The translations under genes and the position numbers were made by a program. Positions 1 through 64,000 of a DNA stretch of 64,000 nt are shown here, piece by piece. This DNA is from Limnohabitans sp. (GTDB lineage: Bacteria > Pseudomonadota > Gammaproteobacteria > Burkholderiales > Burkholderiaceae_C). The notes under the pieces are model-generated. The model was not told the DNA's origin. It ran no database searches and saw only the letters and a list, made by a program, of their open reading frames with translations. Each line of letters starts with the position of its first letter. Position 1 is the stretch's first letter. The DNA lies in the NCBI RefSeq assembly GCF_017848645.1, contig NZ_JAFEIF010000011.1, positions 1 through 64,000 of the forward strand, written 5' to 3'.

Positions 1-835
1 GGATGCGGGCCGTCAGCCCCTTCAGCGCTTGCGCCTTGTTGCTGTGCTGGCTGCGGCCGTCCTGGCATTCGGCCACGATGCCGGTGGGCAAGTGGGTGAT
101 GCGCACCGCTGAATCGGTTTTGTTGATGTGCTGCCCGCCCGCACCGCTGGCGCGGAACGTGTCGATGCGCAGGTCCGACGGGTTGATCTTGATGGCCTCG
201 GCCTCGTCCGGCTCGGCCAGCACCGCCACGGTGCAGGCGCTGGTGTGGATACGGCCTTGGGTTTCGGTGGCGGGCACGCGTTGCACGCGGTGGCCACCGG
301 ATTCGAACTTGAGCGCGCCATACACCTGGTCGCCCTCGATGCGCACCACGACTTCTTTGAAGCCACCCAGCTCGCTCACCGATTCCGAGACGATCTCGCA
401 CCGCCATCCCTGGCTTTCGGCATAGCGCGTGTACATGCGCAGCAGGTCCCCTGCAAACAGGGCCGACTCATCGCCCCCGGTGCCGGCGCGGATTTCGAGA
501 AAGGCCGGGCGGGCGTCGTCGGGGTCTTTGGGCAACAGCATGCGCTGCAACTCGGTTTCCAGGCTTTGCAGCTCGGCGCTGGCGCTGGCCGCTTCTTCTT
601 CGGCCATCTCGCGCATGTCTTCCTCGTCCAGCATGGCTTGCGCGGCGGCCAGGTCGGCGCTGCGCTGCTGAAAGCGGGCAAAGCGCGAGGCCACGGCGCT
701 GACTTCGGCATGTTCGCGCGAGAGCTTCAGGAACTGCGTCATGTCGGCCATGATGTCTTCGCGGGACAGCAAAAAGTCCAGCTCGGTCAGGCGCAGGGCG
801 TAGCGTTCGAGTTGTTGGATGAGGAAAGGTTTCAT
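1..835 (-). CDS. prfA: Peptide chain release factor 1, C-terminus cut by window edge
   Basis: Release factor 1 recognises UAA/UAG in the ribosomal A site and triggers peptidyl-tRNA hydrolysis. The reverse strand gives one open frame from ATG at 835 to the window edge, 278 codons of the usual ~360. Visible are the acidic coiled-coil N-terminal region, the core segment [10 protein letters not shown], and the catalytic GGQ (residues 233-235, in [10 protein letters not shown]) that reaches the peptidyl-transferase centre. The GGQ glutamine is normally methylated by PrmC, whose gene often follows prfA. It lies 119 bp downstream of hemA on the same strand, the classic hemA-prfA order. The stop codon is outside the window. 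Confidence 0.96.
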
Positions 836-954
836 GCGGGCGGGAACGGTTGGGAGCTTGGATCGCGGCGCTGGCCCTGAGTCGGTGCAGACGCTGCAGG
901 CAGCAGGGACAGAGAAAGTGTCGGCGCGCAAGCCCCGACCTGCCAAGTCAGCCG

Positions 955-2226
955 CTAACGCTCTTTGCGCAGGAAAACGCGCTGCACCGTCTGCATGGTC
1001 TGCTCGCGGTGCTCTGGCTCAGCCCCGCGCAGCTCGGCCAAGGCGCCGTGCAGCATCTTCTGGGTCAGGCCCTTGGACAGGGCTTCCATCACGGCGATCG
1101 GGTCATCGCCCCGGGCCAGCAGCTTGCGGGCGCGGGCCAGCTCGGCTTCGCGCCAGGCGTCGGCCTGGTTTTGCAGTTGCTGGATCAGGGGCACGGTGCC
1201 GCGTTGGCCCATCCAGTGCATGAAGCTTTGCACGCCGGCATCGATGATGACCTCGGCTTCGGCCACGGCCGCTTGGCGGTGGGCCTGGCCGGTTTGCACC
1301 ACGCTCGCCAAGTCGTCCACGGTGTAGAGGTAGACGTCTTCGAGCGACTTGACTTCGGGTTCGATGTCACGCGGCACGGCCAGATCGACCATGAACATGG
1401 GGCGATGTTTGCGTTTTTTCAGGGCCCGCTCGACCGCGCCCAGGCCAATCAGGGGCAGGGTGCTGGCGGTGCAGCTGATGACGGCATCAAATTCGTGCAG
1501 GCGCTCGGGCAGGTCGGCCAGGGGCATGACATCGGCCCCAAAGCGGTGGGCCAGCAATTCGGCGCGGTCCAAGCTGCGGTTGGCGATCACCATGCCTTTG
1601 GGCTGCTTGGCTGCAAAGTGGGTGGCCACCAACTCGTTCATTTCGCCCGCACCGACAAACAGGATGCGGATGTCTTGCAGGTTTTCGAACAGCTGGCTGG
1701 CCAGGCGCACCGAGGCGGCGGCCATGCTGATGGAGTGGGCCCCGATTTCGGTGGAGCTGCGCACTTCCTTGGCCACGGCAAAGCTGCGCTGGAAAAGTTG
1801 GTTCAGGGTGCTGCCCAGGGCACCCGCTTGTTCGGCGGCGCGCACGGCATCTTTGAGCTGACCCAGGATTTGGGCCTCGCCCAAGACCATGGAGTCCAGC
1901 CCGCTGGCCACACGGAACGCATGGCGGGCGGCTTCGTTGCCTTCGAGCAAATAGGTGTGGGCGTGCAGCTCGGACGCGCTCACGCCACCGGTTTGGGCCA
2001 GCCAACGCAGGGTGTCGTTGGTGGCGGCCTGGTCGGCGGCGCAATAAATTTCGGTGCGGTTGCAGGTCGACAAAATAGCCGCTTCGGGCTCTTGCGAAAT
2101 GCGTTGGGACAGGTCACGGCGCAGGCCTTGCAGGGTGGGGACCAGTTTGTCCACGGCGAACGCAAACCGACCGCGCAGATCCAGCGGTGCAGTGGTGTGG
2201 TTCAAACCCAGGGTCCATACAGCCAT
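955..2226 (-). CDS. hemA: Glutamyl-tRNA reductase
   Basis: NADPH-dependent reduction of glutamyl-tRNA to glutamate-1-semialdehyde, the first committed step of C5-pathway tetrapyrrole synthesis. The 423-residue length is normal. Visible are the N-terminal catalytic region with [11 protein letters not shown], where the Cys is the thioester nucleophile, the substrate loop [15 protein letters not shown], and the NADPH-binding segment [15 protein letters not shown] chose the ATG at 2226 because [14 protein letters not shown] matches the family N-terminus; a GTG at 2244 and an ATG at 2235 are also in frame. There is no Shine-Dalgarno sequence. Instead a perfect TATAAT ends 7 nt before this ATG, suggesting a leaderless transcript. 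Probably co-transcribed with prfA. Confidence 0.97.
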
Positions 2227-2254
2227 GAGGGCCATTATAGGCACGCCCTGTCAA
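2227..2254 (-). promoter_or_regulatory. Candidate hemA promoter, TATAAT 7 nt before ATG
   Basis: On the reverse strand TATAAT occupies 2239-2234, followed by seven bases and the hemA ATG. A TTGACA lies at 2254-2249 but only 9 nt upstream, too close to be the matching -35, so only the -10 is convincing. Transcription would begin at or within a base or two of the start codon. Confidence 0.45.
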
Positions 2255-2361
2255 CTTTGCTTGACACAATGACTACAAGAAAAGTAGACGTGGTTTTGCA
2301 TGCACAATTTCAGGCTCCGGGGGCACTTGTGGCCAACTCGGACCACTCGGAGCGAGACTTC

Positions 2362-2637
2362 ATGACGTTTTGGCAATTGGTTTTGCACCTGTTCAATTTT
2401 GCCCTGCCCGCTTTGGCCATGGCGCTGTTCATGCCTTGGGCCGGGCGCTGGGTCATCGGGCCAGGCCGGGCCAGCCTGCGCCGCCGCATGGGGGTGCAGG
2501 CCCTGTGCGGGCTGGCGGTGCTGGTGGGTGGGCTCTTGCTGCACGGTCAGGACGGCAAGATGAGCACTTACATCACCCTGGTGCTGGTGGCCGCGACGGC
2601 CGAGTGGTTGATGCAGCGCGGCTGGGCCACCAAGTAA
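2362..2637 (+). CDS. Small multi-spanning membrane protein, function unknown
   Basis: A 91-residue protein divergent from hemA. It has hydrophobic stretches at about residues 5-25, 45-60 and 65-82 separated by a basic segment (GPGRASLRRR), so it is predicted to cross the inner membrane two or three times. I recognise no catalytic motif. The ATG at 2362 has GGAG about 10 nt upstream; an in-frame ATG at 2270 would add a poorly hydrophobic extension and is less likely. Codon use is like its neighbours, with G/C third positions. It may be a conserved membrane hypothetical, but I cannot assign a family. Confidence 0.7.
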   Translation: MTFWQLVLHLFNFALPALAMALFMPWAGRWVIGPGRASLRRRMGVQALCGLAVLVGGLLLHGQDGKMSTYITLVLVAATAEWLMQRGWATK

Positions 2638-2698
2638 GACCGCCCTGAACACCGCCCTGCGTGGGCTCATACCCCTTGGTTTCAGATGGCCCTTGGTT

Positions 2699-3466
2699 TC
2701 AAACCGGGCTGAACAGGTCCACCCGGTCGGTGATGATGCCGTCGGTGCCCAGGGCCAGCAGGTGCTGTGCGGCCCAGTCGTCGTTGACGGTGTAGCTCAG
2801 GCACCGCATGCCTGCGCCATGGACTTGGGCCACGGTGGCCGCGTTCCACAGCGCGTAGTTGGCCACCACGGCCACGCAGCCGAGTTCTTGGGCTTTCTCA
2901 AACCAGCCGGTCCAAAGCGTGTCGACCAGCAGGCCACGGGGTAATTCAGGAGCGGTTTGCTGGGCGGCGGCCAGGGCCTCGGGTTTGAACGAGGTCAGGA
3001 GCGGCGGCACGGCAGCACCCTCCCACAGTCGAGCGGCCAAGCGGGCCACTGCCTCACCTGTGGCGGCTTCGGTGCCTGGCGTGGGCTTGATCTCGATGTT
3101 GAGGAGGTAACGGTTGGCCAAGCAAAACCGCGCCAGCGCTTCGAGCGTAGGCAGGGCTTCACCTGCAAAAGTGCGCGAATGCCAGCTGCCCGCGTCCAGT
3201 TGCGACAGGGCATGCCAGGGCAGGTCACCGCCGATGCCGTGGCAATTGGTGGTGCGCTCCAGCGTGGCGTCGTGCATCAAGAACACCACGCCGTCGGCGC
3301 TGAGCTTGGCGTCGCACTCGAACATGCGGTAACCGTGCGCGGCACCTAAGCGGAAGGCGGCCAGGGTGTTTTCCGGTGCGAGCTTGCCTGCACCCCGGTG
3401 CGCAATCCAAAGCGGGTAGGGCCAGGCGGGGAGGTGGGCGGTGGTGGCCAATGTATCGGGTTTCAT
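2699..3466 (-). CDS. ugpQ: Glycerophosphodiester phosphodiesterase
   Basis: Cytoplasmic hydrolysis of glycerophosphodiesters to glycerol-3-phosphate plus alcohol. The 255-residue protein carries the GDPD signature: [14 protein letters not shown] near residue 21 (catalytic His-Arg and metal-binding Glu) followed by [18 protein letters not shown] (metal ligands and second catalytic His). There is no signal peptide, matching UgpQ rather than periplasmic GlpQ. It is the last gene of the ugp operon, its ATG overlapping the ugpC stop by 4 nt, so imported diesters would be hydrolysed as they arrive. Confidence 0.95.
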
Positions 3467-4476
3467 GCCGTGGCGATGCGTTGACCGGTTTTGGCGTCAA
3501 ACCAGTGCAGTTTGTCCGCGCGGGGGGTGATGCAAAAGGACTCGCCAGCTGAAGGGGTGGGCAGGGAGGCGTCCAGGCGCAGCGTGAGGTTTTCTGTGCC
3601 CAAACGGGCGTGCACCAGCCGCTCAGCGCCAAGCAGCTCCACGGTTTCCACCTGCAAAGGCCAACCCGTGGGCGTGATGTCCATGTGCTCAGGGCGAATG
3701 CCCAGGATGCGGCCTGCGGGGGTGTCTGGGGCTTGTTGGAGCAAGTTCATCGGGGGCGAGCCAATGAAGCTGGCCACAAAGGTGCTGGCCGGGCGGTTGT
3801 AGACCTCTTCGGGCGTGCCGAACTGCTCCATGTGGCCGCCGTTCATCACGATCATGCGCTGGGCCAGGGTCATGGCTTCGACCTGGTCGTGCGTGACAAA
3901 CAGGCTGGTGATGCCGAGTTCGCGGTGCAGCTTTTGAATTTCCAGCCGGGTCTGGGCACGCAGTTTGGCGTCCAGATTGGACAGCGGCTCGTCAAACAAA
4001 AAGACTTGGGGCTGGCGCACGATGGCGCGGCCCATGGCCACGCGCTGGCGCTGGCCGCCTGAGAGCTCGCGCGGCTTGCGCTGCAGGAGGTGAGAGAGTT
4101 CCAGAATGCCAGCGGCTTTGTCCACCCGTGCCTTGATCTCGTCCACTGGCACTTTGGCGATTTTCAGGCCATAGGCCATGTTGTCGAACACGCTCATGTG
4201 CGGGTACAGCGCGTAGTTCTGAAACACCATGGCGATGTCGCGCTCGGCAGGTTCCAGGTCGTTGACCACGCGCTCGCCGATCGAAATCGTGCCGCCCGAG
4301 ATGTCTTCAAGGCCCGCCACCATGCGCAGCAAGGTGGATTTGCCGCAGCCCGAAGGCCCGACGATGACCACGAACTCGCCGTGTGCGATCTGAGCGCTCA
4401 GGTCGTGGATGACGGTGTTGGCCTTGGCCCCTTGGCCATAGGTTTTGAGGATGTGAGAGAGGGTGATGGCAGCCAT
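3463..4476 (-). CDS. ugpC: sn-Glycerol-3-phosphate ABC transporter, ATP-binding subunit
   Basis: The 337-residue ATPase powers the Ugp importer. Walker A is GPSGCGKST, the signature is ELSGGQRQR, and Walker B is [12 protein letters not shown], with the switch His in [10 protein letters not shown]-terminal regulatory TOBE-type region begins around residue 240 (GIRPEHMDI), as in MalK-like ATPases. I chose the ATG at 4476 (MAAITLSHI); upstream in-frame codons run through the REP-like repeats and are not part of the family. It overlaps ugpQ by 4 nt. The 110-bp gap to ugpE, unusual in this otherwise tight operon, holds two 40-bp repeats. Confidence 0.96.
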
Positions 4477-4490
4477 ATGTTTTTTGATCA

Positions 4491-4581
4491 GACGAGGACA
4501 GAGCGCCGCTTCGCATGGGTCTGTCCCCGGCTTGTTAATTCGACGAGGACAGAGCAACGCTTCGCATTGGTCTGTCCCCGG
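4491..4581. repeat. Two tandem 40-bp REP-like repeats, each a hairpin
   Basis: Copy A spans 4491-4530 and copy B 4542-4581, a 51-bp period. They match at 37 of 40 positions. Each contains the inverted arms GGACAGA and TCTGTCC around a loop containing CTTCGCAT, and ends in TCTGTCCCCGG. The layout resembles REP-type palindromes, which are mobilised by RAYT transposases in other bacteria; no transposase lies in the window. The pair sits between ugpE and ugpC inside the operon, where the hairpins could stabilise upstream mRNA or lower expression of ugpC and ugpQ. Confidence 0.8.
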
Positions 4582-4586
4582 GGTTA

Positions 4587-5441
4587 TTACTTCTCCGTAT
4601 CAACCAGGCCCTTGACGAACCATTTTTGCATCAGGATGACGACCAGCGCCGGGGGGAGCATGGCCAAAATCGCGGTGGCCATGACCACGTTCCATTCGGT
4701 GTAGGCCTCGCCAGCGATCAGGCGTTTGATGCCCATGACCACCGGGTACATGTCTTCGTTGGTGGTCACCAAGAGCGGCCACAGGTATTGGTTCCAGCCG
4801 TAGATGAACTGGATCACGAACAACGCCGCGATCGAGGTGCGTGTCAGCGGCAACAGGATGTCGATGAAAAAGCGCATGGGCCCTGCGCCGTCCATGCGGG
4901 CGGCTTCCACCAGCTCGTCAGGCACCGTCAGGAAAAACTGCCGGAACAAAAACGTGGCCGTGGCCGAGGCGATCAGCGGCACGGTCAGGCCCGCATAGCT
5001 GTTGAGCATGCCCAAGTTGGAGACCACCTCGTAGGTCGGGCCGATGCGCACTTCGACCGGCAGCATCAGGGTGACAAAAATCATCCAGAACACCAGGTTG
5101 CGCAGCGGAAAGCGGAAATACACGATGGCAAAAGCCGAGAGCAATGAGATGGCGATCTTGCCCAGGGCGATGACCAGCGCACTGACCAAGCTGACCCACA
5201 TCATGGGGGCGGCCGCCGGGATGCGGCTGCCTGCACTGGTTTCGCCGCCAAACAGGGCGGTTTTGTAGGTCTCCAGGGCGTGGCTGCCGGGCCACATGGA
5301 CATGGGCACCGATTGGGCGATCTCGGCGGCGCTTTGGGTTGAGGCCACAAAGGTCAGGTACAGCGGGAAGGCCACGATCACCACCCCCAGGATCAGCACC
5401 AGGTGGGACAGGACCGTGAGGCCGGGGCGTTTTTCAATCAT
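4587..5441 (-). CDS. ugpE: sn-Glycerol-3-phosphate ABC transporter permease UgpE
   Basis: An inner-membrane permease of 284 residues with about six transmembrane segments, the first near residues 9-31. The cytoplasmic EAA loop that docks on UgpC is visible as [20 protein letters not shown] around residues 190-210. It ends with the [10 protein letters not shown]-type tail common to MalG/UgpE permeases. It follows ugpA by 9 bp and precedes the repeat-containing gap before ugpC. Subunit order and sizes match the E. coli ugpBAECQ operon. Confidence 0.95.
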
Positions 5442-5450
5442 GGGGCGGGC

Positions 5451-6332
5451 TCAGTACTGGACTTTTTTCTCGACAAAACGGAACTGCACCACCGTCAGCG
5501 CCACCACGATCAGCATCAAGATGACCGACTGCGCGGCCGAGCCGCCCATGTCCAGCGCCTTGAAGCCGTCGTAATAAACCTTGTAGACCAAAATGGCCGT
5601 GTCTTTGCCGGGGCCGCCTTGGGTGGTGGCGTCGACAATGCCGAAGGTGTCAAAAAAGGCATACACCACGTTGATGACCAAGAGGAAAAACGTGGTGGGC
5701 GACAAGAGCGGGAACACGATGGTCCAGAAGCGGTGCCAAGGGCTGGCTCCGTCGATGGCGGCTGCCTCCAGCAGGGATTTGGGGATGGACTGCAGCCCCG
5801 CCAGGAAAAACAGGAAGTTGTAGGAGATTTGCTTCCACACAGCGGCCACCACGATCAGGGTCATGGCGTGGCCGGAGTCCAGTAGGTGGTTCCACTCGAT
5901 GCCCACCGAGCGCAGGTAAAAAGCGATCACGCCCATGGGTGAGGCGAACATGAACAGCCACAGCACGCCCGCCACCACTGGGGCCACAGCGTAAGGCCAG
6001 ATCAGCAGGGTTTTGTAGATGGCAGCGCCCTTGAGCACCCGGTCGGCCATCACGGCCAGCAGCAGCGAAATGCTCAGGCCGGAAAAAGCCACCAGCAGAG
6101 AAAAAACCGCCGTGGTCTTGAAGGATTCGAGGTAAGTGCTGTCGGCAAACAGGCGCTCAAAGTTCTCCAGTCCGACAAATTCGGTGCTGGTGCCAAAAGC
6201 ATCTTGTGACAGCACGCTTTGGTAAAGCGCCTGCCCGGCGGGCCAGAAAAAGAACACCAGCACGATGGCCATTTGGGGCGCCACCAAAAGCCAAGGCAAC
6301 CAGCGGGACTGAAATCGAACGCGTTTTTCCAT
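5451..6332 (-). CDS. ugpA: sn-Glycerol-3-phosphate ABC transporter permease UgpA
   Basis: The 293-residue partner permease of UgpE, close to the E. coli length (295). The first membrane span is [20 protein letters not shown] near residues 11-31. The EAA loop reads [19 protein letters not shown] around residue 200. I chose the ATG at 6332 (MEKRVRFQ) by family length; an in-frame GTG at 6356 would add eight residues. Neither has a strong ribosome site. It is separated from ugpB by 97 bp carrying two hairpins that probably reduce read-through from the abundant binding-protein gene. Confidence 0.94.
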
Positions 6333-6360
6333 AGGGGCAGAGTTTAGGCGAGCCACAAAA

Positions 6361-6421
6361 GCTCAAAAAGCAGGGGCGCGTGGCCCCTGCTTTCAAGACA
6401 AAACCCGGGCAGGCGCCCGGG
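6361..6421 (-). terminator. Double hairpin between ugpB and ugpA, likely partial terminator
   Basis: Going downstream from ugpB on the reverse strand, first comes CCCGGGC/GCCCGGG (6421-6404, 4-nt loop), then GCAGGGGC/GCCCCTGC (6390-6370, 8-bp stem, 5-nt loop). The second is followed by a T-rich stretch, TTTTTGAGC. This is an intrinsic-terminator layout inside an operon. Such elements after a binding-protein gene usually allow much higher ugpB than ugpA-E-C expression. Confidence 0.65.
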
Positions 6422-6429
6422 GCGCGGGC

Positions 6430-7734
6430 TCACTTGTTGGCTTTTTGGAAGCGCTCGAGCTGCTCGTTGCCACGCTTAACGGCGGCATCCAGGGCTTCTT
6501 TGGGGGCTTTTTTGCCGGCCCAGACCTGTTCGAGTTCCTCGTCGTTGATGGTGCGGATCTGCACAAAATTGCCCAAGCGGATGCCGCGTGACTTCTCGGT
6601 GGTCTTGCGGATCATCTGCTCCACCGACACGTCGGTGCCAGGGTTTTGCTTGTAGAAGCCAGATTTCTCGGTCATCTCATAAGACGCCTTGGTCAGCGGC
6701 AGGTAGCCGGTGCGCTGGTGGCTCTTGGCCGCTTCTTCGGCCTTGGACAGGTGGGCAAAGAACTGGGCCACGCCCTTGTATTCATTGTCCTTCTTGCCTG
6801 ACATGACCCACAGGCTGGCACCACCAATGACGGTGTTCTGGGGAGCGCCCGCCACATCGGGGTAATAAGGCAGGGTGGAGATGCCGGAAGCGAACTTGGC
6901 GTTGCGCTTGATGTTGCCGTACAGCGCAGACGAGCCGGTGGTCATGGCGCATTCACCCGAGACGAAGACCGCATCGGCCGCATTGCCCCGGCCTTTGTAG
7001 ACGAACAGACCGGTTTTGGCCATGTTGGCCAGGTTCTCGATGTGGCGCACATGCAAGGGGCTGTTGAAGTTCAGGCGGGCGTCAATGCCGCGCATGCCAT
7101 TGCCCTTGGTGGCGAATTCGGTGTTGTGCCAAGCCGAGAAGCTTTCGAGCTGGGTCCAGCTCACCCAGCTGGTGGTGAAGGGGCATTTGTGGCCGGAGGC
7201 CTTGAGCTTGCCTGCGGCCAGCGCCACTTCGGGCCAGGTCTTTGGTGGCTTTTCGGGGTCCAGGCCAGCGGCCTTGAAGGCGTCCTTGTTGTAATGGAAG
7301 ACCGTGGTCGAGCTGTTGAAGGGGAAGCTCAGCATCTGGCCGTTGGGGGCGGTGTAATAACCGGCCACGGCGGGCACGTAGGCGTTGGCGTCAAAAGTGA
7401 CACCGGCTTTTTTCATGACCTCGCCGACGGGCACGATGGCACCTTTGCTGGCCATCATGGTGGCGGTGCCCACTTCGAACACCTGCAGGATGTGCGGGGC
7501 ATTGCCGGCACGGAAGGCGGCGATGGCGGCGGTCATGGACTCGTCGTAGCTGCCTTTGAAGGTGGGCACGATTTTGTAGTCTTTTTGGCTGGCGTTGAAA
7601 TCCTTGGCCAGGTCGTTGACCCATTCACCCAGGGCGCCGCCCATGGAGTGCCACCACTGGACTTCGGTTTGAGCCTGGGCTGACACGCTGGCCAGACCCA
7701 AGGCGAGGGCGGTGAGGGAGAGTTTGAGTTTCAT
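6430..7734 (-). CDS. ugpB: sn-Glycerol-3-phosphate-binding periplasmic protein
   Basis: A family-1 extracellular solute-binding protein that captures glycerol-3-phosphate or glycerophosphodiesters in the periplasm for UgpAEC. Its 434 residues compare with 438 in E. coli. A Sec signal peptide is visible, with basic residues at 2-4, a hydrophobic core, and likely cleavage after SAQA near residue 22, followed by TEVQWWHSMGG as in UgpB. I chose the ATG at 7734 because AGGAG lies just upstream and the signal peptide starts there; a longer open frame to 8061 is non-coding. First gene of the operon, downstream of a Pho-box-like site. Confidence 0.96.
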   Translation of the reverse strand: MKLKLSLTALALGLASVSAQAQTEVQWWHSMGGALGEWVNDLAKDFNASQKDYKIVPTFKGSYDESMTAAIAAFRAGNAPHILQVFEVGTATMMASKGAIVPVGEVMKKAGVTFDANAYVPAVAGYYTAPNGQMLSFPFNSSTTVFHYNKDAFKAAGLDPEKPPKTWPEVALAAGKLKASGHKCPFTTSWVSWTQLESFSAWHNTEFATKGNGMRGIDARLNFNSPLHVRHIENLANMAKTGLFVYKGRGNAADAVFVSGECAMTTGSSALYGNIKRNAKFASGISTLPYYPDVAGAPQNTVIGGASLWVMSGKKDNEYKGVAQFFAHLSKAEEAAKSHQRTGYLPLTKASYEMTEKSGFYKQNPGTDVSVEQMIRKTTEKSRGIRLGNFVQIRTINDEELEQVWAGKKAPKEALDAAVKRGNEQLERFQKANK

Positions 7735-7837
7735 GCAGGCTCCTGAAAGGGGTAAAACAAAAATGAATAGACCGCTTGGAGGTGCCCAAGCTTGAAGGCC
7801 GTCGCCTTGTATTGGGGTCGATTCACATGTCGTGCTG

Positions 7838-7866
7838 ATTAAAACCATGTGAAAGATCCATGACAA
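7838..7866 (-). promoter_or_regulatory. Candidate Pho box upstream of ugpB
   Basis: Read on the reverse strand, 7866-7838 shows TTGTCAT, four bases, CTTTCAC, four bases, TTTTAAT. The 11-nt period of TGTCA-like heptamers is the PhoB-box layout (consensus CTGTCAT-N4-CTGTCAT). The first heptamer matches 6 of 7 positions and the second 5 of 7. PhoB control of ugp is established in E. coli; here it is inferred. The site is about 100 bp from the ugpB ATG. Confidence 0.4.
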
Positions 7867-8025
7867 CCCGGACTTTCCATGAGTCCAGACCCCTGGGTGA
7901 CAGGTGCCCCCACCCCCGGCGCGTGTTTGCTGCACTGCGGTAACATCTCGCCTCAGCCGGTTAGACGCCTCCGTCCAGGTCTGGCTGAACGCGTTTTTAC
8001 CCACGCATTTGACCGCGCACCCCCC

Positions 8026-11000
8026 ATGAATGCTCCCACCACGCTCCAACTTTTGATGCAAGCCGACGCCGATGCGCCGCGCCTGCGCGAGATTCCTTAC
8101 AACTACACCAGCTTTTCAGACCGCGAAATCGTGCTGCGCTTGCTGGGCGAGTCGGCCTGGGATCTGCTCAATGAACTGCGCGGAGAACGCCGCACGGGCC
8201 GCTCTGCCCGCATGCTGTACGAAGTGTTGGGCGACATCTGGGTGGTCGAGCGCAACCCCTATTTGCAGGACGACCTGCTGGACAACCCGGGCCGCCGTAA
8301 ATTGCTGGTCGAGGCCTTGCAGCACCGCCTGGGCGAGGTGCAAAAGCGCCGCACCCCGGGCGTGGACGCCGCCCGCGACGCCTTGGTCGGTCAATTGCTG
8401 GCCATGGCTGCTCAGGCCGTGACGCAGTTCAGCGAGCGCTTCACCCGCATGGCCAAACTGCGCAGCCAGGTGCAAAAGACGCTGGGCCGCCTCACGGCCA
8501 AGGACAACATCAAGTTCGATGGCCTCTCGCGTGTGAGCCATGTGACCGACGCTACCGACTGGCGCGTGGAATACCCCTTTGTGGTGCTGACGCCTGATTC
8601 CGAAGTCGAGATGGCCGGTTTGGTCAAAGGTTGTATCGACTTGGGCCTGACCATCGTTCCACGCGGCGGCGGCACGGGTTACACGGGCGGCGCTATTCCC
8701 TTGACCTGGAAGAGCGCGGTCATCAACACCGAAAAGCTAGAAGCCATGACCGAGGTCGAGATGGTCGACCTGCCCGGTATTGCGCACAAAATTCCTACCA
8801 TTTACTCCGAAGCCGGTGTGGTGACCCAGCGCGTGGCCGATGCGGCCGAGCGTGGGGGCTTTGTGTTCGCGGTGGACCCGACATCGGCCGAAGCCAGCTG
8901 CATTGGCGGCAACATCGCCATGAACGCGGGTGGCAAAAAGGCGGTTTTGTGGGGCACGGCGCTCGACAACCTGGCCAGCTGGCGCATGGTCACCCCTGAC
9001 GCCGAATGGTTGGACGTGGTGCGCATGGACCACAACATGGGCAAGATCCACGACGCCGAGGTCGCCACCTTTGAGTTGCGTTACTTCAAGGCCGACGGCA
9101 AAACCCCGATCCGCACCGAAACCCTGGTGATCCCGGGCAAGACTTTCCGCAAGGAAGGTTTGGGCAAGGACGTGACCGACAAGTTCTTGAGCGGCTTGCC
9201 CGGTGTGCAAAAAGAAGGCTGCGACGGCCTGATCACCAGCGCCCGCTGGGTCGTCCACCGCATGCCCACCCACACCCGCACCGTGTGCATGGAATTCTTT
9301 GGCCACGCCCGCGAGGCCGTGCCCAGCATCGTCGAGATCAAAGACTTCATGTTTGCCGAGCAAAAGCGCACCGGCACCGTGATGGCGGGCCTGGAGCACT
9401 TGGACGACCGTTATTTGCGGGCCGTGGGTTATTCCACCAAGTCCAAGCGCGGCGGCTTCCCCAAGATGGTCTTGATCGGTGACATTGCCGGTGACAACGC
9501 CGACGACGTGGCCAAGGCGACCAGCGAGATCGTGCGCATTGCCAACTCGCGCAGCGGCGAAGGCTTCATCGCCATCAGCCCCGAGGCGCGCAAAAAGTTC
9601 TGGTTGGACCGCAAAAAAACCGCTGCCATTTCGCGCCACACCAACGCCTTCAAGGTCAACGAAGACGTGGTGATTCCGCTGCCGCGCATGGCCGAGTACA
9701 CCGATGGCATCGAGCGCATCAACATCGAGCTGAGCCTGCGCAACAAGCTCAAACTGTGCCGCGAAATCGAAGCCTTCCTGGAGCGTGGCAACCTGCCGCT
9801 GGGCAAGCAAGACGATGCCAACGACATCCCTTCTGCCGAGTTGCTGGAAGACCGCGTGGCGCAAGCCCTGGCGGTGGTGCGGGAGGTGCGTGCGCAGTGG
9901 CAAGGCTGGTTGACCGATGTCGACACGCTGTTCCCTCAGCTGCAAGAGCACAGCCTGCGCGCCAGCTGGAAGACACAAATTCGCCCGGCTTTCCAGAACA
10001 TCTTCTCTGGCTCGGCCTTTTTACCGATCCTGACCGAGGTCACGGCCATTCACCAGCGCGTGCTCAAAGGCCGCGTGTGGGTGGCGCTGCACATGCACGC
10101 CGGTGACGGCAATGTGCACACCAACATCCCGGTCAACAGCGACAACTATGAGATGCTGCAAACCGCGCACGAGGCGGTGGCCCGCATCATGGTGCTGGCC
10201 CGCAGCCTGGACGGTGTGATCTCGGGCGAGCACGGCATTGGCATCACCAAGCTGGAGTTCTTGACCGACGCCGAGTTGGCCAATTTCACCGCCTACAAAG
10301 CCAAAGTGGACCCGGAAGGGCGCTTCAATAAAGGCAAGCTGCTGCGCGGCGCGGCCCTGACGGGGCTGGGCGACGATGTGCACGCCGCTGACCTGACCCA
10401 TGCTTACACCCCCAGCTTTGGCCTGATGGGCCACGAGTCGCTGATCATGCAGCAGTCGGACATTGGCGAGATCGCCGCCAGCGTGAAAGACTGCCTGCGC
10501 TGCGGCAAGTGCAAGCCCGTGTGCGCCACGCATGTGCCGCGTGCCAATTTGCTCTACAGCCCGCGCAACAAGATTTTGGCGACCTCTTTGCTGGTTGAGG
10601 CCTTCCTCTACGAAGAACAAACCCGCCGGGGCATCTCCATCAAGCACTGGCAAGAGTTTGAGGACGTGGCCGACCACTGCACCGTGTGCCACAAGTGCCT
10701 GACGCCTTGCCCGGTGAACATCGACTTTGGCGATGTGTCCATGAACATGCGCAACTTGCTGCGCAAGATGGGTCAAAAGAGCTTCCGCCCAGCGGCTGAG
10801 TTTCAGTCTTGGTTCATTGGTACGGCCAGTCCGAATGCCATTGCGTTGGGTCAAGCTTTGACCAAAATCAGTTTCAAGGCCCAGCGTTTGGGTAACCGTG
10901 TGTTGAATGTGTTTGCACGTCAACAAACCAAGGCTCCTCCAGCGTCAGTGGGTCAACCACCGATCAAAGAACAGGTGATTCATTTCATCAACAAAAAAAT

Positions 11001-11901
11001 GCCCGGAGGCCTGCCCAAAAAGGGTGCCCGAGCTTTGTTGGACATTGAAGACAAAGATTACGTCCCGATCATTCGTAACCCTAAAACCACGAGTGCTGAG
11101 ACCGAAGCGGTGTTTTATTTCCCCGGCTGTGGTTCGGAGCGCTTGTTCAGCCAGGTGGGCCTGGCCACCCAGGCCATGCTCTGGCATGTGGGCGTGCAGA
11201 CCGTGTTGCCACCGGGCTACCTGTGTTGCGGTTATCCGCAAAAGGGCTCGGGTCAGTTCGACAAGGCCGAGAAGATCATCACCGACAACCGGGTGCTGTT
11301 CCACCGCGTGGCCAACACGCTCAATTACCTGGACATCAAGACTGTGGTGGTGAGCTGCGGCACTTGCTACGACCAGTTGCAGGGCTACGAGTTCGACAAG
11401 ATCTTCCCCGGCTGCCGCATCATCGACATCCACGAGTTCTTGCTCGAAAAAGGCATGAAGTTGGACGCGGGCGGCGCCTACCTGTACCACGACCCTTGCC
11501 ACAGTCCGATGAAGCTGCAAGCACCCATGAAAACCGTCACAGCATTGTTGGGTGATGGTGTTTTGGAAAGTACGCGCTGCTGCGGTGAAAGTGGGGGCTT
11601 GGCCACATCGCGCCCTGATATTTCGACGCAGATTCGATTCCGAAAAGAAGAAGAAATTCGCAAAGGCGAGGTCGCTTTGCGCCAATCGGGGGCAGTCACA
11701 GCGGAGGAGAACGTCAAAATTCTCACGTCTTGCCCGAGCTGTTTGATGGGTTTGAACCGTTACCAGGACGACCTGCAAAACGGCCTGCTCGAAGCCGACT
11801 ACATCGTGGTCGAGATGGCCAAGCACATCCTGGGCGAAGAGTGGATGCCCGAGTACGTGAGCGCTGCCAATGCGGGCGGCATTGAGCGCGTTCTGGTGTA
11901 A
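8026..11901 (+). CDS. Large FAD-binding and [4Fe-4S] oxidoreductase (DUF3683 type)
   Basis: A 1291-residue fusion. The N-terminal ~120 residues resemble DUF3683. An FAD-binding (GlcD/D-lactate dehydrogenase type) domain has [14 protein letters not shown] near residue 211 and its oxidase C-terminal part has [12 protein letters not shown] and GEHGIGITK. Two [4Fe-4S] cysteine clusters follow, [11 protein letters not shown] near 823 and [11 protein letters not shown] near 884. Two CCG-type domains carry CCGYP near 1066 and CCGESGG near 1184. This architecture suggests oxidation of a 2-hydroxyacid with electrons passed to quinone; the substrate is unknown. I chose the ATG at 8026 (MNAPTTLQ); the frame extends to an ATG at 7879 without family support. 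Divergent from ugpB. Confidence 0.9.
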
Positions 11902-11942
11902 CCCCAACACGCAACCCGACAGCAAGATTTCGAAAGCAAAAG

Positions 11943-12362
11943 ATGGCCGGATTGAAAAAAGACATGCCCCACCCCGAGTCGTTGACCCTGCACGGTCAGA
12001 CCCGGGTGCTGGAGATCGGGTTTTCTGACGGTGCGCAGTTCCGCATCCCCTTCGAGCTGATGCGCGTGTACTCGCCCTCGGCCGAGGTGCAAGGCCACGG
12101 CCCTGGCCAGGAAGTGCTGCAAACCGGCAAGCGCGAGGTCGGCATTGCCGAAATCGAGCCTGTTGGCAATTACGCCGTGAAACCCACCTTCACCGACGGG
12201 CACGAATCGGGCCTGTTCACTTGGGAATACCTGTATTTTTTGGGCGACCAAGAAGTCGCTTTGTGGAAGCAGTATGAAGACCGCCTGCAAGCGGCGGGCT
12301 TGAGCCGCGACGCGCCCATGGTCGAAGCCTCGGCGGGCGGCAGCTGCGGTCACAAGCATTGA
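11943..12362 (+). CDS. DUF971 domain protein (GBBH-like N-terminal domain)
   Basis: A 139-residue protein of the DUF971 family, related to the N-terminal domain of gamma-butyrobetaine hydroxylase. Visible family features are the early strand pattern [31 protein letters not shown]-type region (residues 26-54) and WEYLYFLG in the C-terminal half. A His/Cys-rich tail (GGSCGHKH) may bind metal. It lies 41 bp after the flavoprotein and 10 bp before ubiE, a position I associate with this family in Betaproteobacteria. Its biochemical role is not established; a Fe-S or metal-related role is only a suggestion. Confidence 0.88.
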
Positions 12363-12372
12363 GGGGGCGGGC

Positions 12373-13104
12373 ATGAGCAGCACCCACTTTGGTTTCAAAA
12401 CCGTCGATGAAACAGAAAAAGCCAAGCATGTGCGTGGTGTGTTCGACTCGGTCGCGTCCAAATACGACGTGATGAACGACCTGATGTCCATGGGCTTGCA
12501 CCGCGTGTGGAAGGCCTACACCGTGCAGGTGGCCAACCTCAAAGAGGGTGATCAGGTGCTGGACATCGCAGGCGGCACGGGCGACTTGTCCATGGCCTTT
12601 GCCAAAAAAGTGGGGGCCACGGGCCGTGTGGTGCACACCGACATCAACGAAGCCATGCTGTCCACTGGGCGTGACCGTCTGGTCGACCATGGCTTGGCCT
12701 TGCCCACCTTGGTGTGTGATGCTGAAAAGCTGCCTTTTCCAGACAACCATTTCAACGTGGTCAGCGTGGCCTTTGGTCTGCGCAACATGACGCACAAGGA
12801 TGTGGCCTTGAAGGAAATGTGCCGGGTGCTCAAACCGGGCGGGAAATTGCTGGTTTTGGAGTTTTCGAAGGTGGCCAAACCCCTGGAAAAAGCCTACGAC
12901 TGGTACAGCTTCAAGATCCTTCCCCAATTGGGTAAGTTGGTGGCGGGCGACGCCGACAGCTACCGTTACCTGGCCGAATCCATCCGCATGCACCCCGGGC
13001 AAGAAGACCTGAAAACCCTTATGAAAAATGCCGGATTTGGCCATGTGGATTTTCACAATTTGTCGGCTGGGGTGGTAGCCTTGCACATGGGCATCAAATG
13101 TTGA
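12373..13104 (+). CDS. ubiE: Ubiquinone/menaquinone C-methyltransferase
   Basis: SAM-dependent C-methylation of the benzoquinol ring in ubiquinone synthesis (also demethylmenaquinone where present). The 243-residue protein has the UbiE N-terminus [20 protein letters not shown], the SAM-binding motif [12 protein letters not shown] near residue 60, and the downstream [10 protein letters not shown] and [14 protein letters not shown] motifs. It begins the ubi stretch ubiE - Tim44-like - ubiJ - ubiB, all in the same direction. An upstream GAGGGGGCGGGC sequence provides a ribosome site. Confidence 0.97.
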
Positions 13105-13139
13105 CGCCCGAAATCTGAATTTCCTGAGTTGGAGACACC

Positions 13140-14147
13140 ATGAACAACAAGTTGATGACACTGATGCTCGCAGGCGTGATGGCCTTGGGCAGCCTCAATG
13201 CTGAGGCAGCACGCCGCATGGGTGGCGGCAAGTCTGTTGGCCAGCAGTCGAACCAGGTGACCAAGCGTGACGCCGCGCCGCAAACCCCGGCCGCACCTGC
13301 ACAAAATGCCGCGCCCACCAACGCAGCCAAGCCCGGTGCGGCACCTGCAGCCGCTGCCCCCAAGAAGCCTTGGGGTGCGATGTTGGGTGGCTTGGCCGCT
13401 GGTTTGGGTCTGGCCTGGTTGGCCAGCTCTCTGGGCTTGGGTGAAGCCTTTGGCAACATCCTGATGGCTTTGTTGATCGGTGTGGCCGTCATCGCCGTGA
13501 TTGGCATGATCATGCGGGCCCGCCGAGGAGGTGCTGCACAAACAGGTGGTAATGGTGGCCTGGCTTACCAAGGTGCAGGCGCATCGGCTGATAACCCCGC
13601 CACCTACAAACAGTACAGCCCCCAAAACGTGGGCAACGACGCATCGGCCCGCCCATGGGAAGGTCAAAACACCCGCTTCGACAGCTCGGCTGCGTCGCAG
13701 TCCACCGGCTCCATGATCGGCTCGGGCATCGGCTCAGGCCTGAGCGGCTCGCAAACCTGGGGCATCCCCGCCGGTTTCGACGTCGACAACTTTGTCACGG
13801 CTGCCAAGCGCAACTTTGTTACTTTGCAAGACGCCTGGGACCGTTCGGACATCAGCGCCCTGCGTTCCATGATGACGGACGCCATGGTGGTGGAAATCCG
13901 CAACCAGCTGTCCGAGCGCGAAGCGCAGTTCCCCGGTCAGCCCAATAAGACCGAAGTGGTCATGCTCGACGCCCAGCTGCTGGGCATCGAAGAGCAGGCC
14001 GATACCTACTTGGCCAGCGTCGAGTTCAACGGCATGATTCGCGAAGACGCGGCTTCCGGCCCCAGCCCATTCCGTGAAGTCTGGAACATGACCAAATCCA
14101 AGCAAGGCGGCGGCTGGCTGGTGGCTGGCGTGCAAGCGCTGCAATAA
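13140..14147 (+). CDS. Tim44-like domain membrane protein
   Basis: A 335-residue protein. An N-terminal signal or anchor (residues 1-24, ending LNAEA) is followed by a Gln/Ala/Pro-rich linker, two hydrophobic helices at about residues 80-123 rich in Gly/Leu, a Gly/Ser-rich linker and a C-terminal Tim44-like domain from about residue 215 (FDVDNFVTAAKRNFVTLQDAWD). Tim44-like domains occur in bacterial membrane proteins of unclear function. The position between ubiE and ubiJ suggests a membrane-linked role close to quinone metabolism, but that is context only. GGAG lies upstream of the ATG. Confidence 0.85.
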   Translation: MNNKLMTLMLAGVMALGSLNAEAARRMGGGKSVGQQSNQVTKRDAAPQTPAAPAQNAAPTNAAKPGAAPAAAAPKKPWGAMLGGLAAGLGLAWLASSLGLGEAFGNILMALLIGVAVIAVIGMIMRARRGGAAQTGGNGGLAYQGAGASADNPATYKQYSPQNVGNDASARPWEGQNTRFDSSAASQSTGSMIGSGIGSGLSGSQTWGIPAGFDVDNFVTAAKRNFVTLQDAWDRSDISALRSMMTDAMVVEIRNQLSEREAQFPGQPNKTEVVMLDAQLLGIEEQADTYLASVEFNGMIREDAASGPSPFREVWNMTKSKQGGGWLVAGVQALQ

Positions 14148-14193
14148 AGACCGCGCCATAAAGCCCTGAAGCTTTGGGGCTGGCACTTTCGGG

Positions 14194-14207
14194 AATAATC
14201 GGGGACT
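14194..14207 (+). promoter_or_regulatory. Candidate -10 element 8 nt before ubiJ ATG
   Basis: AATAAT at 14194-14199 is followed by eight bases and the ubiJ ATG, with no Shine-Dalgarno sequence. A good -35 is not visible. This fits the repeated near-leaderless layout seen elsewhere in the window. Confidence 0.3.
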
Positions 14208-14768
14208 ATGGCAACACAGTCCCCTTTTTCATGGGCCGCTCAGGCGCTCCCCGACATGGTCAACCGTCTCGCGACCAACTTCCAGCCCCCGGACTGGGTG
14301 GTGGACGAGGGCATCAACCGCCTGGTTTTGTTCCTCAACCATGTGCTGATGAGCGAGCCCGAGGCCATGGCCCGTTTGGCCCGCCAAAAAGGCCAGCGCA
14401 TCGAGCTGGTCTGGGACCGCATTCAACTTCAATTGAGCCCCACCCCTGCAGGCCTGCTCGAACGCGGCCGTTTTGAAGGCTTTGACCTGCGCCTGACAGT
14501 GACCGAGGACTCGCCCGTTTCCATCGCTTCGGCCTTGGCCCGGGGCGACAAACCCAAGGTCCGCATCGAAGGCGATGTGCAGCTGGCCGCTGAAGTCAAT
14601 TGGCTGATCGACCATGTGCGCTGGGATGCCGAAGAGGATCTGGCCCGCCTGATCGGCGACGCCCCCGCGCATACTCTGACACAAGCTGCCCGTCAGGCCA
14701 TGACGGCATTGCGCAGTTTTGTCGCCCAGCGACCCGGCACCGGCTTGCGCACGGGCAGCGCAGCATGA
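14208..14768 (+). CDS. ubiJ: Ubiquinone biosynthesis accessory factor UbiJ (SCP2 domain)
   Basis: A 186-residue protein with an SCP2-like lipid-binding domain, as in UbiJ, which helps assemble the soluble Ubi complex that hydroxylates and methylates the quinone ring. Visible are the conserved start region around [11 protein letters not shown], the SCP2-like strands (residues 55-115), and the C-terminal helix ending in [20 protein letters not shown], which is characteristic of UbiJ. Its stop codon overlaps the ubiB start (ATGA), implying translational coupling. Confidence 0.9.
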
Positions 14769-16342
14769 TGCGCTGGGGCCGTTTCGGGCGCGGTGCCTTC
14801 ATCGTCTTCATCGTCCTGCGCTACGGCCTGGACGAGTTGGTGCTCTCCAGCTTTCAGAAACCCTGGATTCGCCTGCTGGCCCGCGTACTTTCGGTGGGCC
14901 GCGACTTGCGCTCACCGCGCGCTGTGCGCCTGCGCGAGGCGCTCGAGCGTCTGGGTCCGATCTTTGTGAAGTTTGGCCAGGTGCTGTCCACCCGGCGCGA
15001 CTTGCTGGCCCCCGACATCGCTGAAGAACTGGCCAAGCTGCAAGACCGCGTGCCGCCGTTCAGTTCTGCCATCGCGGTGGCCTCGATCGAGCGGGCTTTC
15101 AACCGCAAAGTCGACGACATCTTTGAAACTTTTGAGCGCGAGCCTGTGGCCAGTGCTTCGATTGCGCAGGTGCACTTTGCCACTTTGCGCGGCAAATCGG
15201 GTGACGTGCGTGAGGTGGCCGTGAAGGTGTTGCGACCCGGCATGCTGCCCGTCATCGACAAAGACCTGAGCCTCATGCGCATGATGGCCGGTTGGGTGGA
15301 GAGCCTGAGCGCCGACGGCAAACGACTCAAGCCTCGCGAGGTGGTGGCCGAGTTTGACAAATACCTGCATGACGAGCTGGACCTGGTGCGCGAAGCGGCC
15401 AACGCCGCGCAGCTGCGCCGCAACATGCAAGGCCTCGATCTGGTGCTGATCCCTGAAATGATCTGGGACTTTTGCCACCCAGAGGTCATCGTCATGGAGC
15501 GCATGCACGGCGTGCCCATCAGCCAGGTCGACCGTTTGCGCGAGGCGGGTGTGGACATTCCCAAGCTGGCCCGCGATGGCGTGACGCTGTTTTTCACGCA
15601 AGTGTTCCGCGACGGCTTTTTCCATGCCGACATGCACCCGGGCAACATCCAGGTGAGCCTGGCCCCGGAGACCTTTGGCCGCTACATCTCCTTGGACTTC
15701 GGCATCGTGGGCACGCTCACCGAGTACGACAAGGAGTACCTGGCGCAAAACTTCACCGCGTTTTTCCGCCGCGACTACAAGCGCGTGGCCGAACTGCACA
15801 TCGAGTCCGGTTGGGTGCCCCCCGAAACGCGGGTGGACGAGCTGGAGTCGGCCATTCGCGCGGTGTGCGAGCCTTACTTTGATCGCCCGCTCAAGGAAAT
15901 TTCGCTGGGCATGGTGCTCATGCGGCTGTTCCAGACCTCGCGCCGCTTTCAGGTCGAGATCCAGCCGCAGTTGGTGCTGTTGCAAAAAACCCTGCTCAAC
16001 ATCGAAGGCCTGGGCCGCGACCTGGACCCGGAGCTGGACCTGTGGAGCACGGCCAAGCCTTTCCTCGAGACCTGGATGCTCGAGCAAATCGGTCCCAAAA
16101 AGCTTTGGGAAGAGCTCAAGGCCCAGGCCCCGCATTACGCCAAACTGCTGCCGCAGTTGCCACGCTTGCTGCACGAGTACCTGAAACAACCGCGCCAAAA
16201 CGATGCACGGCAGACCGAGCAGCTGCTGGCCGAGCAGCGCAGAACCAACAGACTGCTGCAAACCCTGATTTACGCCAGCTTGGGCTTTGTGGTCTCCTTG
16301 CTCGTTTTGCAGGTGGGCATGCACCTGCAACTGATTTACTAA
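14765..16342 (+). CDS. ubiB: Probable protein kinase/ATPase UbiB of ubiquinone biosynthesis
   Basis: A member of the ABC1/ADCK/UbiB atypical kinase family needed for ubiquinone synthesis. The 525 residues match UbiB. The diagnostic KxGQ motif is in [15 protein letters not shown] near residue 72, the alanine-rich loop in [11 protein letters not shown], and the nucleotide-binding DFG-like DFGIVG near 310, with DMHPGN just before it. Two C-terminal hydrophobic segments (last ~40 residues) anchor it in the membrane. I chose the ATG at 14765, which overlaps the ubiJ stop; upstream in-frame codons lie inside ubiJ. Confidence 0.96.
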
Positions 16343-16366
16343 GCCTGATTTTTGGAGGGTACGAAG

Positions 16367-17842
16367 GTGCTGCTGACTTTTGTGATCGCTTACTTGGCCG
16401 TGACCATCAGCATTGGTTTGTTGGCTGCACGCCGGGTCCATGGGGCCAAGGATTACCTGGTGGCGGGCCGGAGCTTGCCGCTGTACATGAACGTGGCCAC
16501 CGTCTTTGCCACATGGTTCGGGGCCGAGACGGTCCTGTCGGTGTCGGCCACCTTTGCCAAGGATGGCCTCAATGGCATCCCCGGTGACCCCTTTGGTGCC
16601 ACGGTTTGCCTGGTGCTGGCGGCTTTGTTGTTTGCTAAGCTGTTTTACCGCCTGAACCTGCTCACCATTGGCGACTTCTACAAGGTGCGCTATGGCAAGT
16701 CTGTGGAGGTGCTGACCAGCGTGGCGATTGTGTTGTCTTACCTGGGCTGGACCTCGGCGCAATTGACGGCGCTGGGCTTGGTCATTCATGTGCTCTCGTC
16801 CGGGGCGATTGATCTGAACTACGCCATCATGATGGGCGCCGCCGTGGTGCTGGTCTACACCGTGTTTGGCGGCATGTGGTCGGTGGCCTTCACCGATTTG
16901 TTCCAGACCGTGGTGATCGTGGTGGGCCTGGTCCTCGTGGCCACCTTGGTGGGCGGCAATGCGGGCGGCTTTGAGAAGGTGGTGGCGCAAGCGGCGGCCG
17001 ACGGTAAGTTCGACATGTTCCCGGCCGACATGGATGCCGCCGCCTGGTGGGCCATGGCGGGTGCTTTCTTCGCCTTTGCCTTTGGCTCCATTCCGCAGCA
17101 GGACGTGTTTCAGCGCATGACCAGCGCCAAGGACGAAAAAACTGCCGTGCGCGGCACCGTCATTGGGGCCTTGATGTACTTTGTGATCGCTTTCATTCCG
17201 CTGTACATCGCTTATGCGGCCCTGATCGCCCATCCCGAGCTCAAAGCCTTGTTCGAGTCGGAAGACGCCCGCACCATCCAGCGCATCCTGCCCGATCTGG
17301 TGCTGGGCAAGATGCCCATGTGGGCGCAGATTTTGTTCTTTGGTGCTTTGTTGTCGGCCATTTTGTCGACCGCCAGCGGTGCCTTGTTGGCTCCCACCGC
17401 TACCTTTACCGAGAACGTGCTCAAGCCTTTTGTGCCCCACATGAGCGACCGCCAGTTCTTGCTGCTGCTGCGCGTCATTTTGGTCACTTTCACCTCGTTT
17501 GCCCTGTTGTTTGCCCTCAACAGCACCAGCACCATGTACGAGATGGTGCAAAACGCCTACAACGTCACCTTGACCGGGGCTTTTGTGCCGCTGGTGGCCG
17601 GAGCCTTCTGGCGGCGGGCCAACACCCAGGGGGCCTTATTTTCGGTGGTGTTGGGCGTGGGCACCTGGCTGGTGTTCAACTTCCTGGCTCCCGAAACCCT
17701 GGTGCCAGCCAACTTGCTCGGCCTGATGGCGTCCATCGTGGGCATGCTGCTGGGCTCTTTGGCACCGAGCGTGATCACCAACCGGGGTCAGTCCATGGCC
17801 AGCGCCTTGGACCACGCCGCCCGGGACACCTCCAGCCGCTGA
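16367..17842 (+). CDS. Sodium:solute symporter family transporter
   Basis: A 491-residue SSF-family symporter with about 13 hydrophobic segments spread over the whole length. The SSF pattern is visible: DYLVAGRSLPLYMNVATVFATWFGAE near residues 24-50 and VFGGMWSVAFTDLFQT near 165-182. I chose the GTG at 16367 because GGAGGG ends 7 nt upstream; a TTG at 16352 would overlap this ribosome site. The start is 24 bp after ubiB. The substrate cannot be told from sequence; proline, pantothenate and organic-acid SSF transporters look alike here. Confidence 0.9.
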   Translation: MLLTFVIAYLAVTISIGLLAARRVHGAKDYLVAGRSLPLYMNVATVFATWFGAETVLSVSATFAKDGLNGIPGDPFGATVCLVLAALLFAKLFYRLNLLTIGDFYKVRYGKSVEVLTSVAIVLSYLGWTSAQLTALGLVIHVLSSGAIDLNYAIMMGAAVVLVYTVFGGMWSVAFTDLFQTVVIVVGLVLVATLVGGNAGGFEKVVAQAAADGKFDMFPADMDAAAWWAMAGAFFAFAFGSIPQQDVFQRMTSAKDEKTAVRGTVIGALMYFVIAFIPLYIAYAALIAHPELKALFESEDARTIQRILPDLVLGKMPMWAQILFFGALLSAILSTASGALLAPTATFTENVLKPFVPHMSDRQFLLLLRVILVTFTSFALLFALNSTSTMYEMVQNAYNVTLTGAFVPLVAGAFWRRANTQGALFSVVLGVGTWLVFNFLAPETLVPANLLGLMASIVGMLLGSLAPSVITNRGQSMASALDHAARDTSSR

Positions 17843-17851
17843 AGCCACGGT

Positions 17852-17876
17852 CACAGTGGCTTTTATGGTCACTGTG
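17852..17876. other. Hairpin downstream of the symporter gene
   Basis: CACAGTG (17852-17858) and CACTGTG (17870-17876) form a 7-bp inverted repeat with an 11-nt loop just after the symporter stop codon. There is no T tract, so it is a weak terminator candidate or a protein site. Confidence 0.3.
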
Positions 17877-17997
17877 GCCAGCGCGGACATTTTGGCCATC
17901 GGCCGACAAGGCCCCTTGGCCACAACCCAAGCCGTGAGGCCGGGCCAGCGCTGGGGTGTTGCCTTGGGTCTTGGGGCTTGAGGGGCGATGCCAAGCC

Positions 17998-18029
17998 TAT
18001 AATTGAAGGTTTTCTTGCATCACCTTCAA
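17998..18029 (+). promoter_or_regulatory. fmdB-like gene promoter -10 and 5' leader hairpin
   Basis: TATAAT at 17998-18003 is a consensus -10, though no good -35 is apparent. The 8-bp inverted repeat TTGAAGGT/ACCTTCAA at 18003-18010 and 18022-18029 (11-nt loop) would form just inside the leader, 11 nt before the ATG at 18041. It could affect translation start. Confidence 0.4.
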
Positions 18030-18040
18030 AGGCTTTTCAC

Positions 18041-18364
18041 ATGCCCATTTACGCCTACAAATGCGACGCCTGCGGCCATGCCAAGGATGTTCTGCAAAAA
18101 ATGAGCGACGATCCATTGACCGATTGCCCCGCTTGCGGCGCCCCCAAATTCAACAAACAGCTCACCGCCCCGGGTTTCCAGCTCAAGGGCACAGGCTGGT
18201 ATGCCACTGACTTCAAGGGCGGCGGAGCAGCCGCAGTCCCTGCCGCAGCGGGCACCGCAGCAGATGCTGTCGCCGCACCGTCACCAGCTCCAGCCAGCGA
18301 CAGTGCAGCGCCTGCCGCAACGGCCAGCGCCGCTGGCTGCGCCGCTTCGTGCGCCTGCCATTGA
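18041..18364 (+). CDS. FmdB-family zinc-ribbon protein
   Basis: A 107-residue protein beginning MPIYAYKCDACGHAKDVLQK, the FmdB putative regulatory protein signature. Two CxxC knuckles (CDAC near residue 8 and CPAC near residue 35) would bind one zinc ion. The C-terminal half is a low-complexity Ala/Pro/Ser tail ending CAASCACH, itself Cys-rich. I chose the ATG at 18041 by family start. It is followed 37 bp later by the DUF502 gene and then aspS, an arrangement I associate with Betaproteobacteria. Function is unknown; nucleic-acid or protein binding is plausible. Confidence 0.9.
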   Translation: MPIYAYKCDACGHAKDVLQKMSDDPLTDCPACGAPKFNKQLTAPGFQLKGTGWYATDFKGGGAAAVPAAAGTAADAVAAPSPAPASDSAAPAATASAAGCAASCACH

Positions 18365-18401
18365 TCTTTCTGAACGCTGACTTCACCGATTGCCCCACCC
18401 C

Positions 18402-19067
18402 ATGAAACACCGCAGCTTCAAACAGTATTTCGTCACCGGCTTGCTGGTGTGGCTGCCCATGGGCATCACCGTCTGGGTGATCATGTGGTTGGTGGGCATG
18501 CTCGACGCCATCTTTTTGGCGGTGCTGCATGCGGCCGACACCTTGATCCCGGGCGTGCACGCCAGCGCCGAATACCTGCGTGGCGTGCCTGGCTTGGGCG
18601 TGGCCATTGTGGCCGTGTTCATTTTTGCCACGGGGGTGTTTGTGGCCAACATGTTTGGCCAATGGTGGCTGCGCAAATGGCACGGCCTCATGAACCGCAT
18701 CCCTGTGGTGCGCAGCATCTACACCAGCGTCAAGCAGGTGGCAGACACCTTGTTTTCGGGCAGCGGCCATGCATTTTCCAAAGCCTTGTTGGTCCAATAC
18801 CCGCGTCAGGGCTCGTGGACCATTGCGTTTTTGACCGGCACACCCGGTGGTGAAGTGGCCCAGCACCTGGGCCAGCCCATGGTCAGTGTGTACGTGCCCA
18901 CCACGCCCAACCCCACCTCGGGCTTTTTCCTGATGATGCCCAAAGCCGATGTGGTGGAGCTCGACATGAGCGTGGATGACGCGCTCAAGTACATCATCTC
19001 CATGGGGGTGGTCGTGCCCGGCACGCCTGCGCCCAAGCCCATTGCAGCCCAGCCCCAGTTGGGCTGA
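18402..19067 (+). CDS. DUF502 family membrane protein
   Basis: A 221-residue inner-membrane protein of the DUF502 family. Two transmembrane segments are visible at about residues 10-35 and 62-88, followed by the conserved soluble part containing [19 protein letters not shown] and later [13 protein letters not shown], both typical of DUF502. A Pro/Ala-rich tail ends the protein. I chose the ATG at 18402 ([10 protein letters not shown]); a TTG at 18390 is an unlikely alternative. It lies between the fmdB-like gene and aspS on the same strand. The function is not known. Confidence 0.9.
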
Positions 19068-19113
19068 TGCCTTTTCCGAACCCTGTTCCTGCGAATCCAG
19101 AAAGTCCCACAAC

Positions 19114-20925
19114 ATGTCCATGCGTTCCCACTATTGCGGTCTGGTGACCGAAGCCCTGATCGGCCAAGCCGTGAGCCTGTGCGGCTGGGTCAACCGCCGC
19201 CGTGACCACGGCGGTGTGATCTTCATCGACCTGCGCGACCGCGAAGGCTACGTGCAGGTGGTGTGCGACCCTGACCGCCCCGACATGTTCAAAGTCGCTG
19301 AAGACGTCCGTAACGAATACTGCGTGCAGATCAAAGGCATCGTGCGTGCGCGCCCCGATGGCACCAGCAATGACGGCCTCAAAAGCGGCAAGATCGAGGT
19401 CTTGTGCCACGAGTTGATCGTGCTGAACGAATCGGTCACGCCGCCGTTCCAGATTGACGAAGACAACTTGTCCGAGACCACGCGCCTGACCCACCGTGTG
19501 CTGGACCTGCGCCGCCCCTACATGCAAAACAACCTGATGCTGCGCTACAAGGTGGCCATGGAAGTGCGCAAGTACCTGGACGAAAACGGTTTTGTGGACA
19601 TCGAAACCCCGATGCTGACCAAGAGCACGCCCGAAGGGGCGCGCGACTACCTCGTGCCCAGCCGCGTGCACGATGGCCAGTTCTTTGCCTTGCCCCAGTC
19701 GCCTCAGCTCTTCAAGCAGCTCCTGATGGTGGCCGGCTTTGACCGGTACTACCAAATCACCAAGTGCTTCCGCGACGAAGACCTGCGCGCGGACCGCCAG
19801 CCCGAATTCACCCAGATCGATATCGAAACCTCCTTCCTGACCGAAGAAGAAATCCGCGACATGTTCCAGGGCATGATCAAACGCGTATTCCTCAAAACCA
19901 TTGGCGTGGACCTGGGCGAGTTCCCGGTCATGACCTACCAGGACGCGATGCACATCTACGGCTCCGACAAGCCCGACCTGCGCGTGAAACTGCAGTTCAC
20001 CGAAGTGACCGATGTCATGGGCGATGTGGACTTCAAAGTGTTCTCCGGTGCGGCCAACATGAAGGGCGGCCGCGTGGTGGCCCTGCGCGTGCCGGGTGGC
20101 TCGGTCGAAGGCGGCGGCATCAGCCGCGGCGAGATCGATGCCTACACCGAGTTCGTCAAGATCTACGGTGCCAAGGGCCTGGCCTACATCCGCGTCAACG
20201 ACCTGTCCAAGGGCCGCGAAGGTTTGCAGTCACCCATCGTGAAGAACATCCACGACGCGGCATTGAATGCCGTGCTGGAGCGCTCGGGCGCCCAAAACGG
20301 CGACCTGATCTTCTTCGGTGCCGACAAAGAGAAAATCGTCAACGACGCCATCGGTGCCTTGCGCATCAAAATTGGCCACAGCGCTTTCGGCAAAGCCAAT
20401 GGCCTGTTTGAAGACCGCTGGGCCCCGATGTGGGTGGTGGACTTCCCGATGTTCGAGTACGACGACGAAAGCCAGCGCTACACCGCCGTGCACCACCCGT
20501 TCACCGCGCCCAAAGACGGCCACGAAGACTGGATGGTCACAGCCCCCGAGAAGTGCATCTCCAAAGGCTACGACATGGTTTTGAACGGTTGGGAAATGGG
20601 CGGTGGCTCGGTCCGTATCCACCGCGCCGACGTGCAGCAAAAAGTGTTTGACGCTTTGAAGATCACGCCCGAAGAAGCCCAACTCAAATTCGGCTTCCTG
20701 CTCGACGCGCTGCAATACGGCGCACCACCGCACGGCGGCCTGGCCTTTGGTTTGGACCGCATCGTCACGCTCATGACCGGTGCCGAGTCGATCCGCGACG
20801 TGATCGCCTTCCCCAAGACCCAACGTGCCCAGTGCTTGTTGACCCAAGCCCCCAGCCCGGTGGACGAAAAGCAATTGCGCGAATTGCACATCCGCCTGCG
20901 CAATGTGGATGCGGTCAAAGCCTAA
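19114..20925 (+). CDS. aspS: Aspartate-tRNA ligase
   Basis: A class II aminoacyl-tRNA synthetase charging tRNA-Asp (many lineages lacking AsnRS use a non-discriminating form). The 603-residue length suits the bacterial type. In order there is an N-terminal OB-fold anticodon-binding domain ([19 protein letters not shown]), the class II catalytic core with motif 2 near [19 protein letters not shown], the bacterial GAD insert around residues 290-430, and motif 3 in [13 protein letters not shown] near the C-terminus. The ATG at 19114 gives the family start MSMRSHYCG. It is followed by a strong hairpin terminator. Confidence 0.97.
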
Positions 20926-20943
20926 GCGGCGCTGACCGCTCCC

Positions 20944-20975
20944 ATGCCAACGCCACCTTCGGGTGGCGTTGGCAT
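20944..20975 (+). terminator. Terminator hairpin after aspS, 14-bp stem with TTCG loop
   Basis: A perfect 14-bp inverted repeat (20944-20957 and 20962-20975) closes on a TTCG tetraloop 18 bp after the aspS stop. Only a short T-poor tail (TTGTGG) follows, so termination may be imperfect, but the stem is unusually stable. Confidence 0.75.
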
Positions 20976-21060
20976 TTGTGGGGTTGCCCAGTTCATCCGA
21001 ATCAGCCAGCGAGGTGCACAGGCAGTCCAAAGCTTTTGTCGAGGATGGTGAAGGACCCAC

Positions 21061-21095
21061 AAAAAAGGCCTCAAAACCGAAGTCTTGAAGCCTTT
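21061..21095 (-). terminator. Intrinsic terminator of the RNA-binding protein gene
   Basis: On the reverse strand 21095-21064 forms a stem of AAAGGC...GCCTTT with G-T pairs and a TTCG-like loop, followed by a run of T residues (plus-strand A run 21061-21066). It lies about 75 bp beyond the stop at 21171. Confidence 0.65.
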
Positions 21096-21170
21096 GATGT
21101 CTGTGTTCAGCCTGACGCTGAACCAGAAATTTTGCAACGGCATCGCTGCCGTTTGCGGGGTTTGCAGGGC

Positions 21171-21608
21171 TTAGTAGCCGCCGCGGCCGCCGCCGCCACC
21201 GCCGTAGCCGCCACCGCCGGAGCGATCGCCACCACCGCCGTAGCCGCCGCCACCGGAACGGCCGCCACCGCCGCCGTAGCCGCCACCGCCGGAGCGATCA
21301 CCGCCACCGCCGTAACCGCCACCACCGCCGCCGAAGCCGCCGGTACGGGGAGGACGTGCCTCCATCGGACGGGCTTCGTTCACGGTGATGCTGCGACCGC
21401 CCAAAGATTGGCCATTCATGCCGTTGATCGCGGCTTGGGCTTCGGCATCGCTGCCCATTTCCACAAAACCGAAACCTTTGGAGCGACCGGTGTCGCGTTC
21501 CATCATGACTTTGGCGCTGGTGATGGCGCCGAATTCGCCGAATGCCTGTTGCAGGTCTTCGTCGCGAACGGTGTACGGCAGGTTGCCGACGTAAAGTTTA
21601 TTGCCCAT
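21171..21608 (-). CDS. Glycine-rich RNA-binding protein (single RRM)
   Basis: A 145-residue RNA-binding protein. One RRM covers residues 1-80, with RNP2 as LYVGNL (residues 4-9) and RNP1 as KGFGFVEM near residue 45. The rest is a glycine-rich tail of repeated GGGGYGGGG and DRS/GRS blocks, which at DNA level is a near-perfect tandem repeat of about 50 bp. Proteins of this layout are cold-induced RNA chaperones in cyanobacteria and proteobacteria; that role is inferred here. The ATG at 21608 follows AGGAG. A terminator lies downstream. Confidence 0.93.
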   Translation of the reverse strand: MGNKLYVGNLPYTVRDEDLQQAFGEFGAITSAKVMMERDTGRSKGFGFVEMGSDAEAQAAINGMNGQSLGGRSITVNEARPMEARPPRTGGFGGGGGGYGGGGDRSGGGGYGGGGGRSGGGGYGGGGDRSGGGGYGGGGGGRGGY

Positions 21609-21889
21609 GGGGACTCCTGAAAAACACATGAAAACAAAAGCGATGGGGTCCCGAAAGCACAACAAACCTGAAAAGTGCCGCCGTAGCGCGCGAAACTGAC
21701 CGATCACCTCAAATGTGACGTTTTATGGACGCGCACCATCAGATTATGGGGCATAGCATCAAAATAGCACCAAATATCGTCAATGTTTCTGGATTGACCT
21801 TGTTTTAAAGAGCCCTCTTGTGCCATTTACCAACACGAGACCCACAGCCCAGAGCTCATGCCCGCTTGGAAACTCCCAGGTGCCCAGCT

Positions 21890-22402
21890 TCAGCGCCAAA
21901 CGCCTGTGCGCACCAACTCTTGTCGCAGTAGAGCCTGATAGCGTTGGTTGTGAATGGGGGTGGCCGAGTGGTAGGCGGCCACACCAAACCAGGTGTTGCC
22001 GTGGCGCAGCATGACGCGTTTGAGGTGCCAGGCCGCCACATGGGTGGCCACGCAGGGGTCCAGCAGCCGCTCGGGCGTGATGCCCCATTGCGCCAGTTCG
22101 CGAAAGTGGATCGAATTGATTTGCGCCATGCCTACATCGATGCTGCCATTGCGGTTGCGGCTCACCACATGGGGGCGCATGCCCGACTCCACTTGCAAGA
22201 TGGCCCGCAGGATGTGGGGGTTCACACCATGGCGCTGCGCGGCCGGCATCAGGCAGGGGTCAGCGGCCAAGCCAGGGGCGGTCTTGGCTGGGCTAGGATT
22301 TTGGGCACGGGCATGGCCGGCTGCGAGCGCCCATGCCAGCCCACACAGGCAAAGGGCTGCGAGCTGCCGACAGTCAAAGCGCATCAAGGTGGTGACATTC
22401 AT
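21890..22402 (-). CDS. Lytic transglycosylase domain protein
   Basis: A 170-residue secreted protein with a signal peptide (residues 1-34, ending GHARA) and an SLT-type lytic transglycosylase domain. The catalytic Glu lies in ILQVESGMRPHVVSRN, followed by GSIDVGMAQINSIHF and later VAAYHSAT, the usual lysozyme-like motifs. It would cleave the glycan backbone of peptidoglycan. The short single-domain form resembles VirB1/IagB-type enzymes that open the wall for secretion or pilus machines, but no such machine is nearby. The ATG at 22402 is chosen; a TTG at 22423 is also in frame. No good ribosome site is visible. Confidence 0.88.
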   Translation of the reverse strand: MNVTTLMRFDCRQLAALCLCGLAWALAAGHARAQNPSPAKTAPGLAADPCLMPAAQRHGVNPHILRAILQVESGMRPHVVSRNRNGSIDVGMAQINSIHFRELAQWGITPERLLDPCVATHVAAWHLKRVMLRHGNTWFGVAAYHSATPIHNQRYQALLRQELVRTGVWR

Positions 22403-22615
22403 GTTTCGTTCAGGCCTGGCCAATTTCTACCCATGGGCTGGGATGAATCCAGACAGGTGGCTGGGTCGCGTATGACGCATTCAGCTGAGCACCCAAGGCC
22501 AGACCATGGGCCCCGCCAGCCAGCAGAGTCAAACAATATTTGTTTGGAGCATCGGCACGGTGATGGTTTTCTTGACCGACAAGCCTGCAAGGGGCAGCGC
22601 CTCCGTCACCCCATC

Positions 22616-23263
22616 TCAGAGCTGGAGGACTGACACCAGTGGCAGATGGGCGGGCTTTTCGTAGTCTGCGATCAGCCAGGCGCGCTCGGTGTTTTGAGCC
22701 CGTTGCGCCAAAAATGCCTGTAGGCTGCGGATGGATGCTTGGTCCAGCGAGACAAAAGGCTGGTCGAGCAAAGTGACCGTGGCTCCGCTGGCCAGTGCCG
22801 CCACCAGGCCCACCTTGCGGCGGCTCCCGGTCGAGAGCATGTTCAGCCGTTTGTCCAGATGAGGTGCCAATTGCAAGGCTTCGATCAGCTCGTTTTTCGT
22901 TTCATCCGACCAGGCGGGTAAAGACGCACGAAGCTTCGCCCAGCATTGCACGGGTGTGTCGCTGTCGTGCAGCGGCAAGCGCAGGTCGATCCAGAAAACC
23001 GCCGACGGCTGCGGCAGGCTCAAAGGGGAAGCCCCACTGGCCAAGCGCAGCTGCCCAGCCGTGGCCACCAGATCGCCGCTGAGCAAGCGCATCAAACTGG
23101 TCTTGCCCACGCCCTCATCGCCCAGCAAGGCGGACACACCTGCTGGCAGTTGCAGAGCAAGATCGCGAAATAGCTGCAGATCGCCCGGGCCACCGCTCAG
23201 GCCAGTGACGCTCAGCACGGTGTAGGAGGCCTTTTGTAGGAGGTCAAAAGTCTGTTTCAGCAT
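22616..23263 (-). CDS. Orphan ABC-type ATPase with degenerate catalytic motifs
   Basis: A 215-residue nucleotide-binding domain without a permease gene nearby. Walker A is intact (GDEGVGKTS), the signature is LSTGS in place of LSGGQ, and Walker B reads VTLLDQPFVSLD, so the usual catalytic Glu is Gln. The usual switch His region reads LIADYEKP, without His. These changes predict ATP binding with weak or no hydrolysis, or a regulatory role. I chose the ATG at 23263 (MLKQTFDLL); the open frame to 23350 has no supporting start. The neighbouring transglycosylase gene is on the same strand, 213 bp downstream. Confidence 0.75.
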   Translation of the reverse strand: MLKQTFDLLQKASYTVLSVTGLSGGPGDLQLFRDLALQLPAGVSALLGDEGVGKTSLMRLLSGDLVATAGQLRLASGASPLSLPQPSAVFWIDLRLPLHDSDTPVQCWAKLRASLPAWSDETKNELIEALQLAPHLDKRLNMLSTGSRRKVGLVAALASGATVTLLDQPFVSLDQASIRSLQAFLAQRAQNTERAWLIADYEKPAHLPLVSVLQL

Positions 23264-23326
23264 GGCTTGAATGCTAGCAGCAGGCCATGCCGAGCCCGTC
23301 TGCTCGACCGGTGGGATGCAATTGGC

Positions 23327-23385
23327 AAACACTTTTACACTTTGAAACAAATTATTTTTAGTGTTTTAAATTGGAAAAATATAAT
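23327..23385 (+). promoter_or_regulatory. AT-rich promoter with inverted and direct repeats
   Basis: This stretch is strikingly AT-rich against its surroundings. It contains TATAAT at 23380-23385, an inverted repeat AAACACT (23327-23333)/AGTGTTT (23360-23366), and a direct repeat ACACTTT at 23329 and 23337. It precedes the periplasmic-protein/sensor-kinase operon and could be a regulated promoter; no regulator is identified. Confidence 0.5.
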
Positions 23386-23423
23386 TCTTAATCGTTCAAT
23401 TGGCTAATAACGGAAAAACGATC

Positions 23424-23981
23424 ATGTGCACAGGGAATTTGTTGGAAGTCGGCGAAAAGACAAAAACAGTCTTGCCCAATTTGCGCCGCAAGATCGGCGT
23501 GCTGTGCGTCATGGCGGGCATGTTCACTGGGTCTGCCGCATGGGCCCTGGAGGCGCCCAAAGGGCCTGTGGTTCTGCAGGTGTCGGGTCTGATTGAGGCA
23601 CACAACCAGGGCAAAGTGGCCGCCTTGGACATGAAGGCCTTGCAGGCTTTGCCGCAAAAAAGCTTCACCACACAGACCCCCTGGGATCAAAAACCCGTGA
23701 CCTTCAGCGGCCCCTTGCTGCGCGATGTTTTGCAGCTGGTCAAGGCCAAAGGCCAGCACATTCGGGCAGTGGCGCTCAACGATTACCGTGTGAAGCTGCC
23801 TGTGTCCGATGCGCGTGAGCACGATGTGGTGGTGGCTGTGCAAATGAATGGCCAAGCGATCCCGGTGCGCACCAAGGGGCCTTTGTTCATTGTTTACCCC
23901 TTTGATGCCAAAAAAGAACTCCAGCACAAGACCTACTACGAGCGCTCCATCTGGCAGCTCAAGGCCATTGAGGTGGAGTGA
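23424..23981 (+). CDS. Periplasmic molybdopterin-oxidoreductase-like protein, cysteine-free after signal peptide
   Basis: A 185-residue exported protein, with a basic-hydrophobic signal peptide at about residues 20-43 ending near AAWA. The mature part resembles the small family annotated as molybdopterin-dependent oxidoreductase (COG3915-like): [47 protein letters not shown] and [14 protein letters not shown]. It contains no cysteine, so it cannot supply the thiolate ligand used by sulfite-oxidase-type Mo enzymes. A sensing or scaffolding role is more likely. The stop overlaps the kinase start by 1 nt (TGATG), indicating coupled translation and joint function. Confidence 0.8.
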
Positions 23982-25876
23982 TGCAAACGCGTGAGGGCAC
24001 GCCCGAGGCAGAAGGGCCGCAACACCTGGCACCGTCCCGATTCTTCTGGGGGCTGGCCTTGGTGGCGGTCCTGGTGATCACGGCCTTGGTGGTGGCCACC
24101 ACGGTGCAATGGCGTCAGGCCCAGGCCCTGGAGGCCGCAGCGCGGCTGCAGGAAGACTCACTCACGGCCATGACCACTAATCTGGAGCGTGAGTTGTGGC
24201 GTTTCGATGCGGCCATGTCCCGTGCAGACATTGGCTCTCCAGACACGACAGAGTCAGACTTGGCGCAGGAGCGGTCATTGCGCTTTGATATTTTGGTCAG
24301 CCGTGTCAATTTGTTGCTCAACAGCCCCAGCCTTGCGCGTGTGCACCACCGCGAGGAATACACCGCCTTGACCCCCCGCTTGCGCCAATGGGTGGCCAGA
24401 GCCACACCTTTGGTGGACGGGCAAGACTGGGCATCGACCGCATGGCCCGGACTCATGAAAGAGTTGCAGCAAATGGCACCCGAGGTCCAGGCCCTGAACT
24501 CCGCCTCCGACATGGTCATGGGTGAGTGGGTGCAAAAACAAGTGGCCACCGTGCGCGAACAAAGCCAATGGATCGCTTGGCTCACCTTGGCTCAAATCCT
24601 GGGTTTGGTGTTGGGCGCGGTGGGTCTGTACGTGCACGAGCGCAAGCAAAACCAGGCCCAAAGGGCGCAGCAACGCCTGCATGCGCAGTTGATGCAAGCC
24701 AAGGAACAAGCCGAAAGTGCCAACCAGGGCAAAAGTCGTTTCCTGGCCAACATGAGCCACGAGTTGCGCACGCCTTTCAACGGCATATTGGGCATGCTGG
24801 GCTTGTTGGAAAAAACCCAGAACGGCTCAGAGCAAGCGGATTTGATTCAGACCGCCAAGGGCAGCGCCTCGCATTTGTTGGCGGTGCTCAACGATGTGCT
24901 GGAGGTCTCGGCCCTGGAGGCGGGCAAAATCCAGGTGCATCCAGAGCCCACAGACATGGGCGATTTTTTGCAGGAAGTGCACCGATTCATGCGGGTGCAG
25001 GCGCAGAACAAGGGCTTGCAATTGCAACTGACGGGTGACCTGCACAAGCCCTGTGTGGTGATGGTCGACCCCTTGCGTTTGCGGCAAATCCTGTTCAATG
25101 TGCTGGGCAATGCCATCAAGTACACCGATCAGGGTCATGTCGAACTCCGCGTTCGACGCGAGTCGCTGGTCGATGGTGTGCAGTGGCAGATCGACATCGC
25201 CGACACCGGCATCGGCATGAGCGAGGCCACCCAACAAGGCTTGTTTGAGCGCTTTCACTGGGGCGATGCCTCGCTCACACGCAAACAATCGGGCTCGGGT
25301 CTGGGTCTGGAAATTTCCAGATCCTTGGCCCGCCTGATGGGCGGCGAGTTGAGTGCGCGCAGCCAACTGGGACAAGGCTCGGTGTTCACCCTGAGCTTGA
25401 AAACCCCCTGGTCGGCTTTGTCTGCTGCCCATGTCACCGCACCTGCACCGAGCGAAGATGTCCATCGTGCTCCTGCGCCACTCGATCCTGCACCTGCCAG
25501 CGAGCCCTTGCGTGTTTTGGTGGCGGAAGACCACCCGGTCAACCGCAAAGTGGTGGGCTTGTTGCTGCAAAGCATGGGCCACCAGGTCAGTTTTGCCGAA
25601 GACGGTCAACAAGCGCTCACGCAGGCCAGCCAGTCCGATTTCGATCTGGTGCTGATGGACATCCACATGCCGGTCATGGATGGCCTGAGCAGCGCCCGCC
25701 ACATTCGTGCCTTGCCGGGTGAGCGGGGTCAGGTGCCCATCGTGGCGCTCACGGCCGATGTGATGAACGATGCGGCTGACCAAGCGATGGCTGCAGGCAT
25801 GAACGCGTTTTTGTCCAAACCCTTGCAAAAAACACAGCTGCAGGCCGTCATGCCGCTCAAGCGGCGCCAGGCTTGA
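23981..25876 (+). CDS. Hybrid sensor histidine kinase/response regulator
   Basis: A 631-residue inner-membrane kinase. TM1 is near residues 22-44, a periplasmic sensor region of about 150 residues follows, and TM2 is near 195-218. The HisKA dimerisation domain has the phospho-acceptor His in [14 protein letters not shown] (about residue 260). The ATPase domain has N box NAIKYT, G1 DTGIGM and G2 [11 protein letters not shown]-terminal receiver has the acidic pair in VAEDHP, phospho-acceptor Asp in LVLMDIHMP (about 560) and the Lys in LSKP. There is no output domain and no HPt in the window, so the signal must pass elsewhere. Its sensor region probably works with the upstream periplasmic protein. 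Confidence 0.93.
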
Positions 25877-25966
25877 CGCGCTGAACGGCCTGCATCGACG
25901 CGTTCATCAGAGGGCTGACTACAATGAATTGATCTTCTGGTCTTTCATTTGGAGTCTGCCCCGTCC

Positions 25967-26449
25967 ATGACGCAACCGCTCTCCCCATCGCCTGCGCCCT
26001 TCAAAATTCCGGAGTCGGTGCTGGTGGTCATTCACACGCCTGAGCAAGACGTCTTGCTGATCCGGCGTTCTGACTGGGGCACCTGGCAATCGGTCACGGG
26101 CAGCAAAGACCACCCCAAAGAAAGCTGGCTGGAGACGGCCATCCGCGAGGTGCAGGAAGAAACCGGCATCGATGCCCGGGACCCGAGTTGCCGCTTGCAA
26201 GACTGGCAACTGGAAAACGTGTACGACATTTACCCCGCCTGGCGCTGGCGCTATGCGCCCGGTGTGAGCCGCAACACCGAGCGGGTGTTTGGTCTGTGTG
26301 TGCCGCAACGCATGCCCGTGGTGCTCAGCCCCCGCGAGCACACCGACGCGCAATGGCTGCCCTGGCATGCTGCGGCTGACCAGTGCTTTTCCCCCTCGAA
26401 TGCCGAAGCCATCCTGATGCTGCCGCGTTTTGTATTGCCCAAGCCATGA
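25967..26449 (+). CDS. nudB: Dihydroneopterin triphosphate diphosphatase (Nudix)
   Basis: Nudix hydrolase removing pyrophosphate from 7,8-dihydroneopterin triphosphate, the step after FolE in folate synthesis. The 160-residue length matches NudB. The Nudix box is visible around residues 46-68, with REVQEETGID carrying the metal-binding glutamates. The C-terminal region YPAWRWRYAPGVSRNTERVF is family-typical. A TACAAT -10-like element lies at 25920. The ATG at 25967 is chosen. It overlaps the following phosphatase gene by 4 nt (ATGA). folE lies two genes downstream, fitting the pathway. Confidence 0.94.
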   Translation: MTQPLSPSPAPFKIPESVLVVIHTPEQDVLLIRRSDWGTWQSVTGSKDHPKESWLETAIREVQEETGIDARDPSCRLQDWQLENVYDIYPAWRWRYAPGVSRNTERVFGLCVPQRMPVVLSPREHTDAQWLPWHAAADQCFSPSNAEAILMLPRFVLPKP

Positions 26450-27204
26450 TGAAGCCCGAACGCCACGAACACCCGCTTTTGCGGGTGGCCACTTACAACA
26501 TCCACAAAGGCGTTCAAGGCTTGGGGCCAGCGCGTCGTCTGGAGATCCACAACCTGGGTCACGCGGTCGAGCAGCTCGACGCCGACATCGTTTGCCTGCA
26601 AGAGGTGCGCCGCGAGCACCGCCGCGAGGCGGCTTATTTCAGGCACTGGCCCAGCCAGCCGCAAGCCGAGTATTTGGCCCCGGAGGGCTACGAGGCCATT
26701 TACCGCACCAATGCCATCACGCGCCACGGCGAGCACGGCAATGCCATGCTCTCGCGCTGGCCTGTGCTCTCGCACCAGCACCGCGACATCTCGGACCACC
26801 GCTTTGAGCAACGCGGGTTTTTGCACACACAGGTCGAGGTGGTGGACCGTGTGGTGCATGTGCTGGTGGTGCACCTGGGGCTGGTGCCCGCCAGCCGTGT
26901 GCGCCAAGTGGCTTTGCTGCTGGCCCACATTGCGCAAGACATTCCGGCCCACGCGCCGGTGCTGGTGGCGGGCGACTTCAACGACTGGGGCACGGGCCTG
27001 GGGCGACGCATGGCGCAGGCCGGGTTTCGGGAATGGCGCGAGCAGCCCACGCCCACCTACCCCTCGCGCTTGCCCTTGAATCAGCTCGACCATGTGTACG
27101 CCCGAGGCCTCACGCCTGTGCATGCGATGGTGCCCTCGGGGCGCATCTGGCAGCGCATGTCGGACCATTTGCCGCTGGTGGCCGAATTCGCCTGGAACGA
27201 CTGA
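26446..27204 (+). CDS. Endonuclease/exonuclease/phosphatase family protein
   Basis: A 252-residue EEP-superfamily metal-dependent hydrolase. The signatures run in order: VATYNIHKGV (Asn), IVCLQEVR (catalytic Glu), VAGDFNDWG (Asp and Asn) and MSDHLPLVAEF (C-terminal Asp-His). There is no signal peptide. It precedes clsB with a 2-nt gap, as ybhP precedes clsB (ybhO) in E. coli, so a phospholipid-linked function is plausible though DNA or phosphoester substrates are not excluded. The start ATG at 26446 overlaps the nudB stop. Confidence 0.93.
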   Translation: MMKPERHEHPLLRVATYNIHKGVQGLGPARRLEIHNLGHAVEQLDADIVCLQEVRREHRREAAYFRHWPSQPQAEYLAPEGYEAIYRTNAITRHGEHGNAMLSRWPVLSHQHRDISDHRFEQRGFLHTQVEVVDRVVHVLVVHLGLVPASRVRQVALLLAHIAQDIPAHAPVLVAGDFNDWGTGLGRRMAQAGFREWREQPTPTYPSRLPLNQLDHVYARGLTPVHAMVPSGRIWQRMSDHLPLVAEFAWND

Positions 27205-27206
27205 GC

Positions 27207-28433
27207 ATGCGGCACAACCCGGCGCTGCGTGACGGCCACCAAATCCGCCTCATTGAAGGGGGGCAGGATTACTTTGAAACACTGGTGGCTGCGCTCGACC
27301 AGGCCCGCTCGCACGTGCTGCTGGAAACCTATATTTTCGACGTCCATGGTGCAGCCGTGCGGGTGGCCGAGGCGCTGGAGCGGGCGGCCTTGCGTGGTGT
27401 GCGGGTGTGGTTGGTGGTTGACGGCGTGGGCACCCCCCAGTTGCCCGAGGTCTGGCGCACGCGCTTTGCCCAGGCGGGGGTCGATTGGCGGGTGTATGCG
27501 CCTTTGGGCACCTTGGGCCTGCTCATTCCCAGCCGCTGGCGGCGGCTGCACCGCAAGCTGTGCGTGGTGGACGGGCACACGGCCTTTTGTGGCGGCATCA
27601 ACATTCTGGACGACTGGTACGACCCGCACCACGGCAGCCTGGCCCAGCCCCGGCTGGATTTTGCAGTCGGCGCGCAAGGCGAGCTGGTGGGCCATATCCA
27701 AGACAGCATGACGCAGTTGTGGTGGCGCTTGCAGGGCGCACAGCACGCCCGCGAACGCAAAATTGCGCAATCCCTGCGCTCCTTCAAAACCGCAGGCCTG
27801 CCCCTGCCCTGGAAGCAGCCGCTGCCCCTGCCCGACGGCTCGCCGCCGCCCAGCAGAGCGGCTTTGCTGCTGCGCGACAACGTGTTGCACCGCAGCCAGA
27901 TCGAGCGCGCTTACCTCAAAGCCATTGGCATGGCCCGCCACGAGGTCTTGATCGCCAACGCCTATTTTTTGCCGGGTCGCAGATTGCGCCAGGCCTTGGT
28001 GCATGCGGCCCAGAGGGGCGTGCGCGTGCGCTTGCTGCTGCAAGGGCGTTATGAATACTTCATGCAATACCATGCAGCCCGCCCGGTCTATGGCACCTTG
28101 TTGGCGGCCGGGGTGGAAATCTACGAATACGACGCGAGTTTTTTGCACGCCAAAGTGGCTGTGGTGGACCCCGACAACGAGCGCCCTTGGGCCACTGTGG
28201 GCTCGTCCAACCTGGACCCCTTGAGCTTGCTGCTGGCGCGAGAGGCTAACGTGGTGGTGGCGGACCGCTGGTTTGCGCAACAACTGCACCAACGTCTGAG
28301 TCAAGTGATGGCGTCGCAAAGTACGCCCGTGTCGGCCACTTTGGCCCAAAGGCGTTGGCACCAGCGCTTGCGTGACCGCCTGGCGTTTGGCCTGATGCGT
28401 TTGGCGCTTTTCCTCACTGGCCACCGGTATTGA
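27207..28433 (+). CDS. clsB: Cardiolipin synthase B-type phospholipase D protein
   Basis: A phospholipase-D-superfamily enzyme making cardiolipin from two phosphatidylglycerols, or from PG plus PE. The 408 residues carry two HKD motifs: HRKLCVVDGHTAFCGG near residue 115 and HAKVAVVDPDNERPWATVGS near 313. There is no N-terminal membrane anchor, like ClsB rather than ClsA. The start ATG at 27207 lies 2 nt after the EEP gene, a conserved partner. The last ~20 residues are hydrophobic and may contact the membrane. Confidence 0.92.
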   Translation: MRHNPALRDGHQIRLIEGGQDYFETLVAALDQARSHVLLETYIFDVHGAAVRVAEALERAALRGVRVWLVVDGVGTPQLPEVWRTRFAQAGVDWRVYAPLGTLGLLIPSRWRRLHRKLCVVDGHTAFCGGINILDDWYDPHHGSLAQPRLDFAVGAQGELVGHIQDSMTQLWWRLQGAQHARERKIAQSLRSFKTAGLPLPWKQPLPLPDGSPPPSRAALLLRDNVLHRSQIERAYLKAIGMARHEVLIANAYFLPGRRLRQALVHAAQRGVRVRLLLQGRYEYFMQYHAARPVYGTLLAAGVEIYEYDASFLHAKVAVVDPDNERPWATVGSSNLDPLSLLLAREANVVVADRWFAQQLHQRLSQVMASQSTPVSATLAQRRWHQRLRDRLAFGLMRLALFLTGHRY

Positions 28434-28482
28434 AACGGGCAGGGGGCAAACCCCTGATCGCTGTGCGCCGATCAATCGCTGT

Positions 28483-28495
28483 TACGATCTTGCGC
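28483..28495 (+). promoter_or_regulatory. Candidate folE -10, 7 nt before ATG
   Basis: TACGAT at 28483-28488 is followed by seven bases and an ATG at 28496, with no Shine-Dalgarno sequence. It is one of several such arrangements in this window and suggests a leaderless folE transcript. Confidence 0.35.
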
Positions 28496-29230
28496 ATGTT
28501 AATGAATTCCCCAGACGCCATGACTGCTTCTGCTGCCACGCCCGAAGACGACGGCGTTCCTGTTTCCGTGAAGATCCGCGAGCGCATCAACGCCGCCCGC
28601 AAACGCTTCCACGCCAACGACAACATCGCCGAGTTCATTCAGCCCGGCGAGCTGGAAAAGCTGCTCGACGAAGTCACTGACAAGATGGCGGGCGTGCTCG
28701 ACAGCCTGGTGATCGACACGGTGAACGACCACAACACGGGCGATACTGCCCGCAGAGTGGCCAAGATGTACCTCAAGGAAGTGTTCAAGGGCCGCTATGT
28801 CGAAGGCCCCGAGATCACCGAATTCCCCAACGCCGAGCACCTCAACGAGCTGATGATCGTTGGCCCCATCACCGTGCGCAGCGCCTGCAGCCACCACTTT
28901 TGTCCCGTCATTGGCAAGATCTGGATCGGCGTGTTGCCCAACGAACACACCAACGTGATTGGCCTGTCCAAATATGCCCGTCTGGCCGAATGGATCATGG
29001 GGCGTCCACAAATCCAGGAAGAAGCCGTGGTGCAATTGGCCGACCTGATCCAGCGCAAAACCCAGCCCGACGGTTTGGCCATCGTCATGGAAGCGAGCCA
29101 CTACTGCATGGGCTGGCGCGGCGTGAAAGACATGGACAGCAAGATGATCAATTCGGTCATGCGCGGAGCGTTCCTCAAAGACGTCAACCTGCGCCGTGAA
29201 TTTCTGTCATTGATTCCCGGAAGGAACTGA
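28496..29230 (+). CDS. folE: GTP cyclohydrolase I (type IA)
   Basis: Converts GTP to 7,8-dihydroneopterin triphosphate, the entry step of folate and biopterin synthesis. The 244-residue protein has the zinc-binding CSHHFCP segment and the later Cys in EASHYCMGWRG, together the Cys-His-Cys zinc site of FolE1. Other family features are DTARRVAKMYLKEVF and VIGLSKYARL. The start is uncertain: ATGs at 28496, 28502 and 28520 are in frame. I chose 28496 because a -10-like TACGAT lies 7 nt upstream. The BLUF gene follows after only 3 bp. Confidence 0.95.
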   Translation: MLMNSPDAMTASAATPEDDGVPVSVKIRERINAARKRFHANDNIAEFIQPGELEKLLDEVTDKMAGVLDSLVIDTVNDHNTGDTARRVAKMYLKEVFKGRYVEGPEITEFPNAEHLNELMIVGPITVRSACSHHFCPVIGKIWIGVLPNEHTNVIGLSKYARLAEWIMGRPQIQEEAVVQLADLIQRKTQPDGLAIVMEASHYCMGWRGVKDMDSKMINSVMRGAFLKDVNLRREFLSLIPGRN

Positions 29231-29233
29231 ACC

Positions 29234-29656
29234 ATGTTGGTCCGCCTGCTTTACGCCAGCCGCACGGTCGATCCGCGGCCCGAGACGATTGAATCCATCC
29301 TGGCCCAGTCGCGCCAGTACAACCCGACCAGTGGCATCACCGGCATTCTTTGCTACGGCGGCGGCATTTTTTTGCAAGCCATTGAAGGCGGTCGCATCGC
29401 GGTGAGCGAGTTGTATGGTCACATCCAGAAAGACACCCGCCACAAGGATGTGGTGCTGCTGCATTACGAAGAAATTTCCGAGCGCCGCTTTGGTGGCTGG
29501 ACCATGGGCCAGGTCGATGCGTCGCGCGTGAACACCAACATCTTGCTCAAGTACTCCGAGCGGGCCGAGCTGGACCCGTACAACGTCTCGGGCAAAGTCT
29601 CTCTGGCCTTGCTCGAAGAGCTGATGGCCACGGCCTCCATCATCGGCCGGGCTTAA
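29234..29656 (+). CDS. Short BLUF-domain blue-light photoreceptor
   Basis: A 140-residue stand-alone BLUF protein using FAD to sense blue light. The photocycle residues are all present: Tyr7 (LLYAS), Asn30 (QYNPTSGITG), Gln48 (GIFLQAIEG) and a Trp/Met pair near 89-91 (GGWTMG). There is no output domain, so it would act by binding a partner, as PixD-type proteins do. The gap to folE is 3 bp with GGAAGGAA upstream of the ATG, so the two genes are almost certainly co-transcribed. An intrinsic terminator follows. Confidence 0.95.
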   Translation: MLVRLLYASRTVDPRPETIESILAQSRQYNPTSGITGILCYGGGIFLQAIEGGRIAVSELYGHIQKDTRHKDVVLLHYEEISERRFGGWTMGQVDASRVNTNILLKYSERAELDPYNVSGKVSLALLEELMATASIIGRA

Positions 29657-29674
29657 AACGCCCACTCACCCCTA

Positions 29675-29694
29675 AGCCCCGCAAGGGGCTTTTT
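29675..29694 (+). terminator. Intrinsic terminator after the BLUF gene
   Basis: AGCCCC-GCAA-GGGGCT (29675-29690) followed by TTTT, 18 bp after the BLUF stop and just before the next gene's ATG at 29702. Confidence 0.8.
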
Positions 29695-29701
29695 CACGCC
29701 C

Positions 29702-30580
29702 ATGCCCCTGAGTGCGCTTGCCCTGGTTGTTCTGGCTGGATTCATCCATGCCTGCTGGAACATCGCGGCCAAAAAGGCCGGGGGCGACGTGCGCTTTGTG
29801 GCTTTCACCTCGGTGGTGCTGATGGTGTTTTGGGCCCCGGTGGGCCTGTGGGTGGGCTGGCAGCAAGTGTCCGATTGGGGTCTGTTGGAGTGGAGCCTGG
29901 TGTTGGCCAGTGCCTTGCTGCACATCGTTTATTTCATTGTGCTGTTGCGCGGCTATCGAAAGGCCGACCTGACGGTGGTTTACCCGCTGGCCAGAGGCTC
30001 GGGGCCGCTGTTGTCGTCCATGGTGGCGATTTTTTTCCTGGGCGAGCAAATTTCTTCGCTGGGCCTCTTCGGCATTTTGGGGGTGGTGGGGGGGGTGTTT
30101 TTGATTGCGGGCGGCCCGGGTCTTTGGCAGGCCGCACAAGACCCTGAGAAGAAAGCGCGTGTGCGCACTGGCATTTTTTATGGCGGCGTCACGGGCCTGT
30201 TCATCGCCAGCTACACCGTGGTCGATGGCTATGCCGTCAAGGTGGCGCTGATGTCGCCCATCCTGGTGGATTATTTCGGCAATCTGGTGCGTTTGGTTTT
30301 CTTGTTGCCCACCTTGCTGCGCGACCGTCCGGTCGTTTGGGCGCTGTGGTTGCAGCAGCGGCGTTACGCCTTGGTCGTTGGCATTTTCAGCCCCGTGTCG
30401 TATGTGCTGGTGCTGTACGCGCTGCAGGTGGCGCCGCTGTCGCATGTGGCCCCGGCGCGTGAAGTGTCCATGCTGTTTGCCGCCTTGCTGGGGGGCCACC
30501 TGTTGGGCGAAAAAGACCGGGGTCCTCGCATTGCCGGGGCCGTGCTTATCGCTGCTGGCGTGATGGCCTTGGGGTGGTGA
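29702..30580 (+). CDS. EamA/DMT-family transporter
   Basis: A 292-residue inner-membrane protein with about ten hydrophobic helices in two halves, as in drug/metabolite transporters. Family features include the early GFIHACWNIAAKKAGGD, GYRKADLTVVYPLARGSGPLLSS-type loop near residue 85-105, and VAPLSHVAPAREVSML in the second half. The substrate is unknown; members export amino acids, purines or other metabolites. The ATG at 29702 lies 7 bp beyond a terminator, so it probably has its own promoter or depends on read-through. The DUF429 gene follows after 1 bp. Confidence 0.92.
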   Translation: MPLSALALVVLAGFIHACWNIAAKKAGGDVRFVAFTSVVLMVFWAPVGLWVGWQQVSDWGLLEWSLVLASALLHIVYFIVLLRGYRKADLTVVYPLARGSGPLLSSMVAIFFLGEQISSLGLFGILGVVGGVFLIAGGPGLWQAAQDPEKKARVRTGIFYGGVTGLFIASYTVVDGYAVKVALMSPILVDYFGNLVRLVFLLPTLLRDRPVVWALWLQQRRYALVVGIFSPVSYVLVLYALQVAPLSHVAPAREVSMLFAALLGGHLLGEKDRGPRIAGAVLIAAGVMALGW

Positions 30581-30581
30581 G

Positions 30582-31406
30582 ATGAACACGGTGTCCTTGA
30601 TCGGTTGTGATTTTTCCAGCAGCCCGAGCAAACGCAAACCCATCATGCTGGCCCTGGGTCAGGCCCGGCAGGGCAGGGTGCAGCTGCAAGCCCTGCAGAC
30701 ATTTGAAACGTTGAACGCTTTTGGCGACTGGCTGGCGCAGCCCGCCGACTGGGTGGGTGGTTTTGACTTGCCCTTTGGACTGCCGCGTGAACTGGTCGAG
30801 ACCCTGGGCTGGCCTACCGACTGGGCCGCCTGTATGGACCATTATTGCGCCTTGGATCGACCTCAAATTCGCGAGCAGTTTGCAGCGTTTTGCAATGCCC
30901 GCCCGGTGGGTGGCAAATTCGCCCACCGCGCCGCAGACCGACCTGCGGGCTCCAGCCCGTCCATGAAATGGGTCAACCCGCCCGTGGCCTACATGCTGCA
31001 TGCGGGCGTGCCCCTGTTGCGGCAAGCGGGTGTGCACCTGCCTGGCTTGCACTCAGGCGACGTGCGCCGTGTGGCGCTGGAGTCCTACCCCGGCTTGCTG
31101 GCGCGAGAGGTGCTGTGCAACCAGAGCTACAAAAGCGACGACAAAGCCAAACAAACCCCCGAGCGCCTGCTGGCCCGCCGCGAACTTCTGAGCGCGCTGG
31201 AGCGCGGCCAGACCCGCTTGGGCCTGCGCCTGGTGGCCAGCAACGCGCTGATGGGCCGCCTGGCTGACGACGCCAGCGGCGACGCCCTCGACGCCACCTT
31301 GTGCCTGATGCAAGCGGCCTGGGCGCAGCAGCAGCACGAGGCGGGGCATCCGCAATACGGCTTGCCGCCGTGTGATCCGCTGGAGGGGTGGATCGTCACG
31401 GCGTGA
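30582..31406 (+). CDS. DUF429 family protein
   Basis: A 274-residue cytoplasmic protein of the DUF429 family, an RNase H-like fold of uncertain activity. It starts with the strand LIGCDFSSSPSKRKP, and includes GGFDLPFGLPREL and a late acidic DDASGDALDATLCLMQAAW, the acidic positions expected of that fold. It is 1 bp after the DMT transporter, so the two are co-transcribed. I cannot assign a substrate. Confidence 0.85.
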   Translation: MNTVSLIGCDFSSSPSKRKPIMLALGQARQGRVQLQALQTFETLNAFGDWLAQPADWVGGFDLPFGLPRELVETLGWPTDWAACMDHYCALDRPQIREQFAAFCNARPVGGKFAHRAADRPAGSSPSMKWVNPPVAYMLHAGVPLLRQAGVHLPGLHSGDVRRVALESYPGLLAREVLCNQSYKSDDKAKQTPERLLARRELLSALERGQTRLGLRLVASNALMGRLADDASGDALDATLCLMQAAWAQQQHEAGHPQYGLPPCDPLEGWIVTA

Positions 31407-31553
31407 AGGGTTGCCATTGGTTGCCTTTGGTATTCTTTTGTTATGGCATCATGGGTCACGTCATGGGTCACAGGAGCCGCTGCCGATTGGCTGGTGGCCA
31501 AACAACCACGATGCACCATTTCATTCGTCCAAGCCAGACAAATCCACAGCACC

Positions 31554-32024
31554 ATGCACATCGAAATCGATGACCTGAGCCGGCCCCAAGTTCATGCGCT
31601 GCTGCGCGAGCACTTGGCCCACATGCATGCATTGAGTCCAGCCGAACAGGTATTCGCTTTGGACTTGAACCAGCTCAGGGCGCCCGACATCACCTTCTGG
31701 ACCCTTTGGGAAAACGATGAGTTGCTCGGTTGCGTGGCACTGAAGGCGTTGTCAGCCACGCATGGCGAAGTCAAGTCCATGCGCATAGCCGACCCACACC
31801 GTGGCCGTGGCGCTGGTCGTGCGTTGCTCGTTCAAGTGGTGGAAACGGCCATGCAACGCGGCTATCAAAAATTGAGCCTGGAAACAGGGACACATCCCGA
31901 ATTCATGCCCGCACAGCAGCTGTACCTGAGCATGGGTTTCAAGGCCTCAGGCCCGTTCGCAGATTACGAGGCCAACGCGCACAGTTTGTTCATGGAACTG
32001 GCGCTTGTGAATAGGGTCCTGTGA
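31554..32024 (+). CDS. GNAT-family N-acetyltransferase (first copy)
   Basis: A 156-residue GCN5-type acetyltransferase. The acetyl-CoA-binding P-loop-like motif is DPHRGRGAGRALL near residue 80, preceded by VKSMRI and followed by LSLETG and LYLSMGFKASG, the typical GNAT order. The arrangement resembles PhnO/YhbS-like enzymes, but the substrate is unknown. I chose the ATG at 31554 (MHIEIDDL); upstream in-frame codons from 31443 have no family support. The 147 bp before it contains a tandem CATGGGTCAC repeat and no gene. Confidence 0.9.
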   Translation: MHIEIDDLSRPQVHALLREHLAHMHALSPAEQVFALDLNQLRAPDITFWTLWENDELLGCVALKALSATHGEVKSMRIADPHRGRGAGRALLVQVVETAMQRGYQKLSLETGTHPEFMPAQQLYLSMGFKASGPFADYEANAHSLFMELALVNRVL

Positions 32025-32058
32025 GGCGAGAGGGATCGAATTGCAAGCTTGGTCACAA

Positions 32059-32084
32059 TTTTGAAATAAGTATGCGCTTCAAAA
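32059..32084. promoter_or_regulatory. Inverted repeat upstream of second GNAT gene
   Basis: TTTTGAA (32059-32065) and TTCAAAA (32078-32084) flank a 12-nt spacer in an AT-rich 178-bp gap between the two acetyltransferase genes. It could be an operator, or a weak stem-loop. Confidence 0.3.
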
Positions 32085-32202
32085 AATTAGCCTTGCACAC
32101 TGAAAAGCTGGTCAGCATTGACATGCTTCGACCCGTGGGTCACCGCCATTGCGCACGACGCCCTTCGATTTGAAGATTGAAGAGTTTTTCAATACGCCTG
32201 AC

Positions 32203-32751
32203 ATGCACACCATCATGCCAATAGCCCCACTCACCGCCGCACATGCCATGGCTTACAAGGCCTTGATGCTGCATGCCTACGAGCATGCGGCCGATTCATT
32301 CACCTCCACGCCTCAAGAGCGCGCATTGGAGCCGGACAGTTGGTGGCGCGGGCGCATCGATGATCCTTCAGGGTTGACATGGGTGTGGGGTGCTTTTGCC
32401 GAGGCTGAACTGGTGGGTACGGTGTCCGTGGAATACGCCGCAAAAACGAAAACACGCCACAAGGGCCTGATCGTGGCCATGTTTGTGCGTGAACATTTTC
32501 GCGGGCAAGGCCTGGCCCGCAAACTGATGCGTGCAGCTGTTGAGCATGGCATGGCACGCCAAGGCCTACGCGTTCTTCAGCTGGAAGTGACGCAAGGCAA
32601 TACCCATGCAGAACGGCTTTACCAAAGTCTGGGTTTTGAGCCTTTCGGGGTGGAGCCCATGGCTGTTTGGACGCCTGACGGATACCGATCCAAAGTTCAC
32701 ATGTGGTTGGATCTGGCGTCAATGGGCGCACGCAAGAATCAACCTTCTTGA
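32203..32751 (+). CDS. GNAT-family N-acetyltransferase (second copy)
   Basis: A 182-residue acetyltransferase unlike the first copy in detail. The acetyl-CoA motif is VREHFRGQGLARKLMRAA near residue 90-107, then LQLEVTQGNTHAERLYQSLGF, the usual strand-helix end. The N-terminus begins MHTIMPIAPL; the ATG at 32203 or 32215 could be the start, while the TTG at 32149 is unlikely. The substrate is unknown. The PNPOx-like gene follows after 10 bp. Confidence 0.88.
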   Translation: MHTIMPIAPLTAAHAMAYKALMLHAYEHAADSFTSTPQERALEPDSWWRGRIDDPSGLTWVWGAFAEAELVGTVSVEYAAKTKTRHKGLIVAMFVREHFRGQGLARKLMRAAVEHGMARQGLRVLQLEVTQGNTHAERLYQSLGFEPFGVEPMAVWTPDGYRSKVHMWLDLASMGARKNQPS

Positions 32752-32761
32752 ACAGACCCCC

Positions 32762-33244
32762 ATGAAGACCAAGACGCCCATCTTGTCCACGGCTGTCCGA
32801 GAATCCGCCCGCAGCAGCGTCTTGTGCTGGCTGGCCACGGTCGATGCCGACGGGCAGCCCCATGTCTCGCCTAAAGAGGTCTGGTCCATCGCGGATGACC
32901 AGCATGTGGTGGTGGCCCATATCGCATCGCCTGTGACGGCACGCAACATCTGCCAGCAGCCGCAGGTGTGCCTGAGCTTTGTTGATGTGTGGGTGCAAAA
33001 AGGCTTCAAGCTGTTGGGCACGGCGCAAGAGGTGCTTGCCGATGACCCCGTTTTTTTTGCTTGGGCAGCGCCGCTCTTGGCCATGGTGGGGCAGCGCTTT
33101 GTCATCCACAGTGTGCTGGTCATTCGCGTCACTTCCGTGGCTGCCATCGTGGCGCCCGGTTATCGGTTTTTTCCGGATGAAACCACCGAGGCCTCGCAAA
33201 TCGAAGCGGCCATGCGCACCTATGGGGTGCGGCCCATGGCCTGA
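32762..33244 (+). CDS. Pyridoxamine 5'-phosphate oxidase-like flavin-binding protein
   Basis: A 160-residue protein with a split-barrel FMN-binding fold of the PNPOx-like superfamily. The recognisable part is LCWLATVDADGQPHVSPKEVW near residues 21-42, with SPVTARNI and later GFKLLGTAQEV. Such proteins bind FMN, F420 or heme and often act as general reductases or as stress proteins. It is 10 bp downstream of the second GNAT gene. No partner is evident, and the specific reaction is unknown. Confidence 0.85.
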   Translation: MKTKTPILSTAVRESARSSVLCWLATVDADGQPHVSPKEVWSIADDQHVVVAHIASPVTARNICQQPQVCLSFVDVWVQKGFKLLGTAQEVLADDPVFFAWAAPLLAMVGQRFVIHSVLVIRVTSVAAIVAPGYRFFPDETTEASQIEAAMRTYGVRPMA

Positions 33245-33312
33245 GGTCGCCCGCAGGCACGTCGCCAGCGCGCCAGCCGTTACGATAGCCCACAACCATT
33301 CAGGAGATGCAG

Positions 33313-33711
33313 ATGACGACACAAGGCTTTGTGGTGACCCACGCCAAGGACGCGCAGTTTGACAAAGGGCTGCGTTCCTTTTTTGAATACCGCGATTTGG
33401 GCATGAAGGCGGCCACGGGCGGGCGGGTCACGGCCAGTGTGATCCGGGCGGCTGGGGGGCAAGAGTTTTCCAGCCAAGCGCATTTTCACAAGACGCAGTT
33501 CCAGTTGGTCTATGTGCTCAAGGGCTGGATCGAGTTCGAGTACGAAGGCCAGGGCGTGGTGCGTTTGGAGGCGGGTTCGTGCGTGCACCAGCCGCCTGAA
33601 ATTCGCCACCGCGAACTGGGCCACAGCCACGATGTGGAGTTGCTGGAGGTGGTGCTGCCCGCCGACTTTGACACCGTGACGGTGGACAGCGTCAACCCGA
33701 AAAAGGCTTGA
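33313..33711 (+). CDS. Cupin-domain protein
   Basis: A 132-residue small cupin. Motif 1 lies around HFHKTQFQLVYVLKGWIEFEYEG (residues 56-80) with metal-binding His, and motif 2 around AGSCVHQPPEIRHRE. I chose the ATG at 33313 because AGGAG ends 6 nt upstream; the ATG at 33307 would directly abut it. A TACGAT element about 30 nt further upstream is a possible -10. The function is unknown. The SbmA-like gene follows after 4 bp. Confidence 0.88.
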   Translation: MTTQGFVVTHAKDAQFDKGLRSFFEYRDLGMKAATGGRVTASVIRAAGGQEFSSQAHFHKTQFQLVYVLKGWIEFEYEGQGVVRLEAGSCVHQPPEIRHRELGHSHDVELLEVVLPADFDTVTVDSVNPKKA

Positions 33712-33715
33712 GCCG

Positions 33716-34672
33716 ATGTTCCGCAGTTTCTTTCTCTCCCGCCGTTGGGCCTTGTGGGCTTGGGGTGGCTTGTTGGTTTTGGTGGCGCTGGTGTTCATCA
33801 CCGTGCAGCAGACCGTCAAGCTGAACGCTTGGTATGGCGAGTTTTATGACCTGTTGCAAAAGCCTGAACAAGCCGGAGGACTGGAGAAGTTCTGGGGCTT
33901 CATGCTGCAGTTTGCGTGGATTGCTTTTCCGTTCATGTTGCTGCGCAGCATGGAGACGTATCTGGCCTCTCACTTCGCTTTTCGTTGGCGTCAGGCGTTG
34001 ACCGAGGTCTACCTGCCGCGCTGGAAGGCCACCGATGCCACGGTGGAGGGTGCGTCGCAGCGCATACAGGAGGACTGCATGCGCTTTGCCCGCCAGACCG
34101 AAAACCTGGGCCTGGGCTTGGTGCGTGCGCTGCTCACGCTGGTGTCGTTCATTCCGATTTTGTGGGCTTTGTCCGCGGGCATGGCGATTGCCTGGCTGCA
34201 GTTTGAGGGCTCGCTGTTTTGGGTGGCGCTGGTCACGGCCGTGGGCGGCACAGTCATTTCATGGTTTGTGGGCATCCGTTTGCCGGGGCTGGAATACAAC
34301 AACCAGAAAACCGAGGCTGCCCTGCGCAAGGACCTGGTGTTTGCCGAGGACGAGCGCAGCCGCATGGATTTGCCCACGGTGTTGGAGTTGTTCATGGGGG
34401 TGCGGCTGAACAATTTTCGATTGTTCAACCACTACGCTTACTTTCACCTGTGGAGCAATTTGTACAGTCAGATGATGGTTATTTTTCCTTTCCTGCTCAT
34501 GGGGCCTTCCTTGTTCACGGGTTTGATCACCTTGGGGGTGATTCAGCAGGTGAGCAATGCCTTTGGCAAGGTCAACGACGCGTTTTCTTACCTGATTGAG
34601 CGCTGGACCGACATCACGGAGCTGCGCTCGATCTACAAACGCTTGTCGGAGTTTGAAAAGGCGTTGGCTTAG
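33716..34672 (+). CDS. SbmA/BacA-like peptide-transport family membrane protein
   Basis: A 318-residue inner-membrane protein of the SbmA/BacA family, which takes up peptide antibiotics and other peptides with the proton gradient. The family start is FFLSRRWALWAWGG, then LNAWYGEFYDLLQ, WRQALTEVYLPRW, RIQEDCMRFARQTE, and GLEYNNQKTEAALRKDLVF, all typical. E. coli SbmA is 406 residues, so this is a shorter member. It has about six membrane spans. It probably sits in an operon with the upstream cupin gene. Confidence 0.92.
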   Translation: MFRSFFLSRRWALWAWGGLLVLVALVFITVQQTVKLNAWYGEFYDLLQKPEQAGGLEKFWGFMLQFAWIAFPFMLLRSMETYLASHFAFRWRQALTEVYLPRWKATDATVEGASQRIQEDCMRFARQTENLGLGLVRALLTLVSFIPILWALSAGMAIAWLQFEGSLFWVALVTAVGGTVISWFVGIRLPGLEYNNQKTEAALRKDLVFAEDERSRMDLPTVLELFMGVRLNNFRLFNHYAYFHLWSNLYSQMMVIFPFLLMGPSLFTGLITLGVIQQVSNAFGKVNDAFSYLIERWTDITELRSIYKRLSEFEKALA

Positions 34673-34769
34673 ACCCACGTTCAGCGCGCACTTGTGGACT
34701 CTTTTGTTTTCATTTTTGGCTTGCATGGGTACACTTGAAGACCGTTTCAACCTTCATGGCAGGTCTTAC

Positions 34770-35519
34770 ATGCAATCCGCTTCACGCTTTTTTCGCCATA
34801 CCTCCCTGGTTCAGGGCATGCAGCACGCCACGCTGATCTGTGCCGTGGGGGGTGTGCTGGCCTGGGCCACGCCTGTTGGGGCGCAAACCGGCTGGCGCTC
34901 CGTCGCGCCTGCATCGTCTGGCCCCGCTGTGGTGGTGACGCCAATTCCGGAGGCCGTTGCGCCCGAGCCCCAGGCCCAGGCCCAGGCCCAAGCCCCGGCT
35001 GAAGGCGGTTTACAAATGTTTGGTGTGACCTTGAGCACGGCCACACGTGCCGACATGCGTCAAGCCATCCGAAATGAGGGCTTGAAGCCCCAGCGTGAGG
35101 ACGATGCCTTCCAGGAAGACATTTACGAAGCCCTCAACTGGATGCCTGGTTTGCTTCAGATGAAATTCAGTTATGCCTCACAGGGACAAAGGCTGGCGCG
35201 GGTGGACTACGTGTTCATGACCTTCTCTGACAACGCGCATGTGGAGGATGTGAAACTGCGCATCGAGGGCCGTTTTGGTCGACCCCAGCGTGTCACGGGC
35301 CGTGAGCAAAGCGGACCGTATCAAGCGGTTTGGCGCTTGCCAGACCAGATGGAAATCTTCGTGGCGCGTGAATGGCCCCAAAAAACCACCCAACTGCGCT
35401 TCACCAACCTGCCCGTTTGGGCTCAGATGCGGCCCGATTCGGTCCGCGAGGACGGTCAGGTGGTCCGGCGCGAGAGAAACCAGAACAACCAGGCTTTGCC
35501 CATGTGGGTGTCGCGCTGA
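34770..35519 (+). CDS. Secreted protein of unknown function
   Basis: A 249-residue protein with a signal peptide (hydrophobic core near residues 20-36, cleavage after VGAQ region), a Pro/Ala/Gln-rich linker containing QAQAQAQAPA, and a globular C-terminal domain from about residue 85 (LQMFGVTLSTATRADMRQAIRNEGLK). I recognise no catalytic motif. The linker repeat corresponds to a six-base DNA repeat (CAGGCC type) at about 34972-34998, whose length could vary in frame. I chose the ATG at 34770; the frame continues upstream without support. It follows the SbmA-like gene. Confidence 0.8.
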   Translation: MQSASRFFRHTSLVQGMQHATLICAVGGVLAWATPVGAQTGWRSVAPASSGPAVVVTPIPEAVAPEPQAQAQAQAPAEGGLQMFGVTLSTATRADMRQAIRNEGLKPQREDDAFQEDIYEALNWMPGLLQMKFSYASQGQRLARVDYVFMTFSDNAHVEDVKLRIEGRFGRPQRVTGREQSGPYQAVWRLPDQMEIFVAREWPQKTTQLRFTNLPVWAQMRPDSVREDGQVVRRERNQNNQALPMWVSR

Positions 35520-35569
35520 CATTGTTGATGGATAGGGTCAAAGCCATCACGCAGATGGCTTGAAAGCCC

Positions 35570-37255
35570 TCAAATGGCCGCTGCCGCGATGTCGTCCGGC
35601 AATGGGGTCAGCTGGGCCAGGCCCTGCAGCGTTTCGGCGTCGGTGCGGTAGAGCTGCAGGTAGGGTCCCTCGGCCAGTTCTCCCGCCCGGCGCAAGGTGG
35701 TCTCTACTGGCAGCTTGATCCCGCTGATGTGCAGCGTGATGCTCCGGCTGGCCAGTTGGCGGTGCAGCTGGCCAAAGGTGTCCACACCCGTCACATCGAT
35801 GCGGTTGATGGGCTGGGCAAACAGGCAAACGTGTTTCACATCGGGGTGGCGGGCCAGATGGTCGGTGATGGCCCTGTCAAATTCGCTGGCGGCGGCAAAG
35901 TCCAGTTCGGCGTCCATGCGCAGCGCGTAAAGCTGGGGCCCCAAGGGCGGCAATTTCCACAGATGCCGGTCGCGCAGGCTGCCGTCGATGTGCAGGCCGA
36001 CTTCGATGATGCGCGGGTGCAGACGGGTGTGCAAAAAGTGGCTCAAGCCCACCAGCACACCGGTCATCACACCCCAGTAAATGCGTGGCGCGGTCAACAA
36101 GGTCATGGCGAAGGTGATGCCCGCCGTCATGGTTTCGATGCGGCCCACGCGCCAGAGGCTCAAAAACTGCCGGGGCTGGAACAAATTGAGCACGGCCACA
36201 ATCACGGCCGCCGACATGACCGAGCGCGGCACAAATTGCAGCGCGGGCATGAGGATGAGCAAAGCCAGCAGCACAAAGCCGACCGAGGCGACCACCGCCC
36301 AGCCCGATCGCGCCCCGGCGTAGAGCATGAGGGCCGAGCGTGAAAACGAGGTGCTGGTGGCAAAACTGCCCGAAAACGCCGAGGCGATTTTGGCCAGGCC
36401 CTGGCTGAAGAGTTCGGTGCTGTCGTCCCAGCGCTTGCCGTCGCGGCGGCACTCGATGCGGGCGCTCGACGCTGTTTCCAGAAAACTCACCAGCGCGATC
36501 ACCATGGCAGGCACCCACAACTGGTTGATCATGTCCAGGCCGGGCCATTCAGGCCAGTAAAAGTCGGGCAGGCCCGAGGGCAGCAGGCCGACGACGGCGC
36601 CATGGTCCTGGTAATCGGTGGCATAAGCGATGGCCGAGGCGATGCCCATGACGATCATGATGCCGGGCCAGCGCGGCTTGAAACGCCGCAGCAGCAAAAG
36701 CACGGCCAAGCTGCCCAGGCCAAACAGCGCGGGCCAACTGCTCAGCCAGGTGGGCCAGGTCTGCACATCCCAGCTCCAGGCTTTGATGCCCAGCAGGCCA
36801 GGCACTTGCGAAGCCATGATGAGCAAGGACGCAGCCTGGGTGAAGCCGGTCATGACCGGGGCGCTGACCAGGTTGATGAGCCAGCCGTAATGCCCCAAGC
36901 CCAGGAGCAGTTGAAGGGCCCCCGACAGCAGTGATAACCAAACCGCCAGCGCCACCCATTCGGGAGAGCCGGGTTCGGCCATGCCCGTGAGCGAGGCGCC
37001 AATCAGCACGCAGGTGAGTGCAGCCGGGCCGACCGACAAGCGGTTGGCGCTGCCAAACAGCACGGCCAGCAAAGCGGGGATCAGGCAGGTGTACAGCCCG
37101 GTGACCAAGGGCATGCCAGCCAAGCCGGCGTAGGCCACGGCCTGTGGAATCATGACCAGCGCCACCGTCAGGCCCGCCAGCACTTCGGTGCGGACCAGCG
37201 GTGCCGTCAGTCGGGGCCACTGGCGAAAAGTCAAAAAGCGTTGCATGTCAGGCAT
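35570..37255 (-). CDS. SulP-family anion permease with STAS domain
   Basis: A 561-residue SulP/SLC26-type transporter. It has about 12-14 hydrophobic segments to residue ~400, starting LAGLTVALVMIPQAVAYA and including SGSFATSTSFSRSALMLYAGARS, the family's central signature. A C-terminal STAS domain starts near residue 430 (YALRMDAELDFAAASEF), and has VCLFAQPINRIDVTGVD. Substrates of bacterial SulP proteins include sulfate and bicarbonate or dicarboxylates. It lies 23 bp after the sulfatase gene on the same strand, so sulfate is the most suggestive substrate. The start is ATG 37255 or 37246. Confidence 0.92.
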   Translation of the reverse strand: MPDMQRFLTFRQWPRLTAPLVRTEVLAGLTVALVMIPQAVAYAGLAGMPLVTGLYTCLIPALLAVLFGSANRLSVGPAALTCVLIGASLTGMAEPGSPEWVALAVWLSLLSGALQLLLGLGHYGWLINLVSAPVMTGFTQAASLLIMASQVPGLLGIKAWSWDVQTWPTWLSSWPALFGLGSLAVLLLLRRFKPRWPGIMIVMGIASAIAYATDYQDHGAVVGLLPSGLPDFYWPEWPGLDMINQLWVPAMVIALVSFLETASSARIECRRDGKRWDDSTELFSQGLAKIASAFSGSFATSTSFSRSALMLYAGARSGWAVVASVGFVLLALLILMPALQFVPRSVMSAAVIVAVLNLFQPRQFLSLWRVGRIETMTAGITFAMTLLTAPRIYWGVMTGVLVGLSHFLHTRLHPRIIEVGLHIDGSLRDRHLWKLPPLGPQLYALRMDAELDFAAASEFDRAITDHLARHPDVKHVCLFAQPINRIDVTGVDTFGQLHRQLASRSITLHISGIKLPVETTLRRAGELAEGPYLQLYRTDAETLQGLAQLTPLPDDIAAAAI

Positions 37256-37278
37256 GCCCGATCTTAGCCGCCAAGGCC

Positions 37279-38619
37279 TCAGCGCTGAGGCATGTCTTTG
37301 ACCGAGTAGCCCAGGCTGATGGTCGCGTCTTCGGGGATGGCGGGCACGGTGCTGTCCCAGGCTTCCCAGGCAGCGCGCAGGCGTTGCAGGGTCTCGGGCT
37401 GGTGCTTGGCCAGGTTGGCACGCTCGCGCTCATCGGCCGGGATGTTGAACAAATAGTCGTTGCCGTCCACCCGCAGGTATTTGTAGTCGCCCATTCGCAG
37501 GGCGCGTTGCCCCCGGTGGTTCATGCGCCAGTACAAGGGGCGTTCGAACTGGTGTTGGGCGTCGCGCAGCACAGGCAGCATGGATACACCATCAAAGGGC
37601 AAGTCGTCATGCGCTTTGGCGCCTGCCAACTCGACCATCGTTGCCGACCAGTCCATGGTCATGCAGTGTTGCGTCGAGGTGCCGCCGGGTGCGATGACGG
37701 CCGGCCAGTGGGCGATCCACGGCACACGGATGCCGCCTTCGGTCAGGTCCATCTTGCCGCCCACCAAAGGCCAGTTGTCAGAGAATCGCTCGCCGCCGTT
37801 ATCGCTGGTGAAAACGATCAGGGTGTTGTCGAGTTGGCCTGTCTTTTTGAGGGTATCCACCACCCAGCCGATGCCTTCGTCCATGTGGTGGATCATGCGG
37901 TGGTAGGTGTGGATGTTGCCGCCGTGCAGGTGGAACAGGTTGTCTTTGACTTCTTGCGCCAGCGCATGGTCTTCACGGGTTTCCCAAGGCCAATGTGGCG
38001 CGGTGTAGTGCAGGCTCAAAAAGAAAGGCGTGCCCTGCGCTGCGCCGGGGGCCATGCGGTTCACAAAGTCCACCGCCTTGTGCGAGATCAGGTCGGTGAG
38101 GTAGCCGTCTTCTGGCGTTTCGTTTTCGTTTGTGAACAGGTCGTGCGCGCCGCTGGAGGCGCAGTGTGTGAAGTAGTCCACGCCGCCCGACATGGGGCCA
38201 AAAAATTCTTCGTAGCCCGACTTGATGGGGCTGAAATGGGGTGGGTAGCCCAAATGCCATTTGCCGATCAAGGCGGTGCGGTAGCCGCTGGCCTTGAGCA
38301 GCGAGGGCAGCGTCGGGTGCTCGGGCGGCAGGCCCAGCACCGCGCTGCCTCTGCTCTTGCTGTTGATGGGCTCGTCGGCACCGCCGCGCAGGCGGTACTG
38401 GTAACGGGCGGTCATCAGCGCAAAGCGGGTGGGCGAGCACACGGGCGAGTTGGCATAGCCTTGCGTGAACTTGAGGCCGTTGGCGGCCAGTTGATCGAGC
38501 ACGGGCGAGACTTTGCCGAACTTCGCGTCCCGGCCGCCGTAGCAGCCGAGATCGGCAAAGCCGAGGTCATCGGCCACGATGAAGATGATGTTGGGGCGTT
38601 GTTGTGAAGGCGTGTTCAT
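37279..38619 (-). CDS. Sulfatase (formylglycine-dependent family)
   Basis: A 446-residue type I sulfatase hydrolysing sulfate esters. The catalytic formylglycine motif is CSPTR (Cys61-Ser-Pro-Thr-Arg65), requiring maturation by a formylglycine-generating enzyme encoded elsewhere. Metal ligands are in IFIVADDLGFADLG (Asp17/18) and TSDNGGERF; GKWHLGYPP is also typical. There is no signal peptide, so substrate must be imported. I chose the ATG at 38619; the in-frame TTG at 38631 overlaps the preceding Bug gene. The gap from that gene is 8 bp. The organic substrate is unknown. Confidence 0.94.
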   Translation of the reverse strand: MNTPSQQRPNIIFIVADDLGFADLGCYGGRDAKFGKVSPVLDQLAANGLKFTQGYANSPVCSPTRFALMTARYQYRLRGGADEPINSKSRGSAVLGLPPEHPTLPSLLKASGYRTALIGKWHLGYPPHFSPIKSGYEEFFGPMSGGVDYFTHCASSGAHDLFTNENETPEDGYLTDLISHKAVDFVNRMAPGAAQGTPFFLSLHYTAPHWPWETREDHALAQEVKDNLFHLHGGNIHTYHRMIHHMDEGIGWVVDTLKKTGQLDNTLIVFTSDNGGERFSDNWPLVGGKMDLTEGGIRVPWIAHWPAVIAPGGTSTQHCMTMDWSATMVELAGAKAHDDLPFDGVSMLPVLRDAQHQFERPLYWRMNHRGQRALRMGDYKYLRVDGNDYLFNIPADERERANLAKHQPETLQRLRAAWEAWDSTVPAIPEDATISLGYSVKDMPQR

Positions 38620-38627
38620 GGTGGGCG

Positions 38628-39602
38628 TCAATCGACTTTCATGCCCGTAGATTTGACCACACGGTCGTAGCGCTGAGATTGATCGGTCAGTCGTTTGGCG
38701 GCATCTTGGCCGGTCAGGCCCTCATAAAACAAATCCATGCCTGCCAGTTGGGTTTGGGTGTCTGGGCGCTTCAATGCGTCTGAGAAGGCTTTTTGCAGCA
38801 GCTGCACCACGGGCTCGGGTGTGGCCGCTGGCACCATGGCCACGTAGAGCACTTCAAGCTCCAGGTCCTTCAGGCCGACTTCGGCCACAGTCGGGATGTC
38901 GGGGGCTGAACGCGAGCGCTGACGGCTGGTCACGGCCAAGGCATTGACCTTACCGGCTTTGACATGCGGCAGCATGCCGGGGGTGGCGAGTACGCCAGCA
39001 TCTACCTCGCCTGCCACCACGGCAGCGACGGCGGGTGCGTTGCCTTTGTAGGGGATGTGCTGGATCTTGATCTTGGCCGCATCCATGAAAATTTCTGCAG
39101 CCAGATGGCCGGGGCTTCCGCTGCCCGCGCTGCTGAAGTTCAGGCCCTTGCTTTTGCCTTGGGCGATCAGGTCTTTGAGGGTTTTGAAGCCAGTGGAGGG
39201 GTGGGCGCCGACCAACAAGCCCGAGGAGACCATGACCATGATCGGCCGCAGGTCAGCGGGCTTGAAGGCCATGCTTTTGTAGATGTAGGGGTTGACCGTG
39301 AAGGTGGTGTCGATGCCGAACAGCACGGTGTAACCATCGGCCGGGCTTTTGGCCACAAAGTCGGCTCCGATGTTGCCGCCAGCGCCGGGCTTGTTTTCTA
39401 CCACCACAGGCTGCTTGGTCTGGGTGGTGATGAATTCACCGACGCTGCGCGCCAGAAAATCGGCCGGGCCACCGGCTGGAAAATTGGACACAAACTTGAT
39501 GGGTTTGCTGGGATAGTTCTGGGACCATGCAGGCATGGCCAAAGCGCAAGCGGCCAGACCGAAAAACAAGGCTGTGCGGCGCTGGGTTGTCGAGACGTTC
39601 AT
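38628..39602 (-). CDS. Bug/TctC-type tripartite transporter binding protein (first)
   Basis: A 324-residue periplasmic substrate-binding protein of the Bug family, extremely abundant in Burkholderiales. The signal peptide spans residues 1-26, ending PAWSQ. The fold signature is NYPSKPIKFVSNFPAGGPADFLAR, then VVVENKPGAGGNIGADFVAKSPADGYT. No TctA/TctB membrane subunit is encoded nearby, so it would feed a permease elsewhere or act as a sensor. I chose the ATG at 39602. It is 8 bp upstream of the sulfatase gene and probably binds the related organic anion. Confidence 0.93.
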   Translation of the reverse strand: MNVSTTQRRTALFFGLAACALAMPAWSQNYPSKPIKFVSNFPAGGPADFLARSVGEFITTQTKQPVVVENKPGAGGNIGADFVAKSPADGYTVLFGIDTTFTVNPYIYKSMAFKPADLRPIMVMVSSGLLVGAHPSTGFKTLKDLIAQGKSKGLNFSSAGSGSPGHLAAEIFMDAAKIKIQHIPYKGNAPAVAAVVAGEVDAGVLATPGMLPHVKAGKVNALAVTSRQRSRSAPDIPTVAEVGLKDLELEVLYVAMVPAATPEPVVQLLQKAFSDALKRPDTQTQLAGMDLFYEGLTGQDAAKRLTDQSQRYDRVVKSTGMKVD

Positions 39603-39682
39603 GACAAATTGAGTGAGTGATGAGGGTGATTCATTGGCGCAAGGCCTTGGCACGGGGTCGGGTCAAAGTGCAAGCCTGGGCT

Positions 39683-40657
39683 TCAGTCCAATTGCACGCC
39701 CGTGGCCTTGATGGGTTTTTCCCAGCGGGCCAGATCGGCTTTTTGCGCTGCTGCCAAATCGGCTGAGTTGGAGCCAATCGGTTCATAGCCCAGTTTGACC
39801 ATTTTTTCTTTCATGGCCGGGTGGCGGGCCATTTTCATCATGGCTTTTTCCAGGCGACTGAGCACCTCGGCAGGCAGGCCCGCCGGGCCGTACATGGCAA
39901 ACCAGGCGGTGGCGTCCATGTTGATGCCGGACTCTTGGAGGGTGGGCACCTCCGGCACTTGCGCGTCGCGTTTCGCGCCCGTCACGGCGATGATGCGCAC
40001 CTTGCCCGAGCGGTGCAGTTCGGCGGTTTCCGAGACCACGTCAAACTTGTAACCAATGTGGCCGCCCAGCAAGGCATTGTTGGCGGGTGCACCGCCCTGG
40101 AATGGGATGTGATTCAGTGTGATGCCCGCAGATTGCTCCATCAGTACGCCCATGAAATGCGGCAAGGTGCCGGCGCCCGGTGTGCCGTAGCTGGCCGAGG
40201 CCGGGTCGGTTTTGGCTTTGGCCGCCATCTCGGCCATGTTTTTCACGTTGCTGGCGGGGCCAGAGACCACACCAAACTGAAAGCGTGCAATTTGCGAAAT
40301 GGGCGTGAAGTCTTTCACCGCGTCGTAGTCGAGTTTTTTGTAAACGTGCGGGAACAGCACCATGGGGCCGCTGGGCAAAATGACCACGGTCTGGCCATCG
40401 GGTTTGGCGGCCTTGGTCATGTTCAGGGCGATGCGCCCGCCTGCGCCGGGCTTGTTGTCGACCACGATGGTGCCAAAGTCGTCGCGCAGCGCATCGGCCA
40501 CCATGCGGGCCAGCACATCGGCCGAGCCGCCGGGCGGAAAGCCGACCAGGATTTTGAGTAGGGGCTTGTCTTGGGCCTGCAAACTGGGTGTGATCACGGC
40601 CAGTGACAGGGCGACCAAGCCCAGGGCTCGGCGGGTCAGGTGTCTGATGGTATTCAT
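39683..40657 (-). CDS. Bug/TctC-type tripartite transporter binding protein (second)
   Basis: A second 324-residue Bug protein with a signal peptide (ending LQAQ near residue 29), ILVGFPPGGSADVLARMVAD and IVVDNKPGAGGRIALN, and the C-terminal KATGVQLD ending shared in form with the first copy (KSTGMKVD). It differs widely in sequence from the first copy, so it is likely to bind a different ligand or to result from an old duplication. The gap to the first copy is 80 bp. The divergent MarR gene starts 112 bp away, so this is the probable first gene of the leftward sulfatase cluster. Confidence 0.93.
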   Translation of the reverse strand: MNTIRHLTRRALGLVALSLAVITPSLQAQDKPLLKILVGFPPGGSADVLARMVADALRDDFGTIVVDNKPGAGGRIALNMTKAAKPDGQTVVILPSGPMVLFPHVYKKLDYDAVKDFTPISQIARFQFGVVSGPASNVKNMAEMAAKAKTDPASASYGTPGAGTLPHFMGVLMEQSAGITLNHIPFQGGAPANNALLGGHIGYKFDVVSETAELHRSGKVRIIAVTGAKRDAQVPEVPTLQESGINMDATAWFAMYGPAGLPAEVLSRLEKAMMKMARHPAMKEKMVKLGYEPIGSNSADLAAAQKADLARWEKPIKATGVQLD

Positions 40658-40731
40658 GAAAGTCTCTTGGTGAGTGTGGCTAAAGCCCGGGTGCCCGGTT
40701 CCAATGTGACGAAAATGTAGTCCTTGCCGTG

Positions 40732-40739
40732 ACAATTGT
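40732..40739. promoter_or_regulatory. Palindromic operator candidate between Bug and MarR genes
   Basis: ACAATTGT is a perfect 8-bp palindrome in the 112-bp divergent region, within the AT-rich stretch GTGACAATTGTTCTAATCAATC. It is a plausible binding site for the adjacent MarR-type regulator, which could control both directions. Confidence 0.45.
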
Positions 40740-40769
40740 TCTAATCAATCATCCTCCCGGAAAACCCTG

Positions 40770-41294
40770 ATGTCGCTGTCCCCATCCCAACGTCTGGCCT
40801 CCATTGAAGACCTCCTGCTCTACAGGTTGGGCCGCTTGTCCAGCACAGCCGGTGCTTTGGTGGTGCGGCTGTGCGAAGGGGGTTACGGCATCACGCGCCG
40901 GGAATGGGCGGTGGTGGCGCAGTTGTATGAAAACGGCAGCTTGCCGCCCTCGGTGCTGGCTGAGCGCATGCACCGTGACCGCGCCCGCACTTCCCGCACC
41001 TTGACGGCTTTGGGCAAAAAACAATTGGTGCTGCGCACAGTGACGCCGGGTGACCGGCGCGGTGCGCGGGTGGAGTTGACCCCTGCTGGGCGGCAGTTGT
41101 ATGACGATTTGATGCCGCGCATCCAGGCCATCAATGGCCAGGTTTTGAGTGCCTTGGAAGCCGATGAGGTGGTGCAGTTTGACGATGTGCTGGTGCGTCT
41201 GCAGGCGCGCGCCCAAAGCCTGGTGATCGAGCTCAGTCCCAATTGGCCGCGTGCCAACCGCCGGCGCGGCCCGTTGGCGCGGAGCCCGGCATGA
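40770..41294 (+). CDS. MarR-family transcriptional regulator
   Basis: A 174-residue winged-helix regulator. The DNA-binding region is visible from ITRREWAVVAQLYENGSLPPSVLAERMHRDRARTSRTL (residues 41-79 approx.), then the wing with VTPGDRRGARVELTPAGRQLYD. MarR proteins usually repress divergently transcribed genes and release DNA on binding an anionic, often aromatic ligand. Here the divergent genes are Bug-Bug-sulfatase-SulP, so it likely controls them. Its stop overlaps the nuclease ATG (ATGA). Confidence 0.93.
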   Translation: MSLSPSQRLASIEDLLLYRLGRLSSTAGALVVRLCEGGYGITRREWAVVAQLYENGSLPPSVLAERMHRDRARTSRTLTALGKKQLVLRTVTPGDRRGARVELTPAGRQLYDDLMPRIQAINGQVLSALEADEVVQFDDVLVRLQARAQSLVIELSPNWPRANRRRGPLARSPA

Positions 41295-41812
41295 GGGTTT
41301 GGCTATGGGGCGTGCTTTTGGCTTGCTGGCTGGGGAGCGTTGGGGCACAAGAGCGCAAGTCCCCGAGCCAGGCCAAGGCCGAGGTCTGGACCGGCTGGGT
41401 CAGTTGGGTGATGGACGGTGACACGGTGTTGGTGGTGCGCCCGGGCCAGAAAGAGCCGGTCAAGCTGCGCCTGGATGCCGTGGATGCGCCTGAAACCTGC
41501 CAGCCCGGCGGCCCTGCGTCACGCGACGCCATGATCGCGCTGGCGCTGCGCAAGCCGGTTCAGGTGCAGTCGCTGGGGCACGACGGCTACGGGCGGGACA
41601 TTGGCCGTTTGTGGGTCGATGGGGCTGACCTGGGGGCTGAGATGGTGCGCTCGGGCATGGCCTGGGCTTACCGGTTTCGCACGGGCCGGGGGCCTTATGC
41701 GGCGTTGCAGCGGCAGGCGCAAAAGGAAAAGCGCGGGGTGTTTGCCGGGCGCGAAGAGCCTATGTCACCCGCTTTGTTCAGGAAGTTCAACGGCAGTTGT
41801 CACGCCCCTTGA
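41291..41812 (+). CDS. Thermonuclease (SNase-like) family secreted protein
   Basis: A 173-residue exported nuclease with a signal peptide at residues 1-19 (ending VGAQ). The staphylococcal-nuclease-like fold shows DGDTVLVV near residue 40, LRLDAVDAPETCQP with the metal-binding Asp, and DGYGRDIGRLWVDGADLGAEMVRSG with an active-site Arg. It would cut extracellular or periplasmic nucleic acid with calcium. The start overlaps the MarR stop by 4 nt, so they are co-transcribed; a functional link is not obvious. Confidence 0.9.
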   Translation: MRVWLWGVLLACWLGSVGAQERKSPSQAKAEVWTGWVSWVMDGDTVLVVRPGQKEPVKLRLDAVDAPETCQPGGPASRDAMIALALRKPVQVQSLGHDGYGRDIGRLWVDGADLGAEMVRSGMAWAYRFRTGRGPYAALQRQAQKEKRGVFAGREEPMSPALFRKFNGSCHAP

Positions 41813-41857
41813 ACTTGTAGCAAGGGATGCTGGCTCAGGGGCTGGCGTGGACGTGGT

Positions 41858-42613
41858 TCAGGCCCGGTGAGCCGCGCACACCGGACACAGCGGGTTGCGC
41901 TGCATGCGGATGTCGGTCCAGGACAGCTCGCGCCCGTCGAGCATGAGCAAACGCCCGGCCATGTGGCTGCCCATGCCGCTCAGGATCTTGAGGGCTTCGG
42001 CCGCTTGCACCGTGCCGATGATGCCCACCAGCGGCGCGAACACGCCCATGGTGGCGCAACGCGTTTCTTCGGGCAGTTGTGCGGGCGGGAAGATGCAGGC
42101 GTAGCAAGGCGTATCGGCCTGCGTGCTGTCAAACACCGAGACCTGCCCGTCCATGCGGATGGCCGCGCCCGAGACCAGCGGTTTGCGGTGCACCACGCAG
42201 GCCAGGTTCACGGCCTGACGGGTTTCAAAGTTGTCGCAGCAGTCGATCACCACATCCGCTTGGGCCACCAGGGTGTCCAGCAAGGCCGCATCGGCGCGTT
42301 GGGTGATGGGGGTGACGCGCACGTCTGGGTTGATTTGCGCAATCGCGGTGCGCACCGACTCGGCTTTGAACTGGCCCACCCGGTCCAGGGTGTGGGCAAT
42401 TTGGCGCTGCAAGTTGGTGGCGTCCACCTCGTCGTGGTCGACCACGGTGATGTGGCCCACGCCCGCACTGCCCAGGTACAGGCTGACCGGAGAGCCCAGG
42501 CCGCCCGCACCGATGATGAGGGCATGCGAGGCCAGGAGTTTTTCCTGGCCGTCGATGCCCAATTCGTTGAGGAGGATGTGCCGCGAGTAGCGCAGCAGCT
42601 GCGTGTCATCCAT
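41858..42613 (-). CDS. moeB: HesA/MoeB/ThiF-family adenylyltransferase
   Basis: An E1-like enzyme of 251 residues that adenylates the C-terminal glycine of a small sulfur-carrier protein (MoaD in molybdopterin synthesis or ThiS in thiamine synthesis). The nucleotide motif is IIGAGGLGSP near residue 34; NLQRQI and VVIDCCDNFETR follow. Zinc ligands are the CYAC and CPVC pairs, the latter near the C-terminus. The enzyme alone does not tell MoeB from ThiF. It lies 26 bp downstream of ctpA on the same strand; gpmA-ctpA-moeB is a common order in Burkholderiales. Confidence 0.9.
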   Translation of the reverse strand: MDDTQLLRYSRHILLNELGIDGQEKLLASHALIIGAGGLGSPVSLYLGSAGVGHITVVDHDEVDATNLQRQIAHTLDRVGQFKAESVRTAIAQINPDVRVTPITQRADAALLDTLVAQADVVIDCCDNFETRQAVNLACVVHRKPLVSGAAIRMDGQVSVFDSTQADTPCYACIFPPAQLPEETRCATMGVFAPLVGIIGTVQAAEALKILSGMGSHMAGRLLMLDGRELSWTDIRMQRNPLCPVCAAHRA

Positions 42614-42639
42614 GGGCTGCCTCCGCCAATCGCTGACGC

Positions 42640-44088
42640 TCAGTCTTTTTTGTCGACTTTGCGCTCGGCCAGCGTGGTGCTGGCTTTGACAGGCTGGCCT
42701 TTGAGTTGCTTGAGGGCCTGGGCCAATTGGAAGTCCTTGTCGGAGCCAAACTCGGGCACGCGGCGCTCGGCCACGGGCTTTTTGGCTTCTTCTTCCAGTT
42801 TTTTCATGGCCTCTTCACGCGCTTGCTCACGGGCCGGGTCTTTTTTCTCTTCGGCTTCCTTGCCGTTGGAGAGGTGCTTTTGCAGGTCGGCTTCGCGGGT
42901 GCGCAAGGCGGCAAAGACGTTGCCGGTTTCGGTCTCGTCCAGCATCACGTCGGGCACGATGCCCTTGGCCTGGATGGCGCGGCCACTGGGCGTGTAGTAG
43001 CGGGCGGTGGTGATTTTGAGGGCGGTGTCAGGTCCCAACTGGCGCACGGTCTGCACCGAGCCTTTGCCAAAGGTCTGGCTGCCCATGAGGGTGGCGCGTT
43101 TGTAGTCTTGCAAGGCGCCGGCCACGATCTCGCTGGCCGAGGCCGAGCCTTCGTTGACCAGCACCACCAAAGGCACTTTTTTCAGCGCACCCCCCGTGGC
43201 CTGCGTCATGCGGGTGATGGGGTCGTTGCTGCTGTTGCGCCGCCAGAACTGGGGCGAGGCCTTGTAGGTGAATTTGCTCTCGGCCAGTTGGCCGTTGGTG
43301 GTGACCACCGTGACGTTCTCGGGCAAGAAGGCTGCCGACAAGGCCACGGCAGCGTCGAGCAAGCCGCCCGGGTCGTTGCGCAAGTCCAGCACCAAGCCCT
43401 TGAGCTGGGGGTCTTGCTTGTACATGTCTTCGATCTTGCGGGCAAAGTCTTCCACAGTACGTTCCTGGAACTGGGACACGCGGATCCAGCCGTAACCTGG
43501 CTCGATCAGTTTGGATTTGACCGATTGGGTCTTGATTTCTTCGCGGATGATGGTGACCGGGAAGGTGCGGTTTTCGTCTTTGCGGAAGACGGTGAGCACC
43601 ACCTTGGTTTTGGGCTCGCCACGCATGCGCTTGACCGCTTCGCTGAGCGACAGGCCTTTGAGGGGGGTGTCGTCGACCTTGGTGATCAGGTCGTTGGTTT
43701 TGAGACCGGCCCGGTCCGCTGGGGAGCCTTCGATGGGGGTGACGATCTTGACCAGACCGTCTTCCTGGCTGATTTCGATGCCCACGCCGACAAAGCGGCC
43801 CGAGGTGCCTTCAGAAAACTCCTTGAAGCTTTTCTTGTCGAAGTACTGTGAATGCGGGTCCAGGCTGGCCACCATGCCGGAGATGGCTTCGGTGATCAGT
43901 TTCTTCTCGTCCACGGGCTCGACGTAGTCGCTTTTGACCATGCCGAATACGGCCGCCAGTTGCTGCAGCTCTTCCAGCGGCAGGGGGGCCATGTTGCCGC
44001 GCGCCACGGTTTGCAGCGACACCGTCGTGAGCGCTCCGGCCAGAGCGCCAACGCTGAGCCAACCGACGATCTTGAGTTTATGTCCCAT
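42640..44088 (-). CDS. ctpA: Carboxyl-terminal processing protease (S41)
   Basis: A 482-residue periplasmic S41 peptidase. The N-terminus has a signal anchor (residues 4-26), then the cap region with SDYVEPVDEKKL and LDPHSQYFD, a PDZ domain near residues 95-170 (GVGIEISQEDGLVKIVTPIEGSPADRAG) and the catalytic domain with Ser in GSASASEIVAGAL and Lys in FGKGSVQTVRQLG, the Ser-Lys dyad. A Lys/Glu-rich low-complexity segment (residues 415-445) is near the C-terminus. It removes C-terminal tails of periplasmic proteins, often peptidoglycan hydrolases. Confidence 0.95.
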   Translation of the reverse strand: MGHKLKIVGWLSVGALAGALTTVSLQTVARGNMAPLPLEELQQLAAVFGMVKSDYVEPVDEKKLITEAISGMVASLDPHSQYFDKKSFKEFSEGTSGRFVGVGIEISQEDGLVKIVTPIEGSPADRAGLKTNDLITKVDDTPLKGLSLSEAVKRMRGEPKTKVVLTVFRKDENRTFPVTIIREEIKTQSVKSKLIEPGYGWIRVSQFQERTVEDFARKIEDMYKQDPQLKGLVLDLRNDPGGLLDAAVALSAAFLPENVTVVTTNGQLAESKFTYKASPQFWRRNSSNDPITRMTQATGGALKKVPLVVLVNEGSASASEIVAGALQDYKRATLMGSQTFGKGSVQTVRQLGPDTALKITTARYYTPSGRAIQAKGIVPDVMLDETETGNVFAALRTREADLQKHLSNGKEAEEKKDPAREQAREEAMKKLEEEAKKPVAERRVPEFGSDKDFQLAQALKQLKGQPVKASTTLAERKVDKKD

Positions 44089-44111
44089 TTTGCGTGTGCA
44101 TGTGCAGTGAA

Positions 44112-44123
44112 ATTGAATTCAAT
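44112..44123. promoter_or_regulatory. 12-bp palindrome upstream of ctpA
   Basis: ATTGAATTCAAT is a perfect 12-bp palindrome in the gap between gpmA and ctpA. On the reverse strand a TATATT lies just upstream, a possible -10 for ctpA, so a repressor site overlapping a promoter is possible. Confidence 0.3.
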
Positions 44124-44132
44124 ATACACCCG

Positions 44133-44155
44133 CAAGCCCCGAGCCGTGGGGCTTG
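44133..44155 (-). terminator. Hairpin after gpmA
   Basis: CAAGCCCC/GGGGCTTG (8-bp stem, 7-nt loop) lies 32 bp beyond the gpmA stop on the reverse strand. There is no strong T run after it, so it may be only a partial terminator before ctpA. Confidence 0.5.
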
Positions 44156-44187
44156 GCGTGTAATTTCCTGTAAAGGTCTTTCCTCAG

Positions 44188-44925
44188 TCAGGCTTTGCCC
44201 TGGCTGGCCACAGCTGCGGCAGCTTTGGCAGCGGCTTCGGCATCGCCCAGGTAATAGTGGCGAATGGGGCGCAGGTCTTTGTCCAGTTCGTACACCAAGG
44301 GGATGCCATTGGGGATGTTCAGGTGCACGATGTCGGTCTCGGAGATGCCGTCCAGGTACTTGATCAGGGCGCGGATGGAGTTGCCGTGTGCGGCGATCAA
44401 GACGCGCTTGCCCGCCTGAATGCTGGGCGCAATGCTGTCGTTCCAGGCCGGCAGCACGCGGGCCACGGTGTCTTTCAGGCATTCGGTCAGGGGCACCACG
44501 GCCGGGTCGGGGTAGCGGCGGTCGCTGCGCTCGCAGCGGGGGTCGGTCGCTTCCAGGGCGGGCGGCGGGGTGTCGTAGCTGCGACGCCAGACCAGCACCT
44601 GCTCGTCGCCAAATTTTTTGGCCATGTCGGCTTTGTTCAGCCCCTGCAGCGCGCCGTAGTGGCGCTCGTTCAGGCGGTAGTCCTTGACCACGGGCAGCCA
44701 GGTGCGGTCCATTTCATCCAAGGTGTACCAGAGCGTGTGGATGGCCCGCTTGAGGACCGAGGTGTAGCACAGGTCAAAGTCCCAGCCTTCGGCCTTGAGC
44801 AGTTTGCCCGCCGACATGGCCTGGCTCACACCCGTGGGGGTCAAGTCCACATCGGTCCAGCCGGTGAATCGGTTTTCCAGGTTCCAGGTGGATTCGCCGT
44901 GGCGAATGAGGACAAGTTTGTACAT
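44188..44925 (-). CDS. gpmA: 2,3-bisphosphoglycerate-dependent phosphoglycerate mutase
   Basis: Interconverts 3- and 2-phosphoglycerate in glycolysis. The 245 residues match GpmA (E. coli 250). The catalytic RHGES motif is near residue 8-12 (phospho-His), with [19 protein letters not shown] next, [19 protein letters not shown] and the second catalytic His in [13 protein letters not shown] chose the ATG at 44925 ([11 protein letters not shown]). It is divergent from the rhodanese gene and upstream of ctpA; unlike many proteobacteria, no envC-like gene lies between gpmA and ctpA. Confidence 0.96.
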
Positions 44926-45004
44926 GGGCAAAGGGGCCGCAAAAGGGCGCGCAGAAGGGGGGTGAAACAAAGGTTGAGCCCGTCATTTTAGAATCGGCAC
45001 TGGT

Positions 45005-45032
45005 AGGCCTTTGATCGGGCCTTTGTTTTTTT
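45005..45032 (+). terminator. Terminator-like hairpin in the rhodanese gene leader
   Basis: AGGCC (45005-45009) and GGCCT (45018-45022) form a 5-bp stem with an 8-nt loop, followed by TTG and seven T residues (45026-45032). It reads on the plus strand, but no plus-strand gene lies upstream, since gpmA is divergent. It may act as an attenuator in the leader, or be coincidental. Confidence 0.35.
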
Positions 45033-45051
45033 GCCTCAAAAGGTCTGATTC

Positions 45052-45453
45052 GTGAACTTTCTCATAGACAACTGGATGCTGCTGGCCATGGCGCTGGCTT
45101 CGGGTTTTGCTTTGCTTTTGCCGGTGTTGACCAAGGGCAGTGGGCTGGATCCGCAAGCCATGGTGCAGCTGATGAACCGCGACAAAGCGGTGGTCATTGA
45201 CGTGTGTGAGCCTGATGAATTTGCCCGCAGCCATGTGATCGGTGCCAAAAACCTGCCCTTGGGCCAGTTGGAGGACAAGCTGGGCCAAGTGGTCAAAAAC
45301 AAGTCGGCCCACGTCATCATGGTGTGCCAGGTGGGTGCGCGTTCGGCGCGCGCAGCGGCTACTGCGCGAAAGCTCGGCTATGACAATGTGCAGTCGCTCT
45401 CGGGTGGTTTGCGCGCCTGGGTCGCGGCCAGCATGCCGACCGAAAAATCCTGA
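45052..45453 (+). CDS. Rhodanese-like domain protein, membrane-anchored
   Basis: A 133-residue protein with an N-terminal membrane segment (residues 8-28) and a single rhodanese domain (residues 33-128). The active-site Cys is in MVCQVGARSARAA, near residue 92, with the six-residue loop typical of sulfurtransferases. The start is GTG at 45052. It precedes grxC and secB, the common Burkholderiales order rhodanese-grxC-secB-gpsA. Sulfur transfer, or thiol-linked signalling, is the likely role. Confidence 0.92.
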   Translation: MNFLIDNWMLLAMALASGFALLLPVLTKGSGLDPQAMVQLMNRDKAVVIDVCEPDEFARSHVIGAKNLPLGQLEDKLGQVVKNKSAHVIMVCQVGARSARAAATARKLGYDNVQSLSGGLRAWVAASMPTEKS

Positions 45454-45498
45454 TCCCTCATTGACCCACCGTCATCCACATCCCCACCAGGAAATCCC

Positions 45499-45759
45499 AT
45501 GCCCGCCGTCAAGATGTACACCACCGCCGTTTGCCCCTACTGCACGCGTGCCAAGCAAATTCTCAAATCCAAAGGCGTCGAGCAGATTGAAGAAATCCGC
45601 ATCGACACCGACCCCGCTCAGCGCGACCACATGATGCAAATCACCGGTCGCCGCACGGTGCCGCAGATTTTCATCGGCCAGACCCATGTGGGCGGCTGCG
45701 ATGACCTGGTGGCGCTGGACGCCCAAGGCGGTTTGCTGCCTTTGCTGCAAGCAGCCTGA
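45499..45759 (+). CDS. grxC: Glutaredoxin 3
   Basis: An 86-residue dithiol glutaredoxin with the active-site CPYC at residues 12-15 and the glutathione-binding TVPQIFIG (residues 53-60) and GGCDDLVALD motifs. It reduces disulfides and mixed disulfides using glutathione. An AGGAAAT-type ribosome site precedes the ATG. It lies 45 bp after the rhodanese gene and 135 bp before secB. Confidence 0.96.
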   Translation: MPAVKMYTTAVCPYCTRAKQILKSKGVEQIEEIRIDTDPAQRDHMMQITGRRTVPQIFIGQTHVGGCDDLVALDAQGGLLPLLQAA

Positions 45760-45894
45760 AGCCTCATCGGGCTGTCAGGGTTTTCACAAGCCTGGGCCGG
45801 CCCGAAGGCGGTCATTCATCGCTGATAATCGCCTGTCTTTCCTCCTCACCGGACCGGTTTCCCCTCCGGCCCAACCTTTTCCAAAGAGTTTCCT

Positions 45895-46374
45895 ATGCCC
45901 GATACCGCTGTCACTCCAAGCCCCGAAGTTCAAGCGCCTGTTTTCCAGATTCAGCGTGTGTACCTGAAAGAGGCTTCGCTGGAGCAACCCAACTCACCCG
46001 CCATCTTGCTCGACCAGCAGCAACCCAGCGTGGACATCCAGCTGGGCGTGGAAGCCACCCCCGTGGCCGAGGGCGTTTTTGAGGTCTGCGTGACCGCCAC
46101 CGTGCACACCAAAATTGCCGACAAGACCGTGTTCCTGGTCGAGTGCAAGCAAGGCGGCATTTTTGAAATCCGCAACCTGCCCGATGACCAGATGGGCCCC
46201 GTGATGGGCATCGCTTGCCCGCAAATCGTGTACCCCTACCTGCGTGGCAATGTGGCCGACCTGATCACCCGTGCGGGCTTTCCGCCTGTGCATTTGGCCG
46301 AGATCAATTTCCAGGCCATGTACGAGCAGCAGCAAGTCCAGCAAGCCGAGCAGGCCGCTGCGATCACGCAGTAA
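45895..46374 (+). CDS. secB: Protein-export chaperone SecB
   Basis: A 159-residue tetrameric chaperone holding precursor proteins unfolded and delivering them to SecA. Family features are [19 protein letters not shown] near residues 17-35, [55 protein letters not shown]. The C-terminal tail is Gln-rich (QQQVQQAEQ). GATAAT at about 45831 is a possible -10. The gene is followed 25 bp later by gpsA, as is usual in proteobacteria. Confidence 0.97.
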
Positions 46375-46399
46375 GCAGAACCCGAGGTTCAGCCGGACC

Positions 46400-47401
46400 A
46401 TGCACATCACCCTCCTTGGTGCCGGCGCTTGGGGCACCGCCATGGCTTTGGCGGCGGCCCGGCACCCGGGTGGGCACACGGTCACCTTGCATGCCCGCGA
46501 CGCCAGCCAAGCCGAGGCTTTGCGCACGCAAAGGCAAAACGCCCGCTACCTGCCGGGTGTGGCCTTGCCCGAGTCGATTGAAATTTCATCGGCCCCGTTG
46601 GCGTCTTTGCTGGCGTCTTCGCCCCACTGCGATTTGTGGGTCATTGCCACGCCCATGGCGGGTTTGCGCACCGCGCTCGCGGCCATGGCCGATGTGCGTG
46701 CGCCTGTGGCCTGGCTGTGCAAGGGCCTGGAGTCGGGCACAGGGCTGATGCCGCACGAGGTGCAGGCCCAGGTGGCGCCGCACCTGCAAGCGGGCGCTTT
46801 GAGCGGTCCCAGCTTTGCCCTGGAAGTGGCGCGTCAGCAACCCACAGCTTTGGTGGCGGCCAGTACCCACGCCAGTGTGCGCGACGCTTTGGTGCAGGCC
46901 TTTCATGGCCCGGCCTTGCGTGTTTATGCCAACCGCGACATCGTGGGGGTGGAAGTGGGAGGGGCCGTTAAGAACGTGCTGGCCATCGCCACAGGCTTGT
47001 GCGATGGGCTTGATCTGGGCCTGAATGCGCGCGCTGCCCTCATCACCCGGGGCTTGGCCGAGATGACGCGCTTGGGCTTGGCGCTGGGCGCGCACAGCGA
47101 CACGTTCATGGGCTTGTCGGGTTTGGGTGACCTGGTGTTGACGGCCACGGGCGACCTGAGCCGCAACCGCAAAGTCGGCTTGCTGCTGGCCCAAGGCCAG
47201 TCGCTCGACCAGGCGGTGGCCTCGCTGGGGCATGTGGCCGAGGGGGTGTACAGCGCCCGCACGGTCCTGCAGCGTGCCCGCGACTTGGGGGTCGACATGC
47301 CAATCACCGAGGCGGTGGTCGCTTTGCTGGACGCTCGCTGCAGTGCCCGAGAGGCCGTGCAGGCCCTGATGGGGCGCGACCCCAAGGGTGAATTTGCCTG
47401 A
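46400..47401 (+). CDS. gpsA: Glycerol-3-phosphate dehydrogenase [NAD(P)+]
   Basis: Reduces dihydroxyacetone phosphate to sn-glycerol-3-phosphate for phospholipid synthesis. The 333 residues have the nucleotide-binding motif [12 protein letters not shown] near residue 5, then [32 protein letters not shown] and the substrate Lys/Asp motifs in [18 protein letters not shown] and [24 protein letters not shown] chose the ATG at 46400 since longer frames overlap secB. Works metabolically opposite to the ugp import route, which supplies the same product. Confidence 0.97.
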
Positions 47402-47407
47402 TTCAGC

Positions 47408-48595
47408 ATGAACAAGACCGCTCGCCAAGGCCCGCTGACATCGGCCTCCGTCTTTCAAAAACCCACCACGCTGCAGCGGTTGTGGCGTTTGCTCGAGGGT
47501 TTTGACGGGCCCTTGGCTTTCGCCGTTTTTCTGTTGGCCTGCCTGGGCATGGTGATCATGTATTCCTCGGGCTATGACCACGGCACCCGTTTTGTCGACC
47601 ATGGCCGCAACATGCTGATTGCAGGGGCCATCCTGTTTGTGGTGGCGCAGATCCCGCCTCCCAAACTCATGGCCTGGGCGGTTCCGGTGTACGCGGTGGG
47701 TGTGATTTTGCTGGTGGCGGTGGCCCTTTTTGGCATCACCAAAAAAGGCTCTACGCGCTGGATCAACCTGGGTGTGGTGATCCAGCCCAGCGAGATCATG
47801 AAGATTGCCTTGCCCCTGATGCTGGCCGCCTGGTTCCAAAAACGCGAGGGCCAGTTGCGGCCCTTCGACTTCGCGGTGGCCTTGTTGATTTTGGGCATCC
47901 CCGTGGGCCTGATCATGAAGCAGCCGGATTTGGGCACCTCCTTGCTCGTGCTGGCAGCGGGCTTGGCCGTGATTTTCTTTGCCGGACTCAAGTGGCGCTG
48001 GATTTTGCCGCCCGTTGGCTTGGGTTTGGTGGGCATCGTGGTGCTGGTGATCATGGAGCCCACCCTGTGCCAGCCCAATGTGGATTGGCATGTGCTGCAC
48101 GAGTACCAGCGGCAAAGGGTGTGCACCTTGCTGGACCCGGGCCGAGACCCGCTGGGTAAGGGCTTTCACATCATCCAGGGCATGATCGCCATCGGCTCGG
48201 GCGGCTTTTGGGGCAAGGGGTTCATGCAAGGCACGCAAACCCACCTGGAGTTCATTCCCGAGCGCACCACCGACTTCATTTTTGCGGCCTTGGGTGAAGA
48301 GTTCGGGCTCTTGGGTGGCCTGGTTTTGCTGGCCTGCTTTTTCTTCCTGATTTACCGGGCCCTGGTCATCGCCATGCAGGCCCCCACCTTGTTCAGCCGA
48401 TTGCTGGCGGGCAGCATGGCCATGATTTTTTTCACCTACGCCTTCGTGAACATGGGCATGGTCAGCGGCATCTTGCCGGTGGTGGGTGTGCCTTTGCCTT
48501 TCATCAGTTATGGCGGCACGGCCATGGTCACCCTGGGGCTGGCGCTGGGCATTCTGATGTCGATCGCCAAATCCAAGCAACTGGTGCAGACATGA
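47408..48595 (+). CDS. rodA: Rod-shape-determining protein RodA (SEDS family)
   Basis: A 395-residue SEDS-family peptidoglycan glycosyltransferase of the elongasome. It has about ten membrane spans. Signature motifs include STRWINLGVVIQPSEIMKI, MKQPDLGTSLLVLAAG with the catalytic Asp and PERTTDFIFAALGEEFG, and GVPLPFISYGGTAMV near the end. The presence of KGSTRWI and lack of FtsW-type extensions favour RodA. It lies 6 bp after gpsA and overlaps the next gene by 4 nt. It is not next to mreBCD/mrdA here. Confidence 0.92.
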   Translation: MNKTARQGPLTSASVFQKPTTLQRLWRLLEGFDGPLAFAVFLLACLGMVIMYSSGYDHGTRFVDHGRNMLIAGAILFVVAQIPPPKLMAWAVPVYAVGVILLVAVALFGITKKGSTRWINLGVVIQPSEIMKIALPLMLAAWFQKREGQLRPFDFAVALLILGIPVGLIMKQPDLGTSLLVLAAGLAVIFFAGLKWRWILPPVGLGLVGIVVLVIMEPTLCQPNVDWHVLHEYQRQRVCTLLDPGRDPLGKGFHIIQGMIAIGSGGFWGKGFMQGTQTHLEFIPERTTDFIFAALGEEFGLLGGLVLLACFFFLIYRALVIAMQAPTLFSRLLAGSMAMIFFTYAFVNMGMVSGILPVVGVPLPFISYGGTAMVTLGLALGILMSIAKSKQLVQT

Positions 48596-49479
48596 CCCAT
48601 CTGGCGCAGGTCGCGGTGGTGGGGGCTGGCAATATGGGCGGTGGCATGCTGACCCGTTTGCGCGGTCTTGGCTGGTCTGTGGCGGTGCATGACATCGACC
48701 CGCTGGCTCAGTCCAAGGCGGTGGCTTTGGGGGCCGTTGCTTGTGGGTCCGCCATGGAGGCTGCCCGACATTTGATGCCCGACGGTGTGTTGATGGTGGT
48801 CGTGGTGGATGCCGCACAAACCGAGGCGGTGCTGTGGGGCGAGGGCGGCGCTGGCCCTGTTTTGAAGCCTGGTCAAGCGGTCATGCTGTGCCCAACCCTG
48901 GGGCCTGCCACGGTGCAAAGCCAAGCCGAGCGTTTGGCGCAGATGGGCATTGACTGCATCGATGCGCCCATGTCCGGTGGTCCCGTGCGGGCCCAAGAGG
49001 GCACGATGAGCTTGATAGTGGCCTGCTCGGATGCGGTGTGGCAGCGCAGCCAAAATCTTCTGAATGCCTTGAGCCAGCAAGTTTTTCGCGTCGGAACCCG
49101 CGCTGGAGACGGCGCGCGCACCAAGCTGGTCAACAATTTGCTGGCTGCGGTGAATCTGGCAGGCGCGGCCGAGGCCATGGCCTTGGCCGAGCGTTTGGGG
49201 CTCGATCCTGCCGCCACACTGTCGGTGATTGAAGCCTCCAGTGGTCAAAGCTGGATTGGCTCGGACAGGATGCGCCGGGGTTTGGCGGGTGATTTCGAGC
49301 CGCGTGCCCACGTCACTTTGCTGGCGAAAGACACGGGCTTGGCTGTGCAAGCAGCTGACGAAGTGGCGTTTGATCCGCCCTTAGGGCGCTTGGCAAGGGA
49401 CTTGTTTGCGCAAGCCCTGGGGCATGGTTGGGCTGACTTGGACGATGCGGCCTTGCTCAAACTCATGCGCCAGCGCTGA
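48592..49479 (+). CDS. 3-hydroxyisobutyrate-dehydrogenase-like NAD(P)-dependent oxidoreductase
   Basis: A 295-residue member of the beta-hydroxyacid dehydrogenase family. The nucleotide motif is VAVVGAGNMGGGML near residue 8, with the substrate-binding DAPMSGGPVRAQEGTMSL and the catalytic Lys in ARTKLVNNLLAAVNLAGAAEAM. The reaction is NAD(P)-linked oxidation of a 3-hydroxyacid or reduction of a semialdehyde; the substrate is unresolved. It overlaps rodA by 4 nt, which suggests co-transcription but no obvious common function. Confidence 0.92.
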   Translation: MTHLAQVAVVGAGNMGGGMLTRLRGLGWSVAVHDIDPLAQSKAVALGAVACGSAMEAARHLMPDGVLMVVVVDAAQTEAVLWGEGGAGPVLKPGQAVMLCPTLGPATVQSQAERLAQMGIDCIDAPMSGGPVRAQEGTMSLIVACSDAVWQRSQNLLNALSQQVFRVGTRAGDGARTKLVNNLLAAVNLAGAAEAMALAERLGLDPAATLSVIEASSGQSWIGSDRMRRGLAGDFEPRAHVTLLAKDTGLAVQAADEVAFDPPLGRLARDLFAQALGHGWADLDDAALLKLMRQR

Positions 49480-49545
49480 AGCACTGCCATCAGCGCGCTT
49501 GGCGGATGGTTGGATTTGAAAACCCCCTGACCCCGGAGAACGCCC

Positions 49546-50622
49546 ATGAACCGACCCCGAGCCCGTGAATTGGGCCTGCCTTTTGCGGGCCAGACCGGCC
49601 CCTTCAACGCCATCACCGACGTGCCCGGGGTGACGGTGGGCTTCACCACCCTGACCGACCCCTCGCGCCGCATGCGCACAGGGGTCACGGCCATCGTGCC
49701 CCGGCAGGATGCGAACAAGCCCATGCCCGTGTGGGCGGGCTTTCATGCGCTCAATGGCAATGGCGAGATGACCGGGGTTCATTGGATCAACGATGCGGGC
49801 TATTTTCTGGGGCCCGTGCTGATCACCAACACCCATGGGGTGGGGGCGTGCCATCAGGGGGCGGTGCAATGGATGCTGGGCCGTTACGCCGAGCATTTTC
49901 AGAACCACCACGCCTGGGCCATGCCTGTGGTGGCCGAAACCTACGACGGGGTGCTCAACGACATCAATGCCCTGCATGTGCAAGCGGCGCATGCCGTGGC
50001 CGCGCTCGACGCCGCCGCCAGTGGGCCGGTGGCCGAAGGCTCGGTGGGGGGCGGCAACGGCATGATCGCCTACGAATTCAAGGGTGGCACCGGCACATCT
50101 TCGCGCCAGATCCAGGTGGCAGGCCAGACCTACACCCTGGGTGCGCTGGTGCAGGCCAATTACGGCAGGCGTCACTGGCTGTCGGTGCTGGGTGTACCTG
50201 TGGGGCAAGCCATGCCGGGCGGCTTTGCCAAGAAAGAAAGTGGCTCCATCATCGTCATTTTGGCCACCGATGCGCCCCTGTCGGATGCGATCTTGCGTTC
50301 GCTGGCCAAGCGGGCAGGCCTGGGCATCGCACGCTCGGGCAGTCCGGGGGGCAATTCATCGGGCGATATTTTTCTGGCCTTTTCGGTGGCCGATCCCATG
50401 CCTCACCCCGAAAAAATGGGCGCAGTGATTCAGCGCCACAGCCTGAACTGGGAGGTGCTGGACCCGCTGTATGAAGCCGCAGTGCAGGCTGTGGACGAGG
50501 CCGTCATCAACGCTCTGGTGCAGGGCGAGGATGTGCCCACCGTCAAACCGGCCGGGCATGTGGTGCCTGCGCTGGACACGGCCAAGCTGCTGGACTTGAT
50601 GCGCCAGCATGGCCGGATGTAG
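49546..50622 (+). CDS. P1-family aminopeptidase (DmpA/BapA-like)
   Basis: A 358-residue Ntn-hydrolase-like peptidase of family S58/P1. It begins RARELGLPFAGQTGPFNAITDVPGV, contains EGSVGGGNGMIAYEFKGGTGTSS, where autocleavage would expose the nucleophilic Ser in the GTGTSS region, and ends near DAILRSLAKRAGLGIARSGS with GNSSGDIFLAF. These enzymes cut N-terminal residues from short peptides and amides (D-amino or beta-aminopeptidases included). Substrate is unresolved. CCCGGAGAAC precedes the ATG. tldD starts 111 bp later. Confidence 0.92.
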   Translation: MNRPRARELGLPFAGQTGPFNAITDVPGVTVGFTTLTDPSRRMRTGVTAIVPRQDANKPMPVWAGFHALNGNGEMTGVHWINDAGYFLGPVLITNTHGVGACHQGAVQWMLGRYAEHFQNHHAWAMPVVAETYDGVLNDINALHVQAAHAVAALDAAASGPVAEGSVGGGNGMIAYEFKGGTGTSSRQIQVAGQTYTLGALVQANYGRRHWLSVLGVPVGQAMPGGFAKKESGSIIVILATDAPLSDAILRSLAKRAGLGIARSGSPGGNSSGDIFLAFSVADPMPHPEKMGAVIQRHSLNWEVLDPLYEAAVQAVDEAVINALVQGEDVPTVKPAGHVVPALDTAKLLDLMRQHGRM

Positions 50623-50720
50623 GCTTTCAGGGCGGCGGTTCTTTGATTTGCGAACCCGACTCGGACACGGTCGGCACAGTCCTGGCCTCTCCAGCCCCGG
50701 CAAGGGTCTTGATCCGTGCC

Positions 50721-50733
50721 TACAATGGCTCCC
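50721..50733 (+). promoter_or_regulatory. Candidate tldD -10, 7 nt before ATG
   Basis: TACAAT at 50721-50726 is followed by seven bases and the ATG at 50734. There is no ribosome-binding sequence and no clear -35. This fits a leaderless start. It also argues against the in-frame GTG at 50716 and ATG at 50725 (which overlaps the -10). Confidence 0.4.
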
Positions 50734-52194
50734 ATGATTTCACGCGAACCCACCATCGAACGTCTGGCCACAGCCCGCTCCCTCTTGCTGGAGCCTTTTG
50801 GTCTGGACGAAACCCACCTCAGCCGCGCTTTGGCCGCCATCAAGGCCCATGCTGTGGACGATGCCGACCTGTACTTTCAGTACACCCGCTCCGAAGGCTG
50901 GAGCCTGGAAGAGGGCATCGTCAAGACCGGCAGCTTCAGCATCGACCAAGGTGTGGGCGTGCGGGCCGTGTCGGGCGAGAAAACCGCCTTCGCCTACTCG
51001 GACGACATCTCCGAAGCCTCTTTGATGGATGCGGCCATGACGGTGCGCACCATCGCGCAGGCCACGCAAAACAAACGCATCAAGGTGCCGGCCCGCAAGG
51101 TCTCGGCCAGCCGCTCGCTTTACCCGTCGCTCGACCCGATGTCCACGCTGGACAGCACAGCCAAGGTGAATTTGCTCGGCCGTGTCGAAAAAATCGCCCG
51201 TGCCAAGGACCCCCGCGTGGTGCAGGTCATGGCCGGTCTGGCCACCGAATACGACGTGGTCATGGTGGCCCGCGCCGACGGCACCCTGGCCGCCGATGTG
51301 CGCCCCTTGATTCGCCTGTCGGTCACGGTGATTGCCGAGCAAAACGGCCGCCGCGAAGTGGGCAGCAGCGGCGGCGGTGGCCGCTTTGGCCTGGCTTATT
51401 TTGACGATGGCATGGTCGAGACCTATGTGCAAGAAGCCGTCTCGGCCGCGCTGATCAACCTCGAAGCCCGACCCGCGCCTGCGGGCGAGATGACGGTGGT
51501 GCTGGGCAATGGTTGGCCCGGCGTGCTGCTGCACGAAGCCGTGGGCCACGGTCTGGAGGGTGACTTCAACCGCAAGGGATCGAGCGCCTTCAGCGGCCGC
51601 ATCGGCCAGCGCGTGGCGGCCAAAGGCGTCACCGTGCTCGACGACGGCACCATCGCTGACCGCCGGGGCTCGCTGAACGTGGACGACGAAGGCCACGCCA
51701 GCCAAAAGAACGTGCTGATCGAAGACGGCATCTTGCGCGGCTACATCCAGGATTCGATGAACGCCCGCCTCATGGGCGTCAAACCCACAGGCAACGGCCG
51801 CCGCGAAAGCTACGCCCATGTGCCCATGCCGCGCATGACCAACACCTACATGCTGGGCGGCGACAAGAGCGCCGAAGAAATTGTGGCCAGCATCAAAAAG
51901 GGTCTGTACGCCACCAACTTCGCGGGCGGCCAGGTGGACATCACCAGTGGCAAGTTCGTGTTTTCGGCCAGCCAGGCCTACTGGGTGGAAAACGGCAAGA
52001 TCCAGTATCCCGTCAAGGGTGCCACCCTGATCGGCAGCGGCCCCGAATCGCTCAAGAAGATCAGCATGATCGGCAACGACATGAAGCTCGACTCGGGTGT
52101 GGGCACCTGCGGCAAGGAAGGCCAGAGTGTGCCCGTGGGTGTGGGTCAGCCTACGCTGCGCATCGATGGCCTCACCGTGGGCGGCACGGCCTGA
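50734..52194 (+). CDS. tldD: Metalloprotease TldD
   Basis: A 486-residue zinc metalloprotease that acts with TldE (PmbA) on peptides such as microcin precursors and CcdA. E. coli TldD has 481 residues. The zinc-binding motif HEAVGHGLEGD is visible near residue 266, with its third ligand region in the same domain. The N-terminal part is DADLYFQYTRSEGWSLEEGIVKTGS, typical of the family. tldE is not in this window. I chose the ATG at 50734, which gives MISREPTIERLATARSLLL. It is downstream of a P1 peptidase, together suggesting peptide turnover. Confidence 0.96.
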   Translation: MISREPTIERLATARSLLLEPFGLDETHLSRALAAIKAHAVDDADLYFQYTRSEGWSLEEGIVKTGSFSIDQGVGVRAVSGEKTAFAYSDDISEASLMDAAMTVRTIAQATQNKRIKVPARKVSASRSLYPSLDPMSTLDSTAKVNLLGRVEKIARAKDPRVVQVMAGLATEYDVVMVARADGTLAADVRPLIRLSVTVIAEQNGRREVGSSGGGGRFGLAYFDDGMVETYVQEAVSAALINLEARPAPAGEMTVVLGNGWPGVLLHEAVGHGLEGDFNRKGSSAFSGRIGQRVAAKGVTVLDDGTIADRRGSLNVDDEGHASQKNVLIEDGILRGYIQDSMNARLMGVKPTGNGRRESYAHVPMPRMTNTYMLGGDKSAEEIVASIKKGLYATNFAGGQVDITSGKFVFSASQAYWVENGKIQYPVKGATLIGSGPESLKKISMIGNDMKLDSGVGTCGKEGQSVPVGVGQPTLRIDGLTVGGTA

Positions 52195-52264
52195 GGCGCC
52201 TGTTCGGGTTTGCCCTTGGGCGGTCCCGTCAGGAAGCGTCATCAACCTGTGATACATTGAATAC

Positions 52265-52339
52265 ATGTCTTCGCGCATCGCTTTTTACTTTTTTTATTTT
52301 TGGTTCTCAGTCCCCGGCGGACGAGAGGCGAGCGCATAA
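52265..52339 (+). CDS. Aromatic-rich leader peptide of aroG
   Basis: A 24-codon ORF (ATG 52265, stop TAA 52337-52339) 85 bp before aroG. Residues 7-14 are FYFFYFWF: five Phe, two Tyr and one Trp in eight consecutive codons, unlike anything else in the window. The codons are TTT/TTC, TAC/TAT and TGG. This is the layout of attenuator leaders such as pheL and trpL. Ribosome stalling at these codons when charged Phe-, Tyr- or Trp-tRNA is scarce would leave 52314-52326 free for antiterminator pairing. There is no strong Shine-Dalgarno sequence; TGTGATACAT just upstream may be the promoter -10. Confidence 0.85.
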   Translation: MSSRIAFYFFYFWFSVPGGREASA

Positions 52340-52395
52340 GCACCCGAACATCTCGACACACACCGCCGGAGCCCCAAAGCCCGGCGGTTTTTTTT
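52314..52395 (+). promoter_or_regulatory. Transcription attenuator: antiterminator and terminator hairpins
   Basis: CCGCCGG at 52363-52369 can pair with CCGGCGG at 52381-52387 (terminator, 11-nt loop, then T8 at 52388-52395) or with the identical CCGGCGG at 52314-52320, where the pairing is extended by CGAGA (52322-52326) with TCTCG (52351-52355). The two are mutually exclusive. A ribosome reaching the leader stop at 52337 would cover the upstream arm and let the terminator form; one stalled on the aromatic codons (52283-52306) would leave it free. Confidence 0.8.
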
Positions 52396-52424
52396 CACCT
52401 GTTTTTAAATCTGAGGAGTCCACG

Positions 52425-53546
52425 ATGAACGCCAAAACCGCAGCCCCCGAGAGCTGGTATCCGAATGCCGCCGACCGCAAAGGCCAGACCGACGACGAAC
52501 GCATCAAGGACATCACCGTGCTCCCACCGCCAGAACATTTGATCCGCTTTTTCCCGATTGCCGGCACGGCCACGGAAACCCTGATCACCCAAACCCGCAA
52601 AGCCATTCAGAAGATCGTGCACGGCCAAGACGACCGCTTGCTGGTCATCATCGGCCCTTGCTCGATCCACGATCCGGCTGCAGCCCTCGACTACGCCCGC
52701 CGCCTCAAGCCCCTGCGTGAAAAATACGCCGACACGCTGGAGATCGTGATGCGCGTGTACTTCGAAAAGCCCCGCACCACCGTGGGCTGGAAAGGCCTGA
52801 TCAACGACCCCTACCTGGACGAGAGCTACCGCATCGATGAAGGCCTGCGCATCGCACGCCAGCTGCTGATCGAGATCAACCGCCAGGGCCTGCCCGCAGG
52901 CAGCGAGTTCTTGGACGTGATCTCACCCCAGTACATTGGCGACCTGATCAGCTGGGGTGCCATCGGCGCTCGCACCACCGAAAGCCAGGTGCACCGCGAG
53001 TTGGCTTCGGGCCTGTCGGCCCCCATCGGCTTCAAGAACGGCACCGATGGCAACATCAAGATCGCGACCGACGCCATCCAGGCCGCAGCCCGTGGCCACC
53101 ACTTTTTGTCGGTGCACAAGAATGGTCAGGTTGCCATCGTGCAGACCCAAGGCAATCAGGATTGCCATGTGATTTTGCGCGGCGGCAAAGCCCCCAATTA
53201 CGACGCTGAAAGCGTGGCCGCCGCTTGCAAGGAACTCGAAGCCGCCAAGCTGCCTGCTACTTTGATGGTGGACTGCAGCCACGCCAACAGCAGCAAAAAG
53301 CACGAGCGCCAGATCGACGTGGCCAAGGACATCGCCGCGCAGATCAGCGGCGGCTCGCGCCAGGTGTTTGGTGTCATGGTCGAAAGCCACCTCAAAGACG
53401 GTGCCCAGAAGTTCACGCCCGGTCAGCACGATGTGACCCAGCTGACCTACGGCCAGAGCATCACCGACGCTTGCATCGGCTGGGACGACAGCGAAGGCGT
53501 GTTGCAGGTGCTGTCGGATGCGGTCAAGGCTCGCCGCGCAGGCTGA
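52425..53546 (+). CDS. aroG: 3-Deoxy-7-phosphoheptulonate (DAHP) synthase, class I
   Basis: Condenses phosphoenolpyruvate and erythrose-4-phosphate to DAHP, the first step of the shikimate pathway to Phe, Tyr and Trp. The 373-residue protein is a class I AroG/F/H-type enzyme, with IIGPCSIHDPAAALDYA near residue 67, MRVYFEKPRTTVGWKGL near residue 108, GARTTESQVHRE and MVDCSHANSSKKH, all standard. The ATG at 52425 follows GAGGAG. Codons in frame from 52257 run through the leader and are not coding for this protein. It lies downstream of an aromatic leader attenuator. Confidence 0.97.
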   Translation: MNAKTAAPESWYPNAADRKGQTDDERIKDITVLPPPEHLIRFFPIAGTATETLITQTRKAIQKIVHGQDDRLLVIIGPCSIHDPAAALDYARRLKPLREKYADTLEIVMRVYFEKPRTTVGWKGLINDPYLDESYRIDEGLRIARQLLIEINRQGLPAGSEFLDVISPQYIGDLISWGAIGARTTESQVHRELASGLSAPIGFKNGTDGNIKIATDAIQAAARGHHFLSVHKNGQVAIVQTQGNQDCHVILRGGKAPNYDAESVAAACKELEAAKLPATLMVDCSHANSSKKHERQIDVAKDIAAQISGGSRQVFGVMVESHLKDGAQKFTPGQHDVTQLTYGQSITDACIGWDDSEGVLQVLSDAVKARRAG

Positions 53547-53604
53547 TGGAAGGCGCGGCCTTTGACCCTTCATGGGAGGCCGCACCTGCAGTCGAATGAT
53601 GGCA

Positions 53605-53639
53605 TGGGCTGTAGCCCACATTGGCGAGCAGGCGCTCGC
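53605..53639. terminator. Tandem hairpins between convergent aroG and mpl
   Basis: TGGGCT-GT-AGCCCA (53605-53618) and GCGAGC-AGGC-GCTCGC (53624-53639) are two perfect inverted repeats in the 112-bp convergent gap. They lack T runs but could end transcription from both sides. Confidence 0.4.
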
Positions 53640-53658
53640 TCCCCCTCAGGGCAGGACC

Positions 53659-55029
53659 TCAGCGGGTCGCCAAGGCGGCGAGCAGCTTGGCGTGAATCCC
53701 GCCAAAGCCGCCGTTGCTCATGCACAGCAGGTGGTCTCTGGGCTGCACTTGCGCCAGCACTTGGGTGATGACTTCGTCTATGTTGGTGCCCACTTGCGCT
53801 TTGGCCCCCATGGGCAGTAGCGCCGCAGTGGCATCCCAGCCCAGTCCGCCCGAATGGCAAAACGCCAGATCGGCTTCTTCCAAACTCCAGGGCAGCTGGG
53901 CTTTCATGGTGCCGAGCTTCATGGTGTTGCTGCGTGGCTCGAAGATGGCGAGGATGCGTGCCTTGTCCACTTGGCGGCGCAGGCCGTTGACGGTGGTTCG
54001 GATCGCGGTGGGGTGGTGGGCGAAGTCGTCGTAAACGGTGATGCCGTTCACTGTGCCGCGCACCTCCATGCGGCGTTTGACGTTTTCAAAAGTGGCCAGT
54101 GCTTGGGCCGCCACCGCTGGGTTCACGCCCACATGCTCGGCAGCCGCGATGGCAGCCAGCGCGTTGAGTTGGTTGTGCACGCCGCCAATCGCCCATTGCA
54201 CCTTGGCCACCGGTTGACCAGTCTGCAACACCTTGAAACTGGAGGGTTCGCCTTCGGCCACAAAGTCGCTCACCGCTGCACCAAAGGTTCGAACTTCGCT
54301 CCAGCAGCCTTGTGCCAGCACGCGAGTCAGGCTTTCCTCCAGGCCATTGACCACCACCCGGCCCGAGCCGGGTACGGTGCGCACCAGGTGGTGAAACTGG
54401 CGCTCGATGGCGGCCAGGTCGTCAAAAATGTCGGCGTGGTCGAACTCGAGGTTGTTCAGGATGGCGGTGCGCGGGCGGTAGTGCACAAATTTGCTGCGCT
54501 TGTCGAAGAAGGCGGTGTCGTATTCGTCGGCTTCGATGACGAAGTACTTTCCGCCGCCCAAGCGTGCCGATACGCCGAAGTTGAGCGGCACGCCACCCAC
54601 GAGAAAGCCGGGTTCCAGCCCCGCCTGCTCCAGCACCCAGGCCAGCATCGAGGTGGTGGTGGTTTTGCCGTGCGTGCCCGCCACCGCCAGCACATGGCGG
54701 CCTTGCAGCACATGCTCGGACAGCCACTGGGGGCCGCTGGTGTAGGGTGCGCCGGCTTCCAAAATCGCTTCCATCAGCGGGAATTTGGGGCTGCCGTCGG
54801 CCAGTCGGGCGCGGCTGACCACGTTGCCCACCACGTACATGTCGGGTTGGACGGCCATCTGGTCGGCGTCAAAACCCTCGATCAACTCGATGCCCAAAGC
54901 CCGCAGTTGATCGCTCATGGGCGGGTAAACGCCCGCGTCACACCCCGTCACCCGATGCCCTGCCTCGCGGGCCAGCGCGGCCAGGCCCCCCATGAAGGTG
55001 CCACAAATGCCCAAGATATGTATATGCAT
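53659..55029 (-). CDS. mpl: UDP-N-acetylmuramate:L-alanyl-gamma-D-glutamyl-meso-diaminopimelate ligase
   Basis: A Mur-ligase family enzyme that reattaches the recycled tripeptide L-Ala-gamma-D-Glu-meso-DAP to UDP-MurNAc. The 456 residues start MHIHILGICGTFMGGLAAL, the Mpl signature, and have the ATP-binding AVAGTHGKTTTTSM near residue 118 and VIEADEYDTAFFDKRSKF, which distinguishes Mpl. Then NLEFDHADIF and VYDDFAHHPTAIRTT, conserved in the C-terminal domain. A TAAAAT lies 6 nt before the ATG on the reverse strand, with no ribosome site, suggesting a leaderless start. Confidence 0.96.
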   Translation of the reverse strand: MHIHILGICGTFMGGLAALAREAGHRVTGCDAGVYPPMSDQLRALGIELIEGFDADQMAVQPDMYVVGNVVSRARLADGSPKFPLMEAILEAGAPYTSGPQWLSEHVLQGRHVLAVAGTHGKTTTTSMLAWVLEQAGLEPGFLVGGVPLNFGVSARLGGGKYFVIEADEYDTAFFDKRSKFVHYRPRTAILNNLEFDHADIFDDLAAIERQFHHLVRTVPGSGRVVVNGLEESLTRVLAQGCWSEVRTFGAAVSDFVAEGEPSSFKVLQTGQPVAKVQWAIGGVHNQLNALAAIAAAEHVGVNPAVAAQALATFENVKRRMEVRGTVNGITVYDDFAHHPTAIRTTVNGLRRQVDKARILAIFEPRSNTMKLGTMKAQLPWSLEEADLAFCHSGGLGWDATAALLPMGAKAQVGTNIDEVITQVLAQVQPRDHLLCMSNGGFGGIHAKLLAALATR

Positions 55030-55041
55030 GCCCGGATTTTA
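55030..55041 (-). promoter_or_regulatory. Candidate mpl -10, 6 nt before ATG
   Basis: On the reverse strand TAAAAT (55041-55036) is followed by CCGGGC and the mpl ATG at 55029. A -35 is not clear. It belongs to the repeated near-leaderless pattern. Confidence 0.35.
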
Positions 55042-55086
55042 GGGGGCCATCGGGCGCAGCCCGGACGGTGACCCCTTGGGGCCGGT

Positions 55087-55100
55087 CACAATCGGTGCCC
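55087..55100 (+). promoter_or_regulatory. Candidate -10 of the hypothetical gene, 8 nt before ATG
   Basis: CACAAT at 55087-55092 is followed by eight bases and the ATG at 55101. It faces away from the mpl promoter within the 71-bp divergent region. Confidence 0.3.
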
Positions 55101-55685
55101 ATGAACGACCTTGCCCTTGAAATTGCCGCCACCGCTGCCCGTTTGGTGGTGGAAGAAGGCTTGGCCTTTGGCCCGGCCAAGCACCGCGCCCTCAAAGAGC
55201 TGGGCCTGCCCACGCGCACCGCTTTGCCCAACAACGATGTGGTCGAGGCCGAGGTGCGCGACTACATCGCCTTGTTTTGTGCCGACACGCAGCCGGGCGA
55301 ATTGCTGGCCTTGCGCGAATTGGCAAGGGTCTGGATGCAGCGCCTGGCCGAATTTCGCCCGCACCTGGGCGGTGCGGTCTGGCAAGGCTGGGCCACGCGC
55401 TTGTGTGATGTGGATCTGGCCTTGTTTTGTGACGACCCGAAATCGGCCGAAATCGCCCTGATCAACCAGAACCAGCGATACGAGACGCAAACCGTGCGCG
55501 GCCTGCACGGCGATGATGTGGAGGTGCTGAGCCTGCACAGTTTTTGTGAGGCCTTGAACGAAGATGTGGGCGTGCACCTGCGCATTTACGACCTGGACGA
55601 TTTGCGCGGGGCTTTGCTGCCCGATGCGCAAGGCCGTTCGCCGCGGGGGGATTTGGCTGCTTTGGAGCGCCTGCTGGCGTCATGA
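55101..55685 (+). CDS. Conserved hypothetical protein upstream of a TlpA-like gene
   Basis: A 194-residue cytoplasmic protein I do not recognise with confidence. Visible segments are an N-terminal helical region with LVVEEGLAFGPAKHRALKELGLP, then GAVWQGWATRLCDVDLALFCDDPKSAEIALIN and VEVLSLHSFCEALNEDVGVHLRIYDL. The DVDLALF segment recalls nucleotidyltransferase-like DxD strands, but that is weak. There is no signal peptide. Its stop overlaps the thioredoxin-like gene ATG by 4 nt, implying coupled expression. It is divergent from mpl. The ATG at 55101 is preferred to upstream codons. Confidence 0.75.
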   Translation: MNDLALEIAATAARLVVEEGLAFGPAKHRALKELGLPTRTALPNNDVVEAEVRDYIALFCADTQPGELLALRELARVWMQRLAEFRPHLGGAVWQGWATRLCDVDLALFCDDPKSAEIALINQNQRYETQTVRGLHGDDVEVLSLHSFCEALNEDVGVHLRIYDLDDLRGALLPDAQGRSPRGDLAALERLLAS

Positions 55686-56242
55686 AAGACAATTCGAACA
55701 TGAATCAACCCCACGCCAATGCCTCCAGACGCCACTTGATTTGGGGGGCCGGTGCGGCCGCTGCAGTCGCCGGGGTCGGCATGGCCTTGTGGCGGTTTGA
55801 GCCTCGGGACGTGGCGCAGGCCGAAAGGCACCCGTTTTGGGGTCAGCAGTACGAGACGCCTTCGGGCCAAGCCTTGGCCATGGCTGCTTTTAAGGGCAAA
55901 CCCCTGCTGCTGAACTTTTGGGCCACCTGGTGCCCGCCCTGCATCGAAGAATTACCGATGATTGACGCCTTCTGGCGTGAAAATACAGCCAACGGCCATC
56001 AAGTGGTGGCTTTGGCCATAGATCAGCCCAGCGCTGTGCGCAAATTCCTGAGCCGTCAAGCACTGGGTTTTTCCGTGGGATTGGCCGGTCTGGAAGGCAC
56101 CCAATTGGCCAAATCCTTGGGCAATGCCGCCGGTGGCTTGCCATTCACTGTATTTTTCAAAGCAGATGGCAGCATTTGGCGACAAAAGATGGGGCAACTC
56201 ACGGCCGATGATTTGGCTCAATGGCGCAGCGCCACCCTTTGA
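55682..56242 (+). CDS. TlpA-like thiol:disulfide oxidoreductase, probably Tat-exported
   Basis: A 186-residue thioredoxin-fold protein of the TlpA/ResA group. The signal region has a twin-Arg motif SRRHLIWG near residue 15-22 then a hydrophobic stretch, consistent with Tat export. The active site is WCPPC near residue 81, in LLNFWATWCPPCIEELPM, which is TlpA-like. LPFTVFFKADGSI in the C-terminal half supplies the cis-Pro. It would reduce disulfides in periplasmic proteins, for example apocytochrome c maturation. It overlaps the hypothetical gene by 4 nt, with accB 160 bp downstream. Confidence 0.9.
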   Translation: MKDNSNMNQPHANASRRHLIWGAGAAAAVAGVGMALWRFEPRDVAQAERHPFWGQQYETPSGQALAMAAFKGKPLLLNFWATWCPPCIEELPMIDAFWRENTANGHQVVALAIDQPSAVRKFLSRQALGFSVGLAGLEGTQLAKSLGNAAGGLPFTVFFKADGSIWRQKMGQLTADDLAQWRSATL

Positions 56243-56251
56243 GGCGGTACA

Positions 56252-56321
56252 GACCGAACGCGCAGGTGCCACAGCCGTATGAAACCGCTGACAGGCCTCA
56301 ATACACCGCGGCTGTTCGGTC
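56252..56321 (+). promoter_or_regulatory. Long-range stem structure between tlpA-like gene and accB
   Basis: GACCGAAC (56252-56259) pairs with GTTCGGTC (56314-56321), and AGCCG (56273-56277) with CGGCT (56309-56313), giving an 8+5 bp interrupted stem enclosing about 30 nt. It may be the terminator of the upstream operon or part of an accB leader. No T run follows. Confidence 0.35.
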
Positions 56322-56402
56322 AAGAAAAGGCAAATTCAAGGGATTTGACTGGAATTTGGTGTAAATTCGCTCCATTACATGTGCTCAAGCAATGGAGGAT
56401 CT

Positions 56403-56861
56403 ATGGATTTGCGCAAACTTAAAACACTGATTGACTTGGTGTCCGACTCGAACGTGTCGGAGCTGGAAATCACCGAAGCCGAAGGCAAGGTCCGCATTGT
56501 CAAGAGCATGGGTGTGGCCCAACCGGTGGTGATGCAGCAAGCCGCTCCTGTGGCCGCCGCGCCTGTCGTGGCCGCCCCGGCCGTGGCTGCCGTCGAGGCC
56601 GCACCTGTGGTGGCTGCAGCGCCCGCTGGCCACGCTGTGAAGTCGCCCATGGTGGGCACTTTCTACCGCTCCTCCAGCCCCGGCTCGGCACCATTCATCC
56701 AGATCGGCTCGGTGGTCAAAGAGGGCGACACCCTGTGCATCATCGAAGCCATGAAGATCCTCAACGAGATCGAATCCGACAAGTCCGGCACCGTCACGCA
56801 GATTCTGTGTGAAAACGGACAGGCCGTGGAATACGGTCAGCCTCTTTTCATCGTCGAATAA
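56403..56861 (+). CDS. accB: Biotin carboxyl carrier protein of acetyl-CoA carboxylase
   Basis: The carrier subunit of acetyl-CoA carboxylase, shuttling carboxybiotin between AccC and AccAD. The 152 residues have the N-terminal part starting [13 protein letters not shown], a flexible Ala/Pro/Val linker (residues 35-80), and the biotinyl domain with the target Lys in [12 protein letters not shown] near residue 117. A GGAGG lies just before the ATG at 56403; longer starts are rejected. accC follows 15 bp later, as in most proteobacteria. Confidence 0.97.
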
Positions 56862-56876
56862 ACCCACGGGGATTTC

Positions 56877-58226
56877 ATGTTCAAGAAAATCCTGGTCGCC
56901 AACCGAGGCGAAATCGCCTTGCGCATCCAGCGCGCTTGTCGCGAGCTGGGCGTCAAGGCGGTGATGGTCTATTCCGAAGCCGACAAAGAAGCCAAATACG
57001 TCAAGCTGGCCGAAGAAGCCGTCTGCATTGGTCCGGCGGCATCCCCGCTGAGCTACCTCAACATGCCCGCCATCATTTCGGCTGCCGAAGTGACGGATGC
57101 CGAGGCGATTCACCCCGGTTACGGCTTTTTGAGCGAGAACGCCGACTTTGCCGAACGGGTCGAGAAAAGCGGTTTCCAGTTCATTGGCCCCACGCCCGAG
57201 TCGATCCGCATCATGGGCGACAAGGTGTCGGCCAAGCAAGCCATGATCCGCGCGGGCGTGCCCTGTGTGCCTGGCTCCGAAGGCGAATTGCCCGATGACC
57301 CGGTGCAAATCCGCCGCATTGCCAAAGCCGTGGGTTACCCGGTCATCATCAAGGCCGCTGGCGGCGGTGGTGGTCGCGGCATGCGCGTAGTGCACACCGA
57401 GGCGGCACTCGTCAACGCTGTGCAAATGACCAAGGCCGAAGCCGGTGCGGCGTTTGGCAATCCGGCGGTCTACATGGAAAAGTTCCTTCAGAACCCGCGC
57501 CATGTGGAAATTCAGATCATGGCCGACAAGCACCGCAACGCCGTGTATTTGGGCGAGCGCGACTGCTCCATGCAGCGGCGTCACCAAAAGGTGATCGAAG
57601 AGGCGCCGGCACCGGGCATTCCCCGCAAGCTGATCGACAAAATCGGCGAGCGCTGTGTGGCCGCCTGCAAGAAGATCAATTACCGCGGGGCGGGCACCTT
57701 CGAGTTCTTGTATGAAAACGGCGAGTTCTATTTCATCGAGATGAACACCCGTGTGCAGGTCGAGCACCCGGTGACCGAGTGGGTCACCGGCGTGGACATC
57801 GTCAAGACGCAGATCATGGTCGCTGCCGGTGAGAAACTGCCGTTCACCCAAAAGCAGATCCAGATCCGGGGACACGCCATCGAGTGCCGCATCAACGCGG
57901 AAGACCCCTTCAAGTTCACGCCATCGCCGGGTCGTGTCACGTCGTGGCACATGCCTGGCGGCCCTGGCGTTAGGGTCGACTCGCACGTTTACAACAACTA
58001 CTTTGTGCCACCGAACTACGACTCGATGATCGGCAAGCTGATCGTTCATGGCGACACCCGCGAGCAGGCTTTGGCTCGCATGCAAACAGCTTTGAATGAA
58101 ACTGTGATCGAAGGCATCAGCACCAACGTGCCCTTGCACCGCGAGTTGATGGTCGACGCCAAGTTCATGCAAGGCGGCACCAACATCCATTATTTGGAAC
58201 ACTGGCTGAGCCAGCACAAGCGCTGA
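56877..58226 (+). CDS. accC: Biotin carboxylase of acetyl-CoA carboxylase
   Basis: ATP-grasp enzyme that carboxylates biotin on AccB, initiating fatty-acid synthesis. The 449 residues match E. coli AccC. Features are [16 protein letters not shown] at the start, [18 protein letters not shown], the glycine-rich ATP loop [14 protein letters not shown] near residue 160, EAPAPGIP, and [18 protein letters not shown] near residue 290. The GGGGATTTC sequence precedes the ATG. prmA follows 5 bp later. Confidence 0.98.
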
Positions 58227-58231
58227 ACTTT

Positions 58232-59128
58232 ATGTATGAACTGAGCCTGCTGTGCCCCGAAGACCGGGTGGACGTGCTGAGCGATGCGCTCGATGCCCTG
58301 GACGCCTTGAGCGTGTCGGTGGAAGACGCGGATGCCCAGACGCCCGCCGAACAAGCCCTGTTTGGCGAACCCGGCATGCCGCCACCCAAAGACGGCTGGC
58401 AGCGTTCGCGCATGGTGGCCTTGTTTGCCCAGGAAGCGGCGGCCAAGGAGGCGGCCGTTTTGTTGGGTGCGCAAGACTTTTTTGAGGACTGCCAGTTGCT
58501 CGGCATCCAGACCGTGGAAGACCAGGACTGGGTGCGCTTGACCCAGTCGCAGTTTGCGCCGGTCGAGGTGACGCCTGATTTCTGGATCGTGCCCACTTGG
58601 CACGAGCCGCCCGAACAAGCCCGCCAGATCATCCGACTCGACCCAGGTCTGGCTTTTGGCACCGGCACCCACCCCACCACCCGCATGTGTTTGCGCTGGA
58701 TTGCCCAGCACGACCTGCAGGGCCAGCGCGTGCTCGACTACGGTTGCGGCTCGGGCATTTTGGCCATTGGCGCCGCCAAATACGGTGCCACCGACATCGA
58801 CGCGGTGGACATCGACGAAGCGGCGGTGACTTCAACCGAGTTGAATGCACTGGCCAACGGTGTTCGGCTGCAGGCCGGTTTGCCCGACAAAGCGCAAGGC
58901 CAGTACCAGACCGTGTTGGCCAATATTCTGGCCACGCCATTGAAAGTGCTGGCTCCCCTGTTGTGTTCTTATGTGGCCCCCGGTGGGCACTTGGTACTGG
59001 CCGGTATCCTGGAGCGCCAGGCTGAGGAGCTTCAAGCCGCGTACGCGCCTTGGGTGACTCTTGTGGTGGCCGATGCCCAGGAAGGCTGGATCTTGATGAC
59101 CGCCAAGTTGTCGGCTCAGCCCGCTTGA
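58232..59128 (+). CDS. prmA: Ribosomal protein L11 methyltransferase
   Basis: Trimethylates lysines and the N-terminus of ribosomal protein L11. The 298-residue protein has an N-terminal substrate-recognition domain, the linker LDPGLAFGTGTHPTTRMCL and the SAM-binding motif VLDYGCGSGILAIGAAKYGA near residue 170, with NILATPL further on, all typical of PrmA. It lies 5 bp after accC, a common order. The DUF3426 gene follows after 69 bp with its own putative promoter. Confidence 0.95.
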   Translation: MYELSLLCPEDRVDVLSDALDALDALSVSVEDADAQTPAEQALFGEPGMPPPKDGWQRSRMVALFAQEAAAKEAAVLLGAQDFFEDCQLLGIQTVEDQDWVRLTQSQFAPVEVTPDFWIVPTWHEPPEQARQIIRLDPGLAFGTGTHPTTRMCLRWIAQHDLQGQRVLDYGCGSGILAIGAAKYGATDIDAVDIDEAAVTSTELNALANGVRLQAGLPDKAQGQYQTVLANILATPLKVLAPLLCSYVAPGGHLVLAGILERQAEELQAAYAPWVTLVVADAQEGWILMTAKLSAQPA

Positions 59129-59185
59129 TGCGGGTCAGGGCGTGCTCCGATCGGCGCAGACCGCCTGAGTCTGCTTAAGCCTGTC

Positions 59186-59197
59186 TACAATCTGGCC
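59186..59197 (+). promoter_or_regulatory. Candidate -10 of the DUF3426 gene, 6 nt before ATG
   Basis: TACAAT at 59186-59191 is followed by CTGGCC and the ATG at 59198, with no ribosome-binding sequence. It matches the leaderless layout of tldD, mpl and hemA. Confidence 0.4.
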
Positions 59198-60085
59198 ATG
59201 AACAGGATCACCCGCTGCCCCTCGTGCACCACGGTTTATCAGCTGGGGGAAACCCATTTGCAGGCAGCCAAAGGCTGGTTGCGCTGTGGTGCCTGCGGCC
59301 ATGTTTTTGACAGCACGGGCTTGGTGTTGCGCTGGACGCCAGCGCCTGATGCCTCAGCTGTTTCGTCTGCAGCTCCAGCGTCCGCTGCGCATGAAGATGG
59401 GTCATTGAGCGCTGCGCAAGCGCATCCTGGGCCCGACTTGGTGGCCGATCCGGCAGACCGCATTGCAATCGACGGTTTTTTAAAAAAGGAAGACCACAGC
59501 GCTCCATTTCAGGCTCGGCCAGCGCAATCCGAGCTGGCCGCGTTTGAACAGGCTTTGTCCAGTTTCAAGCCTGAACCTTTGACTTTTGAGCCCTTGGCTC
59601 AGCCAGAGAAGGCGGCTGCTGCAGTGCCCTCTCGGTCATGGCTTGTGCCTTACGCGGTGCTGAGCTTGGCCTTGTTGCTGCTGCTGCAGTTGGCCTATGT
59701 GCAAAGAGATGCTCTGGTGGCCTCATGGCCTGCCAGTGAATCCGTGTTGCGCCATGTGTGCCAGTCCTTTGGTTGCCAAATCAATCCGCTGCGCGATGTC
59801 GAGGGCGTGGTCATCGACAGCTCCAGCTTGGTGCAACGCAGCGACGACCATGTGCTGACTTGGTCCGTGCGCAACACCACGCGCCGCGTTCTGGGTACGA
59901 CGGCCTTGGAGCTGAGCTTGATGGACCCCCAAGGCAAATTGGTGCTGCGCACCGTGGTCTTGCCTGCGCAGACGGGGGCGCCGCCAACCCTGTCCCCTGA
60001 CCAGTCCTGGTCGGGCAGCTTGAAGGTTCTGGTCTCGCCCGAGCTGGTCTTCAGCGATTACCGCTTGCTCAGTTTCTACCCTTGA
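59198..60085 (+). CDS. Zinc-ribbon and DUF3426 domain membrane protein
   Basis: A 295-residue protein with an MJ0042-type zinc ribbon at the N-terminus (CPSCTTVYQLGETHLQAAKG with CGACGHVF about 20 residues later), a Pro/Ala-rich linker to residue ~140, one transmembrane helix at about residues 149-168, and a periplasmic DUF3426 domain containing HVCQSFGCQINPLRDVEG. The N-terminal zinc knuckle would face the cytoplasm. It commonly follows prmA in Betaproteobacteria. The function is unknown. A terminator of the facing histone-like gene lies 30 bp after its stop. Confidence 0.9.
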   Translation: MNRITRCPSCTTVYQLGETHLQAAKGWLRCGACGHVFDSTGLVLRWTPAPDASAVSSAAPASAAHEDGSLSAAQAHPGPDLVADPADRIAIDGFLKKEDHSAPFQARPAQSELAAFEQALSSFKPEPLTFEPLAQPEKAAAAVPSRSWLVPYAVLSLALLLLLQLAYVQRDALVASWPASESVLRHVCQSFGCQINPLRDVEGVVIDSSSLVQRSDDHVLTWSVRNTTRRVLGTTALELSLMDPQGKLVLRTVVLPAQTGAPPTLSPDQSWSGSLKVLVSPELVFSDYRLLSFYP

Positions 60086-60116
60086 TCCTGGCCGGTTAGC
60101 CAGCCCTCTTGCACGT

Positions 60117-60150
60117 AAAAAAGCCCGGCACTGTTGCCAGTGACGGGCTT
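60117..60150 (-). terminator. Intrinsic terminator of the histone-like gene
   Basis: On the reverse strand AAGCCCG and CGGGCTT (60150-60144 and 60127-60121), with an inner CACTG/CAGTG stem, form a strong hairpin followed by a T run (plus-strand A tract 60117-60122). It lies about 25 bp beyond the stop at 60175. Confidence 0.8.
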
Positions 60151-60174
60151 GGTGGCTAGCGCCTGAACTGTGAA

Positions 60175-60675
60175 TCAGGGCTTGGCGGCCGAAGGAAACG
60201 GCCACGCAGCTTGAGGATTCAGAGTCGTTTGTGCAGCCGGGGCAGCGGGTGCTTTGGATGCCTTCTTTGCTGCTGGTTTTTTGGCCGCTTTTTTCACAAC
60301 CGCTTTTTTGGCCGCTGGTTTTTTGGCTGCAGTTTTCTTGACTGCGGCTTTTTTGGCCGGTGCTGCTTTTTTGGCGGGAGCGGCTTTTTTCGCTACGGCT
60401 TTTTTGGCCGGTGCTGCCTTTTTCGCTGCTGGCTTTTTGGCTGCGGCTACTTTCTTGGCGGGAGCGGCTTTTTTGGCCGGTGCTGCTTTTTTGGCGGCTG
60501 GCTTTTTGGCTGCGACTGCTTTTTTGGCAGGAGCGGCTTTCTTAGCGGGAGCTGCTTTTTTGGCGGCGGGTTTCTTGGCTGCGGCTACTTTTTTAGCTGG
60601 AGCCGCTTTCTTGGCCGGTGCGGCCTTTTTCGCTGGAGCAGCTTTTGTTGCTGCTGCTTTTTTTGCAGTTGCCAT
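60175..60675 (-). CDS. Histone H1-like lysine- and alanine-rich nucleoprotein
   Basis: A 166-residue protein made almost wholly of Lys, Ala and Pro in repeated blocks of AAPAKKAAPAKK, KKVAAAKKPAAKK and KKAVAKK type, spanning residues 4-145, then a short distinct tail (TTLNPQAAWPFPS). The composition resembles eukaryotic H1 tails and chlamydial HC2 or pseudomonad AlgP-like proteins, which condense DNA. The repeats are also visible in the DNA as shared 18-40 bp units. I chose the ATG at 60675, with AAGGAG upstream; a longer frame from 60693 is unlikely. The terminator is clear. Confidence 0.9.
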   Translation of the reverse strand: MATAKKAAATKAAPAKKAAPAKKAAPAKKVAAAKKPAAKKAAPAKKAAPAKKAVAAKKPAAKKAAPAKKAAPAKKVAAAKKPAAKKAAPAKKAVAKKAAPAKKAAPAKKAAVKKTAAKKPAAKKAVVKKAAKKPAAKKASKAPAAPAAQTTLNPQAAWPFPSAAKP

Positions 60676-60867
60676 GATTTTCTCCTTGATCAAGTTGAGA
60701 ACTCAACGGAAAGGGAACGCTTGGTGCTTGTTGGATTGCACAAAGCGATCCATGACATTGGGGAAGTCCCCAGTGCCATGAACGCGGAAAAGCCACACCG
60801 CCCAAAGTCCAAAGACTTTGTCGCGTGTGGCTGGAAGAGGGGGGACATGGAAGGGTGGATCAGAAGA

Positions 60868-62007
60868 TCAGTCCCAGGACAAGGCCCCGCCGGTTTGGTA
60901 TTCGATGACCCGGGTTTCAAAGAAGTTGCGTTCTTTTTTCAGGTCGATCATCTCGCTCATCCAGGGGAAGGGGTTCTCTTCGTTGGGGAAGAGGGCCTCC
61001 AGACCGATCTGGGTGGCGCGGCGGTTGGCGATGTAGCGCAAATAGCCTTTGAACATGGAAGCGTTCATGCCCAACACGCCACGGGGCATGGTGTCTTCTG
61101 CGTACTGGTATTCCAACTCAACCGCTTTGAGGAACAGGTCCTTGATTTCGGCTTTGAATTCGTTGGTCCACAGCTGTGGGTTCTCGAACTTGACGGTGTT
61201 GATCAGGTCAATGCCGAAGTTGCAATGCATCGACTCGTCGCGCAGGATGTACTGGTATTGCTCGGCAGCACCGGTCATCTTGTTTTGACGACCCAAGGCC
61301 AGAATCTGGGTAAAGCCCACGTAGAAAAATAGGCCTTCCATCAAGCAGGCGAACACGATCAGCGACTTGAGCAAGGTCTGGTCGGCTTCAAGGGTGCCGG
61401 TCTTGAAGTGAGGGTCCATGATCACGTTGATGAACGGGATCAGGAATTCGTCCTTGTCACGGATCGATTTGACTTCGTTGTAAGCGTTGAAAATTTCGCT
61501 CTCGTCCAGACCCAATGACTCCACGATGTACTGGTAGGCGTGGGTGTGAATGGCTTCTTCAAATGCTTGACGCAACAGGAACTGGCGGCACTCGGGTGCT
61601 GTGATGTGGCGGTAGGTGCCCAGCGTGATGTTGTTGGCGGCCAGTGAATCGGCTGTCACGAAGAAGCCGAGGTTGCGCTTGACGATACGGCGCTCATCTT
61701 CGGTCAGACCGTTGGGGTCCTTCCACAAGGCGATGTCGCGGTTCATGTTCACTTCCTGCGGCATCCAGTGGTTGGCGCAGGTGGCCAGGTATTTTTCCCA
61801 AGCCCATTTGTATTTGAAAGGCACCAGCTGGTTGACGTCGGTTTGGCCGTTGATGATGCGCTTGTCGGCGGCATTCATGCGGCGTGGTGCCGCAGGCGCA
61901 GCTGCGGCAGCCGACGGCGCAGCGCTGGCAGCAGCGCTGTCTGCACCAGTGAAGGAGGGCATTGCAGGTTGCAACGCGGGTTTGACTTGATCGTCCCAGG
62001 ACAGCAT
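60868..62007 (-). CDS. nrdB: Class Ia ribonucleotide reductase, beta (R2) subunit
   Basis: The di-iron, tyrosyl-radical subunit of ribonucleotide reductase. The 379-residue protein has an Ala-rich N-terminal extension (residues 23-42), then the R2 fold. The metal ligands and radical site appear as Glu151-x2-His154-x3-Tyr158 ([10 protein letters not shown]), with a second ligand set in [12 protein letters not shown]. The C-terminus ends QTGGALSWD, the R1-docking tail. It is downstream of nrdA by 141 bp on the same strand. Function requires NrdA. Confidence 0.97.
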
Positions 62008-62148
62008 AAAAAATTCCAGTTCTCAAATTATGAAAGCATGACCAAAAATTGCAAAGCCGTTCGTCCATTTAGGACGCAGGCTGCGCATGAAGTGTTGTGC
62101 CATTGCATCGAACAGCGCACGTATATGCGCTGCGCGGTGCAAGGACCC

Positions 62149-64000
62149 TCACTGGCAAGCTTCGCAACCTGGATCGTCGATGGCGCAGAACTTGATATCG
62201 GTGGCAGGCGTTGCAGCCATTTGCGCTTGCGCGGCAGCGGCGGCGGCCTCGATGGCGCTCATGCCACTACCGGGTGCACCCGATGCGGACACCGCGTTGT
62301 GTGAGCCGGAACTCACGGTGGATTTTTCAACTTGCGTGGCGCTCGAGGTGCGCAGGTAGTAGGTGGTTTTCAAGCCGCGCAACCAAGCGAGCTTGTAAGT
62401 GTCGTCGAGTTTCTTGCCCGATGCACCAGCCATGTAAATGTTCAGCGATTGCGCCTGGTCAATCCACTTTTGGCGACGCGCTGCGGCCTCAACCAACCAG
62501 GTGGTTTCAACTTCAAACGCGGTGGCGTACAAGGCCTTGATGTCTTGGGGCACGCGGTCGATGGGGCGCAGCGAGCCGTCAAAGTGTTTCAGGTCCATGA
62601 CCATCACGTCGTCCCACAAACCCAGACGCTTCAAGTCCCGCACCAGGTAGCTGTTGATGACGGTGAACTCGCCAGACAGGTTGGACTTGACCGACAGGTT
62701 GCCAAAGCAAGGCTCGATCGAGGCGTCCACACCAATGATGTTGGAGATGGTGGCGGTGGGCGCAATGGCCACGCAATTGGAGTTGCGCATGCCGTCTGCC
62801 TTGATTTTCTGGCGCAGGGCGTCCCAGTCCAGCGTGGACGAACGGTCCACTTCCACATAGCCGCCGCGCTCGCGTGCCAGCAAGTCGATGGTGTCCAAAG
62901 GCAAGATGCCCTGGTCCCACAAAGAGCCCTTGTAGCTGGAGTACTGGCCGCGCTCTTTGGACAACTCGGTCGAGGCCCAGTAAGCGTAGTAGCAGATCGC
63001 TTCCATCGACTGGTCGGCAAACTCCACAGCCGCTTGCGAGGCGTAAGAGATGCGCATCTCATACAGCGAATCCTGGAAGGCCATCAGGCCCAGGCCCACA
63101 GGGCGGTGGCGGATGTTGGAGTCGCGGGCTTTTTTGACCGCGTAGTAGTTGATGTCGATCACGTTGTCCAGCATGCGCATGGCCGTGGAGATGGTCTTTT
63201 TCAGCTTGTCGTGGTCGAGGACCTTGCCGCTGGCGCTGTCCTTGAGGTGGCGTGAGAGGTTGACCGAGCCCAGGTTGCAGACGGCGGTTTCGGTGTCGCT
63301 GGTGTTGAGCGTGATTTCAGTGCACAGGTTGGACGAGTGCACCACACCTGCGTGCTGCTGGGGCGAGCGCACGTTGCAGGCGTCCTTGAAGGTGATCCAG
63401 GGGTGGCCGGTCTCGAACAGCATCGACAGCATCTTGCGCCACAGGTCGGTGGCGGGCAGTTTCTTGCTGGGCTTGATCTCGCCGCGCTCTGCTTTGGCCT
63501 CGTAGGCGGTGTAGGCTTTTTCGAAATCTGCCCCGAATTTGTCGTGCAGATCCGGGCAGTCCGACGGCGAGAACAAGGTCCAGTCGCCTTTTTCCATGAC
63601 GCGGCGCATGAACAGGTCGGGGATCCAGTTGGCCGTGTTCATGTCGTGTGTGCGGCGGCGGTCGTCGCCGGTGTTCTTGCGCAGCTCCAGGAACTCTTCG
63701 ATGTCCAGGTGCCAGGTTTCCAGGTAGGTGCAGACCGCGCCTTTGCGCTTGCCGCCCTGGTTGACGGCGACAGCGGTGTCGTTGACCACTTTGAGGAAAG
63801 GTACCACGCCTTGGGATTCACCGTTGGTGCCCTTGATGTGCGAGCCCATGGCGCGCACACGGGTCCAGTCGTTGCCCAGACCGCCCGCGAACTTGGACAG
63901 CAAGGCGTTTTCCTTGATGGACTCGTAAATGCCGTCCAGGTCGTCGGGCACGGTGGTCAGGTAGCAGCTCGACAGTTGGGGGCGCAAGGTGCCGCTGTTG
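62149..64000 (-). CDS. nrdA: Class Ia ribonucleotide reductase, alpha (R1) subunit, 5' part cut by window edge
   Basis: The catalytic subunit reducing ribonucleoside diphosphates to deoxyribonucleotides. The window holds the C-terminal ~617 codons; the start lies beyond 64000. Active-site residues are visible in [10 protein letters not shown] (Asn-x-Cys-x-Glu, the thiyl radical site) and [14 protein letters not shown] (redox-active Cys). [23 protein letters not shown] is the family nucleotide-site motif. The C-terminal tail ends DDPGCEACQ, the shuttle Cys pair. A long Ala-rich insertion precedes the tail. The in-frame TTG at 63987 is not a start, as coding continues past the edge. Confidence 0.97.

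Follow-up and report, generated by a model that had tools for sequence, protein, structure and literature searches.

The 64,000-nucleotide stretch of Limnohabitans sp. DNA analyzed here (the window) carries an aroG gene on the forward strand (52425–53546), which starts with an ATG at 52425, is preceded by a Shine-Dalgarno sequence, GAGGAG (52413–52418, forward strand), and encodes a class I DAHP synthase of the AroF/G/H type (TIGR00034). It is the sole DAHP synthase gene found in the genome: a protein search gave one match, no class II DAHP synthase was found in the genome, and a genome search with the class I family returned a single further match besides aroG, which we take to be a kdsA-like gene, next to a presumed CTP-synthase-like gene. 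No match to TrpR or to a TyrR-type helix-turn-helix protein was seen in this genome. The tldD gene (50716–52194) lies 5' of the aroG leader; among 78 named loci it is found on the same strand as aroG in 71, sometimes several hundred bases away, making for a loose but lasting neighborhood.

Between tldD and aroG, the original prediction had placed a short ORF with the aromatic run FYFFYFWF, and every coordinate given for it agrees with the sequence. The ORF (52265–52339, forward strand) encodes the 24-residue peptide MSSRIAFYFFYFWFSVPGGREASA, is predicted to be translated from a leaderless mRNA (see below) and contains eight consecutive aromatic codons, F Y F F Y F W F, at 52283–52306 (forward strand). 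The leader peptides belong to no known protein family, with no Pfam matches for one peptide and no NCBIfam matches for three. An RNA segment termed arm 2, CCGGCGGaCGAGAG (52314–52327), lies within the ORF, includes the motif CCGGCGG (52314–52320) and would constitute the 5' half of an antiterminator. Arm 3 (52351–52369), with TCTCG at 52351–52355 and CCGCCGG at 52363–52369, is common to this antiterminator and to a terminator, the 3' half of which is arm 4, CCGGCGG (52381–52387); a T8 tract (52388–52395) completes an intrinsic terminator as judged from sequence, all on the forward strand. Alternative pairing of CCGCCGG with either copy of CCGGCGG, the T8-bearing terminator and an extension of the antiterminator by CGAGA (52322–52326) with the complementary TCTCG had all been proposed, and sequence and folding support them at these positions. 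Folding also indicated a possible arm 1, TTCTC (52304–52308, forward strand), which overlaps the last control codon and pairs with GAGAG at 52323–52327.

Both the aromatic ORF and the triple arm exceed chance expectation. None of 1000 dinucleotide-preserving shuffles of 52195–52424 contained an ORF with at least seven aromatic residues in eight codons, and none contained a 7-mer, its complement and the 7-mer again followed by T6; in the 64-kb window, this triple occurs once, at the aroG leader. A survey of the 6032 short ORFs (10–60 residues) in the 80 named loci and the window found 57 with at least six aromatic residues in eight, of which 55 resemble the leader by a loose motif and two do not. 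When folded alone, the terminator segment reached -20.0 kcal/mol (z -4.35) and the antiterminator segment -23.3 kcal/mol (z -3.40). Sequence, fold and pair counts (see below) agree on an intrinsic terminator between the leader and aroG, while fold and three-way co-variation support a mutually exclusive antiterminator that shares an arm with it. A generic terminator scan called no terminator at the leader, probably because the loop comprises 11 nt and the scan is limited to 8. A known Rfam RNA was rejected, as Rfam release 15 gave no match at gathering score in the window; the one match below threshold was CC0196, at 16 bits versus 35.

The original prediction depended on conservation in close relatives, and the aromatic codons, the three arms, the terminator and the position before a DAHP synthase gene all proved to be conserved. 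In 78 of the 80 named loci, aroG is preceded by a leader in which five or more of eight residues are aromatic, usually with Trp in addition to Phe and Tyr. The other two are uninformative: L070 has only 5 nt of upstream sequence, and L023 has 178 nt that lack a leader and hold the end of a group II intron. This intron (RF00029, 47.3 bits; L023:70–141) ends just 5' of aroG, so that a leader of L023, if there is one, would be located past the end of the contig or on the far side of the intron from aroG.

We built a covariance model, R1, from 54 leaders (alignment A1; the window and 53 loci), drawn from 91 stretches by leaving out near-copies; L064, L069 and L080 were absent from the 91 because their terminators fell outside the search pattern. 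On the window's own genome, with scores computed for 150 of the 1117 first-look candidates, the aroG leader was the single match at E values up to 10. R1 matched 194 of 200 genomes of the family, including 176 of 179 of good quality, as is partly expected for a model trained on this family. Strict filters confined the searches to 17 candidates per genome in the family, 8 in the order and 12 in the class, and weak or further copies may be missed. Two loci, L046 and L058, have the run FYFWHFH together with an arm 2 altered to GGCGC and altered 1:2 arms, and present a natural test of the pairing rules.

At the level of the order, R1 matched 98 of 399 genomes spanning 14 families, not counting the family of G377. 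For 98 of the 99 matches, found in 97 of these genomes, a DAHP synthase match on the same strand follows at a distance of 19–150 nt. As R1 holds no information on DAHP synthase, this placement constitutes an independent test. The match in G377 (E 0.0075) lies away from its DAHP synthase match and was rejected. By hand, we recognized a leader with a GGCGG-T terminator in 26 of 80 DAHP synthase upstream regions sampled across the order, leaving aside a weak candidate (L126) and aromatic ORFs lacking such a terminator (L132, L151); no leader was recognized in the other 54 of these regions. Leaders before paralogous DAHP synthase genes were likewise rejected, none of 20 upstream regions containing a leader with the terminator; in one of them, L204, a short Trp-rich ORF lies 308 nt before the gene and lacks such a terminator.

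In a class-wide sample, R1 matched 6 of 274 genomes, three of which belong to the window's family and two to one other family, while the sixth (L236) is a false positive with neither a leader ORF nor a DAHP synthase in the fetched locus. The leaders of the two from the other family, FYFWYYFPKPLAEEG and FYRWYYFPKPPAEEG, accompany DAHP synthases of 61–62% identity. Their ORFs (L234 and L235) lie near position 1500 on the minus strand with the DAHP synthase gene downstream; their family is absent from the order samples, and the leaders resemble those of family f4 (PLAEEG). These leaders may possibly have been transferred together with the gene, or be of older origin. In a protein tree of 33 rows, leader-bearing genes are spread over several branches, and four rows lack a leader, namely three of family f31 and one paralog on a long branch of unsure placement. 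The three f31 enzymes (L115, L116 and L117), from two small-genome members and as one copy of G208, are 76–79% identical to that of the window and have no recognized leader; a 65% identical copy in G208 does have one (L138). Taken together, the leaders form a large family of aroG leaders that is apparently undescribed, of a kind already known.

Aligning the leaders of relatives showed that the aromatic codons are conserved and that the arms change together. Conservation of the aromatic codons is at the peptide level, as judged by sequence comparison: counted back from arm 2, the fifth and sixth codons encode an aromatic residue in 98% of 117 leaders, and over codons 3 to 10 the aromatic share ranges from 60 to 98%. 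These arm counts cover 117 of the 123 distinct leaders, the remaining six having no exact GGCGG in arm 2. GGCGG lies in reading-frame position 0, 1 or 2 in 94, 3 and 20 of the 117, respectively; its occurrence in all three frames argues that arm 2 is conserved as RNA and not as peptide. TTT accounts for 68% of the Phe codons in the leaders of 123 loci versus 27% in aroG, which favors TTC; this preference may reflect slower decoding, unstructured RNA or both.

As the search pattern fixes the GGCGG core, only the outer bases test pairing. Among the 97 first-set leaders (Comamonadaceae and their near relatives), 79 have C-G-C as the bases adjoining GGCGG in the three arms; of the 20 from other families, 10 have T-A-T (U-A-U in the RNA) there. 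At this position, arms 3 and 4 pair in 93 of the 97 and in all 20, and arms 2 and 3 in 89 of the 97 and in 15 of the 20. In alignment A2, comprising 23 rows hand-picked for diversity, 98.4% of the terminator cells and 94.4% of the antiterminator cells are paired, with 13 and 8 cells, respectively, changed on both sides (as high in 0 of 500 shuffles for each); slid controls reached at most 58% pairing. Pairs with two-sided changes number two in the terminator, reached by 51 of 500 shuffles, and one in the antiterminator, reached by 434 of 500, and the count of pair types in these helices is no higher than in shuffles, so that in two of the five co-variation measures the shuffles equal or nearly equal the real helices. 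Co-variation is confined to one or two columns because most arm positions never vary. A T-run of at least five follows in 116 of the 117 leaders, the search itself having required at least three.

The spacing of these elements is also maintained. In 112 of 117 leaders, 7–17 nt separate the last aromatic codon from GGCGG, and in all 117 the stop codon starts 6–31 nt after the first G of this motif (21 nt in the window). A ribosome covers about 12 nt ahead of and 15 nt behind its P site. With this footprint, a ribosome stalled at the last aromatic codons would leave arm 2 free, while one at the stop codon would mask at least part of it, which fits the geometry originally claimed, namely that stalling frees the upstream arm and reading to the stop covers it.

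TTCTC and GAGAG could form a classical 1:2 (pause or protector) hairpin, a possible element suggested by folding. Among 37 of the 117 leaders, the median z was -0.81 for 1:2 versus -2.8 for 2:3 and -4.65 for 3:4, the stability of 1:2 not exceeding that of shuffles in these 37. Although 93.7% of cells pair in the 1:2 helix, slid controls reach 77%, with higher co-variation scores. Other families have differing yet largely pairable sequences at the position of arm 1. Arm 1 would remain uncovered if stalling took place early in the run, at codons 7–9.

An extended -10 box, TGaTACATT (52250–52258, forward strand), identified by sequence and conservation, ends 6 nt before the leader ATG. A generic scan detected no sigma-70 promoter with a -35 box at the leader, and no -35 box is seen in the window. 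Of the 101 first-set leaders, 99 have a TAnnnT box that ends 6–8 nt before the ATG, preceded by TG in 98 cases; when the box was sought at three shifted positions as a control, it was present in 2, 5 and 0 of 123. Of the two exceptions, L030 deviates only via an inner ATG, its first ATG fitting the rule, while L028 has a box, TAAAGT, whose end is 10 nt away from its first ATG. In leaders of other families, such a -10 box occurs in 8 of 22, three of them with TG. A properly placed Shine-Dalgarno-like 4-mer precedes only 1 of 123 leaders versus 87 of 97 aroG genes. The usual distance from a -10 box to the start would place the transcription start at or near the leader AUG. Given the position of the box and the missing Shine-Dalgarno sequence, the leader mRNA is probably leaderless, with transcription starting at or near the AUG. 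The leaderless start and the possible 1:2 hairpin are additions to the original account.

We suggest, with a probability of roughly 0.93, that a ribosome-mediated transcription attenuator sets aroG expression via the charging of aromatic tRNAs, a reading that had been put forward originally and that is supported by the conserved leader, the arms, the terminator and the position before DAHP synthase. Transcription would begin close to or at the leader AUG, giving a leaderless mRNA on which ribosomes load. With uncharged aromatic tRNA, the ribosome would stall within FYFFYFWF and cover arm 1, leaving arm 2 free to pair with arm 3 as antiterminator, such that RNA polymerase reads into aroG. With charged aromatic tRNAs, the ribosome would reach the stop codon and mask arm 2 or, alternatively, depart there and allow 1:2 to form; arm 3 would then pair with arm 4, and transcription would end at T8. 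The ORF, its aromatic run, the arms and their co-variation, the terminator, the spacing, the position of the -10 box and the link to DAHP synthase rest on sequence and comparison; from these we infer stalling, the start site, the 1:2 step, the amino acids that count and the size of the effect.

Other readings of the locus fare less well. That the hairpin and T8 merely terminate tldD, with the short ORF arising by chance, might be entertained given that 71 of 78 loci have tldD upstream in the same orientation, but this idea is contradicted by the seven loci in which the leader is kept next to other neighbors, and we reject it as exceedingly improbable; in addition, a conserved -10 box belongs to the leader itself, which in other families is again found with DAHP synthase. 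Translational control by hiding the aroG Shine-Dalgarno sequence was also rejected, as this sequence lies 3' of the terminator. A TnaC-like nascent-peptide arrest, in which the peptide senses free aromatic amino acids instead of tRNA charging, would accommodate the high conservation of the peptide end, FYFWFSVPGGRE, in many Comamonadaceae loci. However, the part following the aromatic run is conserved as RNA, with GGCGG in all three frames, and the order and number of aromatic residues and the peptide length differ among families, rendering such an arrest unlikely.

Assuming attenuation via tRNA charging, the leader could respond to several amino acids or to few. All 123 leaders contain Phe and 121 contain Tyr; Trp is present in 99 and absent from the other 24. 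DAHP synthase genes of E. coli are regulated by TyrR/TrpR. With a single DAHP synthase and neither TrpR nor TyrR found here, a shared sensor for three end products would be sensible. We tentatively propose that one leaderless leader integrates Phe, Tyr and Trp, shortage of any one of them lifting termination before the sole DAHP synthase gene, and that across Comamonadaceae and further families of Burkholderiales such leaders, and not the TyrR/TrpR logic of E. coli, exert the main control over shikimate entry. An equally tentative variant holds that the attenuator is dominated by Phe, that shortage of Phe (perhaps of Tyr) alone matters and that the Trp codons are tolerated passengers. Phe in every leader versus Trp in 99 speaks for this variant, as does the aroR leader of Corynebacterium glutamicum, which, in the excerpts consulted, has Phe-Tyr-Phe and reportedly shows no Tyr response (PMC11802643); on the other hand, Tyr is present in all but two leaders, and Trp, if present, is often among the last codons before arm 2, where the best stall site is expected.

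If true, the proposed attenuation would explain how a large group of bacteria controls the first step of aromatic synthesis, offer a ready test of one leader reading three amino acids, contribute a case, spread across a family, of attenuation on an mRNA predicted to be leaderless and provide a regulatory target for the production of aromatic compounds in these bacteria. In the trp, pheA and pheST attenuators of E. coli, cognate codons form a run, the 2:3 and 3:4 helices are alternatives and a T tract is present, all of which holds for the aroG leader as well; in contrast to them, the aroG leader has arm 2 inside the ORF, and its ORF is apparently leaderless.

These E. coli attenuators are also named in excerpts of PMC11802643. 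Among the matches listed in the open literature, with subscription journals mostly outside, we found no report of an aromatic leader of aroG in Burkholderiales, and DAHP synthase is not named in the excerpts of a study on attenuator discovery (PMC2965389). In Sinorhizobium meliloti, the excerpted text describes the trpL attenuator as having a transcript that begins with the leader ATG (PMC7298713); it resembles the aroG leader in being leaderless, as predicted here, but uses Trp codons, precedes trpE(G) and belongs to the Alphaproteobacteria. Among proteobacterial DAHP synthase genes, a regulatory RNA or attenuator has been predicted for Shewanella aroF and aroH (PMC2659441), and attenuation for a Vibrio aroA-type DAHP synthase gene followed by tyrA (PMC1173090); as excerpted, these descriptions concern other gene lineages and mention no such leader peptide, which sets them apart. 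Excerpts of PMC2659441 and PMC8632094 further refer to a suggestion made in 1980 about aroF of E. coli. The uORFC-13-1 motif before aroF of Acholeplasma (PMC8632094, in part) likewise combines, in front of a DAHP synthase gene, a predicted uORF bearing one or more Phe codons with an apparent intrinsic terminator, but it is a prediction only, from another phylum and with another structure model. The original account named none of these DAHP synthase precedents, nor, above all, the aroR leader of C. glutamicum aroF, where, according to the excerpts, attenuation responds to limitation of Phe and not to Tyr (PMC11802643, PMC4046766). Compared by description only, both systems place an aromatic leader peptide and attenuation before a DAHP synthase gene, the actinobacterial aroR with three reported aromatic codons (Phe-Tyr-Phe) and no Trp, the aroG leader of the window with eight.
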